Both the position numbers and the translations under genes were made by a program. The notes under the pieces were generated by a model. The model saw only the letters and a list, made by a program, of their open reading frames with translations, ran no database searches and had not been told where the DNA came from. This document shows, piece by piece, positions 1-60,796 of a stretch of 60,796 nucleotides of DNA (positions within the stretch are counted from its first letter, which is position 1; the number at the start of each line of letters is the position of its first letter). Source of the stretch: an uncultured Lachnoclostridium sp. (GTDB taxonomy: Bacteria; Bacillota; Clostridia; Lachnospirales; Lachnospiraceae); NCBI GenBank assembly GCA_946415315.1, contig CAMKRZ010000019.1:1-60796 (forward strand), read 5' to 3'.

Positions 1-475
1 TCTGTAACTATTATTTAATTATTTGACCTGTCTACTTGACAGAGGGCTGATCATTTTGATACCGCCGCTCCTTTTTCGTTTACATTTTCCCTTGCAAGGC
101 AGCCCGGAATAGCGTATGATGTAATTTGACGGAATATTCCATCCGGATGATATCTGAATGCAGTTTCCCCGCGGGTTGCAGTCGCAACAGCGATTCCCTG
201 TGGGTCGAGACGCACAGTCATTGAGTTCGTCGTGATGCCCCGCGCCTATGTTCTCCCGATTTCGGGCGCCGAGGGAACGGCAGATACTCTGGCTGCGGCA
301 GTTCGTGGTTGTCTGACAAGCATGAGGAAGGCCGGACCGCAGGCGATGCGCAATGCCATCGTCCCTGTGGCTGCGTGCTCCTTTGCGGCGTTTCGGGCAA
401 GCCATGCCGCCGTTTGACAGTCCGGGAATGCTCCGATCAAGGGCAATGCCCAGAAAAAAGGGAGGTTTTTTTCGT
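1..475. other. Intergenic or unresolved 5' region
   Basis: No convincing gene is seen. Short ORFs on both strands, including a 177-codon minus ORF at 19-552, are Arg/Cys-rich, lack recognisable motifs and overlap the start of the next real gene. One copy of the CATTTTCC octamer lies at 83-90. The tail of an upstream gene could lie here but cannot be shown. Confidence 0.5.
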
Positions 476-2368
476 ATGGAAAAAAACAATGAGCGGGCGA
501 TGAACCGCACCAAACGGAACATGCGGACCAAACGGAACCTGAGCCGCATCAAGGATTATGCGCCGCAAGGCGTAGTAGCATTTTTGGTTCTGGCTGCACT
601 GATGCTTCTGCTGTTTCTACTGCTGAACCTGCCGGCAATCGGTCACTTTATCAAAGCTGTGACCAAGGCGCTGGCGCCGGCGATTGCGGGATTTATCTTC
701 GCATTCATCATGTCGCCGCTGGTTCGGTTCCTGGAAAGCAAGATCATCAAATTGGTATGCGCAAGAAAAGGCGAGGTTTCGGAAGACACCGAGTGGATGA
801 TAAAAATGCGAAAGCGGGCGCGGCGGATCAGTATTCTGGTTACGCTGGTCTTTCTTCTCGCAGTTATCACACTTCTTCTGGTGGCGATCATCCCGGAACT
901 TGCCAAGAGCGTAAAGGATCTGGCGGTGAACCTGGCTGATTATCTGAGGCAGCTGAAGGATATCATCGATTCATATCTGCTGCGCAATCCGCGTGTCGCG
1001 GAGGTCTTCAATCCGATCGTGCAGAAATTCTCGAACACGGACAAGATTGCGGAGACCATCACCAAGTATTTCAATCTCAACATGGCGGGTGATGCGACCA
1101 AGTTCGTGCTGACAAGCACGTGGACGCTGGTGCGCATCCTCTACATCTGGCTGGTCGGCACGATCGTCAGCGTCTACCTTCTGGACAGCAAGGAGTACTA
1201 TATCGGTCTCTGCAAGAAGCTTTTCTTTGCAATCCTTCCGAAGCGTACTTCGAAAAATGCGATCCAGACGCTGCACAAAGCCAATATCATCTACTCGGCG
1301 GCCATCCTCGGCAAGCTGGTGGATTCCATGATCATCGGAATTCTCTGCTTCATCGGCACGACGATCATGGGGATCTGGTTCCCTGCCATCGGTGAGTACA
1401 AGGTGCTCGTGAGTGTGATCGTCGGCGTGACGAACGTGATCCCGTTCTTCGGACCGTTCCTCGGAGGAATCCCGTGCGCCATCCTGATCTTCTCCATCCA
1501 GCCGCTGCAGGGACTGGTATTTGCACTGTTTATCGTGGCGCTGCAGCAGTTTGACGGAAACTATCTGGATCCCCATATTGTCGGAAAGAAAGTCGGCCTT
1601 CGTCCGCTTTATGTGTTGTGCGCATGTATGCTTTGCGGCGGGCTGTTCGGTATCCCCGGACTGATCGTGGCGACGCCGACCTGTGCATTGATCTACTATC
1701 TGACCAAATCGTATCTTGAGGTTCGTCTGGAGAGCAAGAACCTGCCGACGGAGACGAACGAATACATGACGCATCCGAGCGCGGTGATCGCAAACCGCGC
1801 CATGAGCGTGGATATGGTGACCGAGCGGCTTGTTGCCGAGTCCGATGCGCTTGACGCGCAGCAGGAGAGAGCTGTCGCAGAGGAGGAATCGGCGGCAGCG
1901 GCAAACGGCAAACGCAAACGCAGGCGCCATCGCTCGGGCAACATGCGCTCACTTTTGAGCGTGGACAGCGTGCTGGACGGCAGCGAGAACACGGATCTTG
2001 ATCTCTCCGCTTACGATGATCTGGAATCCGGAGTCGACCGCGAGAAGCGTCTGGAGCGCGAATGGCTGATGTCCGGAGGCGAGGAGGATCTTAACGACAA
2101 CGGCATCGCGGACGAGTTGGAGCGCGCCCATGAGGCGGAGGGAAAACCGAAGCGACCCGGTGTTCGCGGACTGATCAAACGCATGATCGAAGAAGCCGAG
2201 GAGGACTGGGACGAACACGGCAACAAGCCGCTTCCCGGATCCCAAAGAGCATTTTCCTCAGACGATGAGGAAAGCGGAAAGGATGCCGGCGAGGCAGAAG
2301 AAACGGCGCGGGAAACCGCGGATGAGGACCGTCGGACAGAGGATGACAGCCTCGAAAAGACAGAGTGA
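476..2368 (+). CDS. AI-2E family transporter (PerM/YdiK-like membrane protein)
   Basis: A polytopic membrane protein of 630 residues. Family members export small molecules such as autoinducer-2 or act in ion exchange; the substrate here is unknown. The start at 476 has GGGAGG about 7 bases upstream; a longer frame from 353 has no ribosome site. Hydrophobic helices are seen at about residues 30-60, 70-95, 125-150 and in the long central block at 230-430, which carries the conserved loop NVIPFFGPFLGGIP. The last 180 residues or so form a soluble, strongly charged Glu/Lys/Arg tail, longer than in usual family members and probably cytoplasmic. It ends in front of a strong hairpin, so it appears to be transcribed alone. 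Confidence 0.85.
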   Translation: MEKNNERAMNRTKRNMRTKRNLSRIKDYAPQGVVAFLVLAALMLLLFLLLNLPAIGHFIKAVTKALAPAIAGFIFAFIMSPLVRFLESKIIKLVCARKGEVSEDTEWMIKMRKRARRISILVTLVFLLAVITLLLVAIIPELAKSVKDLAVNLADYLRQLKDIIDSYLLRNPRVAEVFNPIVQKFSNTDKIAETITKYFNLNMAGDATKFVLTSTWTLVRILYIWLVGTIVSVYLLDSKEYYIGLCKKLFFAILPKRTSKNAIQTLHKANIIYSAAILGKLVDSMIIGILCFIGTTIMGIWFPAIGEYKVLVSVIVGVTNVIPFFGPFLGGIPCAILIFSIQPLQGLVFALFIVALQQFDGNYLDPHIVGKKVGLRPLYVLCACMLCGGLFGIPGLIVATPTCALIYYLTKSYLEVRLESKNLPTETNEYMTHPSAVIANRAMSVDMVTERLVAESDALDAQQERAVAEEESAAAANGKRKRRRHRSGNMRSLLSVDSVLDGSENTDLDLSAYDDLESGVDREKRLEREWLMSGGEEDLNDNGIADELERAHEAEGKPKRPGVRGLIKRMIEEAEEDWDEHGNKPLPGSQRAFSSDDEESGKDAGEAEETARETADEDRRTEDDSLEKTE

Positions 2369-2384
2369 TCGAAGATGATTTTCG

Positions 2385-2453
2385 GCGGAACGCCGCGACG
2401 GAATTGCATGCGAAAAATGTTCGTATTTGTCTGCAATTTCGGCGGCGTTCCGC
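2385..2453 (+). terminator. Long hairpin after the AI-2E transporter gene
   Basis: GCGGAACGCCGC (2385-2396) pairs perfectly with GCGGCGTTCCGC (2442-2453). AATTGC and GCAATT inside extend the stem. A TTGATTTT tract follows, which doubles as the -35 region of the next promoter. Confidence 0.6.
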
Positions 2454-2482
2454 TTGATTTTCCGATTCAATGATACTATAAT
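2454..2482 (+). promoter_or_regulatory. Sigma-A type promoter of the BMP lipoprotein gene
   Basis: TTGATT (2454-2459), a 17-base spacer and a perfect TATAAT (2477-2482). Predicted transcription start is near 2489, leaving a leader of about 105 bases before the ATG at 2595. Confidence 0.7.
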
Positions 2483-2488
2483 CAAAAC

Positions 2489-2594
2489 ATGGTTGCAAAA
2501 CCGATTTGACAGGATTTTTCGACGATCGGAACGGTTTTGTCAACGGGAGGAACGGGGGGCAAACCCCTGATTACACAAGTAAAGGAGTGTTCAG
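2489..2594 (+). promoter_or_regulatory. Structured 5' leader of the BMP gene, class unknown
   Basis: AAAACCG (2497-2503) can pair with CGGTTTT (2532-2538), while TTGACA (2506-2511) can pair with TGTCAA (2538-2543). The two pairings compete at one base and through nesting. A GGGG-CAAA-CCCC hairpin follows at 2556-2567, then the ribosome site AAAGGAG. It does not match the purine riboswitch core, so any ligand-sensing role is only a guess. Confidence 0.3.
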
Positions 2595-3785
2595 ATGAAG
2601 AAGATCATGCTTTTGATCCTCTGCCTTGTAGCGGTGCTCGGTGTTACGGCATGCGGCAAGGATAAGGATGACGACAAGATTAAGATCGGTTTGATCTGCC
2701 TGCACGATGAGAATTCCACGTACGACAAGAACTTCATTGATGCAATGAAGGAGATGCAGAAGGAACTGGGGCTCTCTGCCGATCAGGTCATTATCAAGAC
2801 CAATGTTCCGGAGAACAACGACTGCCTCGTTGCATGCAAGGACCTTGTTGACCGCGGCTGCGACATCATTATCGCAGACTCGTTCAACCATGAGGACTTC
2901 CTGATCCAGGCGGCAAAACAGTTCAAGGACGTTCAGTTCTGCCATGCGACCGGTACGAAGGCGCACACGGAGAAACTTTCCAACTTCCATAACGCATTTG
3001 CCAACATTTACGAAGGCCGTTACGCAGCCGGCGTTGCTGCAGGCCTGAAGCTCAACCAGATGATCGAGGAAGGCAAGATCACGAAGGAGCAGGCTGTCAT
3101 GGGTTATGTCGGCGCGTTCACCTACGCTGAAGTTATCTCGGGCTTCACTTCGTTCTACCTCGGCGCAAAGTCGGTTTGCCCTACGGTTACGATGAAGGTT
3201 CAGTTCACCGGTTCCTGGTATGATGAGACCGGCGAGAAGGAAGCAGCTAACGCTCTGATCAAGGCCGGTTGCGTACTGATCAGCCAGCATGCGGACTCCA
3301 TGGGTGCTCCGACTGCCTGCGAGACCGCAGGTGTTCCGAACGTTTCCTACAACGGAAGCACCGTTTCGGCTTGCCCGAAGACGTTTATCGTTTCTTCGAG
3401 AATCAACTGGTCGAAGTACTATGCATACGTTTACAACTGCGTGAAGGAAGGCAAGGACATCGCAGTTGACTGGACCGGCGGTTTCGCAGAAGGTTCCGTA
3501 GAGCTCTCCGCGATCAACGAGCAGGCTGCCGCTCCCGGAACGAAGGAGAAGGTTGACGCTGTGATCGCTGACCTGAAGGCCGGCAAGATCAGGGTTTTCA
3601 GTACCGAAACATTCACCGTTGATGGCGCGAAGCTGACTTCCTACATGGCGGATATCGACACCGATAAGGATTTCACGAAGGATACGGAAGTTATCGCTGA
3701 CGGTTACTTCCATGAGTCGGAGAAGAGAAGCGCTCCGGCGTTCGATATCCGGATTGACGGAATCGAGTACCTCAACGTGAAGTGA
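2595..3785 (+). CDS. BMP family lipoprotein, nucleoside-type substrate-binding protein
   Basis: Extracellular receptor for the ABC importer encoded just downstream. BMP/PnrA proteins bind purine nucleosides, and that is the likely ligand. The 396-residue product begins with a lipoprotein signal whose lipobox VTAC places the lipidated Cys at residue 20. The BMP fold follows, starting with KIKIGLICLHDENSTYDKNF and containing the typical EGRYAAGVAAGLKL segment. The start has AAAGGAG 7 bases upstream. The codon choice (many GTT, GCT, TTC, AAG) suggests high expression, which fits a binding protein made in excess. Two hairpins separate it from the transporter gene and may hold back or stabilise transcripts. 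Confidence 0.92.
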   Translation: MKKIMLLILCLVAVLGVTACGKDKDDDKIKIGLICLHDENSTYDKNFIDAMKEMQKELGLSADQVIIKTNVPENNDCLVACKDLVDRGCDIIIADSFNHEDFLIQAAKQFKDVQFCHATGTKAHTEKLSNFHNAFANIYEGRYAAGVAAGLKLNQMIEEGKITKEQAVMGYVGAFTYAEVISGFTSFYLGAKSVCPTVTMKVQFTGSWYDETGEKEAANALIKAGCVLISQHADSMGAPTACETAGVPNVSYNGSTVSACPKTFIVSSRINWSKYYAYVYNCVKEGKDIAVDWTGGFAEGSVELSAINEQAAAPGTKEKVDAVIADLKAGKIRVFSTETFTVDGAKLTSYMADIDTDKDFTKDTEVIADGYFHESEKRSAPAFDIRIDGIEYLNVK

Positions 3786-3835
3786 ACTTCGGTTCCTGAT
3801 CGGACAGAAACATACTTATCATTTGAACTGATCAC

Positions 3836-3889
3836 GATGCGGTGTGACCGCATCGATCCAATCCTTTCGGCGGGGCCGTAGCGCCCCGC
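3836..3889 (+). terminator. Tandem hairpins between binding-protein and transporter genes
   Basis: GATGCGGT/ACCGCATC (3836-3854, loop GTG) and GCGGGGC/GCCCCGC (3870-3889). No U-tract follows, so they more likely act as RNA stabilisers or attenuators that keep the binding protein in excess over the membrane parts. Confidence 0.5.
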
Positions 3890-3913
3890 TGAAGTGGTTT
3901 CAGGAGGAAGTCT

Positions 3914-6900
3914 GTGAACGAACACGACAGAACAAAACCGGAGCAGACGGCTGACCTGATCGAAGAAACGATCGGAACGGCAGCAGACGATTTCGACAAG
4001 GCGGTAGGCCAAGCGGCCGATGCCACCGGTATAAGAACAGAGGGCGCTGTTGAAGCCATCGAAGCAGAGGTGGGGGATGTAGCGGATTCCGACCCGGAGG
4101 ACTCTTCGGAAAGTGAACCGGAGCAACCGGTATATATTGTCAGCGAGCATGTGGACAAGGACCATGCCCCGGCGATCGAGCTTGTCGGCATTACCAAGAC
4201 GTTCGGTAAGGTCGTTGCCAATGACAACGTGAGTTTTTGTGTGGAGCGGGGCGAGATCCTTTCCATCCTCGGCGAGAACGGAAGCGGCAAGACCACGCTC
4301 ATGAACATGATCGCCGGAATCTACTATCCGGACAGAGGCCGGATCTATGTGAACGGCGAGAGGGCTTCCATCGGCTCGCCGAGCGATGCATTTGCCCATG
4401 GGATCGGTATGATCCACCAGCATTTTAAACTGGTGGATTTGTTTACTGCGACGGAAAATGTCGTCCTCGGCCTCAAGGACGAGGGACGTTATGATATCAA
4501 AGCGTATGCGGAGCGTGTGCGCGAGATCAGCGAGCGCTACGGTTTTGAACTTGACCCGAACAAGAAGATTTACGATATGTCCGTGTCGGAGAAACAAACG
4601 GTGGAGATCATCAAGGTTCTGTACCGCGGCGCGGATATTCTGATCCTGGATGAACCTACGGCCGTGCTGACACCGCAGGAGACGGAGAAGTTGTTCGCCG
4701 TCCTGCGTCGCATGCGTGACGACGGCAAATCAATCATCATCATTACGCACAAGCTGAACGAGGTCATGTCGCTCTCACAGAAGGTTGCCGTGCTCTGCAA
4801 GGGCAGGTATGTCGGCACCGTTGAGACGGCGAAGACCAGCATTTCCGAACTGACAGAGATGATGGTCGGCAAGAAGATCAGCCTGAACATCGAGCGCAGC
4901 GAGGTTAAGAATGCGGTCGACCGTCTGGAAGTGGTCAATCTGAATGTCAAGGACCGCGAAGGAAACGCTGTGCTCTCAAACATCAGTTTCATGGCGCGCG
5001 GCGGTGAGATCCTCGGTATCGCAGGAATCGCGGGAAGCGGCCAGAGGGAACTGCTCGAGGCGATCGCCGGACTGCAGCAGGTGTCCGAAGGCAGTATTCT
5101 GTATAACAATCCGAAGACGAACACCATAGAGAACCTGATCGGAAAGAACCCGATGCAGATCCGTTCGCTCGGCGTGCGGCTGTCATTTGTCCCGGAGGAC
5201 CGTCTCGGCATGGGACTCGTCGGCAACATGGACATCATCGACAACATGATGCTCCGGAGTTACAACAAGGGATCGGGCGTTCTTCTGAACCGCAATGACC
5301 CCAGAGGACTTGCAGAGACGATCATCAACGATCTCGAGGTCGTGACGCCGAACGCGAAGACGCCGGTCAGACGTCTCTCCGGAGGTAACGTTCAGAAAGT
5401 TCTGGTCGGGCGAGAGATCGCGTCGGCACCGGCGGTGCTGATGGCGGCGTATCCCGTGCGAGGACTTGACATCAATTCCTCCTTCACGATCTACAACCTG
5501 TTAAATGAGCAGAAGAAGCTGGGAACCGCAGTTATTTTCGTAGGCGAAGATCTGGACGTTCTGCTCGAACTCTGCGACCGGATCCTGGTGATCAGCGGCG
5601 GTAAGGTCGCCTGCATTGTGGATGCCAAGAAGACCACCAAAGAGGAGATCGGACTGGCGATGACGCACGGCGGGAATCCGGTGGAAAGCGGAAATCCGGA
5701 AGCCAGCAGCGTAACGGGAGAAACCACGGACAACGCGAACGCCTTGCCGGATGGCACGATTGTGACGGACGGGGCGAAAGGCGCACTGTCGAGTCCGGCA
5801 GGGAAAACGAAACATGAGTCCGGAGCAAAAAAGGCAGGAGATACCGTGGCTCGTCACGGCAAGGTGAAGGAACCGCTGATGCACATCGTCAAGAAGGACG
5901 AACTGCCCTGGTATCGGGTGTGGCTCATCCGCGTTCTGTCGGTCGTGGTCGGTTTTGTGCTGTGCGGCGTGCTGGCATTGATCATCGGAAAATCTCCAAT
6001 CGAACTGTATTCGACGTTGTTGGACGGAGCCTTCGGCACGGAACTTCGCATCTGGTCGCTCCTGCAGGAGACGGTGCTGTTGCTGGGTATCGCCCTGGCG
6101 CTGACTCCGGCGTTCAAAATGCGGTTCTGGAACATCGGCGGTGAAGGTCAGGTCCTGATGGGAGGTTTCGTATCCGCTCTGTGCATGATCTATCTGGGCG
6201 ACCGGATGCCTTCCCTGCTGCTCGTCCTGGTGATGCTCGTGGCGAGCGTTATCGCAGGCGCGATCTGGGCGGTTATCCCCGCATTTTTCAAAGCCTGGTG
6301 GAATACGAACGAGACGTTGTTCACGCTGATGATGAACTACGTTGCAATGCAACTGGTGTCCTTCTACGTGCTGAAGGCGTTCCCGAATAACTCTGCCGCA
6401 ATCGGCGTGATCAACCCGGATACGCATTCGGGATGGCTGCCGATGATCGGGGAGTACGAGTACCTGCTGAACATTATCATTGTGCTGGTGCTGACCGGCG
6501 TGATGTACGTTTACCTTCGCTATGCGAAGCACGGTTACGAACTCACGGTGGTCGGTGAGAGTGAAAATACGGCGCGCTATATCGGCGTCAATGTGAAGAA
6601 GGTCATTATCCGGACCATGCTTCTCTCCGGCGCGATCTGCGGTCTGATGGGCTGGCTGATCGTAGGCGGTACGGACCACACTGTTGCCAGCAATACCGTT
6701 CACAGCCGTGGATTTACCGCGATCATGGTATCTTGGCTGGCGCACTTCAACCCGCTGTACATGTTTGTGACTTCGCTGTTGATCGCGTTTATGTCCAAGG
6801 GCGCGAAGGAGACGGCGACGACGATGGGCCTGAACGAATCGTTTACGGATATTCTCGTCGGCATCATCATTTTCTGCATCATCGGAAGCGAATTCTTCAT

Positions 6901-7051
6901 CAATTATCGCGTGGTATTCCGCAGCAGACGGAAGAAAAGCAATAAGCCGAAGAAATCGAAGAAGAAGCAGAATCTGGAACCGTACCGGAATCGACTGATC
7001 CGGAAGATTAAAAAAATGGATGAAACTACGGAGGAGGTGGCACAGAAATGA
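3914..7051 (+). CDS. Fused BMP-type ABC transporter: double ATPase plus permease
   Basis: Cytoplasmic motor and membrane channel of the nucleoside-type importer in one 1045-residue chain. GTG start at 3914 with AGGAGG 6 bases upstream. Residues 1-75 are acidic and unlike the family. Two ABC domains follow: Walker A GENGSGKT at 120-127, Walker B Asp near 246, and in the second half a canonical LSGGN signature. The first signature (SVSEKQ) and the second P-loop (GIAGSGQ) are degenerate, as is usual for sugar and nucleoside ATPases of this type. A Gly/Ser/Thr/Lys-rich linker of about 60 residues leads to a permease from about residue 666 with roughly 8-10 helices. Relatives such as YufO and YufP are normally separate proteins. 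The stop overlaps the next start by ATGA. Confidence 0.93.
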   Translation: MNEHDRTKPEQTADLIEETIGTAADDFDKAVGQAADATGIRTEGAVEAIEAEVGDVADSDPEDSSESEPEQPVYIVSEHVDKDHAPAIELVGITKTFGKVVANDNVSFCVERGEILSILGENGSGKTTLMNMIAGIYYPDRGRIYVNGERASIGSPSDAFAHGIGMIHQHFKLVDLFTATENVVLGLKDEGRYDIKAYAERVREISERYGFELDPNKKIYDMSVSEKQTVEIIKVLYRGADILILDEPTAVLTPQETEKLFAVLRRMRDDGKSIIIITHKLNEVMSLSQKVAVLCKGRYVGTVETAKTSISELTEMMVGKKISLNIERSEVKNAVDRLEVVNLNVKDREGNAVLSNISFMARGGEILGIAGIAGSGQRELLEAIAGLQQVSEGSILYNNPKTNTIENLIGKNPMQIRSLGVRLSFVPEDRLGMGLVGNMDIIDNMMLRSYNKGSGVLLNRNDPRGLAETIINDLEVVTPNAKTPVRRLSGGNVQKVLVGREIASAPAVLMAAYPVRGLDINSSFTIYNLLNEQKKLGTAVIFVGEDLDVLLELCDRILVISGGKVACIVDAKKTTKEEIGLAMTHGGNPVESGNPEASSVTGETTDNANALPDGTIVTDGAKGALSSPAGKTKHESGAKKAGDTVARHGKVKEPLMHIVKKDELPWYRVWLIRVLSVVVGFVLCGVLALIIGKSPIELYSTLLDGAFGTELRIWSLLQETVLLLGIALALTPAFKMRFWNIGGEGQVLMGGFVSALCMIYLGDRMPSLLLVLVMLVASVIAGAIWAVIPAFFKAWWNTNETLFTLMMNYVAMQLVSFYVLKAFPNNSAAIGVINPDTHSGWLPMIGEYEYLLNIIIVLVLTGVMYVYLRYAKHGYELTVVGESENTARYIGVNVKKVIIRTMLLSGAICGLMGWLIVGGTDHTVASNTVHSRGFTAIMVSWLAHFNPLYMFVTSLLIAFMSKGAKETATTMGLNESFTDILVGIIIFCIIGSEFFINYRVVFRSRRKKSNKPKKSKKKQNLEPYRNRLIRKIKKMDETTEEVAQK

Positions 7052-8022
7052 CAGAGTTTATTATCAGAGCTGTTATCCAGGGAATTCCTCTTCTGTATGG
7101 ATCGAGCGGTGAGATCCTGACCGAGAAATCCGGTCACCTCAACCTCGGTATTCCGGGCATCATGTACGTCGGAGCGATGGGCGGCGTCATCGGAGCATTT
7201 TTCTATGAGACCCGCACAACGAATTTTCAAGGGTGGGTGGCGGTGCTGGTCACTCTCTGCGGTTCGATCCTCGGGTCGCTTCTGATGGGACTGATCTATT
7301 GCTTTCTGACGATCACGCTCCGGGCGAACCAGAACGTGGCAGGTCTTGCACTCACGACGTTCGGCGTCGGCTTCGGCAACTTCTTCGGCGGCTCTCTTGC
7401 AAAGCTCGCGAAGTCGGAGATCACGTCGATCACCATGACGAAGACGAGTGCGGTGTTCGCACGAAAATTGAATGTTTCATGGATTCCCAAGGTGCTGTCC
7501 TACAGTTTCCTTGCGTATTTCGCGGTGATTGTAGCGCTGATCATGGCATTTGTGCTTCGCAGGACGAGAGTCGGACTGCATCTGCGCGCAGTCGGCGAGA
7601 ACCCGGCGACTGCCGATGCCGCAGGCATCCACGTCAACCGTTACAAGTATGTTGCCACATGCCTGGGCAGTGTGATCGCAGGCTTCGGCGGACTTTACTA
7701 CATCATGGACTACGCGAACGGCGTATGGTCCAACAACGGTTTCGGTGACCGCGGATGGCTTGCCATCGCGCTCGTCATTTTCGCCATCTGGCGCCCGGTG
7801 CTGGCCATCTTCGGATCGATGCTCTTCGGCGGATTGTACATTTGCCATTTCTACATCACGCAGCTGGATTTCGTTCAGCTCTCGGTGCCGACTCAGGAAT
7901 TGATCAAAATGACGCCGTACGTCGTGACGATCATCATCCTGGTGCTGATCAGCACGCGCCGCAAGAAGGAGACGCAGCCGCCTGCGCATCTGGGCTTGCC
8001 GTATTTCCGCGAGGAGCGGTGA
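7048..8022 (+). CDS. BMP-type ABC transporter permease (YufQ/NupQ-like)
   Basis: Second membrane subunit of the nucleoside-type importer, 324 residues. It is translationally coupled to the fused ATPase-permease gene through a 4-base ATGA overlap, with GGAGG about 11 bases before the ATG. The N-terminus carries the family hallmark LTEKSGHLNLGIPGIMYVGA, and the rest is a series of hydrophobic helices with GENPATADAAGI in a cytoplasmic loop. With the upstream lipoprotein and fusion protein this completes a transporter (receptor, two ATPase domains, two permeases). A bidirectional terminator follows. Confidence 0.92.
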   Translation: MTEFIIRAVIQGIPLLYGSSGEILTEKSGHLNLGIPGIMYVGAMGGVIGAFFYETRTTNFQGWVAVLVTLCGSILGSLLMGLIYCFLTITLRANQNVAGLALTTFGVGFGNFFGGSLAKLAKSEITSITMTKTSAVFARKLNVSWIPKVLSYSFLAYFAVIVALIMAFVLRRTRVGLHLRAVGENPATADAAGIHVNRYKYVATCLGSVIAGFGGLYYIMDYANGVWSNNGFGDRGWLAIALVIFAIWRPVLAIFGSMLFGGLYICHFYITQLDFVQLSVPTQELIKMTPYVVTIIILVLISTRRKKETQPPAHLGLPYFREER

Positions 8023-8080
8023 TGAAGCCTGTTGTGCGAATGCTGACGGAATTCCGATAGAAAATTGACACAAGAAATAA

Positions 8081-8116
8081 GCCCGCCGGACAGTGCAGAT
8101 CAACTGTCAGGCGGGC
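8081..8116. terminator. Bidirectional terminator between convergent genes
   Basis: GCCCGCCGGACAGT (8081-8094) pairs with ACTGTCAGGCGGGC (8103-8116) with one mismatch. A T-rich tract follows on the + side and an A-rich tract on the other, suiting both converging transcripts. Confidence 0.8.
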
Positions 8117-8129
8117 ATTATTGTTTTGA

Positions 8130-8828
8130 TCAATCCATTCCGCGGATACCGACGACGGAAATGTGTTTGGCGAGAAGTTCCTTCCAGGTGCGAAGGACTT
8201 CCGCGTCCGGGGCGTGGAACTGGCCCTTGAACATAACCTGGTCGCTCTCGCGGAATGGCTGCAGGAAGTAGCGATGAGCGCCTGCGATCCACTGCGCGAT
8301 GCTCTCCATCGCGGCGGTGTCATGCAGCTCGGTCATGACGGTTGTGCGGAATTCATAGTGTATGCTGCTGTTCAGCAGAAGATTCACGGAAGCGTCCACG
8401 GCGTCGGTGCGGAAATCGCGGATCCCGACGGTAAGGCCGTAACGCTCGCGGCAGTTTTTGATATCCATGGCGACATAGTCAAGCAGGTTGGCCTTGAGAA
8501 GCCGTTCCAGCATAGCCGGCGACTGGCCATTCGTGTCGAGCTTGACCTTGAAGCCGAGGGCTCGCACTTTGGCGATAAATTCCGGAAGATCCGGCTGCAG
8601 CGTCGGCTCTCCGCCGGTGATGGCAACGCCCTCAAGCACTTTCGCCCTTGTCTTCAGAAAAGCGAGAACCTGGTCCTCGGGAATCTGCGGCACCGTCTCC
8701 GGGTGAAGCACCAGTTCGCTGTTGTGGCAGTACGGACAGCGGAAGTTGCAGCCGCCGGTGAAGACCGTAGCCGCCGTGTGTCCGGGGTAGTCAAGAAGCG
8801 TCAGCTTCTGTAAACCGTGAATTTGCAT
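8130..8828 (-). CDS. Radical SAM protein, anaerobic ribonucleotide reductase activating type
   Basis: A 232-residue radical SAM enzyme related to the activases that install the glycyl radical on anaerobic ribonucleotide reductase (NrdG2/TIGR02495-like). The iron-sulfur cluster motif CNFRCPYC supplies Cys27, Cys31 and Cys34. The N-terminal GLQKLTLLDYPG and the ITGGEPTL segment are typical. No nrdD or other glycyl-radical partner lies nearby, so the partner must be elsewhere. It reads away from tadA with its own promoter at 8865-8893. The ribosome site is GGAGGTG. Confidence 0.82.
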   Translation of the reverse strand: MQIHGLQKLTLLDYPGHTAATVFTGGCNFRCPYCHNSELVLHPETVPQIPEDQVLAFLKTRAKVLEGVAITGGEPTLQPDLPEFIAKVRALGFKVKLDTNGQSPAMLERLLKANLLDYVAMDIKNCRERYGLTVGIRDFRTDAVDASVNLLLNSSIHYEFRTTVMTELHDTAAMESIAQWIAGAHRYFLQPFRESDQVMFKGQFHAPDAEVLRTWKELLAKHISVVGIRGMD

Positions 8829-8864
8829 CCGTAAGCACCTCCGAGTGTGGCTTCGATACCTAGT

Positions 8865-8893
8865 ATTGTACCGCGGAAGACGGAAAATGTCTA
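8865..8893 (-). promoter_or_regulatory. Promoter of the radical SAM gene
   Basis: On the minus strand, TAGACA (8888-8893), a 17-base spacer and TACAAT (8865-8870). Both hexamers match 5 of 6 consensus positions. The GGAAAATG octamer at 8882-8889 overlaps it. Confidence 0.55.
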
Positions 8894-8942
8894 TCGCGGA
8901 GAGTATTTTTCAGGAAGAAAAACGGACAGTCGGGCAGAGAAG

Positions 8943-9437
8943 TTAAGCTTCCTCTGCCTTTTTGTTGCGCTCTCGCGTGCGCATGTCGCGGAAGAAGTCG
9001 GTGAGGAGAGCGCTGCACTCGTCGGTTAGGACGCCGTTTGTGATCTCAACCTGATGATTGAACTGCGGATTCTGAAGAAGGTTGAGAATGGAGCCCGCGC
9101 AGCCTGCTTTGGGGTTGGGGGCGCCGACGACAACGTGGTCGATGCGGGCCTGGACGAGCGCTCCGGAACACATCTGGCAGGGCTCGAGCGTGACGTACAT
9201 GGTGCAGCCCTCAAGTCGCCAGTCGCCGAGGCGGCGGCATGCCTGCCGGATCGCGATGATCTCGGCGTGGGCGAGCGTGGAGTGGGACGTGAGCCTGCGG
9301 TTGAAGCCCCGTCCGATGACTTTGCCCTCATGTACGATGACGCACCCGATCGGAACCTCGCCGAGAGCCATGGCGCGGTGCGCCTGGTGGATCGCCTTGC
9401 GCATGAAATAGGAATGGTCGGGTTGCGATGCGGACAT
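8943..9437 (-). CDS. tadA: tRNA-specific adenosine deaminase TadA
   Basis: Deaminates adenosine at the wobble position of tRNA-Arg to inosine, an essential decoding step. The 164-residue length is normal. Zinc-site residues are visible: His57 and Glu59 in HAE, and Cys87 and Cys90 in PCQMC. The start CAT (9435-9437) is preceded on the minus strand by AAGGAG. It shares a roughly 195-base divergent region with the sensor-GGDEF gene. Confidence 0.93.
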   Translation of the reverse strand: MSASQPDHSYFMRKAIHQAHRAMALGEVPIGCVIVHEGKVIGRGFNRRLTSHSTLAHAEIIAIRQACRRLGDWRLEGCTMYVTLEPCQMCSGALVQARIDHVVVGAPNPKAGCAGSILNLLQNPQFNHQVEITNGVLTDECSALLTDFFRDMRTRERNKKAEEA

Positions 9438-9542
9438 AAGGAGCTCCTTTCCGGATAACCGAAAATCTTGTCAAGTACTTTTTTGAAGAAGTATAACACC
9501 GGAAGGTAAAAATGTATAGAAATATTGCAAAAAACGTAAATA

Positions 9543-9602
9543 ATGTGCAATTTAACATTGAAAATGAGCCGATAAGAGTGTAAAATGTGCAATGTACCAT
9601 TG
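9543..9602 (+). promoter_or_regulatory. Promoter flanked by two operator-like direct repeats
   Basis: TTGAAA (9558-9563), 17 bases, TAAAAT (9581-9586). Two 18-base copies of ATGTGCAATnTAnCATTG, identical at 16 positions, begin at 9543 and 9585. Each contains the dyad CAAT-N5-ATTG. They start 42 bases apart, about four helical turns, so one factor could bind both on the same face. The first overlaps the -35 and the second the -10. Confidence 0.6.
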
Positions 9603-9632
9603 TTTTTTCGCGCGTAATGGTCGGAGGAGAGC

Positions 9633-11564
9633 ATGAGTCTTGGAAAACAGAAAAAAATCGGGGTGCTGATCTCGAAACCGACAGCCGAGTATCAGCAGGA
9701 TATTCTCAGCAGCATCGAACAGCGTGCTGCATCTTACGGATACTATACACTGGTGTATTCCATCTTCGGCGGATACGGGAAAAATGAGCTTTTTGTGCGC
9801 GGCGAGCGCATGCTGGCTGATTTACCGGATTTCCGCAATCTTGACGGACTTCTTCTGTGCATGGACACATTTACCGATGACGTCGTGACCAACCGGCTTC
9901 TGGAGCGCGTGCGGATGCGGGCGACATGCCCTGTTGTCTGCGTGCGTCGGCAGTATGACGGTTACCACAGCGTGCTGGTGGACGATCAGAACTCCATGGA
10001 GGGCATCGTCGACCATCTCGTGCAGGAGCACGGATACCGTGATTTCTGCTATGTCAGCGGGCCGAAGGATCATCCTGACGCAGTCAAGCGCCTGGACTGC
10101 TTCCGCAGAATGATGGCGAAATACGACATTCCCCTCACTGAGGATGATATCTTTTACGGTGATTTCTGGCGCAACCAGGGGCCTGCCGCCGTGGCGGAGC
10201 TTCTGGACATCCGCACGGATTATCCCGATGTGATCGTGTGCGCGAACGACTACATGGCGATGGCCGTGTGCAACGCGCTCGCAGACCGCGGGATCAAGGT
10301 GCCGGACGAGATCGCGGTCACCGGATTTGACGATGCCCGCGACGCGGAGACACAGATCCCGGCGCTCACTTCAGTGCGAGTCGATGTAGCCGGCATGGGA
10401 AGGCGTGCCGTGGACATGCTTGTCGGTCTGATGAAAAATGAGACCGTTCCGGAGATCGATTACGTGTCGACGCAGGTGGTCTGCCGCGAGTCCTGCGGTT
10501 GCCGCGGGAACCGCGAGGCCGGGGCCGCCGCGGCGGTGCGCAAGTACTTTGAGTCGACCAAGGTGGCTGATCACAACAACATGCAGACGATCTTCATGGG
10601 GATCGACGTGGAAAATGCGGAGAACATGGATGAGCTGAACGAGTGCATCTACACCTACATTTTCAACAACGATGATTTCCGCGACTTCTTTATCGTGCTG
10701 AACGACACCGACTGGGCCTCGGTGGAGCCGGAGGACATGAAGACGTTCACCGACAAGGTACACCTTCGGACGGCGATCCAGGAGACGATCCTGCTCGGAC
10801 ACGTGGACCACGTGTTCTCGCGCGAGGATATTCTGCCGGATGAATATGTCTACGACGTTCCGTGCGGATACTACATCGTGCCGCTTCATTTTCAGGAGCT
10901 GTGCTACGGGTACGCGATGATCAATTACCATGATCACAAGGCGCCGCAGGCATTTTTCCAGTACATCATCACGATCATCAGCAACGTGCTGGAGCGGTTG
11001 CGCATCAACGTGCGCATGAAGCGGTTGGTCGACAAGCTTTCGAGCCTCTACGTCAGCGATGTGATGACGGGGCTGAAGAACCGCTGCGGCTTCGAGGAGG
11101 ACTCGCAGCGCATGTACGAGCAGGTGAAGGACAGTGGAAGGACGCTCGCCATCATCTCCATCGACATGGATAACCTCAAGGGCATCAACGATAACTACGG
11201 GCATGCGCAGGGCGATGTCGCGCTTCGGGCGATCGCCAACTCCATCTATGCGGCCTGCTTCGCGAACGAAGAGTGCTACCGGGTCGGCGGCGATGAGTTC
11301 CAGGTGCTTGCGACGGACTACAGCGAGGATGATGTGAAACGCTTCTATGAGCGCTTCGACGCCTTCCTCGAGGACTATAACAACCGTTCCAAACGGCCGT
11401 ACATGGTGTACGCGAGTTACGGGCATGTGATCTGCCGGGGCGAGGAGAATCATGACCTCGGCGAGTGGATGACGATGAGCGACGACCTTATGTACGCGAA
11501 CAAGACGGAAAATAAGAAACACCGCAGCCTGTTCCGGGAGCCTTCGGAGGGCGAAAACATCTGA
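9633..11564 (+). CDS. LacI-like ligand-binding domain fused to a diguanylate cyclase (GGDEF)
   Basis: Probably makes c-di-GMP in response to a small molecule, perhaps a sugar. The 643-residue protein has no signal peptide and no helix-turn-helix. Residues 6-290 resemble the periplasmic-binding-like sensor half of LacI/GalR repressors (GVLISKP, VIVCANDYMAMAVCNAL, GIKVPDEIAVTGFDD). A middle region of about 290-470 is unassigned and begins with a Cys cluster (CRESCGCRG). A GGDEF domain follows with an intact GGDEF at 552-556 and conserved DMDNLKGINDNYGH. The RxxD inhibitory site is absent, so product inhibition may be missing. The galactokinase gene follows 59 bases later, suggesting a sugar cue. 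Confidence 0.88.
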   Translation: MSLGKQKKIGVLISKPTAEYQQDILSSIEQRAASYGYYTLVYSIFGGYGKNELFVRGERMLADLPDFRNLDGLLLCMDTFTDDVVTNRLLERVRMRATCPVVCVRRQYDGYHSVLVDDQNSMEGIVDHLVQEHGYRDFCYVSGPKDHPDAVKRLDCFRRMMAKYDIPLTEDDIFYGDFWRNQGPAAVAELLDIRTDYPDVIVCANDYMAMAVCNALADRGIKVPDEIAVTGFDDARDAETQIPALTSVRVDVAGMGRRAVDMLVGLMKNETVPEIDYVSTQVVCRESCGCRGNREAGAAAAVRKYFESTKVADHNNMQTIFMGIDVENAENMDELNECIYTYIFNNDDFRDFFIVLNDTDWASVEPEDMKTFTDKVHLRTAIQETILLGHVDHVFSREDILPDEYVYDVPCGYYIVPLHFQELCYGYAMINYHDHKAPQAFFQYIITIISNVLERLRINVRMKRLVDKLSSLYVSDVMTGLKNRCGFEEDSQRMYEQVKDSGRTLAIISIDMDNLKGINDNYGHAQGDVALRAIANSIYAACFANEECYRVGGDEFQVLATDYSEDDVKRFYERFDAFLEDYNNRSKRPYMVYASYGHVICRGEENHDLGEWMTMSDDLMYANKTENKKHRSLFREPSEGENI

Positions 11565-11623
11565 CAGACGACGGGAAGACAGTTGCGCAGCGGTTGGCGC
11601 AGTGATAAAGAGGAGCAATTGAA

Positions 11624-12832
11624 TTGGATCAAGGTAAAGTGACAACGGAAGCCCTGCGGAAGGAGTTCGCAGAACGTTTCGGCGACGGCGGCGACATCAG
11701 GGTCTATTTTGCGCCGGGGCGTGTCAATCTGATCGGAGAGCACACGGATTACAACGGCGGACACGTGTTTCCCTGCGCGCTGACGATCGGCACGTACGCG
11801 GTCGCACGGAAGCGGGCGGATCGGACGCTCCGCATGTACTCGGTGAATTTTCCGGAGGACGGGGTGACCACGGGCTCATTGGATGAACTTGTGTACCATG
11901 CGGAGGCCGGATGGACCAACTACCCGGCAGGCGTGATCTGGGCTGCCCGGGAGAGCGGATATGTCGCCGACTGCGGGCTGGATGTGCTGTATTACGGGAC
12001 GATCCCGAACTCGTCCGGACTATCCTCCTCCGCCTCGATCGAGGTGCTGACGGGGGAGCTGCTGCGGGACATGTTCGGGTTTGAGTACGACGAGATCACG
12101 AACGCGAAGATCGGTAAGTTTGCGGAAAATGCATTTATCGGCGTCAACTGCGGCATCATGGATCAGTTCGCGATCGCGATGGGGAAGAAGGACTGCGCGA
12201 TCTTCCTGGACACGGCTACGCTCGTGTATGAGTATGCGCCCCTTGTCATGGACGGCGTCCGGATCGTCATCATGAACACCAACCACAAGCGCGGGCTCGG
12301 CGAATCCAAATACAACGAGCGGCGCGCAGAGTGTGAGAAAGCGCTCGCGGAGCTTCAGGCGGCCAATGAAACGTCAGAGCGGATCCCGAACGGAATACCG
12401 TCGCTGGGGGCTCTCACGGAGGAGCAGTTCGAAGCCATGGCGGACGCGATCGCATCGCCGGTGCGGCGCAAACGCGCGCGTCACGCGGTGTACGAGAACC
12501 GGCGGACGATCCGCGCGGTGGAAGCGCTGAAGGCGGGGGATCTCGCGGCGTTCGGGCGGCTGATGAACGAGTCCCACGTCTCGCTGCGGGATGATTACGA
12601 GGTGACCGGGCGCGAGCTTGACACGCTGGCGGAAGCCGCGTGGAAGGTACCCGGTGTGATCGGGGCGCGGATGACCGGCGCCGGATTCGGCGGCTGCGCG
12701 GTCAGTCTGGTGAAAGAGGAAAATGTCGATGCACTGATTCGGGAGGTCGGAGCGAAATACGAGGAAACGATCGGTTACCCGGCCACGTTTTACGTTGTTG
12801 AGATCGGGGACGGTCCGTGTCGGCTACAGTGA
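11624..12832 (+). CDS. galK: Galactokinase
   Basis: Phosphorylates galactose at C1 at the entry of the Leloir pathway; cytoplasmic, GHMP kinase family. The 402-residue product has the galactokinase signature GRVNLIGEHTDYNGG (about 32-46), the GHMP ATP loop GLSSSASIEV and the C-terminal GARMTGAGFGGCAVSLV. TTG start at 11624 is preceded by AGGAG with 8-base spacing; no ATG gives the conserved N-terminus. No galT or galE is nearby. It probably shares a transcript with the sensor-GGDEF gene. Confidence 0.94.
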   Translation: MDQGKVTTEALRKEFAERFGDGGDIRVYFAPGRVNLIGEHTDYNGGHVFPCALTIGTYAVARKRADRTLRMYSVNFPEDGVTTGSLDELVYHAEAGWTNYPAGVIWAARESGYVADCGLDVLYYGTIPNSSGLSSSASIEVLTGELLRDMFGFEYDEITNAKIGKFAENAFIGVNCGIMDQFAIAMGKKDCAIFLDTATLVYEYAPLVMDGVRIVIMNTNHKRGLGESKYNERRAECEKALAELQAANETSERIPNGIPSLGALTEEQFEAMADAIASPVRRKRARHAVYENRRTIRAVEALKAGDLAAFGRLMNESHVSLRDDYEVTGRELDTLAEAAWKVPGVIGARMTGAGFGGCAVSLVKEENVDALIREVGAKYEETIGYPATFYVVEIGDGPCRLQ

Positions 12833-12973
12833 CGCGGAACGGAGAACAGCCGCATTTTCCGAACGATGCGGATGAAAGGATACCATGTGGGGAGAAGGTC
12901 GGCGGCGTTCCGAAGAGGAGCGGCCGGTCGGATCACGAAACGAAGGATATCGGAAGAGAGGGAGGAGTACACG

Positions 12974-15757
12974 ATGAGACTGGAGGAAAATGAACGGAAG
13001 AAGATGCTGACGATCTTCGCCAAGAACCTGCCGACGTACCGCAAGAACATGAAGCTGTCGCAGGAAGAATTCGGTGAGACGATCGGGATCACGAGGCAGA
13101 CTGTCAGCTCCATCGAGAGAGGGGCGTACCCGCTGACGTGGGCGATTTTCCTCTCCTGCCTGTTCATTTGTACGGGACAGCCCCGGGCAAGGAAACTGAT
13201 CCTGAATTCCTATGCGAGCGAACCGGTGTTGTTGGGCTATCTGAACGAGCTGGTCGGCGACAAGGGCAACCTCGCCGCGGAGGCCGGCAAAGGCTCTGCG
13301 CGTCAGGTGTATTACGGAACCTGCACGATCAAGGGCGACGACCGGTATGACATTGTCGAGTGCGACGCCGGCGTGAGCGAGATGCTCGGTCTGGCGGATG
13401 AGGAGGGACGTCGTCGCTCCGCGCGCGGAAATGCGGCCGGACTCGGCAGCTATCTCGACTACGTGTATCCCGAGGACCGCGAGGCAATCCGCCGCATCCT
13501 CGACGAGAAGATCCGCAAGCAGATGGTTGTCTGCATCGAGCACCGGATGGTTTCCGCTGAAGGGCGCGCGATCCCGGTACAGTGCTTTGTCCGCAGACAG
13601 AAGAAAATGATGAAGAACGGTCTGTTCGACATCACCATCACGCAGATCACCGGAGAAATGCTCCGGAAGCGCCAGGTGTCCGGTCTGCTGGAGACGCTCC
13701 CCGTTGGCGTTGCGGTGTTTGAGTACCAGGGACGGATCGCGCGCGATAACGTGCCGGAGATCGTCTATGCAAACGATGTATTTTACGACATCATCGGTCA
13801 TACGAAGGAGCAGTTCACCCAGATTCACGATAACTTCTTCCCGGCAGTTGTAGCTCCGGATGACGCGAAGACCGTGATGCGCCTGTTTGACGCGCGGCTT
13901 GAGACCAACGCCGTATCGGCAGCGGAGTTCCGCGTGAACCGGTTCGACGGCAGCGTGGCGTGGGTGCATTGCAACGCGCTCGTGGTGTGGCGCTCGGAGG
14001 ACGGTCATTCTCTTGTGAGCTGCGTGCTGACGGACATTACGCAGCGGATCAACGCGGAGATGAGCATGAAGCATCAGCTCGACCGGTACCGCCAGCTGGA
14101 GGATGTCTCGGACGACGTGCAGTTCGGCTACGATGTTGCGGAGGACCGTCTGAGCGTGCCTTCCCGTGTCAGCGAGCAGTTCGGCTATGACGGCGTGATC
14201 GCCAACGTGATTTCCGGGAATCTGCCGGCGGAATTCTGCCATCCCGAGGATTACGAGCCGTTCATGCAGCTCTACCGGAACGCGCTCACGGGAGTCAACG
14301 GCAAGGGTGATTTCCGCATCAAGATCGATGCGAAGGAATACAAATGGTGCAAGGTCAACATGATCGGCATCAAGGACGCCAACGGCTCGGTGATCTACAT
14401 TTACGGACGACTGACGGTCATCGATGAGGAGAGACGGCGCCAGAAAGAGCGCAGCAACGACCGCATGATCATCAACCGTCTGAACTCGACGGACCGCCTG
14501 ACTAACCTGTACAACCGCACGGCGTTCCGCGGCCGCGTGCAGGAGGTGCTCGCCGATCCGGAGATGGATCCCGTGCACGCCATCATTTACTGCGACATCA
14601 ATGATTTCTCGTACATCAACGAAAAATTCGGTTATCCCGCGGGCGACCGTATCCTGAAGGACTTCGGTTCGATGTTCCTTCGCAAGGGCAAGAAGTGCTT
14701 TGCCTGCCGTATCCACTCCGACTACTTCCTGATCTATGTGAACGGGCAGACGGAGGACCAGGTCATCGCGAAGCTTCGCAGCTGGTCGAAGGTGTTCGTG
14801 GAGCATCAGTCCAAGGTTTATCCGGGCATCGACATTCAGCTGACGAACGGCGTGTATTTCCTGCGCCGCGGCGAGCATGACATCGCTCTCGCGATGGACA
14901 ACGCGAACCTTGCGAGAAAACAGGCGAAGGCCGATCAGAACAGCCTCTACTGCATCTGTACCGACGAGCTTCGCGCAAAGCGCTCCTACGAGCAGACGAT
15001 CGCCGGCGAGATTCAGACGGCCATCCGTGACAACAAGATCGAGGTGTTCCTGCTTCCGAAGTTCTCCCTCGAAGGCCGCAAGGTCATCGGCGCGGAGGCT
15101 CTCGCAAGATGGGTCAACGACGACGGTACGTACCGCTCACCCGCGGACTTCATTCCAATCCTGGAGAAGACCGGTCACATCACCGACCTCGACTTCTGCA
15201 TTTACACCAACGTGCTTCAGACGCTCCGCAGCTGGAAGAAGAAGGGCATCCCGATGGTTCCGATCTCGGTCAACTTCTCGAAGCACAACAGCAGCTTCGC
15301 TAAATTTGACGAGCGCATCAGCCGCCTTGCCGAGCAGTACGGCGTCGACGGACGGTTCCTTGAGCTCGAGGTCAACGAGGCGATGCTTGCGGCTGACCAG
15401 GCGAGCGCGAGCAGCAGTATCAAGGATCTTCAGCGCCGCGGTTTCACGATCACGCTCGATGACTTCGGCTCCGGCAACGAGTCGCTGTCCATGCTGATCA
15501 CGGCTCCGGTCGACCATGTGAAGATCAGCCGCAACTTCCTCAAGAACATCGGTACTTCGCACACGGAGCAGGAGTACGTGCGCTGCATGTGCGACATGAT
15601 CGCTTCCGTTCACAAGGAAGCGGTGTTCGAGGGCGTGGAGACCGAGGAGCAGGCGGAATTCCTGCACAGCTGCGGTTTCACGACGGCGCAGGGCTATCTC
15701 TTTGAGCGCCCGATGCCGATCGCGGAGTTCGAGAAGAAGTACCTGAAGAAGGCCTGA
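12974..15757 (+). CDS. XRE-type DNA-binding domain with PAS, degenerate GGDEF and EAL domains
   Basis: A 927-residue protein predicted to degrade c-di-GMP and possibly bind DNA. Start at 12974 has GGGAGGAG upstream. Residues 10-65 form an XRE/Cro helix-turn-helix (LSQEEFGETIGITRQTVSSI). Two or more PAS-like regions fill about 100-480. The cyclase-like domain has HSDYF at 581-585 where GGDEF is expected, so it should not make c-di-GMP. The EAL domain is well kept: EALARW with Glu708, NFSK, ELEVNE, DDFGSG, EGVETEEQ and QGYLFERP, though the Asp of KID is replaced (VKIS). A DNA-binding head on a phosphodiesterase is uncommon. The adjacent active cyclase suggests a pair of opposing enzymes. Confidence 0.88.
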   Translation: MRLEENERKKMLTIFAKNLPTYRKNMKLSQEEFGETIGITRQTVSSIERGAYPLTWAIFLSCLFICTGQPRARKLILNSYASEPVLLGYLNELVGDKGNLAAEAGKGSARQVYYGTCTIKGDDRYDIVECDAGVSEMLGLADEEGRRRSARGNAAGLGSYLDYVYPEDREAIRRILDEKIRKQMVVCIEHRMVSAEGRAIPVQCFVRRQKKMMKNGLFDITITQITGEMLRKRQVSGLLETLPVGVAVFEYQGRIARDNVPEIVYANDVFYDIIGHTKEQFTQIHDNFFPAVVAPDDAKTVMRLFDARLETNAVSAAEFRVNRFDGSVAWVHCNALVVWRSEDGHSLVSCVLTDITQRINAEMSMKHQLDRYRQLEDVSDDVQFGYDVAEDRLSVPSRVSEQFGYDGVIANVISGNLPAEFCHPEDYEPFMQLYRNALTGVNGKGDFRIKIDAKEYKWCKVNMIGIKDANGSVIYIYGRLTVIDEERRRQKERSNDRMIINRLNSTDRLTNLYNRTAFRGRVQEVLADPEMDPVHAIIYCDINDFSYINEKFGYPAGDRILKDFGSMFLRKGKKCFACRIHSDYFLIYVNGQTEDQVIAKLRSWSKVFVEHQSKVYPGIDIQLTNGVYFLRRGEHDIALAMDNANLARKQAKADQNSLYCICTDELRAKRSYEQTIAGEIQTAIRDNKIEVFLLPKFSLEGRKVIGAEALARWVNDDGTYRSPADFIPILEKTGHITDLDFCIYTNVLQTLRSWKKKGIPMVPISVNFSKHNSSFAKFDERISRLAEQYGVDGRFLELEVNEAMLAADQASASSSIKDLQRRGFTITLDDFGSGNESLSMLITAPVDHVKISRNFLKNIGTSHTEQEYVRCMCDMIASVHKEAVFEGVETEEQAEFLHSCGFTTAQGYLFERPMPIAEFEKKYLKKA

Positions 15758-15828
15758 CGAACAGCATATTACGGAAAATGAGACCGCTCCGCGCGAGTCG
15801 GGGAAGCGCATCATTTTCCGAAAAATGC

Positions 15829-15857
15829 TTGACAATTGCGCAAAACAAGAGTAGATT
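15829..15857 (+). promoter_or_regulatory. Promoter of asnS
   Basis: TTGACA (15829-15834), 17-base spacer, TAGATT (15852-15857). The leader to the ATG at 15924 is about 60 bases, too short for a T-box. Confidence 0.65.
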
Positions 15858-15923
15858 AGCGCATTATACATTGAAATGATGCAACGGAATGGCAGAAACT
15901 GTTCCGGCATCGAGGAGGTTACC

Positions 15924-17315
15924 ATGGATTTGATCACTGTGAAACAGCTGTACAGACAGCGCGAAGATTACTACGGAACGACGGTCTCCGTCGGAGGATG
16001 GGTTCGCTCGAATCGCGACTCGAAGAATTTCGGATTTCTGGTGATCAATGACGGCACCTATTTTGAGACGCTTCAGGTCGTGTACACCGATGCGCTTGCA
16101 AACTTCGACGAGATCACACACTTCGGCGCGGGCACTGCGGTCATCGTGACCGGTACGCTCGTTGCGACGCCTGATGCGAAGCAGCCGTTCGAGATCCAGG
16201 CGACGGAAGTTGCGCTTGAGGGCGCGTCCGACCCGAGCTATCCGATGCAGAAGAAGCGCCACACACTCGAATATCTGCGTACGATGACGCACCTCCGCCC
16301 GAGAACCAACACGTTCCAGGCAGTGTTCCGCGTTCGTTCGCTCGCGGCATACGCGATCCACAAGTTCTTCCAGGAGAGGGGCTTTGTGTATGTTCACACC
16401 CCGCTCATCACGGGCAGCGACTGTGAGGGCGCCGGCGAGATGTTCCAGGTGACGACGCTCGATCTCAACAACGTTCCGAAGACCGAGGACGGCAAGATCG
16501 ATTACACGAAGGACTTCTTCAACAAGCCCACGAACCTGACCGTCAGCGGCCAGCTCAACGGCGAGACGTTCGCGATGGCGTTCCGCAACATCTATACGTT
16601 CGGACCGACCTTCCGCGCGGAAAATTCGAACACCACGCGCCACGCGGCGGAGTTCTGGATGATCGAGCCGGAGATCGCATTTGCCGATCTGAAGGACGAC
16701 TGCGATCTCGCCGAGGCGATGCTCAAGTACATCATCAACTATGTTCTGGAAAATGCGCCCGAGGAGATGAACTTCTTCAACAGCTTCGTCGACAAGGGAC
16801 TCCTCGAGAGACTGCAGCATGTCGCAAGCTCCGATTTCGGCCGTGTGACCTACACCGACGCGATCAAGCTTCTCGAGCAGAACAACGACAAGTTCGAATA
16901 CAAGGTTTACTGGGGATGCGATCTGCAGACCGAGCATGAGCGCTACCTGACCGAGCAGATCTTCAAGAAGCCGGTCTTCGTCACGGACTATCCGAAGGAG
17001 ATCAAGGCCTTCTACATGAAGCTGAACCCGGACGGAAAGACGGTGGCTGCTGCCGACTGTCTCGTGCCCGGCATCGGCGAGATCATCGGAGGTTCCCAGC
17101 GTGAGGACGACTACGACAAGCTCGTCGCGCGCATCGAGGAGCTCGGTATGAAGAAGGAGGACTACGACTTCTACCTGGATCTCCGCAAGTACGGTTCCGC
17201 GCGCCATGCGGGCTTCGGCCTCGGCTTTGAGCGCTGCATCATGTACCTCACGGGCATGGGCAACATCAGAGACGTGATCCCGTTCCCGAGAACCGTCAAC
17301 AACTGTGATCTGTGA
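15924..17315 (+). CDS. asnS: Asparaginyl-tRNA synthetase
   Basis: Charges tRNA-Asn with asparagine; class IIb synthetase, 463 residues, normal length. The N-terminal OB-fold anticodon-binding domain contains [18 protein letters not shown]. Motif 2 is [21 protein letters not shown]-like, with [15 protein letters not shown] visible, and motif 3 is [13 protein letters not shown]. Start at 15924 follows GAGGAGG; the longer frame from 15876 has no ribosome site. It is followed by a large palindromic element instead of a simple terminator. Confidence 0.96.
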
Positions 17316-17318
17316 TAA

Positions 17319-17493
17319 GGTAACTCCACAGACACATGCCAATCAGTGCGTTTCGATTTGAAAACTCGTTTTCAAATCGAAATGAGCTGATTGGGCAGGG
17401 TGGACGGGAACGAAGTTACCGCCCACCCTACATTCGCAAAAAAGCGCTTCCCTGTAAATCATTCATTGCGCTTTTTTGCGAATCGTGTCTGTG
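17319..17493. repeat. Compound palindrome: outer stem enclosing three hairpins
   Basis: Outer arms CACAGACAC (17327-17335) and GTGTCTGTG (17485-17493) pair perfectly. Inside are three hairpins. The first is CCAATCAG/CTGATTGG enclosing TTTCGATTTGAAAA and TTTTCAAATCGAAA (17339-17394). The second is GGGTGGACGG/CCGCCCACCC (17398-17428, one mismatch). The third is ATTCGCAAAAAAGCGC/GCGCTTTTTTGCGAAT (17432-17483). The layout is cloverleaf-like. It may terminate asnS transcription or be a small palindromic mobile element. Confidence 0.7.
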
Positions 17494-17526
17494 AATCATT
17501 TTTTACTACCACACAAGGATGAACCC

Positions 17527-18366
17527 ATGATCAGTACACTACAGGAATACCTGTCGTACCCGTTTGTACGATACGCGCTTTTCGTCGCGGTGATGATCTC
17601 CTTAAGCTCCGCGCTTTTGGGGGTCATTCTTGTGTTGAAAAGGTTTTCCTTCATCGGGGACGGACTGTCGCATGTCGCGTTCGGAGCAATAGCGATCGCC
17701 TCGGTGATGAAACTGACGAACAACCTGTGGTTCGTGTTCCCGGTCACGATCGCCGCAGCGATCCTGCTGCTCTGGACCGGGCAGAATAAGAAGATCAACG
17801 GGGATGCCGCGATCGCGATGATCTCCGTCGGAGCGCTTGCAATCGGCTACCTGATGATGAACGTGTTCAAGACGTCTGCCAACATTTCCGGAGATGTGTG
17901 CAGCACGCTGTTCGGCTCAACGTCGCTGTTGACGCTGAAGGAGGATGACGTGTGGATGTGTCTCGCAATGTCCCTCGTGGTCATCGCCGTGTTTGTGCTG
18001 TACTACTACCGGATCTTTGCGGTGACATTTGACGAGACGTTCGCGCGTGCGGCGGGCCTTCGCGCCTCGGCGTACAATTTTCTGATCGCCTCGGTAACGG
18101 CCGTGATCATCGTGCTCGCGATGAATCTGGTCGGATCGCTCCTCGCGTCGGCGCTGATCATTTTCCCGGCGCTGTCGGCGATGCGCATGTTCAAAAGCTT
18201 CCGCGGCGTGACGCTGTGTTCCGCGGTGTGCGCGGTTGTCACTTCCGTCCTTGGGATCTTCATTTCGATCCTCGCGGGAACGCCGGTCGGTTCCACCATA
18301 GTGGTGCTGGACATCGTGCTGTTCGCCGGGTTCGCGGTGGCGGGCCGGGTTACCGGAAGAGGTTGA
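17527..18366 (+). CDS. Metal ABC transporter permease (ZnuB/MntB family)
   Basis: Membrane subunit of a zinc or manganese importer, about 279 residues. The ATG at 17527 follows AAGGA; the upstream TTG-started extension lies inside the palindromic element and is unlikely to be translated. Seven or more hydrophobic helices are present, with family hallmarks LGVILVLKRFSFIGDGLSHVA and NLVGSLLASALIIFPALSA. No ATPase or metal-binding protein gene is adjacent, so it is an orphan here and its partners must lie outside the window or be shared. Confidence 0.88.
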   Translation: MISTLQEYLSYPFVRYALFVAVMISLSSALLGVILVLKRFSFIGDGLSHVAFGAIAIASVMKLTNNLWFVFPVTIAAAILLLWTGQNKKINGDAAIAMISVGALAIGYLMMNVFKTSANISGDVCSTLFGSTSLLTLKEDDVWMCLAMSLVVIAVFVLYYYRIFAVTFDETFARAAGLRASAYNFLIASVTAVIIVLAMNLVGSLLASALIIFPALSAMRMFKSFRGVTLCSAVCAVVTSVLGIFISILAGTPVGSTIVVLDIVLFAGFAVAGRVTGRG

Positions 18367-18465
18367 CACAATGCAGAATGTAAGCGTGACGGAAGGGGAC
18401 GGGGTACGATTTCCCTTCGGTGAACGCGGGGGTATCAAACAAATCTGTTGTGAAGGGGGGATTTC

Positions 18466-19908
18466 ATGATGGGATTGATTGAGAGAAAGAACCGTTACAT
18501 TGCCTTGTTGCTGACAGTTCTTCTGGCCTTTATCACCGCCGGCTGCGGCAAGGGTGGTTCCGGGACGGAGTCGCGGGAATCCAAAGACGATTCCGGGCAG
18601 GAGATGACAGTGACGCCGACCATGGTGCCGGATACGCCGACGCCGACCGCGGTGCCGGATACGCCGACGCCTACCGCGGTGCCGGATACGCCGACGCCGA
18701 CCGCGGTGCCGGACACACCGACACCTACACCGGCGGAGTCGACACCGACCGTACTGAAGATGTGGCATGACAGAACGAGTCCGTTTGAAATTGAGATCTA
18801 CAAGAAGGTCGCAGCAGAACTTGCGGAGAAGTACCCGAACATTACCCTTGAGATTGAGGTTATTGACATGTCCGGTTACAGGAATCTTCTTGCGGGTATT
18901 AAGAGAGCCGATGAACTGCCGGACATTTTTCTTGTCCTGGGGGATATGAGTTTTCAGAATTTGATGAAGCAGGGACTGGTGAGCTGCTTCGATGACGTTT
19001 ACCCGCAATACGAGGAGAAACTGGCCGAAAAGATGTGCGAGGCGTATTCCCTGGAGGGGAAGAAATATGCGGCGCCCAGCGTTATGAACGCGGTTGTCAT
19101 GTATGCCAACATGGATGTGCTTGCGCAGGTCGGTTACACGGCAATCCCGAAGACATGGGATGAGATGAAGAATTGCTGTGAACTGTTGATTGACGCGGGA
19201 AAGATCCCGTTCGCGATTTCCGGGAGGGAAACCTGGTGCCTGGAAGAGTATCTGGAATCGATTGCGCTACGGACCTGCGGGGAGGAAGAACTTCGGAAAA
19301 TCTTCTACGGCGAAGCGACCTGGAACAATGAGGGGATTGTCGAAGCAGTCGATCTTCTGCAGGAGATGAAGCAGAAAGGATACTTCGGTTGGAATTACGG
19401 GGAAATCTATAACGATCAGGTGAAAGAAGCGTTTATGGAGGGAAACCGGTACGCATTTTACGTAAACGGGTCATGGAACGTAAGCTGGTTTGAAAAGTCA
19501 GACAGTAAGATCACGGCGGAACCGTTCCCGGTGTTCGATACGTCGAAGTCCGAGTATAATCGGTTGATCGGAGGCCCGGGAGATGCATTTGCGGTTTCCT
19601 CAGCGATGAAGAACCCGGAGATTGCCAAGCAGTATGCCATGGATTTTGCGCAGTTGATCAGCCGGTATCTGTATCTCGCAGAGGAAGCTTACCCTGTCTG
19701 GGCGGTCGATTATGACTGTTCCGAGCTTTCCGTCATGCGACAGCAGATGGCGGAGATGCTGCTGAACACGGATTCGTTCCTGTTCTATTGTGATACGGTG
19801 ATCCCAACGGAAGAGCTTATGGTCTATGCCGTGGAGACGGGCAGGATTTTGGAGGATACGATGACCGGAAAGCAGTATGCCGAGAAGTTGGCTGAAGGGA
19901 TACGATAA
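18466..19908 (+). CDS. Extracellular solute-binding lipoprotein, sugar ABC transporter type
   Basis: Probable receptor of a carbohydrate ABC importer (family 1 solute-binding fold), 480 residues. A lipoprotein signal ends with lipobox ITAGC (Cys near residue 27). A tandem linker of four VPDTPTPTA-type repeats follows and spaces the binding domain from the membrane. The mature domain begins near PTVLKMWHDR and contains YANMDVLAQVGYTAIPKTWDEM and AFYVNGSWNVSWF, typical of sugar receptors. Either of two adjacent ATGs (18466, 18469) could start translation behind a G-rich ribosome site. No permease genes flank it, so it is an orphan receptor. Confidence 0.85.
   Translation: MMGLIERKNRYIALLLTVLLAFITAGCGKGGSGTESRESKDDSGQEMTVTPTMVPDTPTPTAVPDTPTPTAVPDTPTPTAVPDTPTPTPAESTPTVLKMWHDRTSPFEIEIYKKVAAELAEKYPNITLEIEVIDMSGYRNLLAGIKRADELPDIFLVLGDMSFQNLMKQGLVSCFDDVYPQYEEKLAEKMCEAYSLEGKKYAAPSVMNAVVMYANMDVLAQVGYTAIPKTWDEMKNCCELLIDAGKIPFAISGRETWCLEEYLESIALRTCGEEELRKIFYGEATWNNEGIVEAVDLLQEMKQKGYFGWNYGEIYNDQVKEAFMEGNRYAFYVNGSWNVSWFEKSDSKITAEPFPVFDTSKSEYNRLIGGPGDAFAVSSAMKNPEIAKQYAMDFAQLISRYLYLAEEAYPVWAVDYDCSELSVMRQQMAEMLLNTDSFLFYCDTVIPTEELMVYAVETGRILEDTMTGKQYAEKLAEGIR
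18625..18735 (+). repeat. 27-base in-frame tandem repeats coding VPDTPTPTA linker
   Basis: Four near-identical copies of a 27-base unit beginning GTGCCGGATACGCCGACGCC encode the Thr/Pro linker of the solute-binding lipoprotein. Such units are prone to copy-number change by slippage. Confidence 0.85.
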
Positions 19909-19941
19909 CAGAACAGCAAAGGAATACGATACCAGAAAAAT

Positions 19942-19973
19942 GAAGGGGATCATTAAGCGATCCCCTTCTTTTT
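19942..19973. terminator. Bidirectional terminator overlapping the 3' end of queT
   Basis: GAAGGGGATC (19942-19951) pairs with GATCCCCTTC (19959-19968), followed by TTTTT. The stop codon of queT lies in the loop, so the hairpin serves both converging genes. Confidence 0.85.
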
Positions 19974-20567
19974 ATCGTTGTTGAACAGAAGCGAGCGCGT
20001 GGCGCGATTGCGAAGCAGAGAGGCCAGCAGGATTCCTCCGAAGATTCCGCAGGCGATGATCTCACCGGCGGTGACCGTGACGACGATGAACCAGAAGGCG
20101 TCATCGAGGCCGGTACCGAACTTCAGAACCGGCGGGATGATCAAGGCGTTGGCGATGATCGGGGGAAGCGCAAACATGATCGTGAGGATCACGATGCGGA
20201 GCGCCGAGATCTTGTCGGTTGCAGTCGCATCGTCCTTCTTCGGAAGAGCTTTCGAGCGTACCGCGCGTCCGATCAGGTACGTCACGAGCGCGCCGATCAG
20301 TGTGGCGACTGGTCCGAAAATGATGTCCCATATTGTTGCGCTGGAGATCAGATTCGTGAGAAGACAGCCGACGTACAGTCCGGGGATTGCCGAGGCAAAA
20401 AAGGCAGGCAGTATGGTCAACGCTTCCGAGATGCGGCACTGAATGACGCCGCTGCAGAGACCGAGCAGCTCCGAGAGCATGGACAGAACAACGTAGAGCG
20501 CGGCGATCACAGCCGCCTGAGTGATGAAGAGGACAGAGGTCCGCTTCAGGGCAGTGTTTTGTTTCAT
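19953..20567 (-). CDS. queT: QueT family transporter (queuosine precursor uptake)
   Basis: Membrane protein of 204 residues resembling the QueT substrate-binding component of ECF-type importers, which take up queuosine precursors. Hallmarks are ALYVVLSML, QCRISEALTILPAFFASAIPGLYVGC and DIIFGPVATLIGALVTYLIGR. About six helices are present. It has no gene for the ECF energising module nearby, as expected for group II systems. The preQ1-like structured leader right upstream on the same strand agrees with the assignment. Confidence 0.88.
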   Translation of the reverse strand: MKQNTALKRTSVLFITQAAVIAALYVVLSMLSELLGLCSGVIQCRISEALTILPAFFASAIPGLYVGCLLTNLISSATIWDIIFGPVATLIGALVTYLIGRAVRSKALPKKDDATATDKISALRIVILTIMFALPPIIANALIIPPVLKFGTGLDDAFWFIVVTVTAGEIIACGIFGGILLASLLRNRATRSLLFNNDKKKGIA

Positions 20568-20574
20568 AAAGAAA

Positions 20575-20620
20575 CCTCCATAGTTTTGTTTTAGGTGAGG
20601 ATGGTTTCGAACTCACCGTT
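20575..20620 (-). promoter_or_regulatory. preQ1-I type riboswitch in the queT leader
   Basis: On the minus strand GGTGAG (20612-20617) and CTCACC (20594-20599) form a stem closing a 12-base loop that begins TTC. An A-rich tail (TAAAACAAAACTATGG) follows. CCAT in the loop can pair with ATGG at the tail, which abuts the GGAGG ribosome site. This is the H-type pseudoknot of preQ1 class I riboswitches and implies translational shut-off when preQ1 is present. Assigned by hand-folding only. Confidence 0.72.
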
Positions 20621-20733
20621 GTGTGATTGTCGTGCGGCAGAGGCCGCATCGCAGAGCATATCACAGGGCCGACGGTCTGTCAACGGGAAAATGAAGGAAC
20701 TTACAGAAGGGATGACCGGTGCTATCTTTCCTC

Positions 20734-20762
20734 TTTATCAATTTAACGTAATATGTTATAAT
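20734..20762 (+). promoter_or_regulatory. Extended -10 promoter of the STAS gene
   Basis: A perfect TATAAT (20757-20762) preceded by TG and one base gives an extended -10 element. The -35 is poor (TTTATC at 20734-20739, 17-base spacing). Confidence 0.6.
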
Positions 20763-20839
20763 ACCTTTTATCGATACGGTCCCCCGTGTGGGGCGGTCGA
20801 GAAAAAGGACAGTCAAGAACAAAACGGGAGGTATGGCTA

Positions 20840-21136
20840 ATGACAATTACCAGAAAAATGGAAGGTGACAAGCTGGAACTTGCGCTTGAGGGACGTCTTG
20901 ACACGACCACGGCGCCGGAGCTTGAGAAGGAGATCGCGGATTCCATTGCCGATGTGAAGGATCTGACGCTTGATCTGGAGAAGCTGGTCTACATCTCTTC
21001 CGCAGGACTTCGCGTGCTTCTCTCCGCGCAGAAGCGGATGAACAAGCAGGGGAGCATGGTCATCTGCAATGTGAGCGAAGAGATCATGGAGATTTTCGAG
21101 GTTACCGGATTCAGCGACATTCTTACGATCCGTTGA
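20840..21136 (+). CDS. STAS domain anti-anti-sigma factor-like protein
   Basis: A 98-residue single-domain STAS protein of the SpoIIAA/RsbV type, which bind anti-sigma kinases and are switched by serine phosphorylation. The segment LVYISSAGLRVL includes the usual phosphorylatable serine (Ser53 or Ser54). Start at 20840 follows GGGAGG. No kinase or sigma factor gene is adjacent, unlike the spoIIA operon, so the partner is unknown. The amidohydrolase gene follows 18 bases later, suggesting co-transcription. Confidence 0.88.
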   Translation: MTITRKMEGDKLELALEGRLDTTTAPELEKEIADSIADVKDLTLDLEKLVYISSAGLRVLLSAQKRMNKQGSMVICNVSEEIMEIFEVTGFSDILTIR

Positions 21137-21154
21137 GACGCGGAAGGAGACACG

Positions 21155-22789
21155 GTGGAAACAGCATTTTACAATGGCATCGTATATACCGCCGATGCTG
21201 CTGTTCCCGTGGCGCAGGCGTTCGTGGTTCGTGACGGAACGTTTGTCGCGGTCGGAACGAATTCCGACGTTGCCGCATGCGCGACGAAAGTGGACCTCGG
21301 GGGCAGATGTGTGATCCCGGGGCTGGTGGATTCCCATTGCCACATTTTGAGCGGGATCCAGCAGGCAGCCATGAACATGATTTTTCTGGAAAATGAAATA
21401 TTGCCGGAGGAGCTCGGGGAAACCCTCTCGGAGGAAGTTGCCCCCGGCAGCGACGGTCTTGTCGCTGCGATGGGGATCGACATCACAAAGGGGACATTTT
21501 CCGCACGGGATCTTGACGGACATTTTCCAGACAGACCAGTCATGGTGTTCAGTTTTGACGGGCATGCGCTTCTTTTGAACACGTGTGCCATGCAGGCGCT
21601 CGGCGTCGACCGGGAGGTTGAGGATCCGGACGAGAACAGCTATTTCGTGCGTGGGCAGGATGGTTTGCCTACGGGGTTGGTGATCGAGATCCCCGCGATG
21701 ATGCGCTGCCGGTCGCTGATGGGCGATGAGACGGAAGGTGATCACGGGGAAGCGCTCGAGGGACTGCTTCAGGCGTATGCTTCGTGCGGGTACACGACAG
21801 CGTTTGACGCCATGTCGGCGGACGGTGAGGCGGCGGAAGTGTTTCCGTTGCTGAAGGAGTTTGACGAGTCCGGGAAACTGACGATGAGGATCTCGGGGAG
21901 CTTCTGCTACCACGGCGAGGAGTACATGGAACCGGAGAAAGCGCTCGATTACATGCGGGAGCTTCGGGACAGCGTGCGCTCGGACAACCTGAGGATGGAC
22001 ACGCTGAAAATGATCGCCGACGGAACCGTCGAGGAGCATTCCGCTCTGTTGTCGGAACCGTACGCGGATCAGCCGCAGTGCCGCGGAAGTGAGCTGACCG
22101 GGGCGGAGGATATGCGGACCATGGCACAGCTGGCGGCGGAGGACGGCTTTCGCATCCACATCCATGCGATCGGAGACCGTGCCGTCACCGAAGTGCTTGA
22201 GGTGTTGGGCGGACCCGGGCGAACGGCGCCGACGAGGACGATCGCCCACAATCAGATTTATCGTGCAGAGGATATCGAGCGGATCGCGAGGGAAGGAGAC
22301 ATCTTCTTCCAGACGACGCCTCACTGGGTACAGTTTGATGAGGCAACCGTTGCATTTTTGGGAGAAAAGCGGGCAGGACGGCAGTTCCCGTTCGGGACAA
22401 TGCGAAGAAACGGCGTGGCCGTGACCTTCGGCAGCGACGCGTGCGTCGGGGAGCCGTCGTGCAACGCGTTCGCAGGCATGTTCTACGCCGCTGCGCGCGC
22501 GGAGGATCCGGAGCGCTTCGGTTGCTTCCCGCCGGCGGAGGAAGGGATATCCCGTGAGGAGGCGCTTGCCGCGTACACGATCGCGGGCGCGAGACAACTC
22601 GGCTGGGAGAAGGAAACCGGCAGCATAACAGCGGGGAAATCCGCGGACTTTGTCATTCTGGACCGCGACCCGATGACATGCCCGATCGCGGAGCTCCCGG
22701 ACACAACGGTCCTGGAGACATGGTTCCGCGGAGAGCAGGTGTTCCGGCTTGATGCCGGTGATGACGGGGAAGGTAAAACACGCAGATAA
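21155..22789 (+). CDS. Metal-dependent amidohydrolase, YtcJ-like
   Basis: Predicted cytoplasmic hydrolase of the amidohydrolase superfamily (amidohydrolase 3 group), 544 residues; substrate unknown. GTG start with GGAAGGAG upstream. Metal-site features are DSHCHIL near residue 60, HIHAIGDRAV, an IAHNQIY segment and GSDACVGEPS. The C-terminus has the usual small beta-domain sequence SADFVILDRDPM. It sits between the STAS gene and a GH3-family gene without obvious pathway context. Confidence 0.87.
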   Translation: METAFYNGIVYTADAAVPVAQAFVVRDGTFVAVGTNSDVAACATKVDLGGRCVIPGLVDSHCHILSGIQQAAMNMIFLENEILPEELGETLSEEVAPGSDGLVAAMGIDITKGTFSARDLDGHFPDRPVMVFSFDGHALLLNTCAMQALGVDREVEDPDENSYFVRGQDGLPTGLVIEIPAMMRCRSLMGDETEGDHGEALEGLLQAYASCGYTTAFDAMSADGEAAEVFPLLKEFDESGKLTMRISGSFCYHGEEYMEPEKALDYMRELRDSVRSDNLRMDTLKMIADGTVEEHSALLSEPYADQPQCRGSELTGAEDMRTMAQLAAEDGFRIHIHAIGDRAVTEVLEVLGGPGRTAPTRTIAHNQIYRAEDIERIAREGDIFFQTTPHWVQFDEATVAFLGEKRAGRQFPFGTMRRNGVAVTFGSDACVGEPSCNAFAGMFYAAARAEDPERFGCFPPAEEGISREEALAAYTIAGARQLGWEKETGSITAGKSADFVILDRDPMTCPIAELPDTTVLETWFRGEQVFRLDAGDDGEGKTRR

Positions 22790-22899
22790 GACATTTGCGG
22801 GAGGAGGACGACTGCGAAGCAGCATTTTCCGACCGATCATACTACGGAGACACCGACGGGACCGGTGTTTCCCAATCGAAAACAGGAAAGGGGTTTATC

Positions 22900-24612
22900 A
22901 TGGATCAGACTAGATTTGCCAATGAGCAAAACGCGAATATGGGTCATGAAGCCTGGAAGGACTTCATGGAAAATGAGACAACTGCGCCGATGGAACGCAC
23001 CACGGAGCTTCTGATGAAGATCCTCGAGGACAACAAGGATACGGAGTACGGACGCCGGTACGGGTTTGCGGATATCCATTCCGTCGAGGAGTACCAGAAG
23101 CGTGTGCCGGTCGTCACCTATGACGACCTCGCCGAGGATATCAAGCGCATGACGGAGGGCGAGGAAAATGTCCTCACGGCATATCCGTACAGCCACTTCA
23201 ACGAGACCTCGGGAACGGTCGGCGTTCCGAAGCTGATCCCGATGAGCGACATGCAGTCGGAGATCTTCGGCAAATACAACAACCTCATCATGTACGGCGT
23301 TCTCCGCGAGTACGTTGACGAGGACTGGATGAACGGGCGTTGCTTCTGTACCTCGAGCGGCACGTACAAGACGCTTGACAACGGAATGACCGTCGGTGAG
23401 GCGTCCGCGAAGATGGCCGACTATCTCAAGGGCGGCAGGGACGAGCTCGATCAGCTGATGCGCATCATGTACACCTCCCCGCTCGAGGGCGTGAACCCGG
23501 AGGACGGCGTGGATACCAAGTACATCCACACCCGGTTTGCGCTGATGGACCGCGAGGTGCGCGGCATGATCACTGGCTTCTACAGCGTGCTTGTTCTGTT
23601 CCTTCGCTACATCTCGGACAATTACAAACTTCTGATCGATGACATCGAGAAGGGGACGATCTCCGACGAGATCCAGATGTCGGATTCCACGCGAGAGAGT
23701 CTTCTTCGGAAAATCGAGCCCATGCCGGAGCGCGCGGCCGAACTCCGCGAGATCTTCAAGGACGGCGCTGATTTTCCGTGGGTCAAGAAGGTATGGCCGA
23801 AGTTCTGCTATCTGGCAGGCGCCGGCGGAGACGGCTTCGAGATCTACGACAAGATGATCAAGGAGCATTTTACGGGCGGCGGGGTTGCCAACGTGTACTC
23901 CGGCGTAACGGCTTCCGAGGGACTGTGGTCGGTACCGTCGGGCGTCGATGATTTCGACAGTATTCTCGCGCCGGCAGCGGCGTTCGTCGAGTTCCTTCCG
24001 GTGGAGGCCGGCAGTGATTTTTCGCAGTGCGTCACGCTCGACAAGCTTGAGGTGGGGAAGATCTACGAGCTGATCATCACCAACGTGAGCGGCTTCTACC
24101 GCTACCGTATGAGTGATGCGGTGCAGGTGACCGGGTTCGCCAACAAAACGCCCAAGGTACAGTTCGTGTACCGCGTGAACCGCACGATCAATCTCGCGGA
24201 GGAGAAGACCACGGAGAAGGCGCTGCAGGTTGCCGTGGAGGCGACCGCGAAGGAGATGGGCTTCACGCTTGCGGACTTCAGCGTGTACCCGGATCAGGAC
24301 GTGATCCCGAACAAGTACACCTTCCTGATCGAGCCGATGAACGAGATCACGGAGTTTGACATGGAAGCGCTGCAGCAGAGCGTGTTCAAGCATCTCTGCG
24401 AGGCTAACCCGGTGTACTACGATTGCTATGAGGACAACTGGCTCGGCATGCCGGAGGTTCATTTCCTGCAGCCTGAGACGTCGCTTCTGTACCGCGACAT
24501 GATGGTGTACCGCGGAGCTTCGCTGAACCAGTTGAAGCCGGTGCGAGTGATCATGAATGAGAGGCAGCGCAAATTCTTCTTTGCCTTGATCCAGAAGGTT
24601 AACGGGGAGTAA
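22900..24612 (+). CDS. GH3 family acyl-adenylating protein
   Basis: 570 residues resembling the GH3 auxin-responsive family. In plants these enzymes adenylate hormones and join them to amino acids. Visible features are the phosphate-binding-like HFNETSGTVGVPKLIPMS, YSGVTASEGLWS and the C-terminal YRYRMSDAVQVTGF and VNRTINLAEEKTTE. These belong to the adenylate-forming fold, so acyl-acid amido synthesis is possible, but the substrates are unknown. Start at 22900; an upstream extension lacks a ribosome site. A membrane protein gene follows 5 bases later and is probably co-translated. Confidence 0.82.
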   Translation: MDQTRFANEQNANMGHEAWKDFMENETTAPMERTTELLMKILEDNKDTEYGRRYGFADIHSVEEYQKRVPVVTYDDLAEDIKRMTEGEENVLTAYPYSHFNETSGTVGVPKLIPMSDMQSEIFGKYNNLIMYGVLREYVDEDWMNGRCFCTSSGTYKTLDNGMTVGEASAKMADYLKGGRDELDQLMRIMYTSPLEGVNPEDGVDTKYIHTRFALMDREVRGMITGFYSVLVLFLRYISDNYKLLIDDIEKGTISDEIQMSDSTRESLLRKIEPMPERAAELREIFKDGADFPWVKKVWPKFCYLAGAGGDGFEIYDKMIKEHFTGGGVANVYSGVTASEGLWSVPSGVDDFDSILAPAAAFVEFLPVEAGSDFSQCVTLDKLEVGKIYELIITNVSGFYRYRMSDAVQVTGFANKTPKVQFVYRVNRTINLAEEKTTEKALQVAVEATAKEMGFTLADFSVYPDQDVIPNKYTFLIEPMNEITEFDMEALQQSVFKHLCEANPVYYDCYEDNWLGMPEVHFLQPETSLLYRDMMVYRGASLNQLKPVRVIMNERQRKFFFALIQKVNGE

Positions 24613-24617
24613 ACAAG

Positions 24618-25850
24618 GTGCAAGAGATTTCGGAAAACAATGAAGAGCCGAAGAAAACAAAACAGAAAAACGGCATAGAAGATCGCAGATACTGGGTCGC
24701 TAACTTTTTCATGTTTCTTTTTCTTCTCGTAGTCGTGATGCTCGCTTATGTCGGTACGATCCTTGGCTGGCCGATTGACAAGAGTGCCCGGATCACCGTG
24801 GAAAACAAGACCGGAAAGCCGTGCTACCTGGTGCTGCTCTCCACGGATACGGACAGCTACGGGCGGTTCGGAGAGGAAAGCCGGATTGCCGATACGGCGG
24901 AATACTGGGATGCCATGAAGGATGCATGCATCGCAGGCGGCATGTCGGAGGAGGAAGCCGGGCAGTACGTGAGCGAGAAGAAAAATGAGCTCAGGTTCAA
25001 GGACAACACGAATCCTGACGTAACTCTGTGTTCGTTTGAAATGTACCGGGAACTGATCGAAGCGTATTCCAAACGCTTGTCTGCTCGGGGAACAGAAATA
25101 CTCGGCAGAATTATACGGGAAGATATTACGGATGAGATTATCGAGCTGTTTCCGCCTTACGAGGTCTGGAAGGAGATCGCGGCGTATCAGGATCCGGACG
25201 GATACCGGTACATTCACCAGGAGGCTCGGAAAATGTATTCCGACAAGAAAAAGTTTGAACTGGAGGAGTGGGTTCTGCCGGGACAGTTCAAGTTCATGCT
25301 GTACTGGCCGGAAGAAGGGCGATTCGCGGTATCCGAGGCATTTACCAGAGACCACATTTTCAGCGAATACCGTGTCACGGCAGAAACTCTGCCGGATGGG
25401 ACGGTTGCGAAGGCGCAGGCAGTTGATGAGAGCAGAAGCGAGAAGGTTCCGTGGAGGGTTTTCCTGGAGGCGCTGCTCCTGTGCGTAGGCTGTGAGCTGC
25501 TCGTCGCCCGTCTGTGCGGTGCAAGGGAGAAGCGGCAGCTTCTGTCCATAGCTGTTGTCAGCACCGTGTTACACATTGCGCTTTTTGTGCTTATGATCCT
25601 GTCGGGACAGGCGCTCATGGTTCGCGGTGCGCTTAAGCTTAATCCGTTTTACACGTGTATCGCCCTGTGGGTTTTGCTTCCGATCGTGGAAATGCCGATC
25701 TATGCGAGGCTCCTTCGCGAGAAGGGAAAAAACTCGTTCGAATGGTTTAAGTACTATGAGTTTACGCTGTTTATCAACTGGGCATCGGCGGTTTGCGCTA
25801 TGGCGGTCCTGATGGTGGCTGCCGCAGTCCGGAATCTGCTGATTGCGTAA
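24618..25850 (+). CDS. Membrane protein of unknown function
   Basis: Not recognised. The 410-residue product begins with a charged Lys/Glu-rich stretch, then a helix at about 28-52. A large polar domain of about 230 residues follows (likely outside) and then four hydrophobic helices at about 278-295, 308-330, 340-360 and 375-405. GTG start at 24618, only 5 bases after the GH3-family stop, with GGGGAG as ribosome site inside that gene's end. Tight spacing suggests a functional link with the GH3 protein. Confidence 0.8.
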   Translation: MQEISENNEEPKKTKQKNGIEDRRYWVANFFMFLFLLVVVMLAYVGTILGWPIDKSARITVENKTGKPCYLVLLSTDTDSYGRFGEESRIADTAEYWDAMKDACIAGGMSEEEAGQYVSEKKNELRFKDNTNPDVTLCSFEMYRELIEAYSKRLSARGTEILGRIIREDITDEIIELFPPYEVWKEIAAYQDPDGYRYIHQEARKMYSDKKKFELEEWVLPGQFKFMLYWPEEGRFAVSEAFTRDHIFSEYRVTAETLPDGTVAKAQAVDESRSEKVPWRVFLEALLLCVGCELLVARLCGAREKRQLLSIAVVSTVLHIALFVLMILSGQALMVRGALKLNPFYTCIALWVLLPIVEMPIYARLLREKGKNSFEWFKYYEFTLFINWASAVCAMAVLMVAAAVRNLLIA

Positions 25851-25900
25851 TCCGTGCGGCAGGCATCGGATTGTCTGCCAAAGCTTACCAGTGTAAAAGG

Positions 25901-25932
25901 AACGCCTCCGGTCAATACCGGAGGCGTTTTCA
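25901..25932. terminator. Bidirectional terminator
   Basis: AACGCCTCCGG (25901-25911) pairs with CCGGAGGCGTT (25918-25928) around TCAATA, with TTTC after and an A-rich stretch before. It separates the unknown membrane gene from the converging phosphoesterase gene. Confidence 0.85.
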
Positions 25933-25967
25933 GGTCTTTGGCAGTATCGTTATGTCACTTTTGCCGG

Positions 25968-26630
25968 TCAGGCATCCGCGGAGTGGTTTTTTCTCTTTCG
26001 CAGGCGCCGCCTGTGCTTCTTCACCGGCTCCGGAGGATCCGGGATCTCCAGCACATACGATTCATACACATTGAGTATGGTTGTGCGGCCGTACGTGATC
26101 GGCCCTTTTTTCTTGTAGGAATAGTTGGCGTGCACATGCCCGTGGATATGGTATGCGGGATGGTAGCGGTCCATCATTTTCACGAACGCCTCAAAGCCGG
26201 TGTGCGTCAGATCCTCGCAGTCCCCGAGCCCCTTCGCCGGCGAGTGGGTCACCAGAATGTCAAATCCGTGGTTTCTCCAGATCCGGTACCGGAGCATCCT
26301 CGCACGGTGGTTCATGTCCGAATCGGTGTACTGATTGATGCCGGGACGGTACCGCATGGAACCGCCGAGACCAACGATGCGCAGGCCGCGGTAGTGATAC
26401 AGCTTTCCGTCGATGCATGTGCATCCGTCCGGCGGCGTCTGCTCGTAGCAGTCGTCGTGGTTGCCGTGGACGTAGAGCACCGGCACTTTGGTAAAGGTCG
26501 CCAGGAACGAGAGATACTGCGGCGCCAGATCGCCGCACGAGATGATGAGATCGTACGGGTCCAGCTTGCCGGGCTCGTAGAAGTCCCAGAGCGCTTTCGA
26601 TTCTTTGTCGGAGACGATGAGGATTTTCAT
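25968..26630 (-). CDS. Metallophosphoesterase
   Basis: Calcineurin-like metallophosphoesterase of 220 residues; substrate unknown. Metal-site motifs are SDKE near residue 8 (a Glu where most family members have His), CGDLAP, YVHGNHDD, VTHSP and HIHGHVHAN. The Arg/Lys-rich C-terminus (KKHRRRLRKRKN) might touch nucleic acid or membrane. It follows the ParB-like/BMP gene on the minus strand by 22 bases and is probably in its operon. Confidence 0.88.
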   Translation of the reverse strand: MKILIVSDKESKALWDFYEPGKLDPYDLIISCGDLAPQYLSFLATFTKVPVLYVHGNHDDCYEQTPPDGCTCIDGKLYHYRGLRIVGLGGSMRYRPGINQYTDSDMNHRARMLRYRIWRNHGFDILVTHSPAKGLGDCEDLTHTGFEAFVKMMDRYHPAYHIHGHVHANYSYKKKGPITYGRTTILNVYESYVLEIPDPPEPVKKHRRRLRKRKNHSADA

Positions 26631-26652
26631 GGGAGGTCGGGTTCCTTCCTGG

Positions 26653-28770
26653 TTATTTTACTTCTTCCGGCTCATTGTTTTCGAGGTTCGTCGCGTCCGC
26701 TTCGGTGTCCTCGATCGATACTTCTTCGGGCTCCGTGTCCCCGGGGTTGATCTCCTCGGGCTCGTTGCCCTCGAGAAAATCAGGCACGTCCTCCGTGTCA
26801 CGCTGCGGTCCCTCCGGGATTGCCGCGGGCGCGGGCACCGGACTCGAGTCACTCAGGTGCGTGTCGGCCTCCGGTCGGAAAATGCCCTGCGCCTCAATGA
26901 AGGCGCGGTACTCGTCGCGGATGTCGTCGATCTCCGGCAGAAAACCGTGGACGTTGTAGAGCAGTTTGTCCATCCGCAGGATCTCTTCGGGAGAGAGGCC
27001 GTCACCCGCCTCAAGCTGCGTCCCGTCCTGGAATTTCAACAGCTCGGAAAATGGATTGAACCCGCCGGTCGTCAGGGAGTTCCGCAGGATTTTCAAAAGC
27101 AGCTTCGTGCCGGTCGGGATGCGGTCGGAGTAGATCACGTCGATGGCGCCGGCGGACATGCCCCACCAGTAGTTGAGCGCGCGGTTGCCGGCCGATTCCT
27201 CCTCGTCCTTCCAGTTGCCGTTGAGGATCGACCGGAGGATGTCCTCGTACATTTTCCCCCAATGCCACACCGGAAGCGCGTAGTTCTTCGCGATATCCTC
27301 ACCGTCGCGGCGGAAGAGACCGAACTCGCGGGAGAGACTTCCCGGAGCGTTCAGGTCGCGGCTCGAGATCAGCGTGATGCCGTTCTCGCGGAAGCGCTCC
27401 TTCGGCTCGTTGCCCTTGACGGTGGACCACTCGAGAAATACTTCCGCCTTCGGGTTCACCATGCGCGCGCCGAGCGCGAAAGCGTTGATGCTCGCGGTGA
27501 CGCCGAAGATCGGGTAGTCCGCCACGTAACCGATGCGGTCGTCCGTGGCGAGCGCGCCCGCTAACGCGCCGATCATGAATTTGGCCTCGTACATGCGCAG
27601 GTAGTAGGAGCGCACGTGGCGCGAGGAGAGGTTCATCGAGCAGTTGAGAACCTTCACGTCGGGGTGCTCGACGGCGACTTTCGCACATGCCGGAAAATAC
27701 TGCGGCGAGGTTGTGAAGAGCACGTTGTAGCCTTCCTCGATCAGCTGTTCCATGGTCGCTACGGCATTTTCCGTAGTCACGCCGAACACGGCCTCGGTGT
27801 TGATCCGCTTGCCGAAGACGTCATCGACGTACTCGCGCCCGAGCTCGTGCGCGTACGTCCAGGCGCTGATCTCCTTCGGCTTCTCGTACACCCACGCTGC
27901 CGCGTAACTCTTCGGGGACATGAGCATCGAGAACGTGTGCTTCTTCGGCTCGGTGATCGGGTTGAGGGAGATCGAGATCGTGCGGTGATGGCTGTAGAGC
28001 TCGAACTCGTTCCAGATTTTTCCGATATTGTCGCGGAACTCCGCGGCGAGCGCCTCCTTCGCCTCCTCGTAACCGAAAATGCTCAGGTACACGAGAAATG
28101 CGTCCGACGTCGTGAGCGAGAGTTTGTTGCCGCCGCGCGCGAGGAATTCCTTGCAGAATGCGATGTAGGCGGAGCGGAAGTCCGCTTTCATCGTGTCGTC
28201 CCACGGCTGCTCCGTGTTGTTGTAAGTCGCTTTCAGAAGAAGCGTGTAACTTCCCTCCTTCGAGAAGGAGAGGTAGTTGATCTGCGTCTTGTCATAGAAG
28301 TCCAGAAATTCGTAGTACATCTGGATTTCCTTCGCGTCGCTCTTCTTCGGGATGATGCGCGTCACATAGCCTTCGATGGTGACCGCCCCCATGCAGAGGG
28401 AGACGCTCACGCGCTTGTTGCCCTCCTGGACGTAATACTGATCCAGAAACTCGTAGGCGATGATGGGGTCGCGCATGCCTTCCGCTTCCATCGACTCGTA
28501 GAGGTTGGCCCATTTCATGGCAAACTCGGAGTCCTTGTCGAGAAGCGGCATGAAGTTGCGCGCAAATGCGTTGCTGCGCCCCTCGTTGTAGGTGCCGGCG
28601 ATCTTCTCGATCGGGATGTCGACGAGCCCGAGCTTGACGCGGCTGTCGACTTCGACGCGCGCAAGCATGTCATCCAGACATACCAGGTACGGGTGGATAC
28701 CTTTGGACACGCAGTAGTCGTATTCTTTCTCACCGGCCCGTTTGGCTTTGATGTATTCTTCTATATTCAT
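26653..28770 (-). CDS. ParB/Srx-like domain fused to a cytoplasmic BMP domain
   Basis: A 705-residue protein with an unusual domain order and no signal peptide. Residues 45-145 look like a ParB/sulfiredoxin-type domain (VDIPIEKIAGTYNEGR, then YYVQEGNKRVSV with EGNKR at 116-120). Residues from about 290 to 620 resemble the BMP/PnrA nucleoside-binding fold (YNVLFTTSPQYFPACAKVA, RMYEAKFMIGALAGA, DRIGYVADYPIFGVTASINA). The last 80 residues are acidic and Pro/Glu-rich. The start at 28770 is chosen because upstream codons lack a ribosome site. It may be an intracellular nucleoside sensor. No ABC genes are adjacent. Confidence 0.8.
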   Translation of the reverse strand: MNIEEYIKAKRAGEKEYDYCVSKGIHPYLVCLDDMLARVEVDSRVKLGLVDIPIEKIAGTYNEGRSNAFARNFMPLLDKDSEFAMKWANLYESMEAEGMRDPIIAYEFLDQYYVQEGNKRVSVSLCMGAVTIEGYVTRIIPKKSDAKEIQMYYEFLDFYDKTQINYLSFSKEGSYTLLLKATYNNTEQPWDDTMKADFRSAYIAFCKEFLARGGNKLSLTTSDAFLVYLSIFGYEEAKEALAAEFRDNIGKIWNEFELYSHHRTISISLNPITEPKKHTFSMLMSPKSYAAAWVYEKPKEISAWTYAHELGREYVDDVFGKRINTEAVFGVTTENAVATMEQLIEEGYNVLFTTSPQYFPACAKVAVEHPDVKVLNCSMNLSSRHVRSYYLRMYEAKFMIGALAGALATDDRIGYVADYPIFGVTASINAFALGARMVNPKAEVFLEWSTVKGNEPKERFRENGITLISSRDLNAPGSLSREFGLFRRDGEDIAKNYALPVWHWGKMYEDILRSILNGNWKDEEESAGNRALNYWWGMSAGAIDVIYSDRIPTGTKLLLKILRNSLTTGGFNPFSELLKFQDGTQLEAGDGLSPEEILRMDKLLYNVHGFLPEIDDIRDEYRAFIEAQGIFRPEADTHLSDSSPVPAPAAIPEGPQRDTEDVPDFLEGNEPEEINPGDTEPEEVSIEDTEADATNLENNEPEEVK

Positions 28771-28814
28771 CCTTTGGTCCTTTCCTTGCTTCGGAAAATG
28801 AACTCCGCCTGCGG

Positions 28815-29714
28815 TCACCTGAGCCGCAGTGTCACGTCCCCTGCGGAGATTGCCTCCGTGGTTCCGTCCGGCAGCGTGACGATCAGTCGGCCTTCCGCGT
28901 CGATGGCGACGGCGTGGGCCGGGCGGGCATTTTCCGGTTTTGTAATGTCATCGAGAAGCCACACATCCTTCCCGAAGAGATAATCGGAAGCGCGATAGCG
29001 TTTCATGTAGGAGAGCTCCGTCGCGGGGAGTGCCCCGGCTGCGGAGGTCAGTTCATCATAGTATTCGAGGATCCGGTTGACGATCTCGGCGAGCAACCGC
29101 TCGCGAAAGCCATCCGGCATCGTGCCGTACGGGTACAGCGCGCCTGCGATGTCGGCGGCGGTTCCCGTGAAACCGCCCTGCGGTTCCTCTAAGTTGATCC
29201 CGAAACCGAGCGCCGTGTACGCGATGCGGTCCGTGCCGGGAACGAGCGAGGACTCGGCGAGGATCCCGCAGATTTTTCGGTCGCCGAGGTAGATATCGTT
29301 CACCCATTTGATCTCGGGGCGAAGGGTGGCAGTGAAATTGAGGTCCCCGGGAACGGGGTCGGAGAAGTCTTCATTTTCCGAGGCATTCTTCCTCATGTAA
29401 CAGGCAGCAGCGGCCTCCATCCCTTCCGCGACAGCGACGGCGGTCAGGATCGTGATCTGCAGGCTCTGCGCAAGCGGTAACTTCGGGCGAAGCAGAAGCG
29501 TCGCGTACAGGCCCGTGCCTTTCGGCGACTCGAACCTTCGACCGAGGCGGCCGCGCCCCTGCGTCTGCTCCGACGCGACCATCAGTGTTCCCTCGGGCGC
29601 CCCTTGCGCGCCGAGGTCCTTCACAAGCAGATTGGTGGAAGTCACCGAATCGCGAACCAGGAGCCGGATCCGCTGCGGCTCGCGCAGGCATTTTCCGAAA
29701 GCATCTGTGTTCAT
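28815..29714 (-). CDS. birA: Biotin--protein ligase (BirA without DNA-binding domain)
   Basis: Attaches biotin to acceptor lysines of biotin-dependent carboxylases. The 299-residue product has the biotinyl-AMP loop GRGRLGR, KWVNDIYLGDRKICGIL in the catalytic core, and an SH3-like C-terminal domain. It lacks the N-terminal winged helix, so it should not repress biotin genes. Start at 29714, with GGAAGGAGG about 12 bases upstream on the minus strand. It lies 44 bases before the ParB-like/BMP gene on the same strand. Confidence 0.93.
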   Translation of the reverse strand: MNTDAFGKCLREPQRIRLLVRDSVTSTNLLVKDLGAQGAPEGTLMVASEQTQGRGRLGRRFESPKGTGLYATLLLRPKLPLAQSLQITILTAVAVAEGMEAAAACYMRKNASENEDFSDPVPGDLNFTATLRPEIKWVNDIYLGDRKICGILAESSLVPGTDRIAYTALGFGINLEEPQGGFTGTAADIAGALYPYGTMPDGFRERLLAEIVNRILEYYDELTSAAGALPATELSYMKRYRASDYLFGKDVWLLDDITKPENARPAHAVAIDAEGRLIVTLPDGTTEAISAGDVTLRLR

Positions 29715-29916
29715 GGCAATCGTTGACCTCCTTCCCGAAGAGTGACAGAAGTCCCGCAACAGCACGGAAGCGCCGCAGGCATCCTGCAATCGCGCACAGT
29801 ATAGCATACAAGGCACAAAAAGTAAAACGCAGCGGAAATACCGCGCGGCCGCGATGCTTCGTTATGCGGGAGAATCGCGATCGCGTCGGCGCCCTCCATC
29901 CCGAGATTGTATTTGT

Positions 29917-29945
29917 CGCGGGAAAATGTTATACTCTAGCCATAT
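29917..29945 (+). promoter_or_regulatory. Promoter of the pseudokinase-VWA-PurA-like operon
   Basis: TTGTAT (29917-29922), 17 bases, TATACT (29940-29945) with an extended TG. A GGAAAATG octamer (29931-29938) sits in the spacer and supplies the TG. Confidence 0.6.
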
Positions 29946-29967
29946 CATAACCGGGGAGGAAGAAACC

Positions 29968-30918
29968 ATGCTGAGCGTAAAATGCAAAAACTGCGGCGGC
30001 GAGATGGCTGTCGACAGCAGCGGCGGGCTGTACTGCGGATACTGCGGATGCAAGTATGAATTCAGCGATCAGGATCTGGCGGGGTACCGCGTGTTCCGGA
30101 GCAAAATGCTGGAATACCTGCGCGCCATTCACGACGAGAAGACCGACGGCAGCGGGCATGAGGATCAGCTCTGGATGAGCGCGGAGACGGCTACACTCAA
30201 GGAGAAGAGCGGAAGCGACATCAAGGTCAGGTTTCTGTACAGCCATGAGGAAGAGGGCGTCACTTCGTACCTGACGCGGAAGGCTGCGCTGTTCGTGTTC
30301 CCGGGAGGAAAACGCGATCTGGCGGAGAAGACGGTCCAAAACATCGGCAGGGTGACATTTCCCGCGGCGGACGTCAAGGGACTTGCGGATGCTTTTCCGA
30401 AAATGAACGGGCGGTACGAGCTTGCGGACGGCGGCGTTCTGCTGGCGTTTGAGCGGCAGGACAATCTGTTCCCGCTCGCGATGTTCGGAAGTCTCAGACC
30501 GGAGCATGTGGCGTGGGTGATTTCGCGCATGGAAAATATCAGCTGTGTGCTGCAGTATTCCTCGCTTGTGCACGGCGGCATCTCCGAGGAGTCGCTGTGG
30601 ATCAACCCGACGAGCCATCACGCGGTGCTGATGGGGCACTGGTGGGATGTACAGTCTCTGCAGGGCAGACCGGATGGGCTGAGAGGCGCAGTGCAGTCAC
30701 TGCTCGGCACCGATTCTGCGAAGAAGGACCTAAAGGATCTTCGCAAGACCGCGGACCGTGTGCTCGGCATGAAGCATGCCGAAGCACCGAAGGAACTCAC
30801 GGAGTTTCTGAAGGCCGAGCCGGCAAAGGATGCATTTGACGATTTTGCAGCCTGGGATCAGGTGATCGAGAAGGGTTTCGGCGGCAGACGGTTCGCCAAG
30901 ATGGGAATTGATATCTGA
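29968..30918 (+). CDS. Zinc-ribbon protein with a pseudokinase-like C-terminal region
   Basis: 316 residues. The N-terminus has a zinc ribbon (Cys6, Cys9, Cys23, Cys26: CKNC and CGYCGC). Around residue 202 the stretch HGGISEESLWIN resembles a kinase catalytic loop (HGD-type), followed by VLMGHWWD where the metal-binding DFG would be. The catalytic Asp residues are absent, so it looks like an inactive kinase fold. This reading is inference from motifs only. It is the first gene of a tight operon with a VWA protein and a divergent adenylosuccinate synthetase. Start at 29968 has GGGGAGGA upstream. Confidence 0.75.
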   Translation: MLSVKCKNCGGEMAVDSSGGLYCGYCGCKYEFSDQDLAGYRVFRSKMLEYLRAIHDEKTDGSGHEDQLWMSAETATLKEKSGSDIKVRFLYSHEEEGVTSYLTRKAALFVFPGGKRDLAEKTVQNIGRVTFPAADVKGLADAFPKMNGRYELADGGVLLAFERQDNLFPLAMFGSLRPEHVAWVISRMENISCVLQYSSLVHGGISEESLWINPTSHHAVLMGHWWDVQSLQGRPDGLRGAVQSLLGTDSAKKDLKDLRKTADRVLGMKHAEAPKELTEFLKAEPAKDAFDDFAAWDQVIEKGFGGRRFAKMGIDI

Positions 30919-31001
30919 CGGGGCGGGAGGCGCTCCGCCTGATGATGTCTTAGAAAGAAGATGCAGACAGTCAACAATATAAAACGTAAGGAGGAACTAC
31001 C

Positions 31002-31895
31002 ATGGGAAGAGGAAGCTACACGGCAGCGGACTGGATGAAGCTGCGCAACAGCCGCAATCTCGCAGGCGCGAAGAACGAGACGGAGATCTTTATCAGAAAA
31101 GAGTGCGATCCGCGCTTTGATCCGAAGTTTATTCAGGCGCGTGAGGCGCGTGATTCCGAGGATCATCCGGAGTCGCTGCCGATCATCATCGGTCTCGATG
31201 TGACGGGTTCGATGGGGTATCTGGCGGCGCAGGTGGCACAGGAGTCGCTCAACGAGACGATGATGAAGCTGTACTCCACCAACGCGGTTAAAGATCCGGC
31301 GCTGATGTTTGCGGCGTACGGCGACTACCAGGACGAGGCGCCGCTTCAGGTGACGCAGTTCGAGTCCGACATCCGCATCGCGGAGCAACTGCTGGAACTC
31401 TGGCTGGAAAACTGCGGCAGCGGGCAGGTTGCCCTGAGCGGGTTGTGGCATTTTGCGGCCAATCATACGCAGCTGGACAACTATGAGAAGCGAGGGAAGA
31501 AGGGCTTCCTGTTCACGATCGGAGATGTGGCAACATGCCGTAACCTCGGAGATTCCGGAAAGAAATTTTACGAGAGAGTGTTCGGCGAGAGCGTCGACAA
31601 ATCCGAGGAGGACATCCTTGAAGAGGCACAGAAGAAATTCGAGGTATTCCACCTGTTCCTCGATGACAGTCTGAGGAGAGCTGACCGGATCGTTGATCTT
31701 CTTCCGGGGCACACGATGGTGATCCGTCCGAGTGAGATCGCAGCAATCCCGGAGATCCTCATCAGCGTGATGCAGATGACGCTCGGGATGAACATCCGTG
31801 ATGTGCTGGCGCAGTGGGATGAGCTGAAGCAACCGATCGTAAAGCAGGCGATCCAGTATTTGCCGATCAGGGACATCGGGGGGATAATCTTTTGA
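31002..31895 (+). CDS. VWA domain protein
   Basis: 297 residues with a von Willebrand A fold. The metal-adhesion motif DVTGSM (66-71) is intact, and a second site lies in FTIGDVATC. No signal peptide or membrane helix is visible, so it is cytoplasmic. Such proteins usually act as adaptors with ATPases, kinases or metal-dependent partners. Its operon neighbours are a zinc-ribbon pseudokinase upstream and a PurA-like enzyme that overlaps its stop. AAGGAGG ribosome site. Confidence 0.85.
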   Translation: MGRGSYTAADWMKLRNSRNLAGAKNETEIFIRKECDPRFDPKFIQAREARDSEDHPESLPIIIGLDVTGSMGYLAAQVAQESLNETMMKLYSTNAVKDPALMFAAYGDYQDEAPLQVTQFESDIRIAEQLLELWLENCGSGQVALSGLWHFAANHTQLDNYEKRGKKGFLFTIGDVATCRNLGDSGKKFYERVFGESVDKSEEDILEEAQKKFEVFHLFLDDSLRRADRIVDLLPGHTMVIRPSEIAAIPEILISVMQMTLGMNIRDVLAQWDELKQPIVKQAIQYLPIRDIGGIIF

Positions 31896-33139
31896 GCATG
31901 CGAACGATCCGCGCAGTGATCGGCAAGAATTTCGGAGATGAGGGGAAGGGCCTGGCCGTGGATTACTTCTGCAGTCAGACACCGGGCGCCCTGGTGGTCA
32001 AACATAACGGGGGAGCTCAGGCCGGGCACACCGTGGAACAGGGCGGACGAAGGTTTGTGTTCCATCAGCTGTCGGCGGGCTCCTTTCGTCGTTCTGACAC
32101 CCTGTGGGCGCGCACCTACTATCCCGATCTGTATAAGCTGCGCGAGGAAGAGGAAGAATTTGCCGTGGTCGCCGGCTTCCGGCCGATCGTATGGAGTGAT
32201 GTGGCCACGCCCGTGACGCTGATCGACGACGTGCTCATCAACATGTTCCTCGAGACGCGGCGGGGAGCGGCGCGGCACGGCAGCTGCGGCATGGGCATCT
32301 ACGAGGCTTCGCTTCGGACCCGGGCCGGCTTCGGGCTCACCGTCGGCGATGTTTTTTCGTACGATGCCGCCACATTGACTTCATTGATACTCCGGTTCCG
32401 CGAGGAGTATGTCAGAGGCCGCATCTCCGCGGCTCTCCCGGAAAATGAAGACTCTGCCGATCCGGAGAATATCCTCTGGCAGGGTCTGCCGGGTTCCGAA
32501 TACCTGGAATTGCTGCACGACCGCGAGATTGTCCGAAACTACGTTGATGCGATGATCCGGAACGCACGATCGTACATTTCGGTCGTCGAGGATCCCGGGA
32601 GTTTTCTTCGCTCAAGCGGAGATATTATTTTCGAGTGCGGGCAGGGACTACTGCTGGATGAGGGCAACAAACGTTTCGCGCCGCACATTTCCGCCTCGAA
32701 GACCGGCATTGCCAACCCGGTCATACTTCTTTCGGAGTATGGACTGTCCCTGACCGAGGCAGTCTATGTCACGCGCACGTATGTCACGCGGCACGGTGCG
32801 GGGCCACTGCCGTACGAGTGTGCGAGGGAAGCGCTTGGCATTCCGTCGGAGGACGTCACGAATGTGGAAAATCCGTGGCAGGGGAAGATTCGCTACGCAA
32901 CCCACGGCACGACGGAGGAATTTCTTGCGCCGGTGACCGAGGACACCCGCTCTGAGATCCCGGCGGTTCTGTTCCTCACCCATGTGGATGAGACTCAGCA
33001 CAGAATTCTTATGGCGGACGGGCCGGTGGATGTCGGGGAGTTTCTGAAGGAACGGGCGGTGCGGGACGTATTTGCCGGAACATACCTTTCCTGCGGCAGG
33101 GAGGCCGATTCGGTTGTTCGCTGTTGCCATGACTGCTGA
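31892..33139 (+). CDS. Divergent adenylosuccinate synthetase (PurA-like)
   Basis: 415 residues related to PurA, which joins aspartate to IMP using GTP. Conserved: FGDEGKG (GDEGKG at 15-20) and AGHT with His46, the two catalytic centres; also IIFECGQGLLLDEG and YVTRTYVTRHGAGPLPYE. Changed: the aspartate-binding loop, normally TTGRxRR, reads NPWQGKIRYA (about 327-336). The region before that also differs. The amino-acid partner or nucleotide may therefore differ, as in the phage PurZ branch. TTG at 31892 (ribosome-site spacing 8) or ATG at 31898 may be the start. It overlaps the VWA gene by 4 bases. Confidence 0.8.
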   Translation: MSMRTIRAVIGKNFGDEGKGLAVDYFCSQTPGALVVKHNGGAQAGHTVEQGGRRFVFHQLSAGSFRRSDTLWARTYYPDLYKLREEEEEFAVVAGFRPIVWSDVATPVTLIDDVLINMFLETRRGAARHGSCGMGIYEASLRTRAGFGLTVGDVFSYDAATLTSLILRFREEYVRGRISAALPENEDSADPENILWQGLPGSEYLELLHDREIVRNYVDAMIRNARSYISVVEDPGSFLRSSGDIIFECGQGLLLDEGNKRFAPHISASKTGIANPVILLSEYGLSLTEAVYVTRTYVTRHGAGPLPYECAREALGIPSEDVTNVENPWQGKIRYATHGTTEEFLAPVTEDTRSEIPAVLFLTHVDETQHRILMADGPVDVGEFLKERAVRDVFAGTYLSCGREADSVVRCCHDC

Positions 33140-33246
33140 GCAACCGCACCGCGGCGGAACCGATCTGCCAGATTTGGCCACAGGCACAGTTGAATTGCGG
33201 CGCACGGCTCGCGAAATGACATATTTTACGGCGAAAACAGGAAAAG

Positions 33247-33262
33247 ATAATCGTACGATTAT
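33247..33262. promoter_or_regulatory. Perfect 16-base palindrome upstream of the GH5 promoter
   Basis: ATAATCGTACGATTAT is its own reverse complement and ends 15 bases before the -35 element. This suits a dimeric regulator. Confidence 0.4.
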
Positions 33263-33277
33263 TGGCAAAGAAATCCA

Positions 33278-33307
33278 TTGACGGGGAGAAAAGCAATCCG
33301 ATACAAT
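33278..33307 (+). promoter_or_regulatory. Promoter of the GH5 gene
   Basis: TTGACG (33278-33283), 18-base spacer, TACAAT (33302-33307). Confidence 0.6.
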
Positions 33308-33387
33308 GGTTGAGGTGAAACATGCCGGGAATCCGCCGGAGTACGATGCGGCGGCTCACATAGGTTTTGCATTCGGGAGGCTTTATT

Positions 33388-35493
33388 ATGAAGTATTCTT
33401 ACAAGAAGAAAAATATTCTGGTCCGGCTTGCGGCGTTGTTTGGCATTGCGCTGCTGCTGACCGGAATGCTGGGCGGGTTTACGCAGAGAGCGGGCGCGCA
33501 GGCGGCCGGGAAGGAAGTCATTTTACGGGATGTCTATGTCGATCAGGGCACGGAACTGATCGGTAAGACGGCTGCTGAGGTTGTCAATCTGATGGGAATC
33601 GGATGGAACATCGGCAACACGTTTGATGCGACCGGCGGGGCCGGCGCTTCGCACGAGACATCCTGGGGCAACCCGAAGGTCACGAAGGAGCTGATCCACG
33701 CGGTGAGCGAGGCCGGGTTCAATGTGATCCGGATTCCGATCACGTGGGCGCAGGAGATCAATGCGAAGGACAATTACAAGATTAAGGACGAGTTTATGGC
33801 CCGCGTTCAGGAGGTCGTGGACTGGTGTTATGAGGACAACATGTTTGTCATCATCAATGTGCATCACGAGGGCTGGCTGAACATCAAGACGCTCGATAAG
33901 GACTATCGCAAGATCGGTGAGGAGCTGGAGGCGGTCTGGGCGCAGATTGCGGATCATTTTGCGGAGTATGATCAGCATCTCATCTTTGAGGGAATGAACG
34001 AGCCCCGCATGGCCGGCTCGGGCAACAAGGAATGGACAGGCACCAAGGAAGCGTATCAGGCAGTCAACTATCTCAGCCAGGTGTTTGCGCAGACCGTTCG
34101 CGCGAACGGCAAGGGACACAACGGCGAGAGATGCCTGATGATCCCGGGCTATGCGGCATCGAGCTCCACGAACATTATGTCGGCGGTGAGCTTGCCGACC
34201 TACGACGGAAAGCCAGTGAACAACGTGATCGCGTCCGTTCACTGTTACGCGCCGTACAACTTCTGCCTGCAGGATACCCAGATGACGTTCGGCAGTGGCG
34301 ATGCGTCGTCGGTGCAGGCTATTTTCCAGGCCATCCGCAGCGTCTTCCTGAACAACGGAATTCCGGTTGTCATCGGTGAGACGAGCGCGACGGAGAAGGG
34401 GAACACGGAAGAGCGCGTAAAATGGGCTGAGTGCATGGGCAAACTGTCGCAGGCTTACGGGATCCCGATTGTGATCTGGGACAACGGCAGCGATTCGAAG
34501 AAGGGCGGCGAGAGCCACGCATACATCAATCGCCGGACGCTCGAATGGAACTACCCGACCGTTGTGCAGGGACTGTTTGACGGATTTTCGAGCGTCGAGC
34601 GCGGAAACGCTCTGAAGGAAGAAAACGGCAGCAGCAAGCAGATCATCGCGGGAGACTACGCGTGGAGTGCATCCGGCGGGAAAGCGGCGACGAAGGAATG
34701 GGATGCGTCCTATATCACCATCGGCGCTAAGGCGACATGGTTTGCGGAGGGACGTTCCATCGCGATCGTGTACTCCGGGACGAGCGAGCCGAAGTTGATC
34801 CTCGACAGCGAGACCAAGCAGAAATGGTGGATTCCGGTGGAGCCGTCGCGGCGTGAGACGCTGGATGACAAGAAGATCATATGGTATGATTACGAGACCG
34901 TGATGGCGACTCTCGCGGAAAATGAGATTACCGATCCTTCCGACCTGCGCAATTTCATGGTTGTTGCAGTACCGGCCGAAGGTCAGGAACTTGACCTTAA
35001 GACCTACGAGATCGTTGTGACCGGAGAGGCCCGGATCACCTACATGGTCAACGGTCAGCGGTACTACTACGGAGTCAACGAGCCTGAAGATCCGGTGCTC
35101 GACGATTGGGTGTTCCTCGGATGGTACACGACCAAGACGTATGAGACCGAGTACACGAAGGGTATGACGCTCAAGAGCGACGCTACGGTTTATGCGATGC
35201 TCCGCCTGAAGACCGCGGAGGAGATCGCGGCTGAGATCACGCCGACGCCGGAACCCACGGCTACACCGGAGCCTACGAAGGAGCCGACGCAGCCGGCAGA
35301 GCCGACCGGGACGCCGGACGCAGACGCGACGGCTGCACCGACGCAAGTTCCGGATAATTCGCGCCCGGCAGACGAACATCCTTCCTCGACGGGCTGGACG
35401 ATCATCGTCATCGTCGGAATTGTCGCTCTGATCGTGATCTGCGCGGTGATCCTGAAAGTGACCAACCGCAGCAAGGACGGCAAGAAGGAGTGA
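33388..35493 (+). CDS. Membrane-anchored GH5 family glycoside hydrolase (cellulase-type)
   Basis: Secreted endo-beta-glucanase or related glycanase, 701 residues. A signal peptide ends near AGAQA. The GH5 catalytic domain spans about 45-400, with acid/base Glu205 in EGMNEPR and nucleophile Glu331 in VIGETSA. Residues about 410-545 form a beta-rich accessory domain. An InlB/Listeria-Bacteroides-type repeat follows (ITYMVNGQRYYYG, DDWVFLGWYTTKTYETEYTKG). A Thr/Pro linker, a C-terminal helix (IIVIVGIVALIVICAVIL) and a Lys-rich tail hold it in the cell membrane. ATG at 33388 has GGGAGG upstream. Confidence 0.92.
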   Translation: MKYSYKKKNILVRLAALFGIALLLTGMLGGFTQRAGAQAAGKEVILRDVYVDQGTELIGKTAAEVVNLMGIGWNIGNTFDATGGAGASHETSWGNPKVTKELIHAVSEAGFNVIRIPITWAQEINAKDNYKIKDEFMARVQEVVDWCYEDNMFVIINVHHEGWLNIKTLDKDYRKIGEELEAVWAQIADHFAEYDQHLIFEGMNEPRMAGSGNKEWTGTKEAYQAVNYLSQVFAQTVRANGKGHNGERCLMIPGYAASSSTNIMSAVSLPTYDGKPVNNVIASVHCYAPYNFCLQDTQMTFGSGDASSVQAIFQAIRSVFLNNGIPVVIGETSATEKGNTEERVKWAECMGKLSQAYGIPIVIWDNGSDSKKGGESHAYINRRTLEWNYPTVVQGLFDGFSSVERGNALKEENGSSKQIIAGDYAWSASGGKAATKEWDASYITIGAKATWFAEGRSIAIVYSGTSEPKLILDSETKQKWWIPVEPSRRETLDDKKIIWYDYETVMATLAENEITDPSDLRNFMVVAVPAEGQELDLKTYEIVVTGEARITYMVNGQRYYYGVNEPEDPVLDDWVFLGWYTTKTYETEYTKGMTLKSDATVYAMLRLKTAEEIAAEITPTPEPTATPEPTKEPTQPAEPTGTPDADATAAPTQVPDNSRPADEHPSSTGWTIIVIVGIVALIVICAVILKVTNRSKDGKKE

Positions 35494-35550
35494 TCCGGAA
35501 ACGGACGCCGGCAGGCCGAAGGCATTTTCCGCAAATGAATAATCGATGGA

Positions 35551-35585
35551 AGCGGCGGGGCATCACAAAACCCCGCCGCTTTTTC
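35551..35585 (+). terminator. Rho-independent terminator of the GH5 gene
   Basis: AGCGGCGGGG (35551-35560) and CCCCGCCGCT (35571-35580) form a perfect 10-base stem followed by TTTTC. Confidence 0.92.
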
Positions 35586-35632
35586 GGCGCAATCTGTATA
35601 AAATTGCACAATGAAGTTTCCGCGAAAATCGG

Positions 35633-35662
35633 TTGACTTTGAAAGATTTTATAGTGTATAAT
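35633..35662 (+). promoter_or_regulatory. Promoter of pckA
   Basis: TTGACT (35633-35638), 18-base spacer and a perfect TATAAT (35657-35662). Confidence 0.75.
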
Positions 35663-35755
35663 GACTTTGATTGGGCTTGTATCAATCCGAGTAGCATTTT
35701 GCACTTGTACAAAGGACCTGAGACGGTCTTATATTATAAGAAAGAGGTGCACAGC

Positions 35756-37369
35756 ATGGCAAACATTGATTTGACGAAGTACGGCATCACCGGGACGACT
35801 GAGATTGTTTACAATCCTTCCTATGAGCTGCTGTATGAGGAAGAGACCAAGAAGGATCTCACCGGCTATGAGGTTGGTGTTGAGACCGAGCTTGGCGCGG
35901 TTAACGTTATGACCGGTATCTACACCGGACGTTCCCCCAAAGACAAGTACATCGTTATGGACGAGAACTCCAAGGACACCGTTTGGTGGACGAGCGATGA
36001 GTATAAGAACGACAACCATCCGATGAGCGAAGATGTTTGGGCAGTTGTTAAGGAGATCGCTAAGAAAGAGCTCAGCAACAAGAGACTGTTCGTTGTAGAT
36101 GCTTTCTGCGGTGCCAACAAGGATACCCGCATGGCAGTTCGTTTCGTTATGGAGGTTGCTTGGCAGGCACATTTCATCAAGAACATGTTCATCCAGCCTA
36201 CCGAGGATGAGCTTGCGACGTTCGAGCCTGACTTCGTTGTTTACAATGCTTCCAAGGCTAAGGTTGAGAACTACAAGGAACTCGGCCTCAACTCCGAGAC
36301 CTGTGTCGCCTTCAACACGACGTCCCGCGAGCAGGTTATCATCAACACCTGGTACGGTGGCGAGATGAAGAAGGGTATGTTCTCCATGATGAACTACTAC
36401 CTTCCTCTCAAGGGCATCGCTTCGATGCACTGCTCCGCTAACACGGATATGAACGGTGAGAACACCGCAATCTTCTTCGGTCTTTCCGGAACCGGTAAGA
36501 CTACTCTTTCCACCGACCCGAAGCGTCTCCTTATCGGTGATGACGAGCACGGCTGGGATGACAACGGTGTCTTCAACTTCGAGGGCGGCTGCTACGCTAA
36601 GGTTATCAACCTCGATAAGGATTCCGAGCCCGATATCTACAACGCGATCAAGAGAGACGCTCTCCTTGAGAACGTTACCGTTGACGGCGAGGGCAAGATC
36701 GATTTCGCTGACAAGAGCGTAACCGAGAACACCCGTGTTTCCTATCCGATCAACCACATCAAGAACATCGTTCTGAATGTTAGCCCGACCTCCGCAGGTC
36801 CGGCTGCTAAGAACGTTATCTTCCTTTCCGCAGATGCGTTCGGCGTTCTGCCTCCGGTTTCCATCCTGACTCCCGAGCAGACGCAGTACTACTTCCTGTC
36901 CGGTTTCACCGCTAAGCTCGCCGGTACCGAGCGTGGTATCACCGAGCCTACGCCTACCTTCTCCGCTTGCTTCGGTCAGGCATTCCTTGAGCTTCATCCT
37001 ACCAAGTACGGTGAGGAGCTTGTCAAGAAGATGCAGGCCAGCGGTGCTAAGGCTTACCTTGTAAACACCGGTTGGAACGGCACCGGCAAGAGAATCTCCA
37101 TCAAGGATACCCGTGGTATCATCGATGCGATCCTCAGCGGCGCAATCAATACTGCTCCGACCAAGAAGATCCCGATCTTCGACTTCGAAGTTCCTACCGA
37201 GCTTCCGGGCGTTGATCCGGCAATCCTTGATCCTCGCGACACCTATGCAGATGCTTCCGTTTGGGAAGGCAAGGCACAGGATCTTGCAGGCCGCTTCATC
37301 AAGAACTTCGTGAAGTACCAGGGCAACGATGCCGGCAAGGCACTCGTAGCTGCAGGTCCTCAGCTGTAA
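35756..37369 (+). CDS. pckA: Phosphoenolpyruvate carboxykinase (ATP)
   Basis: Interconverts oxaloacetate and PEP with ATP/ADP. In anaerobes it often runs toward oxaloacetate during fermentation. 537 residues, normal length. Motifs: the P-loop GLSGTGKT at 242-249, GDDEHGWDD for metal binding, [11 protein letters not shown] near the N-terminus and NTGWNGTG. Start at 35756 with AAGAGG upstream; an extension from 35633 would begin in the promoter. Codon use is shifted toward GTT, GCT, GGT, CTT and CGT compared with neighbours, a mark of high expression. Confidence 0.97.
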
Positions 37370-37398
37370 TTGATCGAAACCGAATAACGAACTTACAG

Positions 37399-37430
37399 GC
37401 GTCCGCCGTGATCCGTCACGGCGGACGCCT
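37399..37430 (+). terminator. Terminator of pckA
   Basis: GCGTCCGCCGTGA (37399-37411) and TCACGGCGGACGC (37416-37428) form a perfect 13-base stem with loop TCCG. Only a short CTTT tract follows. Confidence 0.8.
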
Positions 37431-37465
37431 TTACGTGCTGTGAAAGAAAATTTTTCAAAAACTAC

Positions 37466-37523
37466 TTGACATGCATTTCGGAACGTGCTATTTTGCAAGT
37501 GTACTACACAACATAGTACACTT
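37466..37523 (+). promoter_or_regulatory. Promoter and GntR operator of the ABC exporter operon
   Basis: TTGACA (37466-37471), 17 bases, TATTTT (37489-37494) with extended TG. Right at the start site lies a perfect inverted repeat AAGTGTACTA (37497-37506) and TAGTACACTT (37514-37523) with a 7-base centre. It matches the GTGTA/TACAC style of YtrA-type GntR operators, so the operon's own regulator likely binds it. Confidence 0.75.
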
Positions 37524-37649
37524 AATACATGTAATACACATGCAGCTTGTGAGGGAAGGCGCCTGCCGTGCGGCGCAATGAGGCACGGCACAGGGAGAAA
37601 TTGCGCGAGAGCAGGAGAACCGCTTGCTCGCGGAGAAAGGAGAGCGTGT

Positions 37650-38036
37650 ATGATCGTAATTGACGTGACGGGCAGAGTTCCAATCTTCGAGCAGATCTGC
37701 CGCGGTATCTGTGGGGATATCGCGAAGGGAATTCTGAAACCGCATGACCGGATCCCGGCAGCGCGGGTGCTGGCGAAGGATCTCGGGATCAACCCCAACA
37801 CGGTGGCCAAAGCGTACGCGGCGCTGGAGCGTGACGGCATCATTTATTCGCTGGCGGGGAAGGGATGCTTCGTTGCGGAGCACGGCAACCGTGCGGATCG
37901 AAGGTTTACCGACGAGTTTGAACAGAAGACGCGAGAGGCGCTGCATGCGGGAGTGTCCAGAGAGACGCTTGCGGAGATCCTGGAACGGGTCTGGACAGAG
38001 ATGTCCGAGAAGAAGGAGGGGGATAGCAATGATTGA
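37650..38036 (+). CDS. GntR family regulator, YtrA subfamily
   Basis: 128-residue repressor with an N-terminal winged helix (VPIFEQICRGICGDIAKG, then AARVLAKDLGINPNTVAKAYAALERDG) and only a short C-terminal helix pair, as in the YtrA group that controls ABC exporters. The start at 37650 has AAAGGAG upstream. Its stop overlaps the ATPase start by 8 bases. The perfect inverted repeat at the promoter makes autoregulation likely. Related systems answer to cell-wall antibiotics or other stress; the signal here is unknown. Confidence 0.9.
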   Translation: MIVIDVTGRVPIFEQICRGICGDIAKGILKPHDRIPAARVLAKDLGINPNTVAKAYAALERDGIIYSLAGKGCFVAEHGNRADRRFTDEFEQKTREALHAGVSRETLAEILERVWTEMSEKKEGDSND

Positions 38037-38961
38037 GGTAAACAAAGTTTCCGTTACCTATACCGGATTGAGGGGAGTCCGGATTGTCCGCAACAAAGCG
38101 CTCGACGATGTTTCGTTTACGGTTCCCGAGGGGAGCGTGTACGGTCTTCTCGGCACGAACGGTGCCGGAAAATCCACATTGATGCGCGCGATGGGCGGCA
38201 TTTTCCGTCCGGATACCGGCAGCGTGATCATCGACGGCCGTGATGTATGGAACAACGCGGAGGTGAAGACGGACATCTGCTACGTCGGGGATGAGCTTTC
38301 GTGGTATGAACGGTTTACCGTCGGGGAACTGAAGACGTACGGACAGAACTGCAGGCCTTCATTTTCCGGGGAAGCGTTCGACCGGATGGTGAAAGCACTG
38401 GAACTGCCGAAGGAAAGGAAGATCAGCAGATTATCGAAGGGCATGCGCAGGCAGGTAGTCACGATTTTTGGCGTTGCCTGCTGCACGAAATATCTGCTGC
38501 TGGACGAATCCTTCGACGGACTGGACCCGGCGATGCGCAGGATCATTCGGGAAATTCTGACCGACGAGGTGTGCGACAATGGTTCTTCAATCGTTCTGTC
38601 GTCGCACAATGTTACGGAGATCAGCGAGGCGTGCGATCACATTTTACTTCTTCACGGGGGGAAGATTGTGGAATCCGGTGAGATTGATGACATCTGTGAC
38701 AGATACCGGAAAATTCAGCTTGTCGGAAGCGAGGGGAACGTGTCCCGGGAAATGCTTGAAAAAGCGGGAATTGCAGTTCTGAATTTTATGGGGGAAGGCT
38801 GTGTCGCACAGGCGGTTGTCAGGGGGACGGACGAGGAAGTCAGAGCCGGAGTTTCGAAACTGCACGTCAATCCGGTGGAGACGGTGCCGCTGACACTCGA
38901 GGAAGTTTTTATCTATGCGATGAGGGAGAAAGGTTATGGAAAAATCAATGCAGAAAAATGA
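38029..38961 (+). CDS. ABC transporter ATP-binding protein
   Basis: 310-residue ATPase of an exporter-type ABC system. Walker A GTNGAGKS at 42-49, signature LSKGMRRQV, Walker B YLLLDESFDGLDP and SSHNVTE with the switch His. The gene overlaps the GntR gene by 8 bases and the permease gene by 26 bases, so the three are one operon. YtrA-linked ATPases pair with ABC-2-like membrane proteins. Confidence 0.93.
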   Translation: MIEVNKVSVTYTGLRGVRIVRNKALDDVSFTVPEGSVYGLLGTNGAGKSTLMRAMGGIFRPDTGSVIIDGRDVWNNAEVKTDICYVGDELSWYERFTVGELKTYGQNCRPSFSGEAFDRMVKALELPKERKISRLSKGMRRQVVTIFGVACCTKYLLLDESFDGLDPAMRRIIREILTDEVCDNGSSIVLSSHNVTEISEACDHILLLHGGKIVESGEIDDICDRYRKIQLVGSEGNVSREMLEKAGIAVLNFMGEGCVAQAVVRGTDEEVRAGVSKLHVNPVETVPLTLEEVFIYAMREKGYGKINAEK

Positions 38962-40390
38962 TGTGCATCCGCTACGCAGTGAACTGCGGGCACACAAACT
39001 GAGCACGATCCTCGTGCTGGCGTTTATCGTGTTGGCGGCATATCTGAATGTAGGGTCGCGCGGAGCGATCCAGGGGGATCCGACAGACACGCCGGTGCTT
39101 TATATCTTTGCGATCATAATCGTTGTTGTAAGCGGGATCATCGTTTCGAGACAGGCATTTGTCGATACGTACGATGTTGCGGCAAGGGATGCCCAGCATG
39201 CAGTCCCGGTGAGCGCACGGACGAGATTCTTCGCGAAACTGTGGTCGGTGGTTCTCAGACATATTGTTCCGGTCGTACTTACCAACGCTGCCTTTATCGC
39301 GTTTTGCGCGGCGTTTAAGGGAGACACGGTGGATATTGAGTACTCTTGCATACAGGCTGCGACCATACTCAGTTTCGGTCTTGCGGCAGACAGTCTGACG
39401 GTTTTGACGATGGCCTGTACGGGAACGATAATCGGCGAAGTAATCGCTGGTTTTGCTTTCGTCTTTGTGGCATTTAATCTCCTGGCTGATGCGGCGGTTA
39501 TGAACTTCGTTGATCAGTTGTTCGGATTCGACGGTTTCGGTGAATACATGATCTCAGCCTACTGGTGTGTGGTCACAGTGCTGGTGTTCTGTGCCGCGGG
39601 GGCGGTCTATACACTGCGGGACGGAAGGCATACCGGAAAGTATGTAGCCGGACCGGCGGCGTGGGAGATGCTTGCGGCAGGCGCGGTTCTGCTCATGGAA
39701 ATGAGATTCGGGTATCCCGGAAGAAGCTGGCCGGCTATGCTTATACTTCTTGTGATATTCCTGGCGCTTCATTTTGCCGTTTTCCGGAAAAATGCGCGCA
39801 GGGAACTGCCTCGGGCAATTGTAATCTATGCTGCAGTCACGCTGATCTACATCGTCTATGTACTGCTCATGTACGCAAATCAGCGGGGCAATTTCTTCTC
39901 CAAGGATCGCAGTGCGGTGGAGGCAGGAGAGTATTGGATTGCAGATGATGAATGGAACAATAATTCGTGGCGCAGCGGGCGCAAATATGCGAACGAACCG
40001 GACTGTGAGCTGATGATCGGGAGCCACATATTAAAATGGATTGATTCCAAAAGCAGCGACGAGTACCACATCACTAACAAGGACGGCAGTCTGCCTGATG
40101 AGGAGCAGTACAAAAAGTTGGTCGAAGTTCTTCGGGAGTATTGTTCGAAAAATGAGTATCCCAAGGACACATTCTGGGATGTTCTCGGGTACGTTTTCTG
40201 CGGCGCCGACTCAAACTATGAGGGAAATAATTTCGGCTTCCAGCTGACGGCCAGCTTCGGCGAGGGGCGGGATGCGCACAGAGAGCGATGCACCGGGTAC
40301 ATTGTGGATGAGGACAGGGTGCCGGATTTCCTGAAGATGATCGAAGAGGCAGGGTTTGTCGTACAACAGGTGACAAATTACAGAAGATGA
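38936..40390 (+). CDS. Membrane subunit of the GntR-linked ABC exporter
   Basis: 484 residues, ABC-2-like in layout. Helices are seen at about 23-42, 55-75, 105-130, 140-165, 170-190, 205-225, 240-260, 265-285 and 295-315. A soluble C-terminal domain of about 150 residues follows and is not recognised. Overlap with the ATPase gene indicates joint translation. Substrate unknown. A strong terminator follows the stop. Confidence 0.8.
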   Translation: MEKSMQKNDVHPLRSELRAHKLSTILVLAFIVLAAYLNVGSRGAIQGDPTDTPVLYIFAIIIVVVSGIIVSRQAFVDTYDVAARDAQHAVPVSARTRFFAKLWSVVLRHIVPVVLTNAAFIAFCAAFKGDTVDIEYSCIQAATILSFGLAADSLTVLTMACTGTIIGEVIAGFAFVFVAFNLLADAAVMNFVDQLFGFDGFGEYMISAYWCVVTVLVFCAAGAVYTLRDGRHTGKYVAGPAAWEMLAAGAVLLMEMRFGYPGRSWPAMLILLVIFLALHFAVFRKNARRELPRAIVIYAAVTLIYIVYVLLMYANQRGNFFSKDRSAVEAGEYWIADDEWNNNSWRSGRKYANEPDCELMIGSHILKWIDSKSSDEYHITNKDGSLPDEEQYKKLVEVLREYCSKNEYPKDTFWDVLGYVFCGADSNYEGNNFGFQLTASFGEGRDAHRERCTGYIVDEDRVPDFLKMIEEAGFVVQQVTNYRR

Positions 40391-40400
40391 ATTATACTGT

Positions 40401-40431
40401 GACTGCGCGGGGCAATCCGCGCAGTCATTTT
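40401..40431 (+). terminator. Terminator of the GntR-ABC operon
   Basis: GACTGCGCGG (40401-40410) pairs with CCGCGCAGTC (40417-40426), loop GGCAAT, then ATTTTG. Confidence 0.85.
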
Positions 40432-40489
40432 GCGTGGCAGGCAAGCGTGCCGCAGGGGCAGCGAAGGATGCTGGAGGAAGGAAACAATC

Positions 40490-42175
40490 ATGCAAGATCA
40501 CGTGGAACAGACAACGGAACAGACTGTGACAGGGTGGACACGTGTGCGCCGCATCGCGGGCAAATGCCGGATCCCGCTGTATCTTCTGCTCTCGGTGGCC
40601 GTGTGGTTCGCGCTGTGGCAGTATGAGGCGCGGAAACTCGGCAACCCGGTGCTGCTGCCGTACCCCCGTGACGTTTGGAAGGCCCTCGGGGAACTGCTCC
40701 GGAGCGCGGAGTTTACTGCAATCCTGTTCGGAAGCCTGAAGCATATCACCACAGGATTCGCGATGGCGCTTGTGTGCGGCTGCGTGCTGGCGGTGATCTG
40801 CCGGTTCAGCGATTTTGCGGAAATGCTCCTGTTGCCGCCGATGAAACTGGTGAAGACTGTTCCGGTAGTCTCCTTTATCATACTGCTGCTTCTGTGGGTT
40901 AACCCGGCCCGCATCAGCATCGTCATCTCGTTTCTGATCGTGCTTCCGGTGGTGTATGCCAACGTGTCGCGCGGCATTCGCGAGACTTCGCCGGAGCTTC
41001 TGGAAATGGCGAGGGTGTTTCGCATTCCGTTCCTGCGGCGTCTGCGGTACCTCTACATACCCAATACGGTGCCGTACGCGACGGCAGCGGTCTCCACGGG
41101 ACTTTCCCTGTGCTGGAAGGCCGGCATCGCGGCGGAGATCATCGGCCTTTCCAAGGATTCCATCGGCCGTCAGCTGTATGACGCCAAGTTGTATCTGGAT
41201 ACGGCAAATCTTTTCGCGTGGACGGTTGTGGTCATCCTCGTGAGCGTTCTGATGGAATGGACGATCATGGTCGTGTTCCGCGCCGCCGCGGTTTCCGTTA
41301 CCGATCCGACGCTGTGGTATCGCCCCCGACAGGCGCTGCGCTTCCTCATCGGACTCCCGGTGCGGGAGGAGAAGCCCACGGAGGAGCCGGTTTCGACCGG
41401 AAATGTTGCGGATGACGCATCGGACGCCGCGAGCATTGCAAATGACACGCCGGCCGCATCAGACGACACCTCGCAGCCGCTTTTTGCGACACCGGATGAT
41501 GCTGTACAGTTGGCTTCCGCGACATCGGACGCCGCGAAGCAGCCGGTTTCCGCAAATGGCGGGGCGGAAGCAGTTGTCGAGCTTCGCTCCGTGAGCAAGA
41601 GCTTCAACGGCCGCTCCGTGCTGGAAAATGTCTCGGTTTCGCTGCATCGGGGTGAGATCCTGCTGATCACCGGACCGTCCGGCGGCGGAAAGACAACGAT
41701 GCTCCGCTGCATGCTCGGCCTTGTGCGTCCGGACAGCGGGGCAGTGGAATACCCTTCCGGCAAACCGCACATGGCTGCGGTGTTCCAGGAAGACCGTCTC
41801 TGCGCGGGGCTTCCGGCGTGGAAGAATGTCGCGATCGCACTTCCCGGAAGAACGAAGCGTGACAGGCGGCAACAGATCCTCGACGACCTTGCGGTACTGG
41901 GGATCGATGACGGCGCGCGCAAACCGGTGAAGGCATTTTCCGGAGGAATGAAGCGCCGGGTCGCATGGCTCCGCGCGCTCTCCGTCAAACCCGATCTGCT
42001 GGTGCTGGATGAGCCGTTCACGGGCCTGGATGCAGTGAGAAAGGAGCTTCTCCTGGAGCTCCTGCGCTCTCTGTCGAATGAAACGGCAATTGCGATAGTG
42101 ACGCATAATACGTCAGAAATTGAGAAAATTTACGCGTATTTTAAAAACGTTGTTCGAGTCAACCAGGGTGCATAA
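40490..42175 (+). CDS. Fused ABC permease-ATPase of the nitrate/sulfonate/taurine type
   Basis: 561 residues. Residues 1-290 form a SsuC/TauC-like permease with about six helices and the EAA-like loop (SPELLEMARVFRIPFLRRLR). A linker of about 65 residues, rich in Ala/Ser/Asp/Thr, follows. Residues about 362-561 are an ATPase: Walker A GPSGGGKT 395-402, signature FSGGMKRRVA, Walker B LLVLDEPFTGLD. Separate proteins are usual. No substrate-binding protein lies nearby, so the ligand (sulfonate, thiamine precursor or similar) cannot be told. Start at 40490 with GGAGGAAGG upstream. Confidence 0.9.
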   Translation: MQDHVEQTTEQTVTGWTRVRRIAGKCRIPLYLLLSVAVWFALWQYEARKLGNPVLLPYPRDVWKALGELLRSAEFTAILFGSLKHITTGFAMALVCGCVLAVICRFSDFAEMLLLPPMKLVKTVPVVSFIILLLLWVNPARISIVISFLIVLPVVYANVSRGIRETSPELLEMARVFRIPFLRRLRYLYIPNTVPYATAAVSTGLSLCWKAGIAAEIIGLSKDSIGRQLYDAKLYLDTANLFAWTVVVILVSVLMEWTIMVVFRAAAVSVTDPTLWYRPRQALRFLIGLPVREEKPTEEPVSTGNVADDASDAASIANDTPAASDDTSQPLFATPDDAVQLASATSDAAKQPVSANGGAEAVVELRSVSKSFNGRSVLENVSVSLHRGEILLITGPSGGGKTTMLRCMLGLVRPDSGAVEYPSGKPHMAAVFQEDRLCAGLPAWKNVAIALPGRTKRDRRQQILDDLAVLGIDDGARKPVKAFSGGMKRRVAWLRALSVKPDLLVLDEPFTGLDAVRKELLLELLRSLSNETAIAIVTHNTSEIEKIYAYFKNVVRVNQGA

Positions 42176-42322
42176 GGACGGAGTTCGGACGGATTTTGAA
42201 GAGTATTCGGACAATAACAGATAATTTGACGGAAAATAGGCGTATTTATAGGTAATTGTATATACAATTCAGACAATGCAAAATAATTATCAAATAAAAT
42301 TGTGAATTAATTGTATTTTGCG
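42176..42322. promoter_or_regulatory. AT-rich block with palindrome, UP-element-like
   Basis: A sharply AT-rich stretch in a GC-rich region. It holds the perfect 16-base palindrome AATTGTATATACAATT (42254-42269) and continuous A/T tracts right up to the -35 at 42323. This suits an UP element for RNA polymerase and a regulator site. No gene is seen. Confidence 0.5.
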
Positions 42323-42351
42323 TTGACAATATCAAACTCGGATGATATAGT
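42323..42351 (+). promoter_or_regulatory. Near-consensus promoter of the repeat-array RNA
   Basis: A perfect TTGACA (42323-42328), a 17-base spacer and TATAGT (42346-42351), backed by AT-rich upstream DNA. It is the best -35/-10 match in the window. Predicted start is near 42358. Confidence 0.85.
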
Positions 42352-42460
42352 ATAGCCATAACAAAGAACAAGCAACGCCGGATGGGATTCCTGGTCGAAC
42401 CCTATAACGATCCGGAGACCGGCAGGACGATCGGCGGTGAGAACGATCGAATAAATTTTC

Positions 42461-42797
42461 CGAAAGAAGGTACAGTCCGATGGACACTGCAAAGTAACAC
42501 CGAACAGACCAACGACAAGAATTGCGGAAAGAGAAGGTACGGTCCGATGGACACTGCGAAGTAATTAACCGGAACAGTCAGATCGAACAAATCTACCGAA
42601 AGAAGGTACAGTCCGATGGGAGCTGCAGAGTAACAACCGAAACAGGTTGATCGAACAAAACTACCGAAAGAGAAGGTACGGTCCGATGGACACTGCGAAG
42701 TAACAACTGGACAGATCTACCGAAAGGATTTACCGATTAATACAGTATCGAGTATCAAAAGAAGGATGGTACAGTCCGATGGGAACGATAGAGTAAC
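42461..42797 (+). repeat. Repeat block 1, about 69-base units with micro-ORFs
   Basis: Five units with the pattern GAAAGAAGGTACAGTCCGATG. Each ends in a complete five-codon frame: MDTAK at 42480-42497, 42547-42564 and 42686-42703, MGAAE at 42616-42633, MGTIE at 42779-42796, all stopped by TAA. A GAAGG or GGATGG element lies about 9 bases before each ATG. Confidence 0.8.
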
Positions 42798-42980
42798 AAC
42801 AGACGGCGCGTAAGACGGTGCCCTCACGAAAACAATAAGACGGCACAACGAGCAGGCAGTTAGCCGGTGACACACGGGTGTAAAAGAGAGAGGCCGTAGA
42901 ATTATTTGCCGGGAGAGAGCCGGGGCGACCGGATAGCCGGGATGGCTTTACATAGATGTTACCCTACGAACATAATGATT

Positions 42981-43375
42981 GAAAGGCTGGTACAGTCCGA
43001 TGAAATAGTCAGTTGACCGACGCATAACAATACTGCAGAAAGGATGGTACGGTCCAATGAAATAGTCAGATGACCGACCGCAAAAGAGATTAGCAGAACA
43101 GCTGGTACTGATCCAGAGCAGTTACAGTCGATCTTCGACTTTAGGATTATCACAGAAAGGCAGGTACGGTCCAAAGGAAGTATAAGTTGACCCACCTCAA
43201 AACGATATTGATGAAAGGAAGGTACGGTCCCAAGGAGACTTAAGCGATCTACCTCAAAACGATATTTACAGAAAGGAAGGTACGGTCCCAAGGACAACTA
43301 AGAGATCTACCTCAAAACGATAATTTCAGAAAGGAAGGTACGGACCAACACAGACATAAGTGTTCGACCTTACGG
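42981..43375 (+). repeat. Repeat block 2, about 58-base units
   Basis: Seven units with a very regular 57-59 base period. The last units share almost the whole unit (AGAAAGGAAGGTACGGTCCC and CTACCTCAAAACGATA). The first two end in the two-codon frame ATG AAA TAG (43000-43008 and 43057-43065); the others have lost the ATG. The unit at 43104 is the most decayed. Confidence 0.85.
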
Positions 43376-43424
43376 CAGCAGCAGGAACTGCCGGAACCGA
43401 AAGCCTGCATGATACTGAAGATAC

Positions 43425-43459
43425 CCGGCCGGAGTAAAGAACGTCTCCGGCCGGTCTTT
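43425..43459 (+). terminator. Terminator-like hairpin after the repeat array
   Basis: CCGGCCGGAG (43425-43434) and CTCCGGCCGG (43445-43454) form a perfect 10-base stem followed by TCTTTG. Confidence 0.65.
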
Positions 43460-43461
43460 GC

Positions 43462-43682
43462 GCGCTAAGCGAGAGTCGTTCTGCCGACGGAGTCGGCGAA
43501 ATAGTCCCACCGGCACGTGGACACATAGTGTTCGACGCGCCGGTGGGACTATTTCGGGAGCGAACATCGTTCGCGGCAGAACGACCGAGCGCACGTACAC
43601 TGAGCGAGCTCTGCTCGCGAAGTGCGCGCTTGAGAGCGGACGAAGTCCGCGGATGAGTGCCGAGCTCCCTACACTTCGCGAG
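43462..43682. repeat. Multi-branched palindromic element
   Basis: First module: outer arms GTCGTTCTGCCG (43475-43486) and CGGCAGAACGAC (43574-43585). They enclose GCCGAC/GTCGGC, the 17-base perfect stem GAAATAGTCCCACCGGC (43498-43514) with its partner at 43539-43555, and GCGAAC-ATC-GTTCGC (43560-43574). Second module: outer arms CTCGCGAAGTG (43614-43624) and CACTTCGCGAG (43672-43682) with GCGGAC-GAA-GTCCGC inside. Next to it is GCGAGC-TCT-GCTCGC (43604-43618), whose 3' arm overlaps the start of the second outer arm, so those two alternate. The smallest hairpins have three-base loops. Confidence 0.8.
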
Positions 43683-43916
43683 TCTAAATCGGGCAGCATG
43701 ACGTATCTTTCGACATCGCGAAAGCAGTGCCCCGGACGCCCCGGAAGGCCCCTTGTTTCATTGACAGTGGGTGTGAACTATGGTATCATAAACAGAGCCC
43801 CGGGAGCCTTTTATGGAAGCTTGCCTGCGGGATGAAATCAGATCGAATGGGATCAGACGGATACCGTTTCGGAACAGTCTGAAATATCATAGATGTTGTA
43901 AGGAGAAAATCGTATC
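43683..43916. other. Leader region of greA
   Basis: No gene is seen. A promoter lies at 43761-43789: TTGACA, 17 bases, TATCAT with an extended TG. The predicted leader to the greA ATG is about 120 bases, without recognised structure. Confidence 0.6.
43761..43789 (+). promoter_or_regulatory. Promoter of greA
   Basis: A perfect TTGACA (43761-43766), 17 bases, TATCAT (43784-43789), extended TGG before the -10. Confidence 0.75.
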
Positions 43917-44444
43917 ATGAGTGGAATTCTGACGGAAGAACAGAAGAAGGGCCTTACGGAGGGCGATCGCCGCAAGATTCGCAAGGAACTCTGGAATATT
44001 GCCAATGTGGACAAGCCTGTTGTGCTGAAATCGCTCAACGAGGCGCGTGCGCAGGGAGACCTCAGCGAGAATGCCGAGTACTCCGCTGCAAAGGCAAAAC
44101 TGCGTGCCATGGAGGGGCGTGAGAGGTATCTGGAGCGCAACCTCGACACGTGCCCGGCTTTCGTGGATACGGCCGGCGAGGATGAGGTCGGCATGGATGA
44201 TACCGTGACGCTGCATTCGGAGAAGACGGGGCGTGACATGACGATCAAGATCGTGACGTGGATCCGCGTCAATCCGCTGGCGCGCAAGGTCAGCGTCGCT
44301 TCGCCGATGGGATTTGCCGTCTACAAACATAAGGTTGGAGAACGAGTGCCTGTTATACTCGACAGCGGGGAAATGTACTACGTCACGATCATGGCGATCG
44401 ACAAGACTACCGACGATTCCGATGACGAGATCAATTCCTACTGA
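43917..44444 (+). CDS. greA: Transcription elongation factor GreA
   Basis: Rescues backtracked RNA polymerase by stimulating transcript cleavage. 175 residues. The N-terminal coiled coil carries the hallmark tip ARAQGDLSENAEYSAAK, with its acidic residues, and the C-terminal FKBP-like half ends with an acidic tail. The N-terminus is some 15 residues longer than usual. Start at 43917 with AAGGAG upstream. It is not next to lysS, its common neighbour. Confidence 0.9.
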   Translation: MSGILTEEQKKGLTEGDRRKIRKELWNIANVDKPVVLKSLNEARAQGDLSENAEYSAAKAKLRAMEGRERYLERNLDTCPAFVDTAGEDEVGMDDTVTLHSEKTGRDMTIKIVTWIRVNPLARKVSVASPMGFAVYKHKVGERVPVILDSGEMYYVTIMAIDKTTDDSDDEINSY

Positions 44445-44555
44445 TGTATTCTGCCGGTTTTGATGCATGTGAGTTTTTGGGAACATACTCAGGTTTCGCG
44501 GAGCGATGCTTGTTCCGCGATGGTTTTCTTCCGGCAAAGTCCGGGCAGGTGAACG

Positions 44556-45512
44556 ATGAATGATTTCATTTTCAGTTTGAATGCGACCGTGCCGGTGTTC
44601 CTGGTGATCGTGCTCGGGTTCGCGCTTCGGAAAATCGGTCTGCTGAACGAGGAGTTTGCCCGTGTCGGTGACCGTCTTACGTTTCGCGTCACGCTGCCGG
44701 TGCTTCTGTTCACGCAGCTGTCCACCGTGGACTGGTCGGAGAGTTTTGACCTGAAGTTCTTTCTGTACTGCATCATTGTCACATGCATCTCATTTGCCAT
44801 AATATACGGCCTCTCCTGGGCGTTTCTGCGCGATCGGAGCATGATCGGAACATATGCCATGGTAAGCTTCCGGGGCAGCGCAGCAGTGCTTGGCATTGCG
44901 TTCGTTTCCAACATATATAACGGCAGTGTCGGCTTTGCGCCGCTGATGATCGTGGCGGTCGTGCCGTTCTATAATTTCTTCTCCGTGCTGGCGCTGGCGA
45001 TCAGCGCGAAGAAGGAGGACAATGTTCGCTTCTCCGTGAAAACGGTCGCGTTTGAGGTGATCACCAATCCGCTGATCCTTGCGGTACTTCTGGCAATCCC
45101 TGCTGCGCAGTTTCATTGGACGGAGTGGCGCGGTATGACGATCCCGTATAAATTCCTCACGAGTGTCGGCAACATGGCAACTCCGCTGGCGCTTCTCGTG
45201 CTGGGAGCCGGTTTTGAGCATCGGGAGGCAGTGTCGAAGATGCGTACGGTTCTGTCGGCCGCGCTGACAAAGCTTGTGCTTCTGCCCGCCGTATTCGTCC
45301 CTGTTGCGATCTGGCTCGGTTTCCGCAACGAGCAGCTGCTCGCCATCGCGGTGATGCTTGCGTCCCCGACGACGGTCGCCTGCTATATCATGGCCAAGAA
45401 TATGAAAAATGATGCGGCTCTGGCTTCCGGAACGGTCCTTGCGGCGACAGTGCTTTCGCCGCTGACGATCACGGCGATGGTGTTTGTGCTTCGGTCATTC
45501 GGGTACATCTGA
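44556..45512 (+). CDS. AEC family transporter
   Basis: Membrane carrier of the auxin-efflux-carrier family, 318 residues and about ten helices in two halves, including PVFLVIVLGFALRKIGLL, LPVLLF and TPLALLVLGAGF. Bacterial members move malate or other organic acids, but the substrate is not evident. It lies 111 bases after greA and may have its own promoter. Context gives no further clue. Confidence 0.9.
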   Translation: MNDFIFSLNATVPVFLVIVLGFALRKIGLLNEEFARVGDRLTFRVTLPVLLFTQLSTVDWSESFDLKFFLYCIIVTCISFAIIYGLSWAFLRDRSMIGTYAMVSFRGSAAVLGIAFVSNIYNGSVGFAPLMIVAVVPFYNFFSVLALAISAKKEDNVRFSVKTVAFEVITNPLILAVLLAIPAAQFHWTEWRGMTIPYKFLTSVGNMATPLALLVLGAGFEHREAVSKMRTVLSAALTKLVLLPAVFVPVAIWLGFRNEQLLAIAVMLASPTTVACYIMAKNMKNDAALASGTVLAATVLSPLTITAMVFVLRSFGYI

Positions 45513-45586
45513 TCCGCTCGCAGAGCGCGTTGCCGTAACCGTAAACCGACGGGAAGAAGCCGCATTTTCCGAAACAAGGATTTTTG

Positions 45587-45615
45587 TTGTTTTTTCACCG
45601 TAGGTACTATATAAT
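45587..45615 (+). promoter_or_regulatory. Promoter of the PH-domain protein gene
   Basis: TTGTTT (45587-45592), 17 bases, a perfect TATAAT (45610-45615). Confidence 0.6.
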
Positions 45616-45727
45616 GACGTTAGACGGGTGTTTGCCGGAACGACCGAAGGTCGGGATGGCAGGTGCCGGCAACTGATAAAGGGGACAGGCTGCGGCAGTC
45701 CGTCATTGAAAGAAAGGGGTTTACATC

Positions 45728-46180
45728 ATGGTGGAATTGGAGAAAGAAGAAATCTTATGGCGTGACAGAAAACACTGGATGTGGTTTCCGTTTTCGTTTA
45801 CCAGATACTCCGTGACGAAGGAGCATCTCAACCAGGAGATCGGTTTCTTCTCAACGAGATACGAGGAGACGCTGCTCTATCGTATTGTTGATATCAAACT
45901 GATCCGTTCGTTCGGCCAGAAGATCTTCGGAACCGGTACGGTGCAGATCTTCAACCGTGTGGATACGGAGAAAATGATCGAGCTGAAGAACATCAAGAAG
46001 CCGAAGCAGGTGAAGCAGCTGATCTCCCAGCTTGTGGAGCAGGTGCGTAACGAGAAGAAGGTTGTCGGCAAGGAGTTCTACGGCATGATGGGCGGCGGAA
46101 TGCCGATGATGGACATGGACGGAGACGGCTTGCCGGATCTGCCTGATTTTGACGGTGACGCGGACGGCCCGGAGCACTGA
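45728..46180 (+). CDS. PH domain-containing protein (bPH_2-like)
   Basis: 150 residues, with a bacterial PH-like beta domain at about 8-110 (RYSVTKEHLNQEIGFFSTRYEETLLYRIVDIKLI is the recognisable pattern, quoted here only in part as YSVTKEHLNQEIGFFSTR). The C-terminus is rich in Met, Gly and Asp. No signal peptide or helix is visible, unlike YdbT proteins, which have membrane segments. Function unknown. AAAGGGG ribosome site; start at 45728. Confidence 0.8.
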   Translation: MVELEKEEILWRDRKHWMWFPFSFTRYSVTKEHLNQEIGFFSTRYEETLLYRIVDIKLIRSFGQKIFGTGTVQIFNRVDTEKMIELKNIKKPKQVKQLISQLVEQVRNEKKVVGKEFYGMMGGGMPMMDMDGDGLPDLPDFDGDADGPEH

Positions 46181-46277
46181 TGCATCATTTTCCTGTTGAC
46201 AAACAGGAACGCGTGGAATATGATTCAATCGGTACGGAACGTACCGGAATTGACAATGTTTTTAAAGGAGTAATAAC

Positions 46278-46508
46278 ATGTTCGAAAAGATTCTGGAGAT
46301 CCTGCAGAACCAGCTTTCCATCGATGTGACCGGTGTTACGGAGGAGACTTCCTTCCGCGACGATCTTCGCATTGATTCGCTGGATTTGTATGAGGTTGTG
46401 ACTGCCCTTGAGGATGAGTACGGTATTGAGATTCAGCCGGAAGACCTTGACGGTATTTTCACAGTCGGCGATGTTGTGGAATTTCTTGCTAAGCGCGGAA
46501 TCGAGTGA
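46278..46508 (+). CDS. Acyl carrier protein
   Basis: 76 residues with the four-helix ACP pattern and the phosphopantetheine site DSLD (Ser34). It carries acyl chains on a 4'-phosphopantetheine arm. There are no fatty-acid synthesis genes around it, so it is either a second, dedicated ACP or a relocated acpP. Start at 46278 with AAAGGAG upstream. A strong terminator follows. Confidence 0.93.
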   Translation: MFEKILEILQNQLSIDVTGVTEETSFRDDLRIDSLDLYEVVTALEDEYGIEIQPEDLDGIFTVGDVVEFLAKRGIE

Positions 46509-46554
46509 TCTTTGAGCCGAAATGTGGTTCGGCAGTAAAAAGGAAAGAGAAATC

Positions 46555-46591
46555 AAAAGACGACACAGTCAATAGATTGTGTCGTCTTTTT
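46555..46591. terminator. Bidirectional terminator after the ACP gene
   Basis: AAAAGACGACACA (46555-46567) and TGTGTCGTCTTTT (46578-46590) form a perfect 13-base stem with poly-T/poly-A ends, serving the two converging genes. Confidence 0.95.
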
Positions 46592-47666
46592 AGTCTTCGG
46601 GTTCTTCAAGGTTCTCAGGGTCTTCGGGGAATCCAATTACCTCGGTGGCTTCTGTGGCGTCGAGGAGCGGTCGGTTCGTTTGTCCGGCATTGTCATCGCC
46701 TTCCGTTGTTTCCTCATCCGGTTCAACGGGGATTTCCCACGGCAGTGCCGTTGAAACCGTCAGATCATCGATGTAGTAGGAGCAGTAGAGCCCCACGCTG
46801 TTGGGCAGTTCATCCGTCGTACCGATGAGGATTCCGCCATCCTCGGTTTTGGTCTCCGTGATCTTGACGTAGAAAACACAGTCGGTCCACTGGCCGCGGG
46901 GAACCGTTGCGGAGGTGTAGCGCACGAAGCGCTCCTGCATCTCCATGATGTAATTCCCTTTGTTGTCGGTTTTCCTCTTGCCGTCGCGGGTGCTGTAAAC
47001 GTAGTCCAGAACTTTTTCCTTGTGGTAGGTGTCATATGCGGTAAACACCATCTCGTCGGTGGTGTTGCCGAACCCTTCATCCTCGTAGTAGAGCTTGCAG
47101 CGGATGCAGATTGTCTTGCCTGCAAGTTTCTCATAGGAGAGACCATTGACTTCGTTCAGGCGAAGACAGAAGCCGCTCAATCCATGGTATTCCTGTTTGC
47201 GCCGGGAAACCTTTACGGAATAATGGCCGGAACTCGCAATGCTGTCGGTCGTGTAGACCTCAGCGCCGTTGCAGGTGTTCGAAGGCTCCGAACGATTTCC
47301 CCATTCGCGCTCGAAATTGTTGGCGTAGATCATGCTGCCCGGGTACATCGGGGCTGTTTTTTCCAGTACGCCTTCCTCATCCCATACGGCTCTCGCGTTG
47401 TAACCGCCGTTCTTCATCGCGGTGACATCCGGCGTCGGAGACGGCGGGATCGCGGTCGGAGTCGGAGTCAACGTAGGCGTGGCAGTCGGCGTCGGGGTGG
47501 ACGTCGGTGGGACCATGGTCGGTGTCGGAGTCATCGTAGGCGTAGCGGTCGGCGTCGGCAAATCTTCAGCTCCCGGAAGGCTGCCTGTGCAGGCCAACAG
47601 AACAAGCGCTGACAGGATTGCCAGCGCTACCAGTGTGCACAGTTTTATGATCCGGGTGGTTTTCAT
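46590..47666 (-). CDS. Secreted lipoprotein with a beta-sandwich, carbohydrate-binding-like domain
   Basis: 358 residues. Lipobox LLAC gives a lipidated Cys near residue 26. A Thr/Pro linker follows (TPTPTATPT-style). The mature domain (about 85-320) resembles CBM4/9-like jelly rolls in layout: [40 protein letters not shown] and [15 protein letters not shown] are the typical start, edge and end strands. The tail is acidic. It may bind plant glycans. A second lipoprotein of the same layout lies just upstream on the strand. Confidence 0.75.
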
Positions 47667-47705
47667 ACTGTCACTGCCTCAGGAAATGTTCCGGCGCGCA
47701 ACTTC

Positions 47706-47788
47706 GCGAACAGAGTTCGCAAAATTACCATGCGCTCGGCACTCTTCGCAAAATAGGTGGGTCAGTGAGAGGGTTCCCACTGACCCAC
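47706..47788. repeat. Palindromic element between the two lipoprotein genes
   Basis: The hairpin GCGAAC-AGA-GTTCGC (47706-47720) matches the arms of one in the 43462 element but with a different three-base loop. A long stem follows: GTGGGTCAGTG (47757-47767) with CACTGACCCAC (47778-47788). Probably a degraded relative of the other compound palindromes. The 230-base gap holds no gene. Confidence 0.6.
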
Positions 47789-47890
47789 GAGGTTTCAGGT
47801 CTCAGGAATTTGCGGGGATCGCACGAATGCGAAACCGCTCAATTCTGTCCCGGGAAAATGAATCCCTACGCCGTGAGAAAAGGATCCGGA

Positions 47891-48712
47891 TTACTCTTCG
47901 CCCTCTTCTTCAACAGGTGCGTGCTCTTCCCAGTAAGCTTCAAATGCTGCGTAATCGCCGACACCGTCAACAATCTTGATGGAAAGGTTGTCGATCAGGA
48001 TATCTTCCTTGCCCTTGCCGGTGCCGCACTCGAAGTAGATGCGTGCAGTGCCTTCTGCAATGTCCGTAGGAAGGAATACGGTGTTTTCACAGTGTACCCA
48101 TGCGCCGTCGGTCGATGTTCCGGTTGCACGGTTGTATGCAGGATAAACAGTGCTGCCTGCGGAACCGTCTTCCTTGAGAGGCTGGAACTGAGTCGTGCAG
48201 GAAACCAACATGTCAGTCACGCCGTCCTTCATGGAAACACACTTGGCGTCGAAACTAATCTCGAAGCCCTTGCCGTACCACTTAGGATCGATGTTGAGCG
48301 CGATGCCGTGCCACGTTCCGTTTCTGCCGGTAGCCTTAAGGCAGTTCGTGCCGTCCATGCCGACACCCTCGCCGAAATCTGCGTAAGCCGCACCAATCTG
48401 GCTGAAGAGAAGGTAAACGCAAGTCGGGTCATCCTTGATGGTTGCGACGATGTCTTCTTCCGCGTCATCCAGCACGAAACCTACCGGAGCGGAATCAAAA
48501 TCACATTTTAAGTAGATGTTTGCTTCCGGAGTCGGGGTCGGGCTCGGCGTCGGGGTATCGGTGGGAGCTGTTGTCGGAGTGTTCGTCGCCTCAGCCGAGG
48601 TGGTGGGAGCAGTGGTTGCATCCCCGCCGGACGAAGAGTTGTCTGCGCTACCGCATGCACTCAGCAGACCGACGATCAAAACGAGTGTCAGCAATAATGC
48701 TGTTTTCTTCAT
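47891..48712 (-). CDS. Secreted lipoprotein with a beta-sandwich, carbohydrate-binding-like domain
   Basis: 273 residues. Lipobox LSAC puts the lipidated Cys at residue 20. A Ser/Thr/Pro linker of about 45 residues leads to a single jelly-roll-like domain (YLKCDFDSAPVGFVLDD, GKGFEISFDAKCVSM, EDILIDNLSIKIVDG). The layout is that of CBM4/9-like modules. Acidic tail. It has its own promoter at 48776-48804 and resembles the next gene on the strand in architecture, though not closely in sequence. Confidence 0.75.
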   Translation of the reverse strand: MKKTALLLTLVLIVGLLSACGSADNSSSGGDATTAPTTSAEATNTPTTAPTDTPTPSPTPTPEANIYLKCDFDSAPVGFVLDDAEEDIVATIKDDPTCVYLLFSQIGAAYADFGEGVGMDGTNCLKATGRNGTWHGIALNIDPKWYGKGFEISFDAKCVSMKDGVTDMLVSCTTQFQPLKEDGSAGSTVYPAYNRATGTSTDGAWVHCENTVFLPTDIAEGTARIYFECGTGKGKEDILIDNLSIKIVDGVGDYAAFEAYWEEHAPVEEEGEE

Positions 48713-48775
48713 GGAAAATACCTCCTGTCATGATAATATGAAACCCCTGTATGAATGGATAATCATACTGCCCAA

Positions 48776-48804
48776 AGGATAGCATTTTCACGGCAAAAAG
48801 TCAA
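48776..48804 (-). promoter_or_regulatory. Promoter of the lipoprotein gene on the minus strand
   Basis: On the minus strand, TTGACT (48799-48804), 17 bases, TATCCT (48776-48781) with an extended TG. Confidence 0.55.
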
Positions 48805-48845
48805 TATGGCAGAGCGTCCGGAGTCGCGCGTACGCGCGCGTTGAC

Positions 48846-48874
48846 TTGACTTTTTCCATTTTTCGGACTAAAAT
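48846..48874 (+). promoter_or_regulatory. Promoter of dapF
   Basis: TTGACT (48846-48851; a second TTGACT begins at 48841), 17 bases, TAAAAT (48869-48874). Confidence 0.55.
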
Positions 48875-48942
48875 AATGATGTTTTACTATATGATAACAT
48901 GCCTGTATTGTCGGAACTCGACAAAGGGCAGGGGAGAATCGT

Positions 48943-49779
48943 ATGAGACACTTTACGAAAATGCATGGCTGCGGCAACGATTACGTGTATTTTGACTGCA
49001 CGAAGGAGCCGCTTCCGAATGCGTCCGCGGCGGCGGTGTTTATGAGCGACCGCAACACCGGCATCGGCGGGGACGGGATTATACTGATCAAACCGAGCGA
49101 GATCGCGGACTTTTATATGGAAATGTACAACCTCGACGGAAGTCAGGGACGGATGTGCGGCAACGGGATCCGCTGCGTCGGCAAATTCGTCTATGACAAG
49201 GGGCTGACGGACAAGACGGACATTACCGTGGAGACGCTCTCAGGCGTGAAGAAGCTGCATCTGGCCGTGAAGGACGGGCTTGTGTACGAGGTTACGGTTG
49301 ATATGGGCCATCCGTCCGTTAACCCTGCGGACATCCCGCTTGTTGCGGACGAGCCGGCCATCGGCAGACCGATCGTACTCGGCGGTGAGAACCTTACTTT
49401 TACCGCGGTTTCCATGGGTAATCCGCACGCGGTGATCCCGGTTGCGAGCACGGCGGACACGCCGGTTCGCGAGCTCGGCATGTTGCTGGAGCATGATCCG
49501 ATGTTCCCCGAGGGCGTGAACACCGAATTTGTCGAGGTGCTCGGTCGAGGCGAGGTGAACATGCGCGTATGGGAACGCGGCTCGGGCGAGACGAAGGCCT
49601 GCGGCACGGGTGCCTGCGCGACGGCGTATGCCTGCCGGCTGCTGGGGCTGACGGGCGATGAGGTGCTGGTGCACCTGTTGGGCGGCGATCTGCGGATCGT
49701 CTATGATGAGGCAAATGACACCATCTTCATGACCGGTCCCGCTGTGACCGTGTTTGAAGGGGAGATTGAGTGGTCGTAA
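48943..49779 (+). CDS. dapF: Diaminopimelate epimerase
   Basis: Converts LL- to meso-diaminopimelate for lysine and peptidoglycan synthesis. 278 residues. The two catalytic cysteines are Cys72 in MCGNGIRC and Cys220 in KACGTGAC. HGCGNDYVYFDC near the N-terminus and GNPHAV are also typical. Start at 48943 with AGGGGAG upstream. The glucosaminidase gene starts 37 bases after its stop, so the two may share a transcript, which would link cell-wall synthesis and turnover. Confidence 0.96.
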   Translation: MRHFTKMHGCGNDYVYFDCTKEPLPNASAAAVFMSDRNTGIGGDGIILIKPSEIADFYMEMYNLDGSQGRMCGNGIRCVGKFVYDKGLTDKTDITVETLSGVKKLHLAVKDGLVYEVTVDMGHPSVNPADIPLVADEPAIGRPIVLGGENLTFTAVSMGNPHAVIPVASTADTPVRELGMLLEHDPMFPEGVNTEFVEVLGRGEVNMRVWERGSGETKACGTGACATAYACRLLGLTGDEVLVHLLGGDLRIVYDEANDTIFMTGPAVTVFEGEIEWS

Positions 49780-49816
49780 CAGTTTCCTGCGCTGTACGAA
49801 GGAGGATTCCTACGCG

Positions 49817-52330
49817 ATGAGAAGAAACAGAGCGAACAACCGAATATGGGCAATTGTGCTGACTGCAGTGATGTTCGTGTCGCTGATGATGCCGGTCGGT
49901 ATGTCGAAACTGCTATGCGGAACAGCCAACGCGGAAGAGGATGACCCGTTTAGCAATAAGGGACTTTTGGCGTATGTCAATTACAGCCCTGCTGTTGATG
50001 TCAGAGTCGGACCGGGACCAGGAGAAGCCCTGCTTCTGGATAATGAAGGTAACCCGGTCCAGCTCACGACCTCGACAATCGTGCGTGTTTTGGGGGATTT
50101 CACATATAGAAGTGGAACACAGGAAACCTATTGGAAAAAAATACAGTTTGACTATCATGGTGAGAAAGATTTGGTTGGCTATGTCATGGCCGCGACCCAA
50201 AATAGTAGAATTAATTATTTGCTTGATTTTGTGAGTAATCGCAATGATGAAGAGTATATAGGGTTTGTGGAGGAGATGAAGGCCGAAGGATTCCCAGAGT
50301 CTTATATAGAGATTCTTTGGGCAGTGCACCAGTGGAATCCCACGTGGACCTTTAAGGCTCAGCTGCTCGATGTTGACTGGAATGAGGCAGTCAACGAGGA
50401 GTACGATGATTTTCCGACTCTGAACAGCCGCAGACATCCGAGTGGATGGAAATCACTGGATCAGAAAGACTACAGATATGCTGTCGCTGACGGTAACGGG
50501 GGTCTAAAGGACGGCGGTTGGGTGTTGAAAGACGACAAATACGCCCGGGCTTCGAAGGAAATGCTTGCTTATGCGATGGATCCGCGCAATTTCCTCGGCG
50601 AGAGTACGATCTTCATGTTTGAGGATCTGGACTATTTACCTGAGGTTCAGACACAGGAGGGTGTGGAACGAATCCTGAATAAATACAAGGATTTTACGGG
50701 AGAAGTCGAAGGAACTACATATTCGGGCCTTTTCATGGAGGCTGCGAAAGAATCCGGAGTTAATCCCTATTTTTTGGCCACTAGAAGTGTTCACGAAGTC
50801 CATGATTCAAAGATGATTGAAGGTAAAGGGGTTTCCGTGAAGATTAACGGAGAATATGAAACTAAGTATAGTGGCTTGTACAATTACTATAATTTTAGTG
50901 CTTATGCTGGTAATGGTATGGGTGTTCTTGAACATGGTCTATGGTTTGCTAGTAAACAATATACCGATAAAGAGAGGGCTGCTAAAGATTTTTATGATGA
51001 TTTGCGCCCATGGAACACACGAAGGAAAGCAATCGTCGGCGGTGCCAAGAAGATGGCTCATGACTATGTCAAAGCCGGACAGAACACGCCGTATCTTCAG
51101 CGGTACAATGTAGCGCCTGCCAACGCGAAGAACAGGTACAGCCACCAGTACATGTCTCTTGTGTCAGCTCTGTATGAGGAAGCGTACATGTATTACTCCG
51201 GGTTGATGAGAGACGAAGATGAATATGCTGCGCTTGAAACACCGTTCGTGTTCCTAATCCCGGTATATAAGAACATGCCCGAAACGCCTTGCGAGCGCCC
51301 GACCGGCGACGGCAATCCCAACCCGTATCTTGCAGATTTGACGATAACGGGAGAGGGACTGGAAGAGGGGGCAGCGCTCTCTCCGACGTTTGCATGGAAC
51401 AAAACTGAGTATGCATTTACGGTAGAGGAGCCGGTTGAGAAGATCACGATTTCGGCGTCTCCTCTTGCGAAAACCACTAAGGTTTCAGGGACAGGAGAGA
51501 TCCTGCTTATACATGGCGAGACGGCCTGTGAGATCGAGTGCAAGGCGGAGAACGGAACGGTCGTCAAATACACGATTAAGATCACGCGGAAAGGCCAGGG
51601 GGAGGATCCGAGCGTAACGCCGAAACCTTCGCCGAGCGTATCACCGGAAGTATCGCCGAGCGTATCGCCCGAAGTATCACCGAGCGTGTCGCCTGAGGTT
51701 TCGCCGAGCGTATCACCGAGCGTATCACCGAGCGTATCACCGAGCGTGTCTCCGGTGGTCGTGCCGAGCGTGTCGCCCGAGGTATCTCCTAGCGTGTCAC
51801 CGAGTGTATCGCCTGAAGTGTCGCCGAGCGTGACGCCGACGGATACACCGACGCCTACGCCTACCGACACGCCTACGCCGACACCGACGAACACACCGAC
51901 GCCCACGCCGGAGCCGGAGAAGATCACCTCCGAAAAATACCAGGTGTCGGACGAGTATATTTGCAATATTGAACCCGGAACGGAGATGGCGGACTTCCTC
52001 TTGGCGCTGAAAGTGACCGGCGGAAGCAAGGTAACGCTGCTCAACGCGAAGGGCGAAGAGGTGACGGAGGGCACGGTCGGTACCGGGTGGACTCTGAAGA
52101 CGAAGGAACACAGCATTCCGATCGTTGTTTTCGGAGATGTTTCCGGCGATGGTGACGTTTCCGCGATCGACCTTTTGTATATCCGGCGGCATTTGCTGGA
52201 CATCAGTGAACTGTCGGGAGCCGCGCTGACCGCGGCGGACGTGAAGAGCGACGGGGAGATTACGGCGCTTGACCTGTTGTATGTCAAGCGGCATATCCTC
52301 GATATCGCTGTGATCGTTCAGAAACGATAA
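49817..52330 (+). CDS. Secreted glucosaminidase (GH73-type) with dockerin domain
   Basis: 837 residues. A signal peptide ends near GTANA. An SH3-like region follows (VDVRVGPGPGE, about 55-125). Residues about 150-500 resemble LytB/GH73 N-acetylglucosaminidases (GVNPYFLATRSVHEV, YNYYNFSAYAGNGM, AKKMAHDYVKAGQNTPYLQ), predicted to cut peptidoglycan. Then come a cadherin-like beta domain (about 515-595), a long SVSPEVSPS/TPTP linker, and a C-terminal type I dockerin (about 772-832). Its two calcium-loop repeats are GDVSGDGDVSAIDLLYIRRH and ADVKSDGEITALDLLYVKRH. The start at 49817 has GGAGG upstream. The SH3-to-catalytic part is clearly more AT-rich than its flanks. Confidence 0.88.
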   Translation: MRRNRANNRIWAIVLTAVMFVSLMMPVGMSKLLCGTANAEEDDPFSNKGLLAYVNYSPAVDVRVGPGPGEALLLDNEGNPVQLTTSTIVRVLGDFTYRSGTQETYWKKIQFDYHGEKDLVGYVMAATQNSRINYLLDFVSNRNDEEYIGFVEEMKAEGFPESYIEILWAVHQWNPTWTFKAQLLDVDWNEAVNEEYDDFPTLNSRRHPSGWKSLDQKDYRYAVADGNGGLKDGGWVLKDDKYARASKEMLAYAMDPRNFLGESTIFMFEDLDYLPEVQTQEGVERILNKYKDFTGEVEGTTYSGLFMEAAKESGVNPYFLATRSVHEVHDSKMIEGKGVSVKINGEYETKYSGLYNYYNFSAYAGNGMGVLEHGLWFASKQYTDKERAAKDFYDDLRPWNTRRKAIVGGAKKMAHDYVKAGQNTPYLQRYNVAPANAKNRYSHQYMSLVSALYEEAYMYYSGLMRDEDEYAALETPFVFLIPVYKNMPETPCERPTGDGNPNPYLADLTITGEGLEEGAALSPTFAWNKTEYAFTVEEPVEKITISASPLAKTTKVSGTGEILLIHGETACEIECKAENGTVVKYTIKITRKGQGEDPSVTPKPSPSVSPEVSPSVSPEVSPSVSPEVSPSVSPSVSPSVSPSVSPVVVPSVSPEVSPSVSPSVSPEVSPSVTPTDTPTPTPTDTPTPTPTNTPTPTPEPEKITSEKYQVSDEYICNIEPGTEMADFLLALKVTGGSKVTLLNAKGEEVTEGTVGTGWTLKTKEHSIPIVVFGDVSGDGDVSAIDLLYIRRHLLDISELSGAALTAADVKSDGEITALDLLYVKRHILDIAVIVQKR
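51605..51915 (+). repeat. In-frame tandem repeats coding SVSPEVSP and TPTP linker
   Basis: About fifteen copies of units close to CCGAGCGTATCACC (Pro-Ser-Val-Ser) with interspersed GAAGTATCG, then TPTPTDTP-type codons. These encode the long spacer of the dockerin protein. Confidence 0.9.
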
Positions 52331-52369
52331 GAAAACAAAAGCGGCAGTATTTGCCGCGAAAGGGGTAGA

Positions 52370-54250
52370 ATGTTGAAGATCAGGAGATCATTTCTGGGAA
52401 TTCTGATGACGGTCTGCATGTTGGTCGGCATGGCAGCGCACCTGGCTGTGCCTGCGCTGGCAGCGGATTCGGCGACGTTTACGGTATCAGGCGGATCCTG
52501 TGAGGTCGGCAAGTCGATCAAGGTTTCGGTGAAGGTCAGCGCGCCGGCGGACATCGGCGTCGTTTCGTTCACGCTCACGTATGACACCGATATGCTCGAG
52601 TGTGAAGGCAAGAGCGGTACGATCAAAGAGGCCGATTCCGACATTTCCGGCAAGAGCAAAACCTACACATACACCTTCAAGGCGAAGAAGGAAGGCACGG
52701 CGACGATCAAAGCCTCCAAAGTGGAGATCTATCCGCTGTATCCGGAGGCCGGCAAGGAAGACCAGGCGTTTGCAACGAAAGTGACGGACGGTTCCGTGAA
52801 GATCACGCCGCCGTATGTGGCGTCCTCCAACGCGAAGCTGAAGAGCCTGTCAATCGATGAGGGGAAAATCTCGCCCTCATTTTCCAAAGATGTATATGAA
52901 TATTCCGTAGATATCGCCGGAAAATACTCCTCGGTATCGGTCAGCGCGAAGGCGGAGGACAGCAAGGCAACCGTCTCCGTGTCCGGCAACAAGAAACTGA
53001 AGGAAGGCAAGAACACGGTCGAGATCAAAGTGACGGCTGAGGACGGCAAGACGACAAAGACATACAAGATCGTCGTCACGCGCGGACCGGTGCCGACGAA
53101 CACGCCGACACCTTCACCGTCTCCTTCACCGACACCGTCCCCCTCCGCGACACCGACCCCGGGCCTGATGGTTCATGTGGATGAGCGCGACCTGATGCTG
53201 ATGGACGCCATCACCACAGAGCTTCCGGAAGGCTATACTGCAGAAGTAACCGATTTGGACGGTTACCGTGTCGCTGTGGCCACCTCGGATGACGACGAGG
53301 CCAAACTGGTACAGATGAGCGACGGAAAATTGTACGTGTACGAGCAGGGTGCCAACGGGGAGATCAACTGCTACCCGTACCGCACGATCGGCGGCAAAGC
53401 ACGGCAGTACCGTTACCTGACAAAACCGGAGGATGCCGCGGTTCCGGAAGGATTTTCCGAAGACTACGCCGAGGTGAACGGAGAGAGGTACTCAGCGTTC
53501 CGTTCGGAGGCGGACGAGGGCATGTATCTGATGTTCCTTCGGAGCCCGGAGGGCACGGAGGGGTGGTACCTCGTCGATGTGAGCGAGCAGACGATCCAGC
53601 GGTATTCGGACAAGATGTACAGCGTCAAACCGTCCGAGGCACCGACACCGACGCCTGCGGAACCTACGCCGGCGGAACCTACGCCGACGAGCGCGCAGGG
53701 TGAACCGGGCAATGTTTCCGAACCGACGCCTGCGCAGCCGACGCCTGCCGGACCGACGGAGCCGAACCAGCAGCCCGGAAACACCGGCAATACGGACTCT
53801 GTGCCTACCCGGTCAACGGATTCGGGCGGCGGCTTCTGGAAACTGATCGAGAATCTTTCGCGGCGTGAGCGCATCGGAGCGTCTGTCATCTGCGGATTGC
53901 TCCTGCTGTGCGTGTTCCTCTTTGTCCTGCTGCTGATCTCCCACAACCGCAACGCGAAGGAATACGATGCGGAAGAGTTTGACGAGGAAGAGGAAGACAG
54001 GAAGAAGAAACCGTCGAAGGAGCCGAAGAAGGAAAAGGAGCCGAAGAAGGAGAACAAGAAACCTGCGCGCGAGGCGAAACCGGCCGACAAACGGGGCAAA
54101 GGAGCGCCGGCAGCGGTCGCACCGGTCGGTAAGAAGAACGGCGCAAAGCGTATCGAGGATGATTACGACGACTATGATGACGATGAGGATCTCGACGACC
54201 TTGACGACCTCGATGACCTTGACGATTACGACGAGGAAGACTATCTGTAA
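52370..54250 (+). CDS. Membrane-anchored protein with cohesin-like and cadherin-like domains
   Basis: 626 residues. Signal peptide ends near PALAA. Residues about 35-145 look like a cohesin fold (FTVSGGSCEVGKSIKVSVKV, IGVVSFTLTYDTDMLEC, FATKVTDGSVKI). Residues 150-240 are a cadherin-like beta domain of the kind also present in the upstream gene. A Pro/Ser/Thr linker, an unassigned region (265-425) and a second linker lead to one helix (about 505-526). A long cytoplasmic tail is Lys/Glu-rich, then ends in DDLDDLDD/DDY acidic repeats. It lies 39 bases after the dockerin gene, with a GCGGCA/TGCCGC hairpin between them. Likely surface receptor of that protein. Confidence 0.8.
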   Translation: MLKIRRSFLGILMTVCMLVGMAAHLAVPALAADSATFTVSGGSCEVGKSIKVSVKVSAPADIGVVSFTLTYDTDMLECEGKSGTIKEADSDISGKSKTYTYTFKAKKEGTATIKASKVEIYPLYPEAGKEDQAFATKVTDGSVKITPPYVASSNAKLKSLSIDEGKISPSFSKDVYEYSVDIAGKYSSVSVSAKAEDSKATVSVSGNKKLKEGKNTVEIKVTAEDGKTTKTYKIVVTRGPVPTNTPTPSPSPSPTPSPSATPTPGLMVHVDERDLMLMDAITTELPEGYTAEVTDLDGYRVAVATSDDDEAKLVQMSDGKLYVYEQGANGEINCYPYRTIGGKARQYRYLTKPEDAAVPEGFSEDYAEVNGERYSAFRSEADEGMYLMFLRSPEGTEGWYLVDVSEQTIQRYSDKMYSVKPSEAPTPTPAEPTPAEPTPTSAQGEPGNVSEPTPAQPTPAGPTEPNQQPGNTGNTDSVPTRSTDSGGGFWKLIENLSRRERIGASVICGLLLLCVFLFVLLLISHNRNAKEYDAEEFDEEEEDRKKKPSKEPKKEKEPKKENKKPAREAKPADKRGKGAPAAVAPVGKKNGAKRIEDDYDDYDDDEDLDDLDDLDDLDDYDEEDYL

Positions 54251-54278
54251 CTGATTTACGAAACGGAGTTTACACTTT

Positions 54279-57236
54279 ATGACGGAATTGAAGAATTTTA
54301 CGTGTGAGGGATACGAGCGGGTTGATCACCGGTTCCTGAAGGACATCAACGCGGAAGGACTTATGATGCGGCATACGAAGAGCGGTGCGCGCATCGTTCT
54401 CCTGGCAAATGATGATCCGAACAAGGTGTTCGGCATCGCGTTCCGCACGACGCCGAAGAACAGCACGGGCGTTCCTCACATTCTGGAGCACTCGGTGCTG
54501 TGCGGTTCCGAGAAATTTCCCGTGAAGGATCCTTTTACCGAGATGGACAAGGGGTCTCTTCGCACATTTATCAACGCGTTTACCTCGTCCGCATGGACCT
54601 GCTATCCGTGCGCGAGCTGCAACGACAAGGATTTCAAGAACCTGGTAAATGTGTACATGGACGCCGTGTTGCATCCGCTCATTTACAAGAGAAAAGAGAT
54701 TTTCCTGCAGGAAGGCTGGCACTACGAGCTGGAAAGCCCGGACGCCGAGCTCGGCATCAACGGGATCGTGTACAGCGAGATGAAAGGCGCATTTTCCAAC
54801 CCGGACCGCAGCGCGTTCCGCGTGCTGAAGGAAGCGATGTACCCGGACACCACGTACGGCGTGGAGTCGGGCGGTGACCCGGCAGTGATCCCGGAGCTTT
54901 CGTACGAGGAATTCCTCGAGTTCCATCGCACGTACTATTCGCCGGCCAACAGCTATATCTATCTCTACGGAAACGCGGATATGGGAGAAATGCTCACATT
55001 TCTCGATCGGGAGTACCTCTCCGGGTTTGACATCATTCCGGTCGATTCCGAGGTCGGACTGCAGAAGCCGTTCGGGTTCAAACGCGTGGAGAAGACTTAT
55101 CCGATCGGCGAGGATGAGGACGAGAAGGGGAGAACGTATCTGGAATACGCCGTGAAGGTGCTCGACGGAATCAATCCGAAGAAATCGGGCGCGTGGGACG
55201 TACTCTCCAGCATCCTGTTCTCGATGCCGGGCGCACCGGTCAAGAAGGCGCTGATCGACGCAGGGATTGGTAGCGATGTCAGCGGTTACATCAACGCGGA
55301 CCTTCGCCAGCCGATGGTAATGATCACGGCGCGCGAAGCGGAGGCTGACCAGGCTGACCGGTTCCTTGCCATCATCCGCGACACGATTGCCGGTGTGATC
55401 AAGGAGGGGGTCAACAAGCATGCCATCGAGGCATTCCTGAACCGCGCGGAGTTCAATTACCGCTCGACGGATTTCGGCGGTGAGCCGCGAGGCATTTACT
55501 ACGCGATGAATTCGCTTTCCGTCATGCTTTTCGACGAAAGCAGGCCGTTTGACGGGCTTGATATCGGCTGGGTGTTCGACGAGCTTCGCAAGGAGCTTGA
55601 GACGGGTTACTATGAGCAGCTGCTGCAGGAGTTCCTCGACGGAGGCCACTCGGTGCTTGCGGTCGTGAAGCCCGAGAAGGGACTTGAGACAAAGCGGGAG
55701 AAGGAACTCGCAGAGAAACTTGCCGCGAAGAAAGCGGCGATGACCGATGACGAGATTGCCGCGCTTGTTGCGGAGACTGCCGCGCTGAAGGAATTTCAGA
55801 ACCGTGTGGAGACCGAGGAGGAGCTTTCGTGCATTCCGACGCTCACGCGTGACGATATCAGCAAGGAGCCGAACGCGCTGGAATATACGGTGGAGAAGAC
55901 GGACGATGACGTTCCCGTGATCTTCGTCAACAACTTTACGGGCGGCATCACGTACATGCAGGCAAGGTTCGACGTGACCGACCTGCCGGAGGAGGAGCTT
56001 CCGTACCTCAAACTGTACGCGGAAACGCTCAACGTGATGGACACGGAAAATTATACCTACCCGGAGTTCCAGAACGAACTGAATTTCTATACCGGAAGCC
56101 TTTCCCAGTTCCCGGAGGCAACGTCCGTGAAGGGCGAGCCGGGCGAGATGAAGGGATTCCTGACCTGTGATCTGCGCGTCTTCGACGGCGGGGTTTCCAA
56201 GGGACTGGAGCTTCTCTGGGAGGCGCTGTGGCGCACGAAATACACGGACACGAAGCGTCTTCTCGAGATCATCTCCGAGCAGGCTTCGTATCTTCCGAAC
56301 TCGCTTGTGTCGAGCGGAAGCCGCACGGCTAACTGGGTGGCATTTTCCCAGTTCAGCTCGCATGTTCGTTTCCGCCACTGGACAGCGGGAGAAGGCTACT
56401 ACGCATTCCTCCGCAAATGGATCGACAACTACGATTCGATGAAGGACGAGATTGTCGAGCACATGCAGAACGTCCGGCTGCACATTCTGCGAAAGAACCG
56501 CCTGTCCTTCGGTATCTCGACGGACACGGAAGGATACGCGAAGGCTCTTCCGGGCATTGCGGAGTTCACGGCCGATCTGGAGACCGTTCCCGCGGATGAC
56601 CCGCTCGCGGGTGTGGCAAAGCTGCCCCGCCTCGGCGGATATCATTTTGAGAAGAAAAATGAGGTGCTCACATGCGCGGGTGCCGTGCAGTATAACGTGG
56701 CTGTCGGCAACTACCGTGCCGCGGGATATCAGTACACCGGTGTTTACCGTGTGCTGGATACCATTCTCTCGCGGGACTACCTGTGGACGAAAATCCGTGT
56801 GCTCGGCGGCGCGTACGGCGCGGGGTTCGGCGGCGATGCCATCTCCGGCAACGTATTCATGTCGACGTACCGTGACCCGAATCTGCGCGAGTCGTACGAG
56901 GTGTTCAATGGCGCGGTGGAGTACACGGAGAACCTGAACTTAAGCGACCGCGACATCACCCGCTACATCATCGGAACCATCGCCGACATGGACAATCCGT
57001 TCACGCCTTCGACCTCGATGTTCGGGGCATTGAACCGGTATTACATCGGCATCACGAAGGAGGAAGTACAGCGCGACCGTACGGAGGTCCTCTCCGTCAC
57101 CAACGAGCAGTTGCGCGCGCTGGCACCGATGCTCCGCGACTTCCTGGCGCAGGGATACCGCGCGTCGGTTGCGTCGGAGAGCAAGGCGAAGGAGTGCGAG
57201 GATCTCTTTGATGTGAGGAGACCGCTTCGCGGATAG
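54279..57236 (+). CDS. M16 family metallopeptidase (presequence protease-like)
   Basis: 985 residues, size and layout of the M16C/PreP group, which form a closed chamber and digest peptides. The zinc motif HILEH (67-71) lies in TGVPHILEHSVLCGSEKFP, and the downstream Glu is in the GIVYSEMKGAFSNP region. No signal peptide, so cytoplasmic. Start at 54279, 28 bases after the cohesin-like gene, with a CGGAG ribosome site. Confidence 0.94.
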   Translation: MTELKNFTCEGYERVDHRFLKDINAEGLMMRHTKSGARIVLLANDDPNKVFGIAFRTTPKNSTGVPHILEHSVLCGSEKFPVKDPFTEMDKGSLRTFINAFTSSAWTCYPCASCNDKDFKNLVNVYMDAVLHPLIYKRKEIFLQEGWHYELESPDAELGINGIVYSEMKGAFSNPDRSAFRVLKEAMYPDTTYGVESGGDPAVIPELSYEEFLEFHRTYYSPANSYIYLYGNADMGEMLTFLDREYLSGFDIIPVDSEVGLQKPFGFKRVEKTYPIGEDEDEKGRTYLEYAVKVLDGINPKKSGAWDVLSSILFSMPGAPVKKALIDAGIGSDVSGYINADLRQPMVMITAREAEADQADRFLAIIRDTIAGVIKEGVNKHAIEAFLNRAEFNYRSTDFGGEPRGIYYAMNSLSVMLFDESRPFDGLDIGWVFDELRKELETGYYEQLLQEFLDGGHSVLAVVKPEKGLETKREKELAEKLAAKKAAMTDDEIAALVAETAALKEFQNRVETEEELSCIPTLTRDDISKEPNALEYTVEKTDDDVPVIFVNNFTGGITYMQARFDVTDLPEEELPYLKLYAETLNVMDTENYTYPEFQNELNFYTGSLSQFPEATSVKGEPGEMKGFLTCDLRVFDGGVSKGLELLWEALWRTKYTDTKRLLEIISEQASYLPNSLVSSGSRTANWVAFSQFSSHVRFRHWTAGEGYYAFLRKWIDNYDSMKDEIVEHMQNVRLHILRKNRLSFGISTDTEGYAKALPGIAEFTADLETVPADDPLAGVAKLPRLGGYHFEKKNEVLTCAGAVQYNVAVGNYRAAGYQYTGVYRVLDTILSRDYLWTKIRVLGGAYGAGFGGDAISGNVFMSTYRDPNLRESYEVFNGAVEYTENLNLSDRDITRYIIGTIADMDNPFTPSTSMFGALNRYYIGITKEEVQRDRTEVLSVTNEQLRALAPMLRDFLAQGYRASVASESKAKECEDLFDVRRPLRG

Positions 57237-57349
57237 TATTATTCGGCGTAAAATGAGACGCGCCGGACATTGGTTTTTCGAATAGTGATACGGCAGTCGC
57301 GGTATAAGCTGCGGCTGCCTTGTATGAAGAGACAAAGGAGCAAGTTGCC

Positions 57350-58273
57350 ATGGAGCGCGGAAACGCGAACAAAACAGCCTTTCGCTCGGGTTTTGTCGCC
57401 CTGATCGGGCGCCCGAACGTGGGCAAATCCACTTTGATGAACCGGCTGATCGGTCAGAAGATCGCCATCACTTCCAACAAGCCGCAGACGACGAGAAATC
57501 AGATCCGCACGGTGTTTACCGACGAGCGCGGGCAGATCATTTTCCTCGACACGCCCGGCATTCACAAGGCGCGCAACAAACTGGGCGAGTACATGGCTGA
57601 GGTCACGGAAAATACGCTCCGCGACGTCGACCTGATCCTCTGGCTTGTCGAGCCGAGCGATTACATCGGAGCGGGCGAGCAGGCGATCATCGAACGGCTT
57701 TCCGGCATCTCGACGCCGGTGATGCTTGTCATCAACAAGATCGACAAGGTGAAGAAGGAGGACATCCTGCGCTTCATCGATGCCTACCGCAAGGCGCTTG
57801 ATTTCGCGGCGATCGTGCCGGTGTCGGCGCTCAAGGGGGAAAATACGGACGATCTGACGGACACGATCTTCGCGTACCTGCCGGAGGGTCCGCAGTACTA
57901 TGACGCGGACACGATCACGGACCAGCCGGAGCGGCAGATCGCGGCGGAGATGATCCGGGAGAAGGCGCTTCGCGACCTCGAGGACGAGATCCCGCACGGT
58001 GTTGCCGTGCTGATCGACCGCATGAAGGAACGCGAGGGCGGCACGCTAATCGACATCGATGCGACCATCGTGTGCGAGCGCGAGTCGCACAAGGGCATCA
58101 TCATCGGCAAGCAGGGAGCGATGCTCAAGAAGATTGGTACCGAGGCGCGCCGTGACATCGAGATGATGACCGGCACGAAGATCAACCTGAAGCTCTGGGT
58201 TAAGGTGAAGGAAAACTGGCGCGACAGCGATGTGCTCATCCGGAATTACGGATACCGCGATCCGGAGGAGTGA
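57350..58273 (+). CDS. era: GTPase Era
   Basis: Ribosome-assembly GTPase that binds the 3' end of 16S rRNA. 307 residues. G1 GRPNVGKS (20-27), G3 DTPG (67-70), G4 NKID (129-132), and the C-terminal KH domain with ESHKGIIIGKQGAMLKKIG. Start at 57350 with AAGGAG 9 bases upstream. recO follows after 89 bases, a conserved Firmicute pairing. Confidence 0.97.
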   Translation: MERGNANKTAFRSGFVALIGRPNVGKSTLMNRLIGQKIAITSNKPQTTRNQIRTVFTDERGQIIFLDTPGIHKARNKLGEYMAEVTENTLRDVDLILWLVEPSDYIGAGEQAIIERLSGISTPVMLVINKIDKVKKEDILRFIDAYRKALDFAAIVPVSALKGENTDDLTDTIFAYLPEGPQYYDADTITDQPERQIAAEMIREKALRDLEDEIPHGVAVLIDRMKEREGGTLIDIDATIVCERESHKGIIIGKQGAMLKKIGTEARRDIEMMTGTKINLKLWVKVKENWRDSDVLIRNYGYRDPEE

Positions 58274-58362
58274 TGTAAACGGACAGAGCGGCGCGGAAGC
58301 GCGGCGCTGACACAGGCGTGTGCCGCGGTGAAGCAGGCAATGGATTGAACGAAGGAGGGAAC

Positions 58363-59199
58363 ATGGCGGATTATCCTGTTTTACATGGAATTGTCCTTTC
58401 TTCGATGCCTGTCGGGGAGTACGACCGGCGGCTGTCCATCCTGACGAAGGAGCGCGGCAGGATCTCGGCTTTCGCGAAGGGCGCGCAGAAGCCGAAGAGC
58501 GCGCTTGTGGCAGCGGCTCAGCCGTTTGTGACAGGCGCATTTACCGTGATCGAAGGCCGCAGTTCGAACACGATGATCCGCGCCGAGGTGAATGATTATT
58601 TTACGGAGCTTCGGAGCGATCTCGCGAAGACCTGCTACGGGCTCTATTTCTGCGAACTTGCGGAGTTCGCGACGGAGGAATTCATCGACGAGAGCGAAAC
58701 GCTGCAGCTGCTGTACGCCGCGCTGCGGGCACTCTCCAAGGGGATTCCCGAACCGGGGCTGGCTCGTGTGGTTTACGAGATAAAGATTACGTACACGCGC
58801 GGCGAGGGGCCGCAGGTCAACGAATGCGTGCGCTGCCATGATCGGAAGGGACCGTTTGTTTTTCATGTGCCGTCCGGCGGGTGCCTGTGCGCCGGATGCG
58901 CGGGTGAGCTGTTCAGCGAGGAGGGGCGCAAGGCCTATGAATTGCGGACGCAGGCAGTGGCCTCGGGCTATTTCAATCTCGACGACTCGACCTGGTATGC
59001 GCTTCGGGTGATCGCTTCGACGCAGCCCTCGAGGCTGTTTTCATTTTCCGTGAGCGAAAATGTTCTGGCGGAGCTGCAGTCCGTTGCTGCAGCCTGGTAC
59101 GCCGAGCATGTGGATCACACCTTCCGCAGCGCGGAGATGCTGCAGACGCTGCAGGACACAACAGTTTTCGAGGACATTACCGGGAAGCCGCCGGTTTAG
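58363..59199 (+). CDS. recO: DNA repair protein RecO
   Basis: Recombination mediator that helps RecA load on single-stranded DNA in the RecFOR pathway. 278 residues. N-terminal OB fold (HGIVLSSMPVGEYDRRLSIL, KGAQKPKS), helical middle, and a zinc finger formed by CVRC and CLCAGC. Start at 58363 follows GAAGGAGG; an extension from 58318 is not supported. Confidence 0.95.
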   Translation: MADYPVLHGIVLSSMPVGEYDRRLSILTKERGRISAFAKGAQKPKSALVAAAQPFVTGAFTVIEGRSSNTMIRAEVNDYFTELRSDLAKTCYGLYFCELAEFATEEFIDESETLQLLYAALRALSKGIPEPGLARVVYEIKITYTRGEGPQVNECVRCHDRKGPFVFHVPSGGCLCAGCAGELFSEEGRKAYELRTQAVASGYFNLDDSTWYALRVIASTQPSRLFSFSVSENVLAELQSVAAAWYAEHVDHTFRSAEMLQTLQDTTVFEDITGKPPV

Positions 59200-59328
59200 C
59201 CGGTGTATCCGGAGCGATTGACGGATTGTGCGTCCCGCGTTACAGGCATTTTTTCGGTGCCGATCGGTAATAGAGAGTACCCGCCTTCGGGTGTATGGAC
59301 GGCTGGTTTTGTGAGGACAGATACAGAG

Positions 59329-60796
59329 ATGAAGCTTTTTCAGCGACAATGGATGATCGACCGGTTTCGGCGATGGCTGACTGCGCATGCCGGTGCAGCG
59401 ATGCGGCTGGCACTCACGGCTGTCCTTGCGCTTTTGATCGTCGTGGCCGGCGCAGGTGCGGCAGCCGGCGGCGATGCAGCGGAAACGGCCAAGGAAGCCG
59501 TCTCACTCGACATCACCGTGAAGAACGCGAAGGGCAGCAAGCAGAGCAAACTGCGCGACAATTCAAACAAATCCCGCGAAAAATACAAAAAGGGCGAGGT
59601 CCTCACCGTGACGTCCAAGGAGCCGATGAGCGGCATCTACATCCGCTGGGGCTCGCCGGTCTCGCCGTATACACTGAAATATAACGACCACTCGGAAAAA
59701 CACGGCGAACAGGGCTTCCTGCACGACTATGTCGCGTTGGCGGAGCCCGCGACAAGCGTGGACATCGTGATCGGGAAAGATGTCTACGTGAGCGAGATCG
59801 AGGCATTTTCCGAAGGCAAATTGCCCGCGGATGTGCAGGTGTGGCAGCCGGCGCTGAAGGAGGCGGACATCCTGGTCCTGTCGACGCACGCGGACGACGA
59901 GATTCTCTTTATGGGCGGTGTGCTTGCCCAATACGGCGGGCAGGAGAAACGGAAAGTGCAGGTCGCGTACATGTGTGAATTCTGGCAGACGGAGCACGTG
60001 CGCGAGCATGAGAAACTCGACGGGCTGTGGGCGAGCGGGATCCGCAACTACCCGGTCTGCATGGGGTATTACGACTATTATTCGAAGACTCTCGACAAAG
60101 CCAAGACGCAGTATGATATCAAAAAACTCACGAAAAGCGTGTGCGAGGTGGTCCGCCGCTTCAAGCCGCTCGTCATCGTGACGCACGACATCAAGGGCGA
60201 GTACGGCCACGGCGGCCACATGATCCTGAACGCGGCGGTGCAGGAAGTGATCGAGCACTCGATGGACGCGTCCTATCAGCCGGAATCGGCCGAAAAGTAC
60301 GGAACCTGGGATGTCCCGAAGACGTATTTTCATCTTTATACGGAAAATAAGCTCCGCCTGAACATGCGCGTGCCGCTCTCCGAATTCGGCGGCAAGACGG
60401 CGCTTGAGGTGGCGGAAGCAGCATATAAGAAGCATGAGTCACAGCAGTGGTGCTGGTTCTATGTCTCCGACGATTACGAGTACAGCGCGGCGGAGTTCGG
60501 TCTGTTCCGCACGACCGTCGGCCCGGACACCGGGAACAACATGATGGAACATGCGTCCCGGTCGAAGGCGACAAACACGCCGACACCGAAGCCCGAAGTG
60601 ACGGGAGAGCCGGCGGATAAGCCGACACCCGAAGTGACGGAAGAACCGAAGGCAACGGTCACGCCGATGCCGACAAGCACGCCGACGCCAACCCCGACGG
60701 CCACACCGACTAGCACGCCTACCCCGAAACCAACGAACACGCCGACGCCGACCGACACGCCGACGCCGACGAACACGCCGACGCCGACGAACACGC
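59329..60796 (+). CDS. Secreted PIG-L family deacetylase, 3' end outside the window
   Basis: At least 489 residues, open at the window end. A signal peptide or anchor lies at about 24-50. A beta-rich N-terminal region (55-165) precedes a PIG-L/LmbE domain with the metal motif HADDE (187-191; usual form HPDDE) and [14 protein letters not shown] as the second metal region. These enzymes remove acetyl groups from GlcNAc-type sugars. From about residue 415 a long Thr/Pro linker ([14 protein letters not shown]) runs into the window edge, so a further domain or anchor is expected. The ATG at 59329 has only a weak ribosome site. Confidence 0.85.
60570..60796 (+). repeat. Low-complexity Thr/Pro codon repeats
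   Basis: Short iterations of ACGCCGACGCCGAC code for the TPTP linker of the PIG-L protein and continue past the window end. Confidence 0.85.

Follow-up and report, generated by a model that had tools for sequence, protein, structure and literature searches.

CsrB and CsrC are strongly made sponge RNAs that carry many copies of a short motif. The raiA motif/ModT, ROOL and GOLLD RNAs have a link to phages. The STAB-SD element has the sequence GAAAGGAGG. Titles cited in PMC8012679 attribute to lambda bar and to artificial minigenes an inhibition of translation through the accumulation of peptidyl-tRNA. STAB-SD, a 5′ mRNA stabiliser of cry3A, is described in parts of PMC4113751 as binding the 30S subunit without directing initiation, and a two-codon mini-ORF with a regulatory effect is described for axe-txe in parts of PMC8708949. 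PMC11706538 and PMC12286853 present raiA motif/ModT, ROOL and GOLLD as noncoding RNAs spread over Bacillota.

We analysed a window of 60,796 nucleotides (the whole stretch of DNA under study) that contains a tandem array at 42323-43460. The original prediction had described this array as strongly promoted, apparently non-coding, and an unrecognised sponge or decoy RNA that perhaps binds a CsrA-like protein or ribosomes. Our analysis suggests that its units are miniature genes, each with a Shine-Dalgarno sequence, a conserved core and a very short in-frame ORF.

Layout of the array

The following features, all on the + strand, were located in the array.

42323 to 42351, + strand: promoter TTGACA-17-TATAGT, read from the sequence; consensus score 11.5/12.5
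42457 to 42497, + strand: unit 1; Shine-Dalgarno; core 42469-42478; mini-ORF ATG GAC ACT GCA AAG TAA
42524 to 42564, + strand: unit 2; core 42536-42545; ATG GAC ACT GCG AAG TAA
42593 to 42633, + strand: unit 3; core 42605-42614; ATG GGA GCT GCA GAG TAA
42663 to 42703, + strand: unit 4; core 42675-42684; ATG GAC ACT GCG AAG TAA
42756 to 42796, + strand: unit 5; core 42768-42777; ATG GGA ACG ATA GAG TAA
42977 to 43008, + strand: unit 6; core 42989-42998; ATG AAA TAG
43034 to 43065, + strand: unit 7; core 43046-43055; ATG AAA TAG
43104 to 43114, + strand: degenerate unit GGTACTGATCC, read from the sequence, in register with the 57-59 base period
43151 to 43185, + strand: unit 8, start-less; core 43163-43172; AAG GAA GTA TAA
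43209 to 43243, + strand: unit 9, start-less; core 43221-43230; AAG GAG ACT TAA
43267 to 43301, + strand: unit 10, start-less; core 43279-43288; AAG GAC AAC TAA
43325 to 43359, + strand: unit 11, start-less; core 43337-43346 (GGTACGGACC); ACA CAG ACA TAA
43425 to 43459, + strand: terminal 10-bp hairpin with a weak T-run, read from the sequence, presumed terminator

The promoter (TTGACA at 42323-42328, TATAGT at 42346-42351, 17-base gap) and the AT-rich DNA upstream of it were found as predicted, and a score of at least 11, the level of this promoter (11.5), was reached by 1.2% of shuffled upstream stretches. The predicted terminal hairpin with its 10-base stem was also present, with arms CCGGCCGGAG and CTCCGGCCGG at 43425-43454 followed by the weak T-run TCTTT. 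Between promoter and hairpin lie 11 intact units with the core GGTACRGWCC and one degenerate unit, so that the predicted number of twelve holds if the degenerate unit at 43104 is counted. The units themselves are real, but the full string GAAAGGAAGGTACGGTCC is exact in two units only, and five fit GAAAGNNNGGTACNGTCC exactly. The shorter GGTACNGTCC occurs in 10 copies on the + strand (42469-43288), with one unrelated − strand site in the window at 26344. Shuffles of the sequence gave 0.17 copies on average and reached 11 copies in 0/100 cases; ten exact copies on one strand are therefore not due to chance. Core-to-core spacing is 67, 69, 70, 93 and 221 bases and then, from 42989 and with the degenerate unit counted, 57-59 bases.

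On one side of the array lies a gene for a fused ABC transporter, with the Pfam domains ABC_tran and BPD_transp_1, and on the other side lies greA. A large nested inverted repeat (43475-43585) is located between the array hairpin and greA, with 25-nt arms, 92% complementary, inside 12-nt perfect arms. Other tandem repeats of the window, at 18612-18749, 51608-51839 and 60669-60796, have periods that are multiples of three and are probably low-complexity coding repeats. Within its own genome the array is the sole strong locus, with 11 matches at E <= 3.2e-4 and the next ones (0.026, 0.70 and 1.6) elsewhere.

Distribution and architecture of related loci

A BLAST search with the array gave matches in 15/299 family genomes, its own included; one of these (L009) is an apparent chance site inside a gene. 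A sequence-only model of the unit had matches in 239/397 genomes from the family to which the window belongs at E<=0.05, a per-genome threshold at which about 20 of the 397 are expected by chance. At E<=0.001 the model matched 17/196 genomes in the order and 12/245 in the class, other families among them. The pattern RRRRGGTACRGWCCACCR was present in 94/394 family genomes and the reversed control pattern in none. A scan of one genome per species yielded 65 stretches; for 63 the record title gives Clostridia, Lachnospiraceae, Oscillospiraceae, Clostridiaceae or Eubacterium, and for the other two it gives no taxon.

Promoters of this strength are common in the family. A score of at least 11 out of 12.5 was seen upstream of the first unit in 69/104 loci, compared with 3/104 on the opposite strand and 1.2% of shuffles. 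A cut-off of at least 9 is uninformative because, although 96/106 loci reach it, 67.2% of shuffles do too. No Rfam 15 family reached its gathering score in the window, and among 40 related loci the only Rfam matches were to T-box, LSU rRNA and tRNA, away from the units; scans at low thresholds gave weak sub-threshold matches only, in L070 at the terminator hairpin. The relatives in family genomes, the promoter scores and the absence of an Rfam match bear out the earlier view of an unrecognised, strongly promoted RNA. Synteny with greA, which had been proposed as a check, did not extend to relatives: greA was found in 0/253 loci, many of which span about 3 kb, the 14-kb locus of the sibling genome (G189) included. 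In the sibling, the array again lies 3′ of the ABC gene, which is 55% identical. One related locus (L050) lies directly behind the 3′ end of an LSU rRNA and a tRNA.

The 170 clusters that were collected contain one unit (88), two (44), three (12) or 4-11 (26), the window array with its 11 units being the largest. Start-bearing and start-less units are mixed, and among the 82 multi-unit clusters 47 begin with a start-less and 50 end with a start-bearing unit. A terminator stem within 12 nt of the last stop or overlapping the ORF was found in 28/103 clusters with a hairpin and T-run, by a terminator finder that was run without a control. Downstream ORFs in bacteria lie on the same strand in 52 and on the opposite strand in 40 of 92 loci. 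In Oscillospiraceae-type loci the last ORF begins with MLDIK and ends with TGA in 19/67 matches, a count obtained with a pattern that contains part of MLDIK; in L070, L074 and like loci this TGA sits in the terminator stem. Three loci of this type (L070, L071 and L073) share further stretches between the first and last ORF, such as ACGACGGTG and TTCRCCTTTTG, which probably form a structured body.

Sixteen loci (L036, L040, L045, L050, L051, L062, L076, L079, L088, L095, L105, L106, L107, L129, L134 and L008) contain a hairpin with the invariant 11-nt loop TGACGAGAAAG and compensatory changes in all ten stem pairs. Paired cells amount to 78.1%, and covariation is 0.790 compared with 0.218 +/- 0.038 for shuffles (0/500 as high) and 0.10-0.19 for slid versions. 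This hairpin, often about 120-130 nt 3′ of the first unit, appears to be a separate structured element. Base pairing between the first core and the last mini-ORF was predicted in viral copies, but the folds of these RNAs do not surpass those of shuffles (z −0.72, −1.52, 0.79 and −0.24), and only 4/25 bacterial loci fell within the best 5%.

Reading-frame phase of the units

The claim that no long frame is conserved stands, as none runs through the array, but with frame 0 counted from the second base behind the core, a short in-frame ORF is present in 11/11 intact units, with the stop after 2-5 codons. Five units have ATG-xxx-xxx-xxx-xxx-stop, two have ATG-AAA-TAG, and four have AAG or ACA, two further codons and TAA. 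The description as apparently non-coding was thus wrong in detail, since the AUG units carry mini-ORFs that look translated. Of the initial 54 units, taken from the window and its relatives, 53 have an in-frame stop within 7 codons and all have one within 12, while stop positions in the other two frames are spread widely. At 231 sites in 102 loci that were picked by the core only, and that include off-target sites inside genes, a stop within 7 codons was found in 205 cases in frame 0, 83 in frame +1 and 99 in frame +2.

The enlarged collection of 367 distinct units comprises 179 start-bearing, 180 start-less and 8 other units. Stops within 7 codons in frames 0, +1 and +2 number 157, 109 and 57 for start-bearing units, where 67 of the 109 frame +1 stops are the TGA within ATGA, and 170, 63 and 84 for start-less units. 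The unit model (R1) was built from 51 of the 54 units, leaving out L023 7288 and L033 7441, both doubtful, and L022 6404, dropped at the alignment step; because it includes the stop columns, the lists derived from it are biased towards units whose stop lies at codon 4. As a guard against this circularity, samples were picked with patterns reaching no further than codon 1, although these samples share genomes with R1. They were collapsed to distinct sequences and consist of 63 bacterial ATG units (from 67 matches), 14 viral units (from 21) and 35 start-less units drawn from 30 loci among 94 matching genomes. A stop by codon index 5 was present in 56/63 bacterial AUG, 14/14 viral and 32/35 start-less units, compared with shuffle means of 20.0, 5.1 and 13.6, and these counts were reached in 0/2000 shuffles of the 42 bases after codon 1. 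The corresponding counts in frames +1 and +2 were 0 and 6 (bacterial AUG), 8 and 4 (viral), and 11 and 11 (start-less).

The bacterial samples use TAA, TAG and TGA, and TTG or GTG sometimes replaces the ATG start. The phase, the use of all three stop codons and the start-codon usage together give good sequence support for translation of the AUG units. In 35 near pairs, changes at first, second and third codon positions within the ORF number 8, 6 and 13 for start-bearing and 9, 12 and 17 for start-less units, and the third-position excess weakly supports coding. The encoded peptides vary, with 43 distinct frame-0 ORFs among the 63 bacterial units. Exceptions to the phase were also seen: one related match (L144) ends at a contig end, and in four copies from one MAG, RGIG4241 (L145, L168, L185 and L192), the unit heads an ORF of 16 or 59 amino acids before another gene start, as if it had been recruited as a leader. 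A tmRNA, sought by ARAGORN in 20 loci as a tRNA-like domain with a tag ORF, was not found.

Shine-Dalgarno complementarity and the conserved core

Upstream of the core lies a purine-rich stretch with a consensus near AGAAAGGAGGT that complements the 3′ tail of 16S rRNA, ...ACCTCCTTTCT. The 16S rRNA of four relatives ends in GGATCACCTCCTTTCT; the tail was not found in the window's own genome, in the sibling or in G323. For units that had been preselected for purine-rich upstream DNA, the median duplex energy was −11.8 kcal/mol for start-bearing and −13.1 kcal/mol for start-less units, compared with −6.1 and −5.6 for shuffles. A duplex of −6 kcal/mol or lower was predicted in 178/179 start-bearing and 179/180 start-less units of this preselected set (92 and 85 in shuffles). 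The presence of a Shine-Dalgarno sequence in nearly all units fits the suggestion that the RNA perhaps binds ribosomes.

The GGTA and CC of the core are invariant over 51 units. Conservation of the core is as high as that of the Shine-Dalgarno sequence, and additional pairing with 16S rRNA does not explain it. Extended pairing of the core was no better than that of shuffled cores: for six core strings, 53, 38, 41, 11, 32 and 33 of 60 shuffles paired equally strongly, and the pairing beat 95% of shuffles in only 2/170 and 0/175 units.

Start-less units

About half of the units (180/367) have AAG, CCR or ACA as first codon in place of a start, and 130 of these 180 contain no in-frame ATG, GTG or TTG between the upstream stop and codon 1. 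A long protein or an upstream-started peptide that reads Y-G-P through the core was rejected as a general rule because of these 130 units and because of in-frame stops close upstream. Start-less units without the usual codon-4 stop have an in-frame stop by codon index 5 in 33/48 cases (shuffle mean 17.6, 0/2000), but frame +1 gives 29, and the 48 include several close homologues. Position 5 of the core is A in 16/170 start-bearing and 0/173 start-less units, as though reading of the frame continued across this position. The start-less AAG GAA ACA GTA GCT TAA resembles the viral ATG GAC ACT GTA GCT TAA with its start replaced. It is quite doubtful that the start-less units represent AUG-less ribosome entry, with the frame set by the Shine-Dalgarno sequence and core alone, in a free-standing RNA family of Clostridia and viruses.

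Copies in viral genomes

In IMG/VR, 21 compact copies were found on 20 viral contigs (loci L230-L249), two of them in L249. Each consists of a strong promoter, a first unit (e.g. ATG GGC TAA), a second unit (e.g. ATG GAC ACT GTA GCT TAA) and a terminator. A gene of one and the same kind follows 18/21 copies, usually directly; Pfam, run on one of these genes, indicates a DNA polymerase III alpha-like protein. L240 and one of the two copies in L249 are followed by a different gene, and the L233 contig is not long enough to tell. The start-less pattern that was tried gave no viral match, and the 1116-base array gave none among phage records. A search of phage records with the viral element returned two weak A/T-rich matches, both to one Geobacillus virus, that were taken as chance. 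A plasmid search returned one short match, in Vescimonas fastidiosa.

Discussion

We tentatively favour a reading, which may well prove wrong, in which the RNA occupies ribosomes or 30S subunits through its minigene arrays. A free-standing RNA with 1 to 11 units would be made from a strong promoter, and each unit, with its extended Shine-Dalgarno sequence, core GG(U)ACRGWCC, start codon, few codons and stop, would recruit a ribosome. On an AUG unit the recruited ribosome would pass through a futile cycle of initiation and termination before release, whereas 30S subunits bound at start-less units (AAG, CCR and ACA) would rarely or never initiate productively. In this way the RNA would titrate free 30S subunits or the capacity for initiation and serve as a decoy or buffer for translation, with a compact two-unit version in viral genomes. 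Expression of the RNA and its binding to ribosomes in the cell would both be required; we infer titration in trans from the multiplicity of units, from the reduced version in viruses and from the absence of any consistent downstream gene in bacteria. Single-unit clusters (88/170) would offer little as a titrating RNA and were counted against this reading, as were the failure to find the 16S tail in the window's own genome, the conservation of the core beyond what 16S pairing explains, and the polymerase gene 3′ of 18/21 viral copies, which also fits a role in cis. Start-less units, about half of those collected, fall outside simple minigene cycling, and nonetheless keep the in-frame stop.

It is somewhat unlikely that the units act in cis as stabilisers, holding ribosomes or 30S subunits to block decay by RNase J/Y while the body of the RNA has another job. 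STAB-SD, which parts of PMC4113751 describe as blocking RNase J1 by binding 30S without initiating, provides a precedent, as does the axe-txe mini-ORF, which acts in cis, possibly through mRNA stability, according to parts of PMC8708949. The position of the first unit right behind the promoter in Oscillospiraceae-type loci and the separate covarying hairpin with loop TGACGAGAAAG in 16 sequences point the same way. However, up to 11 units exceed the need of a 5′ stabiliser, viral copies hold little beyond their two units, and protection needs no phased stop. Nor would a phased stop be needed if the RNA were a sponge for an RNA-binding protein, with GG(U)ACRGWCC as the protein's site and the Shine-Dalgarno sequence and mini-ORF secondary. 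Such a sponge would account for the invariant GGTA and CC in 51 units, which 16S pairing does not explain, but we consider it unlikely: matches outside the array in its own genome are weak (E 0.026, 0.70 and 1.6), so that no regulon of the motif is evident, and CsrA is absent. CsrA itself, the protein suggested originally, has a negligible chance of being the target, although the many GGA-containing repeats speak for it. PF02599 was not matched in the window's own genome (G000, 97.5% complete) or in the sibling G189, and a CsrA sponge is therefore unsupported and was rejected for the own genome; among other genomes, CsrA was present in 14/30 with strong RNA matches and 13/20 without a listed match.

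An attenuator or leader, in which translation of the last mini-ORF (with a stop that often touches the terminator) would adjust how far transcription continues into the following gene, would explain the stems within 12 nt of the stop or overlapping the ORF (28/103 clusters, from the finder run without a control), the polymerase-like gene behind 18/21 viral copies (Pfam on one) and the four copies in one MAG in which a 16- or 59-aa ORF lies before a gene start. It is distinctly unlikely, given bacterial downstream ORFs on the same strand in 52 and the opposite strand in 40 cases, and an attenuator of a fixed bacterial gene was rejected on these counts. That the mini-ORFs encode functional short peptides, signals or toxins is very improbable: a theme recurs in some last ORFs (MLDIK in 19/67, where the pattern includes part of it, and pentapeptides beginning with MD), but the peptides differ in most units (43 distinct ORFs in 63 units).

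If ribosome occupation is correct, many gut Clostridia and some likely phages would make an RNA that works through a string of sites for ribosome entry, each leading into a frame only a few codons long. Such an RNA would add an unlisted mechanism for setting or sensing how many ribosomes are available, in bacteria that dominate the human and ruminant gut, and would be a direct test case for whether cells buffer free ribosomes with RNA. The start-less units pose the question whether ribosomes of bacteria can adopt a reading frame where no start codon is present, and the array illustrates that a tandem repeat without a long ORF may be coding in miniature.

To our knowledge, no RNA family described so far consists of a stand-alone array of units like these. 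In a literature collection covering few subscription journals and no preprints, a search with the core in RNA letters found nothing; one with GACGAGAAAG gave, among the matches listed, none related by title; and other searches returned no recognised description of this RNA. On these grounds we consider the stand-alone minigene-array architecture, as read from sequence, categorically new, with parts that resemble known systems and a function that is putative. The array shares with lambda bar minigenes a Shine-Dalgarno sequence, an AUG and a very short in-frame ORF (in 7/11 window units), but differs in its arrangement as arrays in stand-alone RNAs, its conserved core, its lack of fixed codons and the absence of AUG from about half of the units. 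Start-less units resemble STAB-SD in being strongly complementary to the anti-Shine-Dalgarno sequence (median −13.1 kcal/mol) without a start codon, whereas STAB-SD is a single site in a long mRNA leader and has no core or in-frame stop. Mini-ORFs are shared with axe-txe, which holds one minigene in a toxin-antitoxin operon and no array. No Rfam match connects the window or the 40 related loci to raiA motif/ModT, ROOL or GOLLD, and unlike CsrB and CsrC the array has a different motif, translation-phased units and a genome that lacks CsrA.
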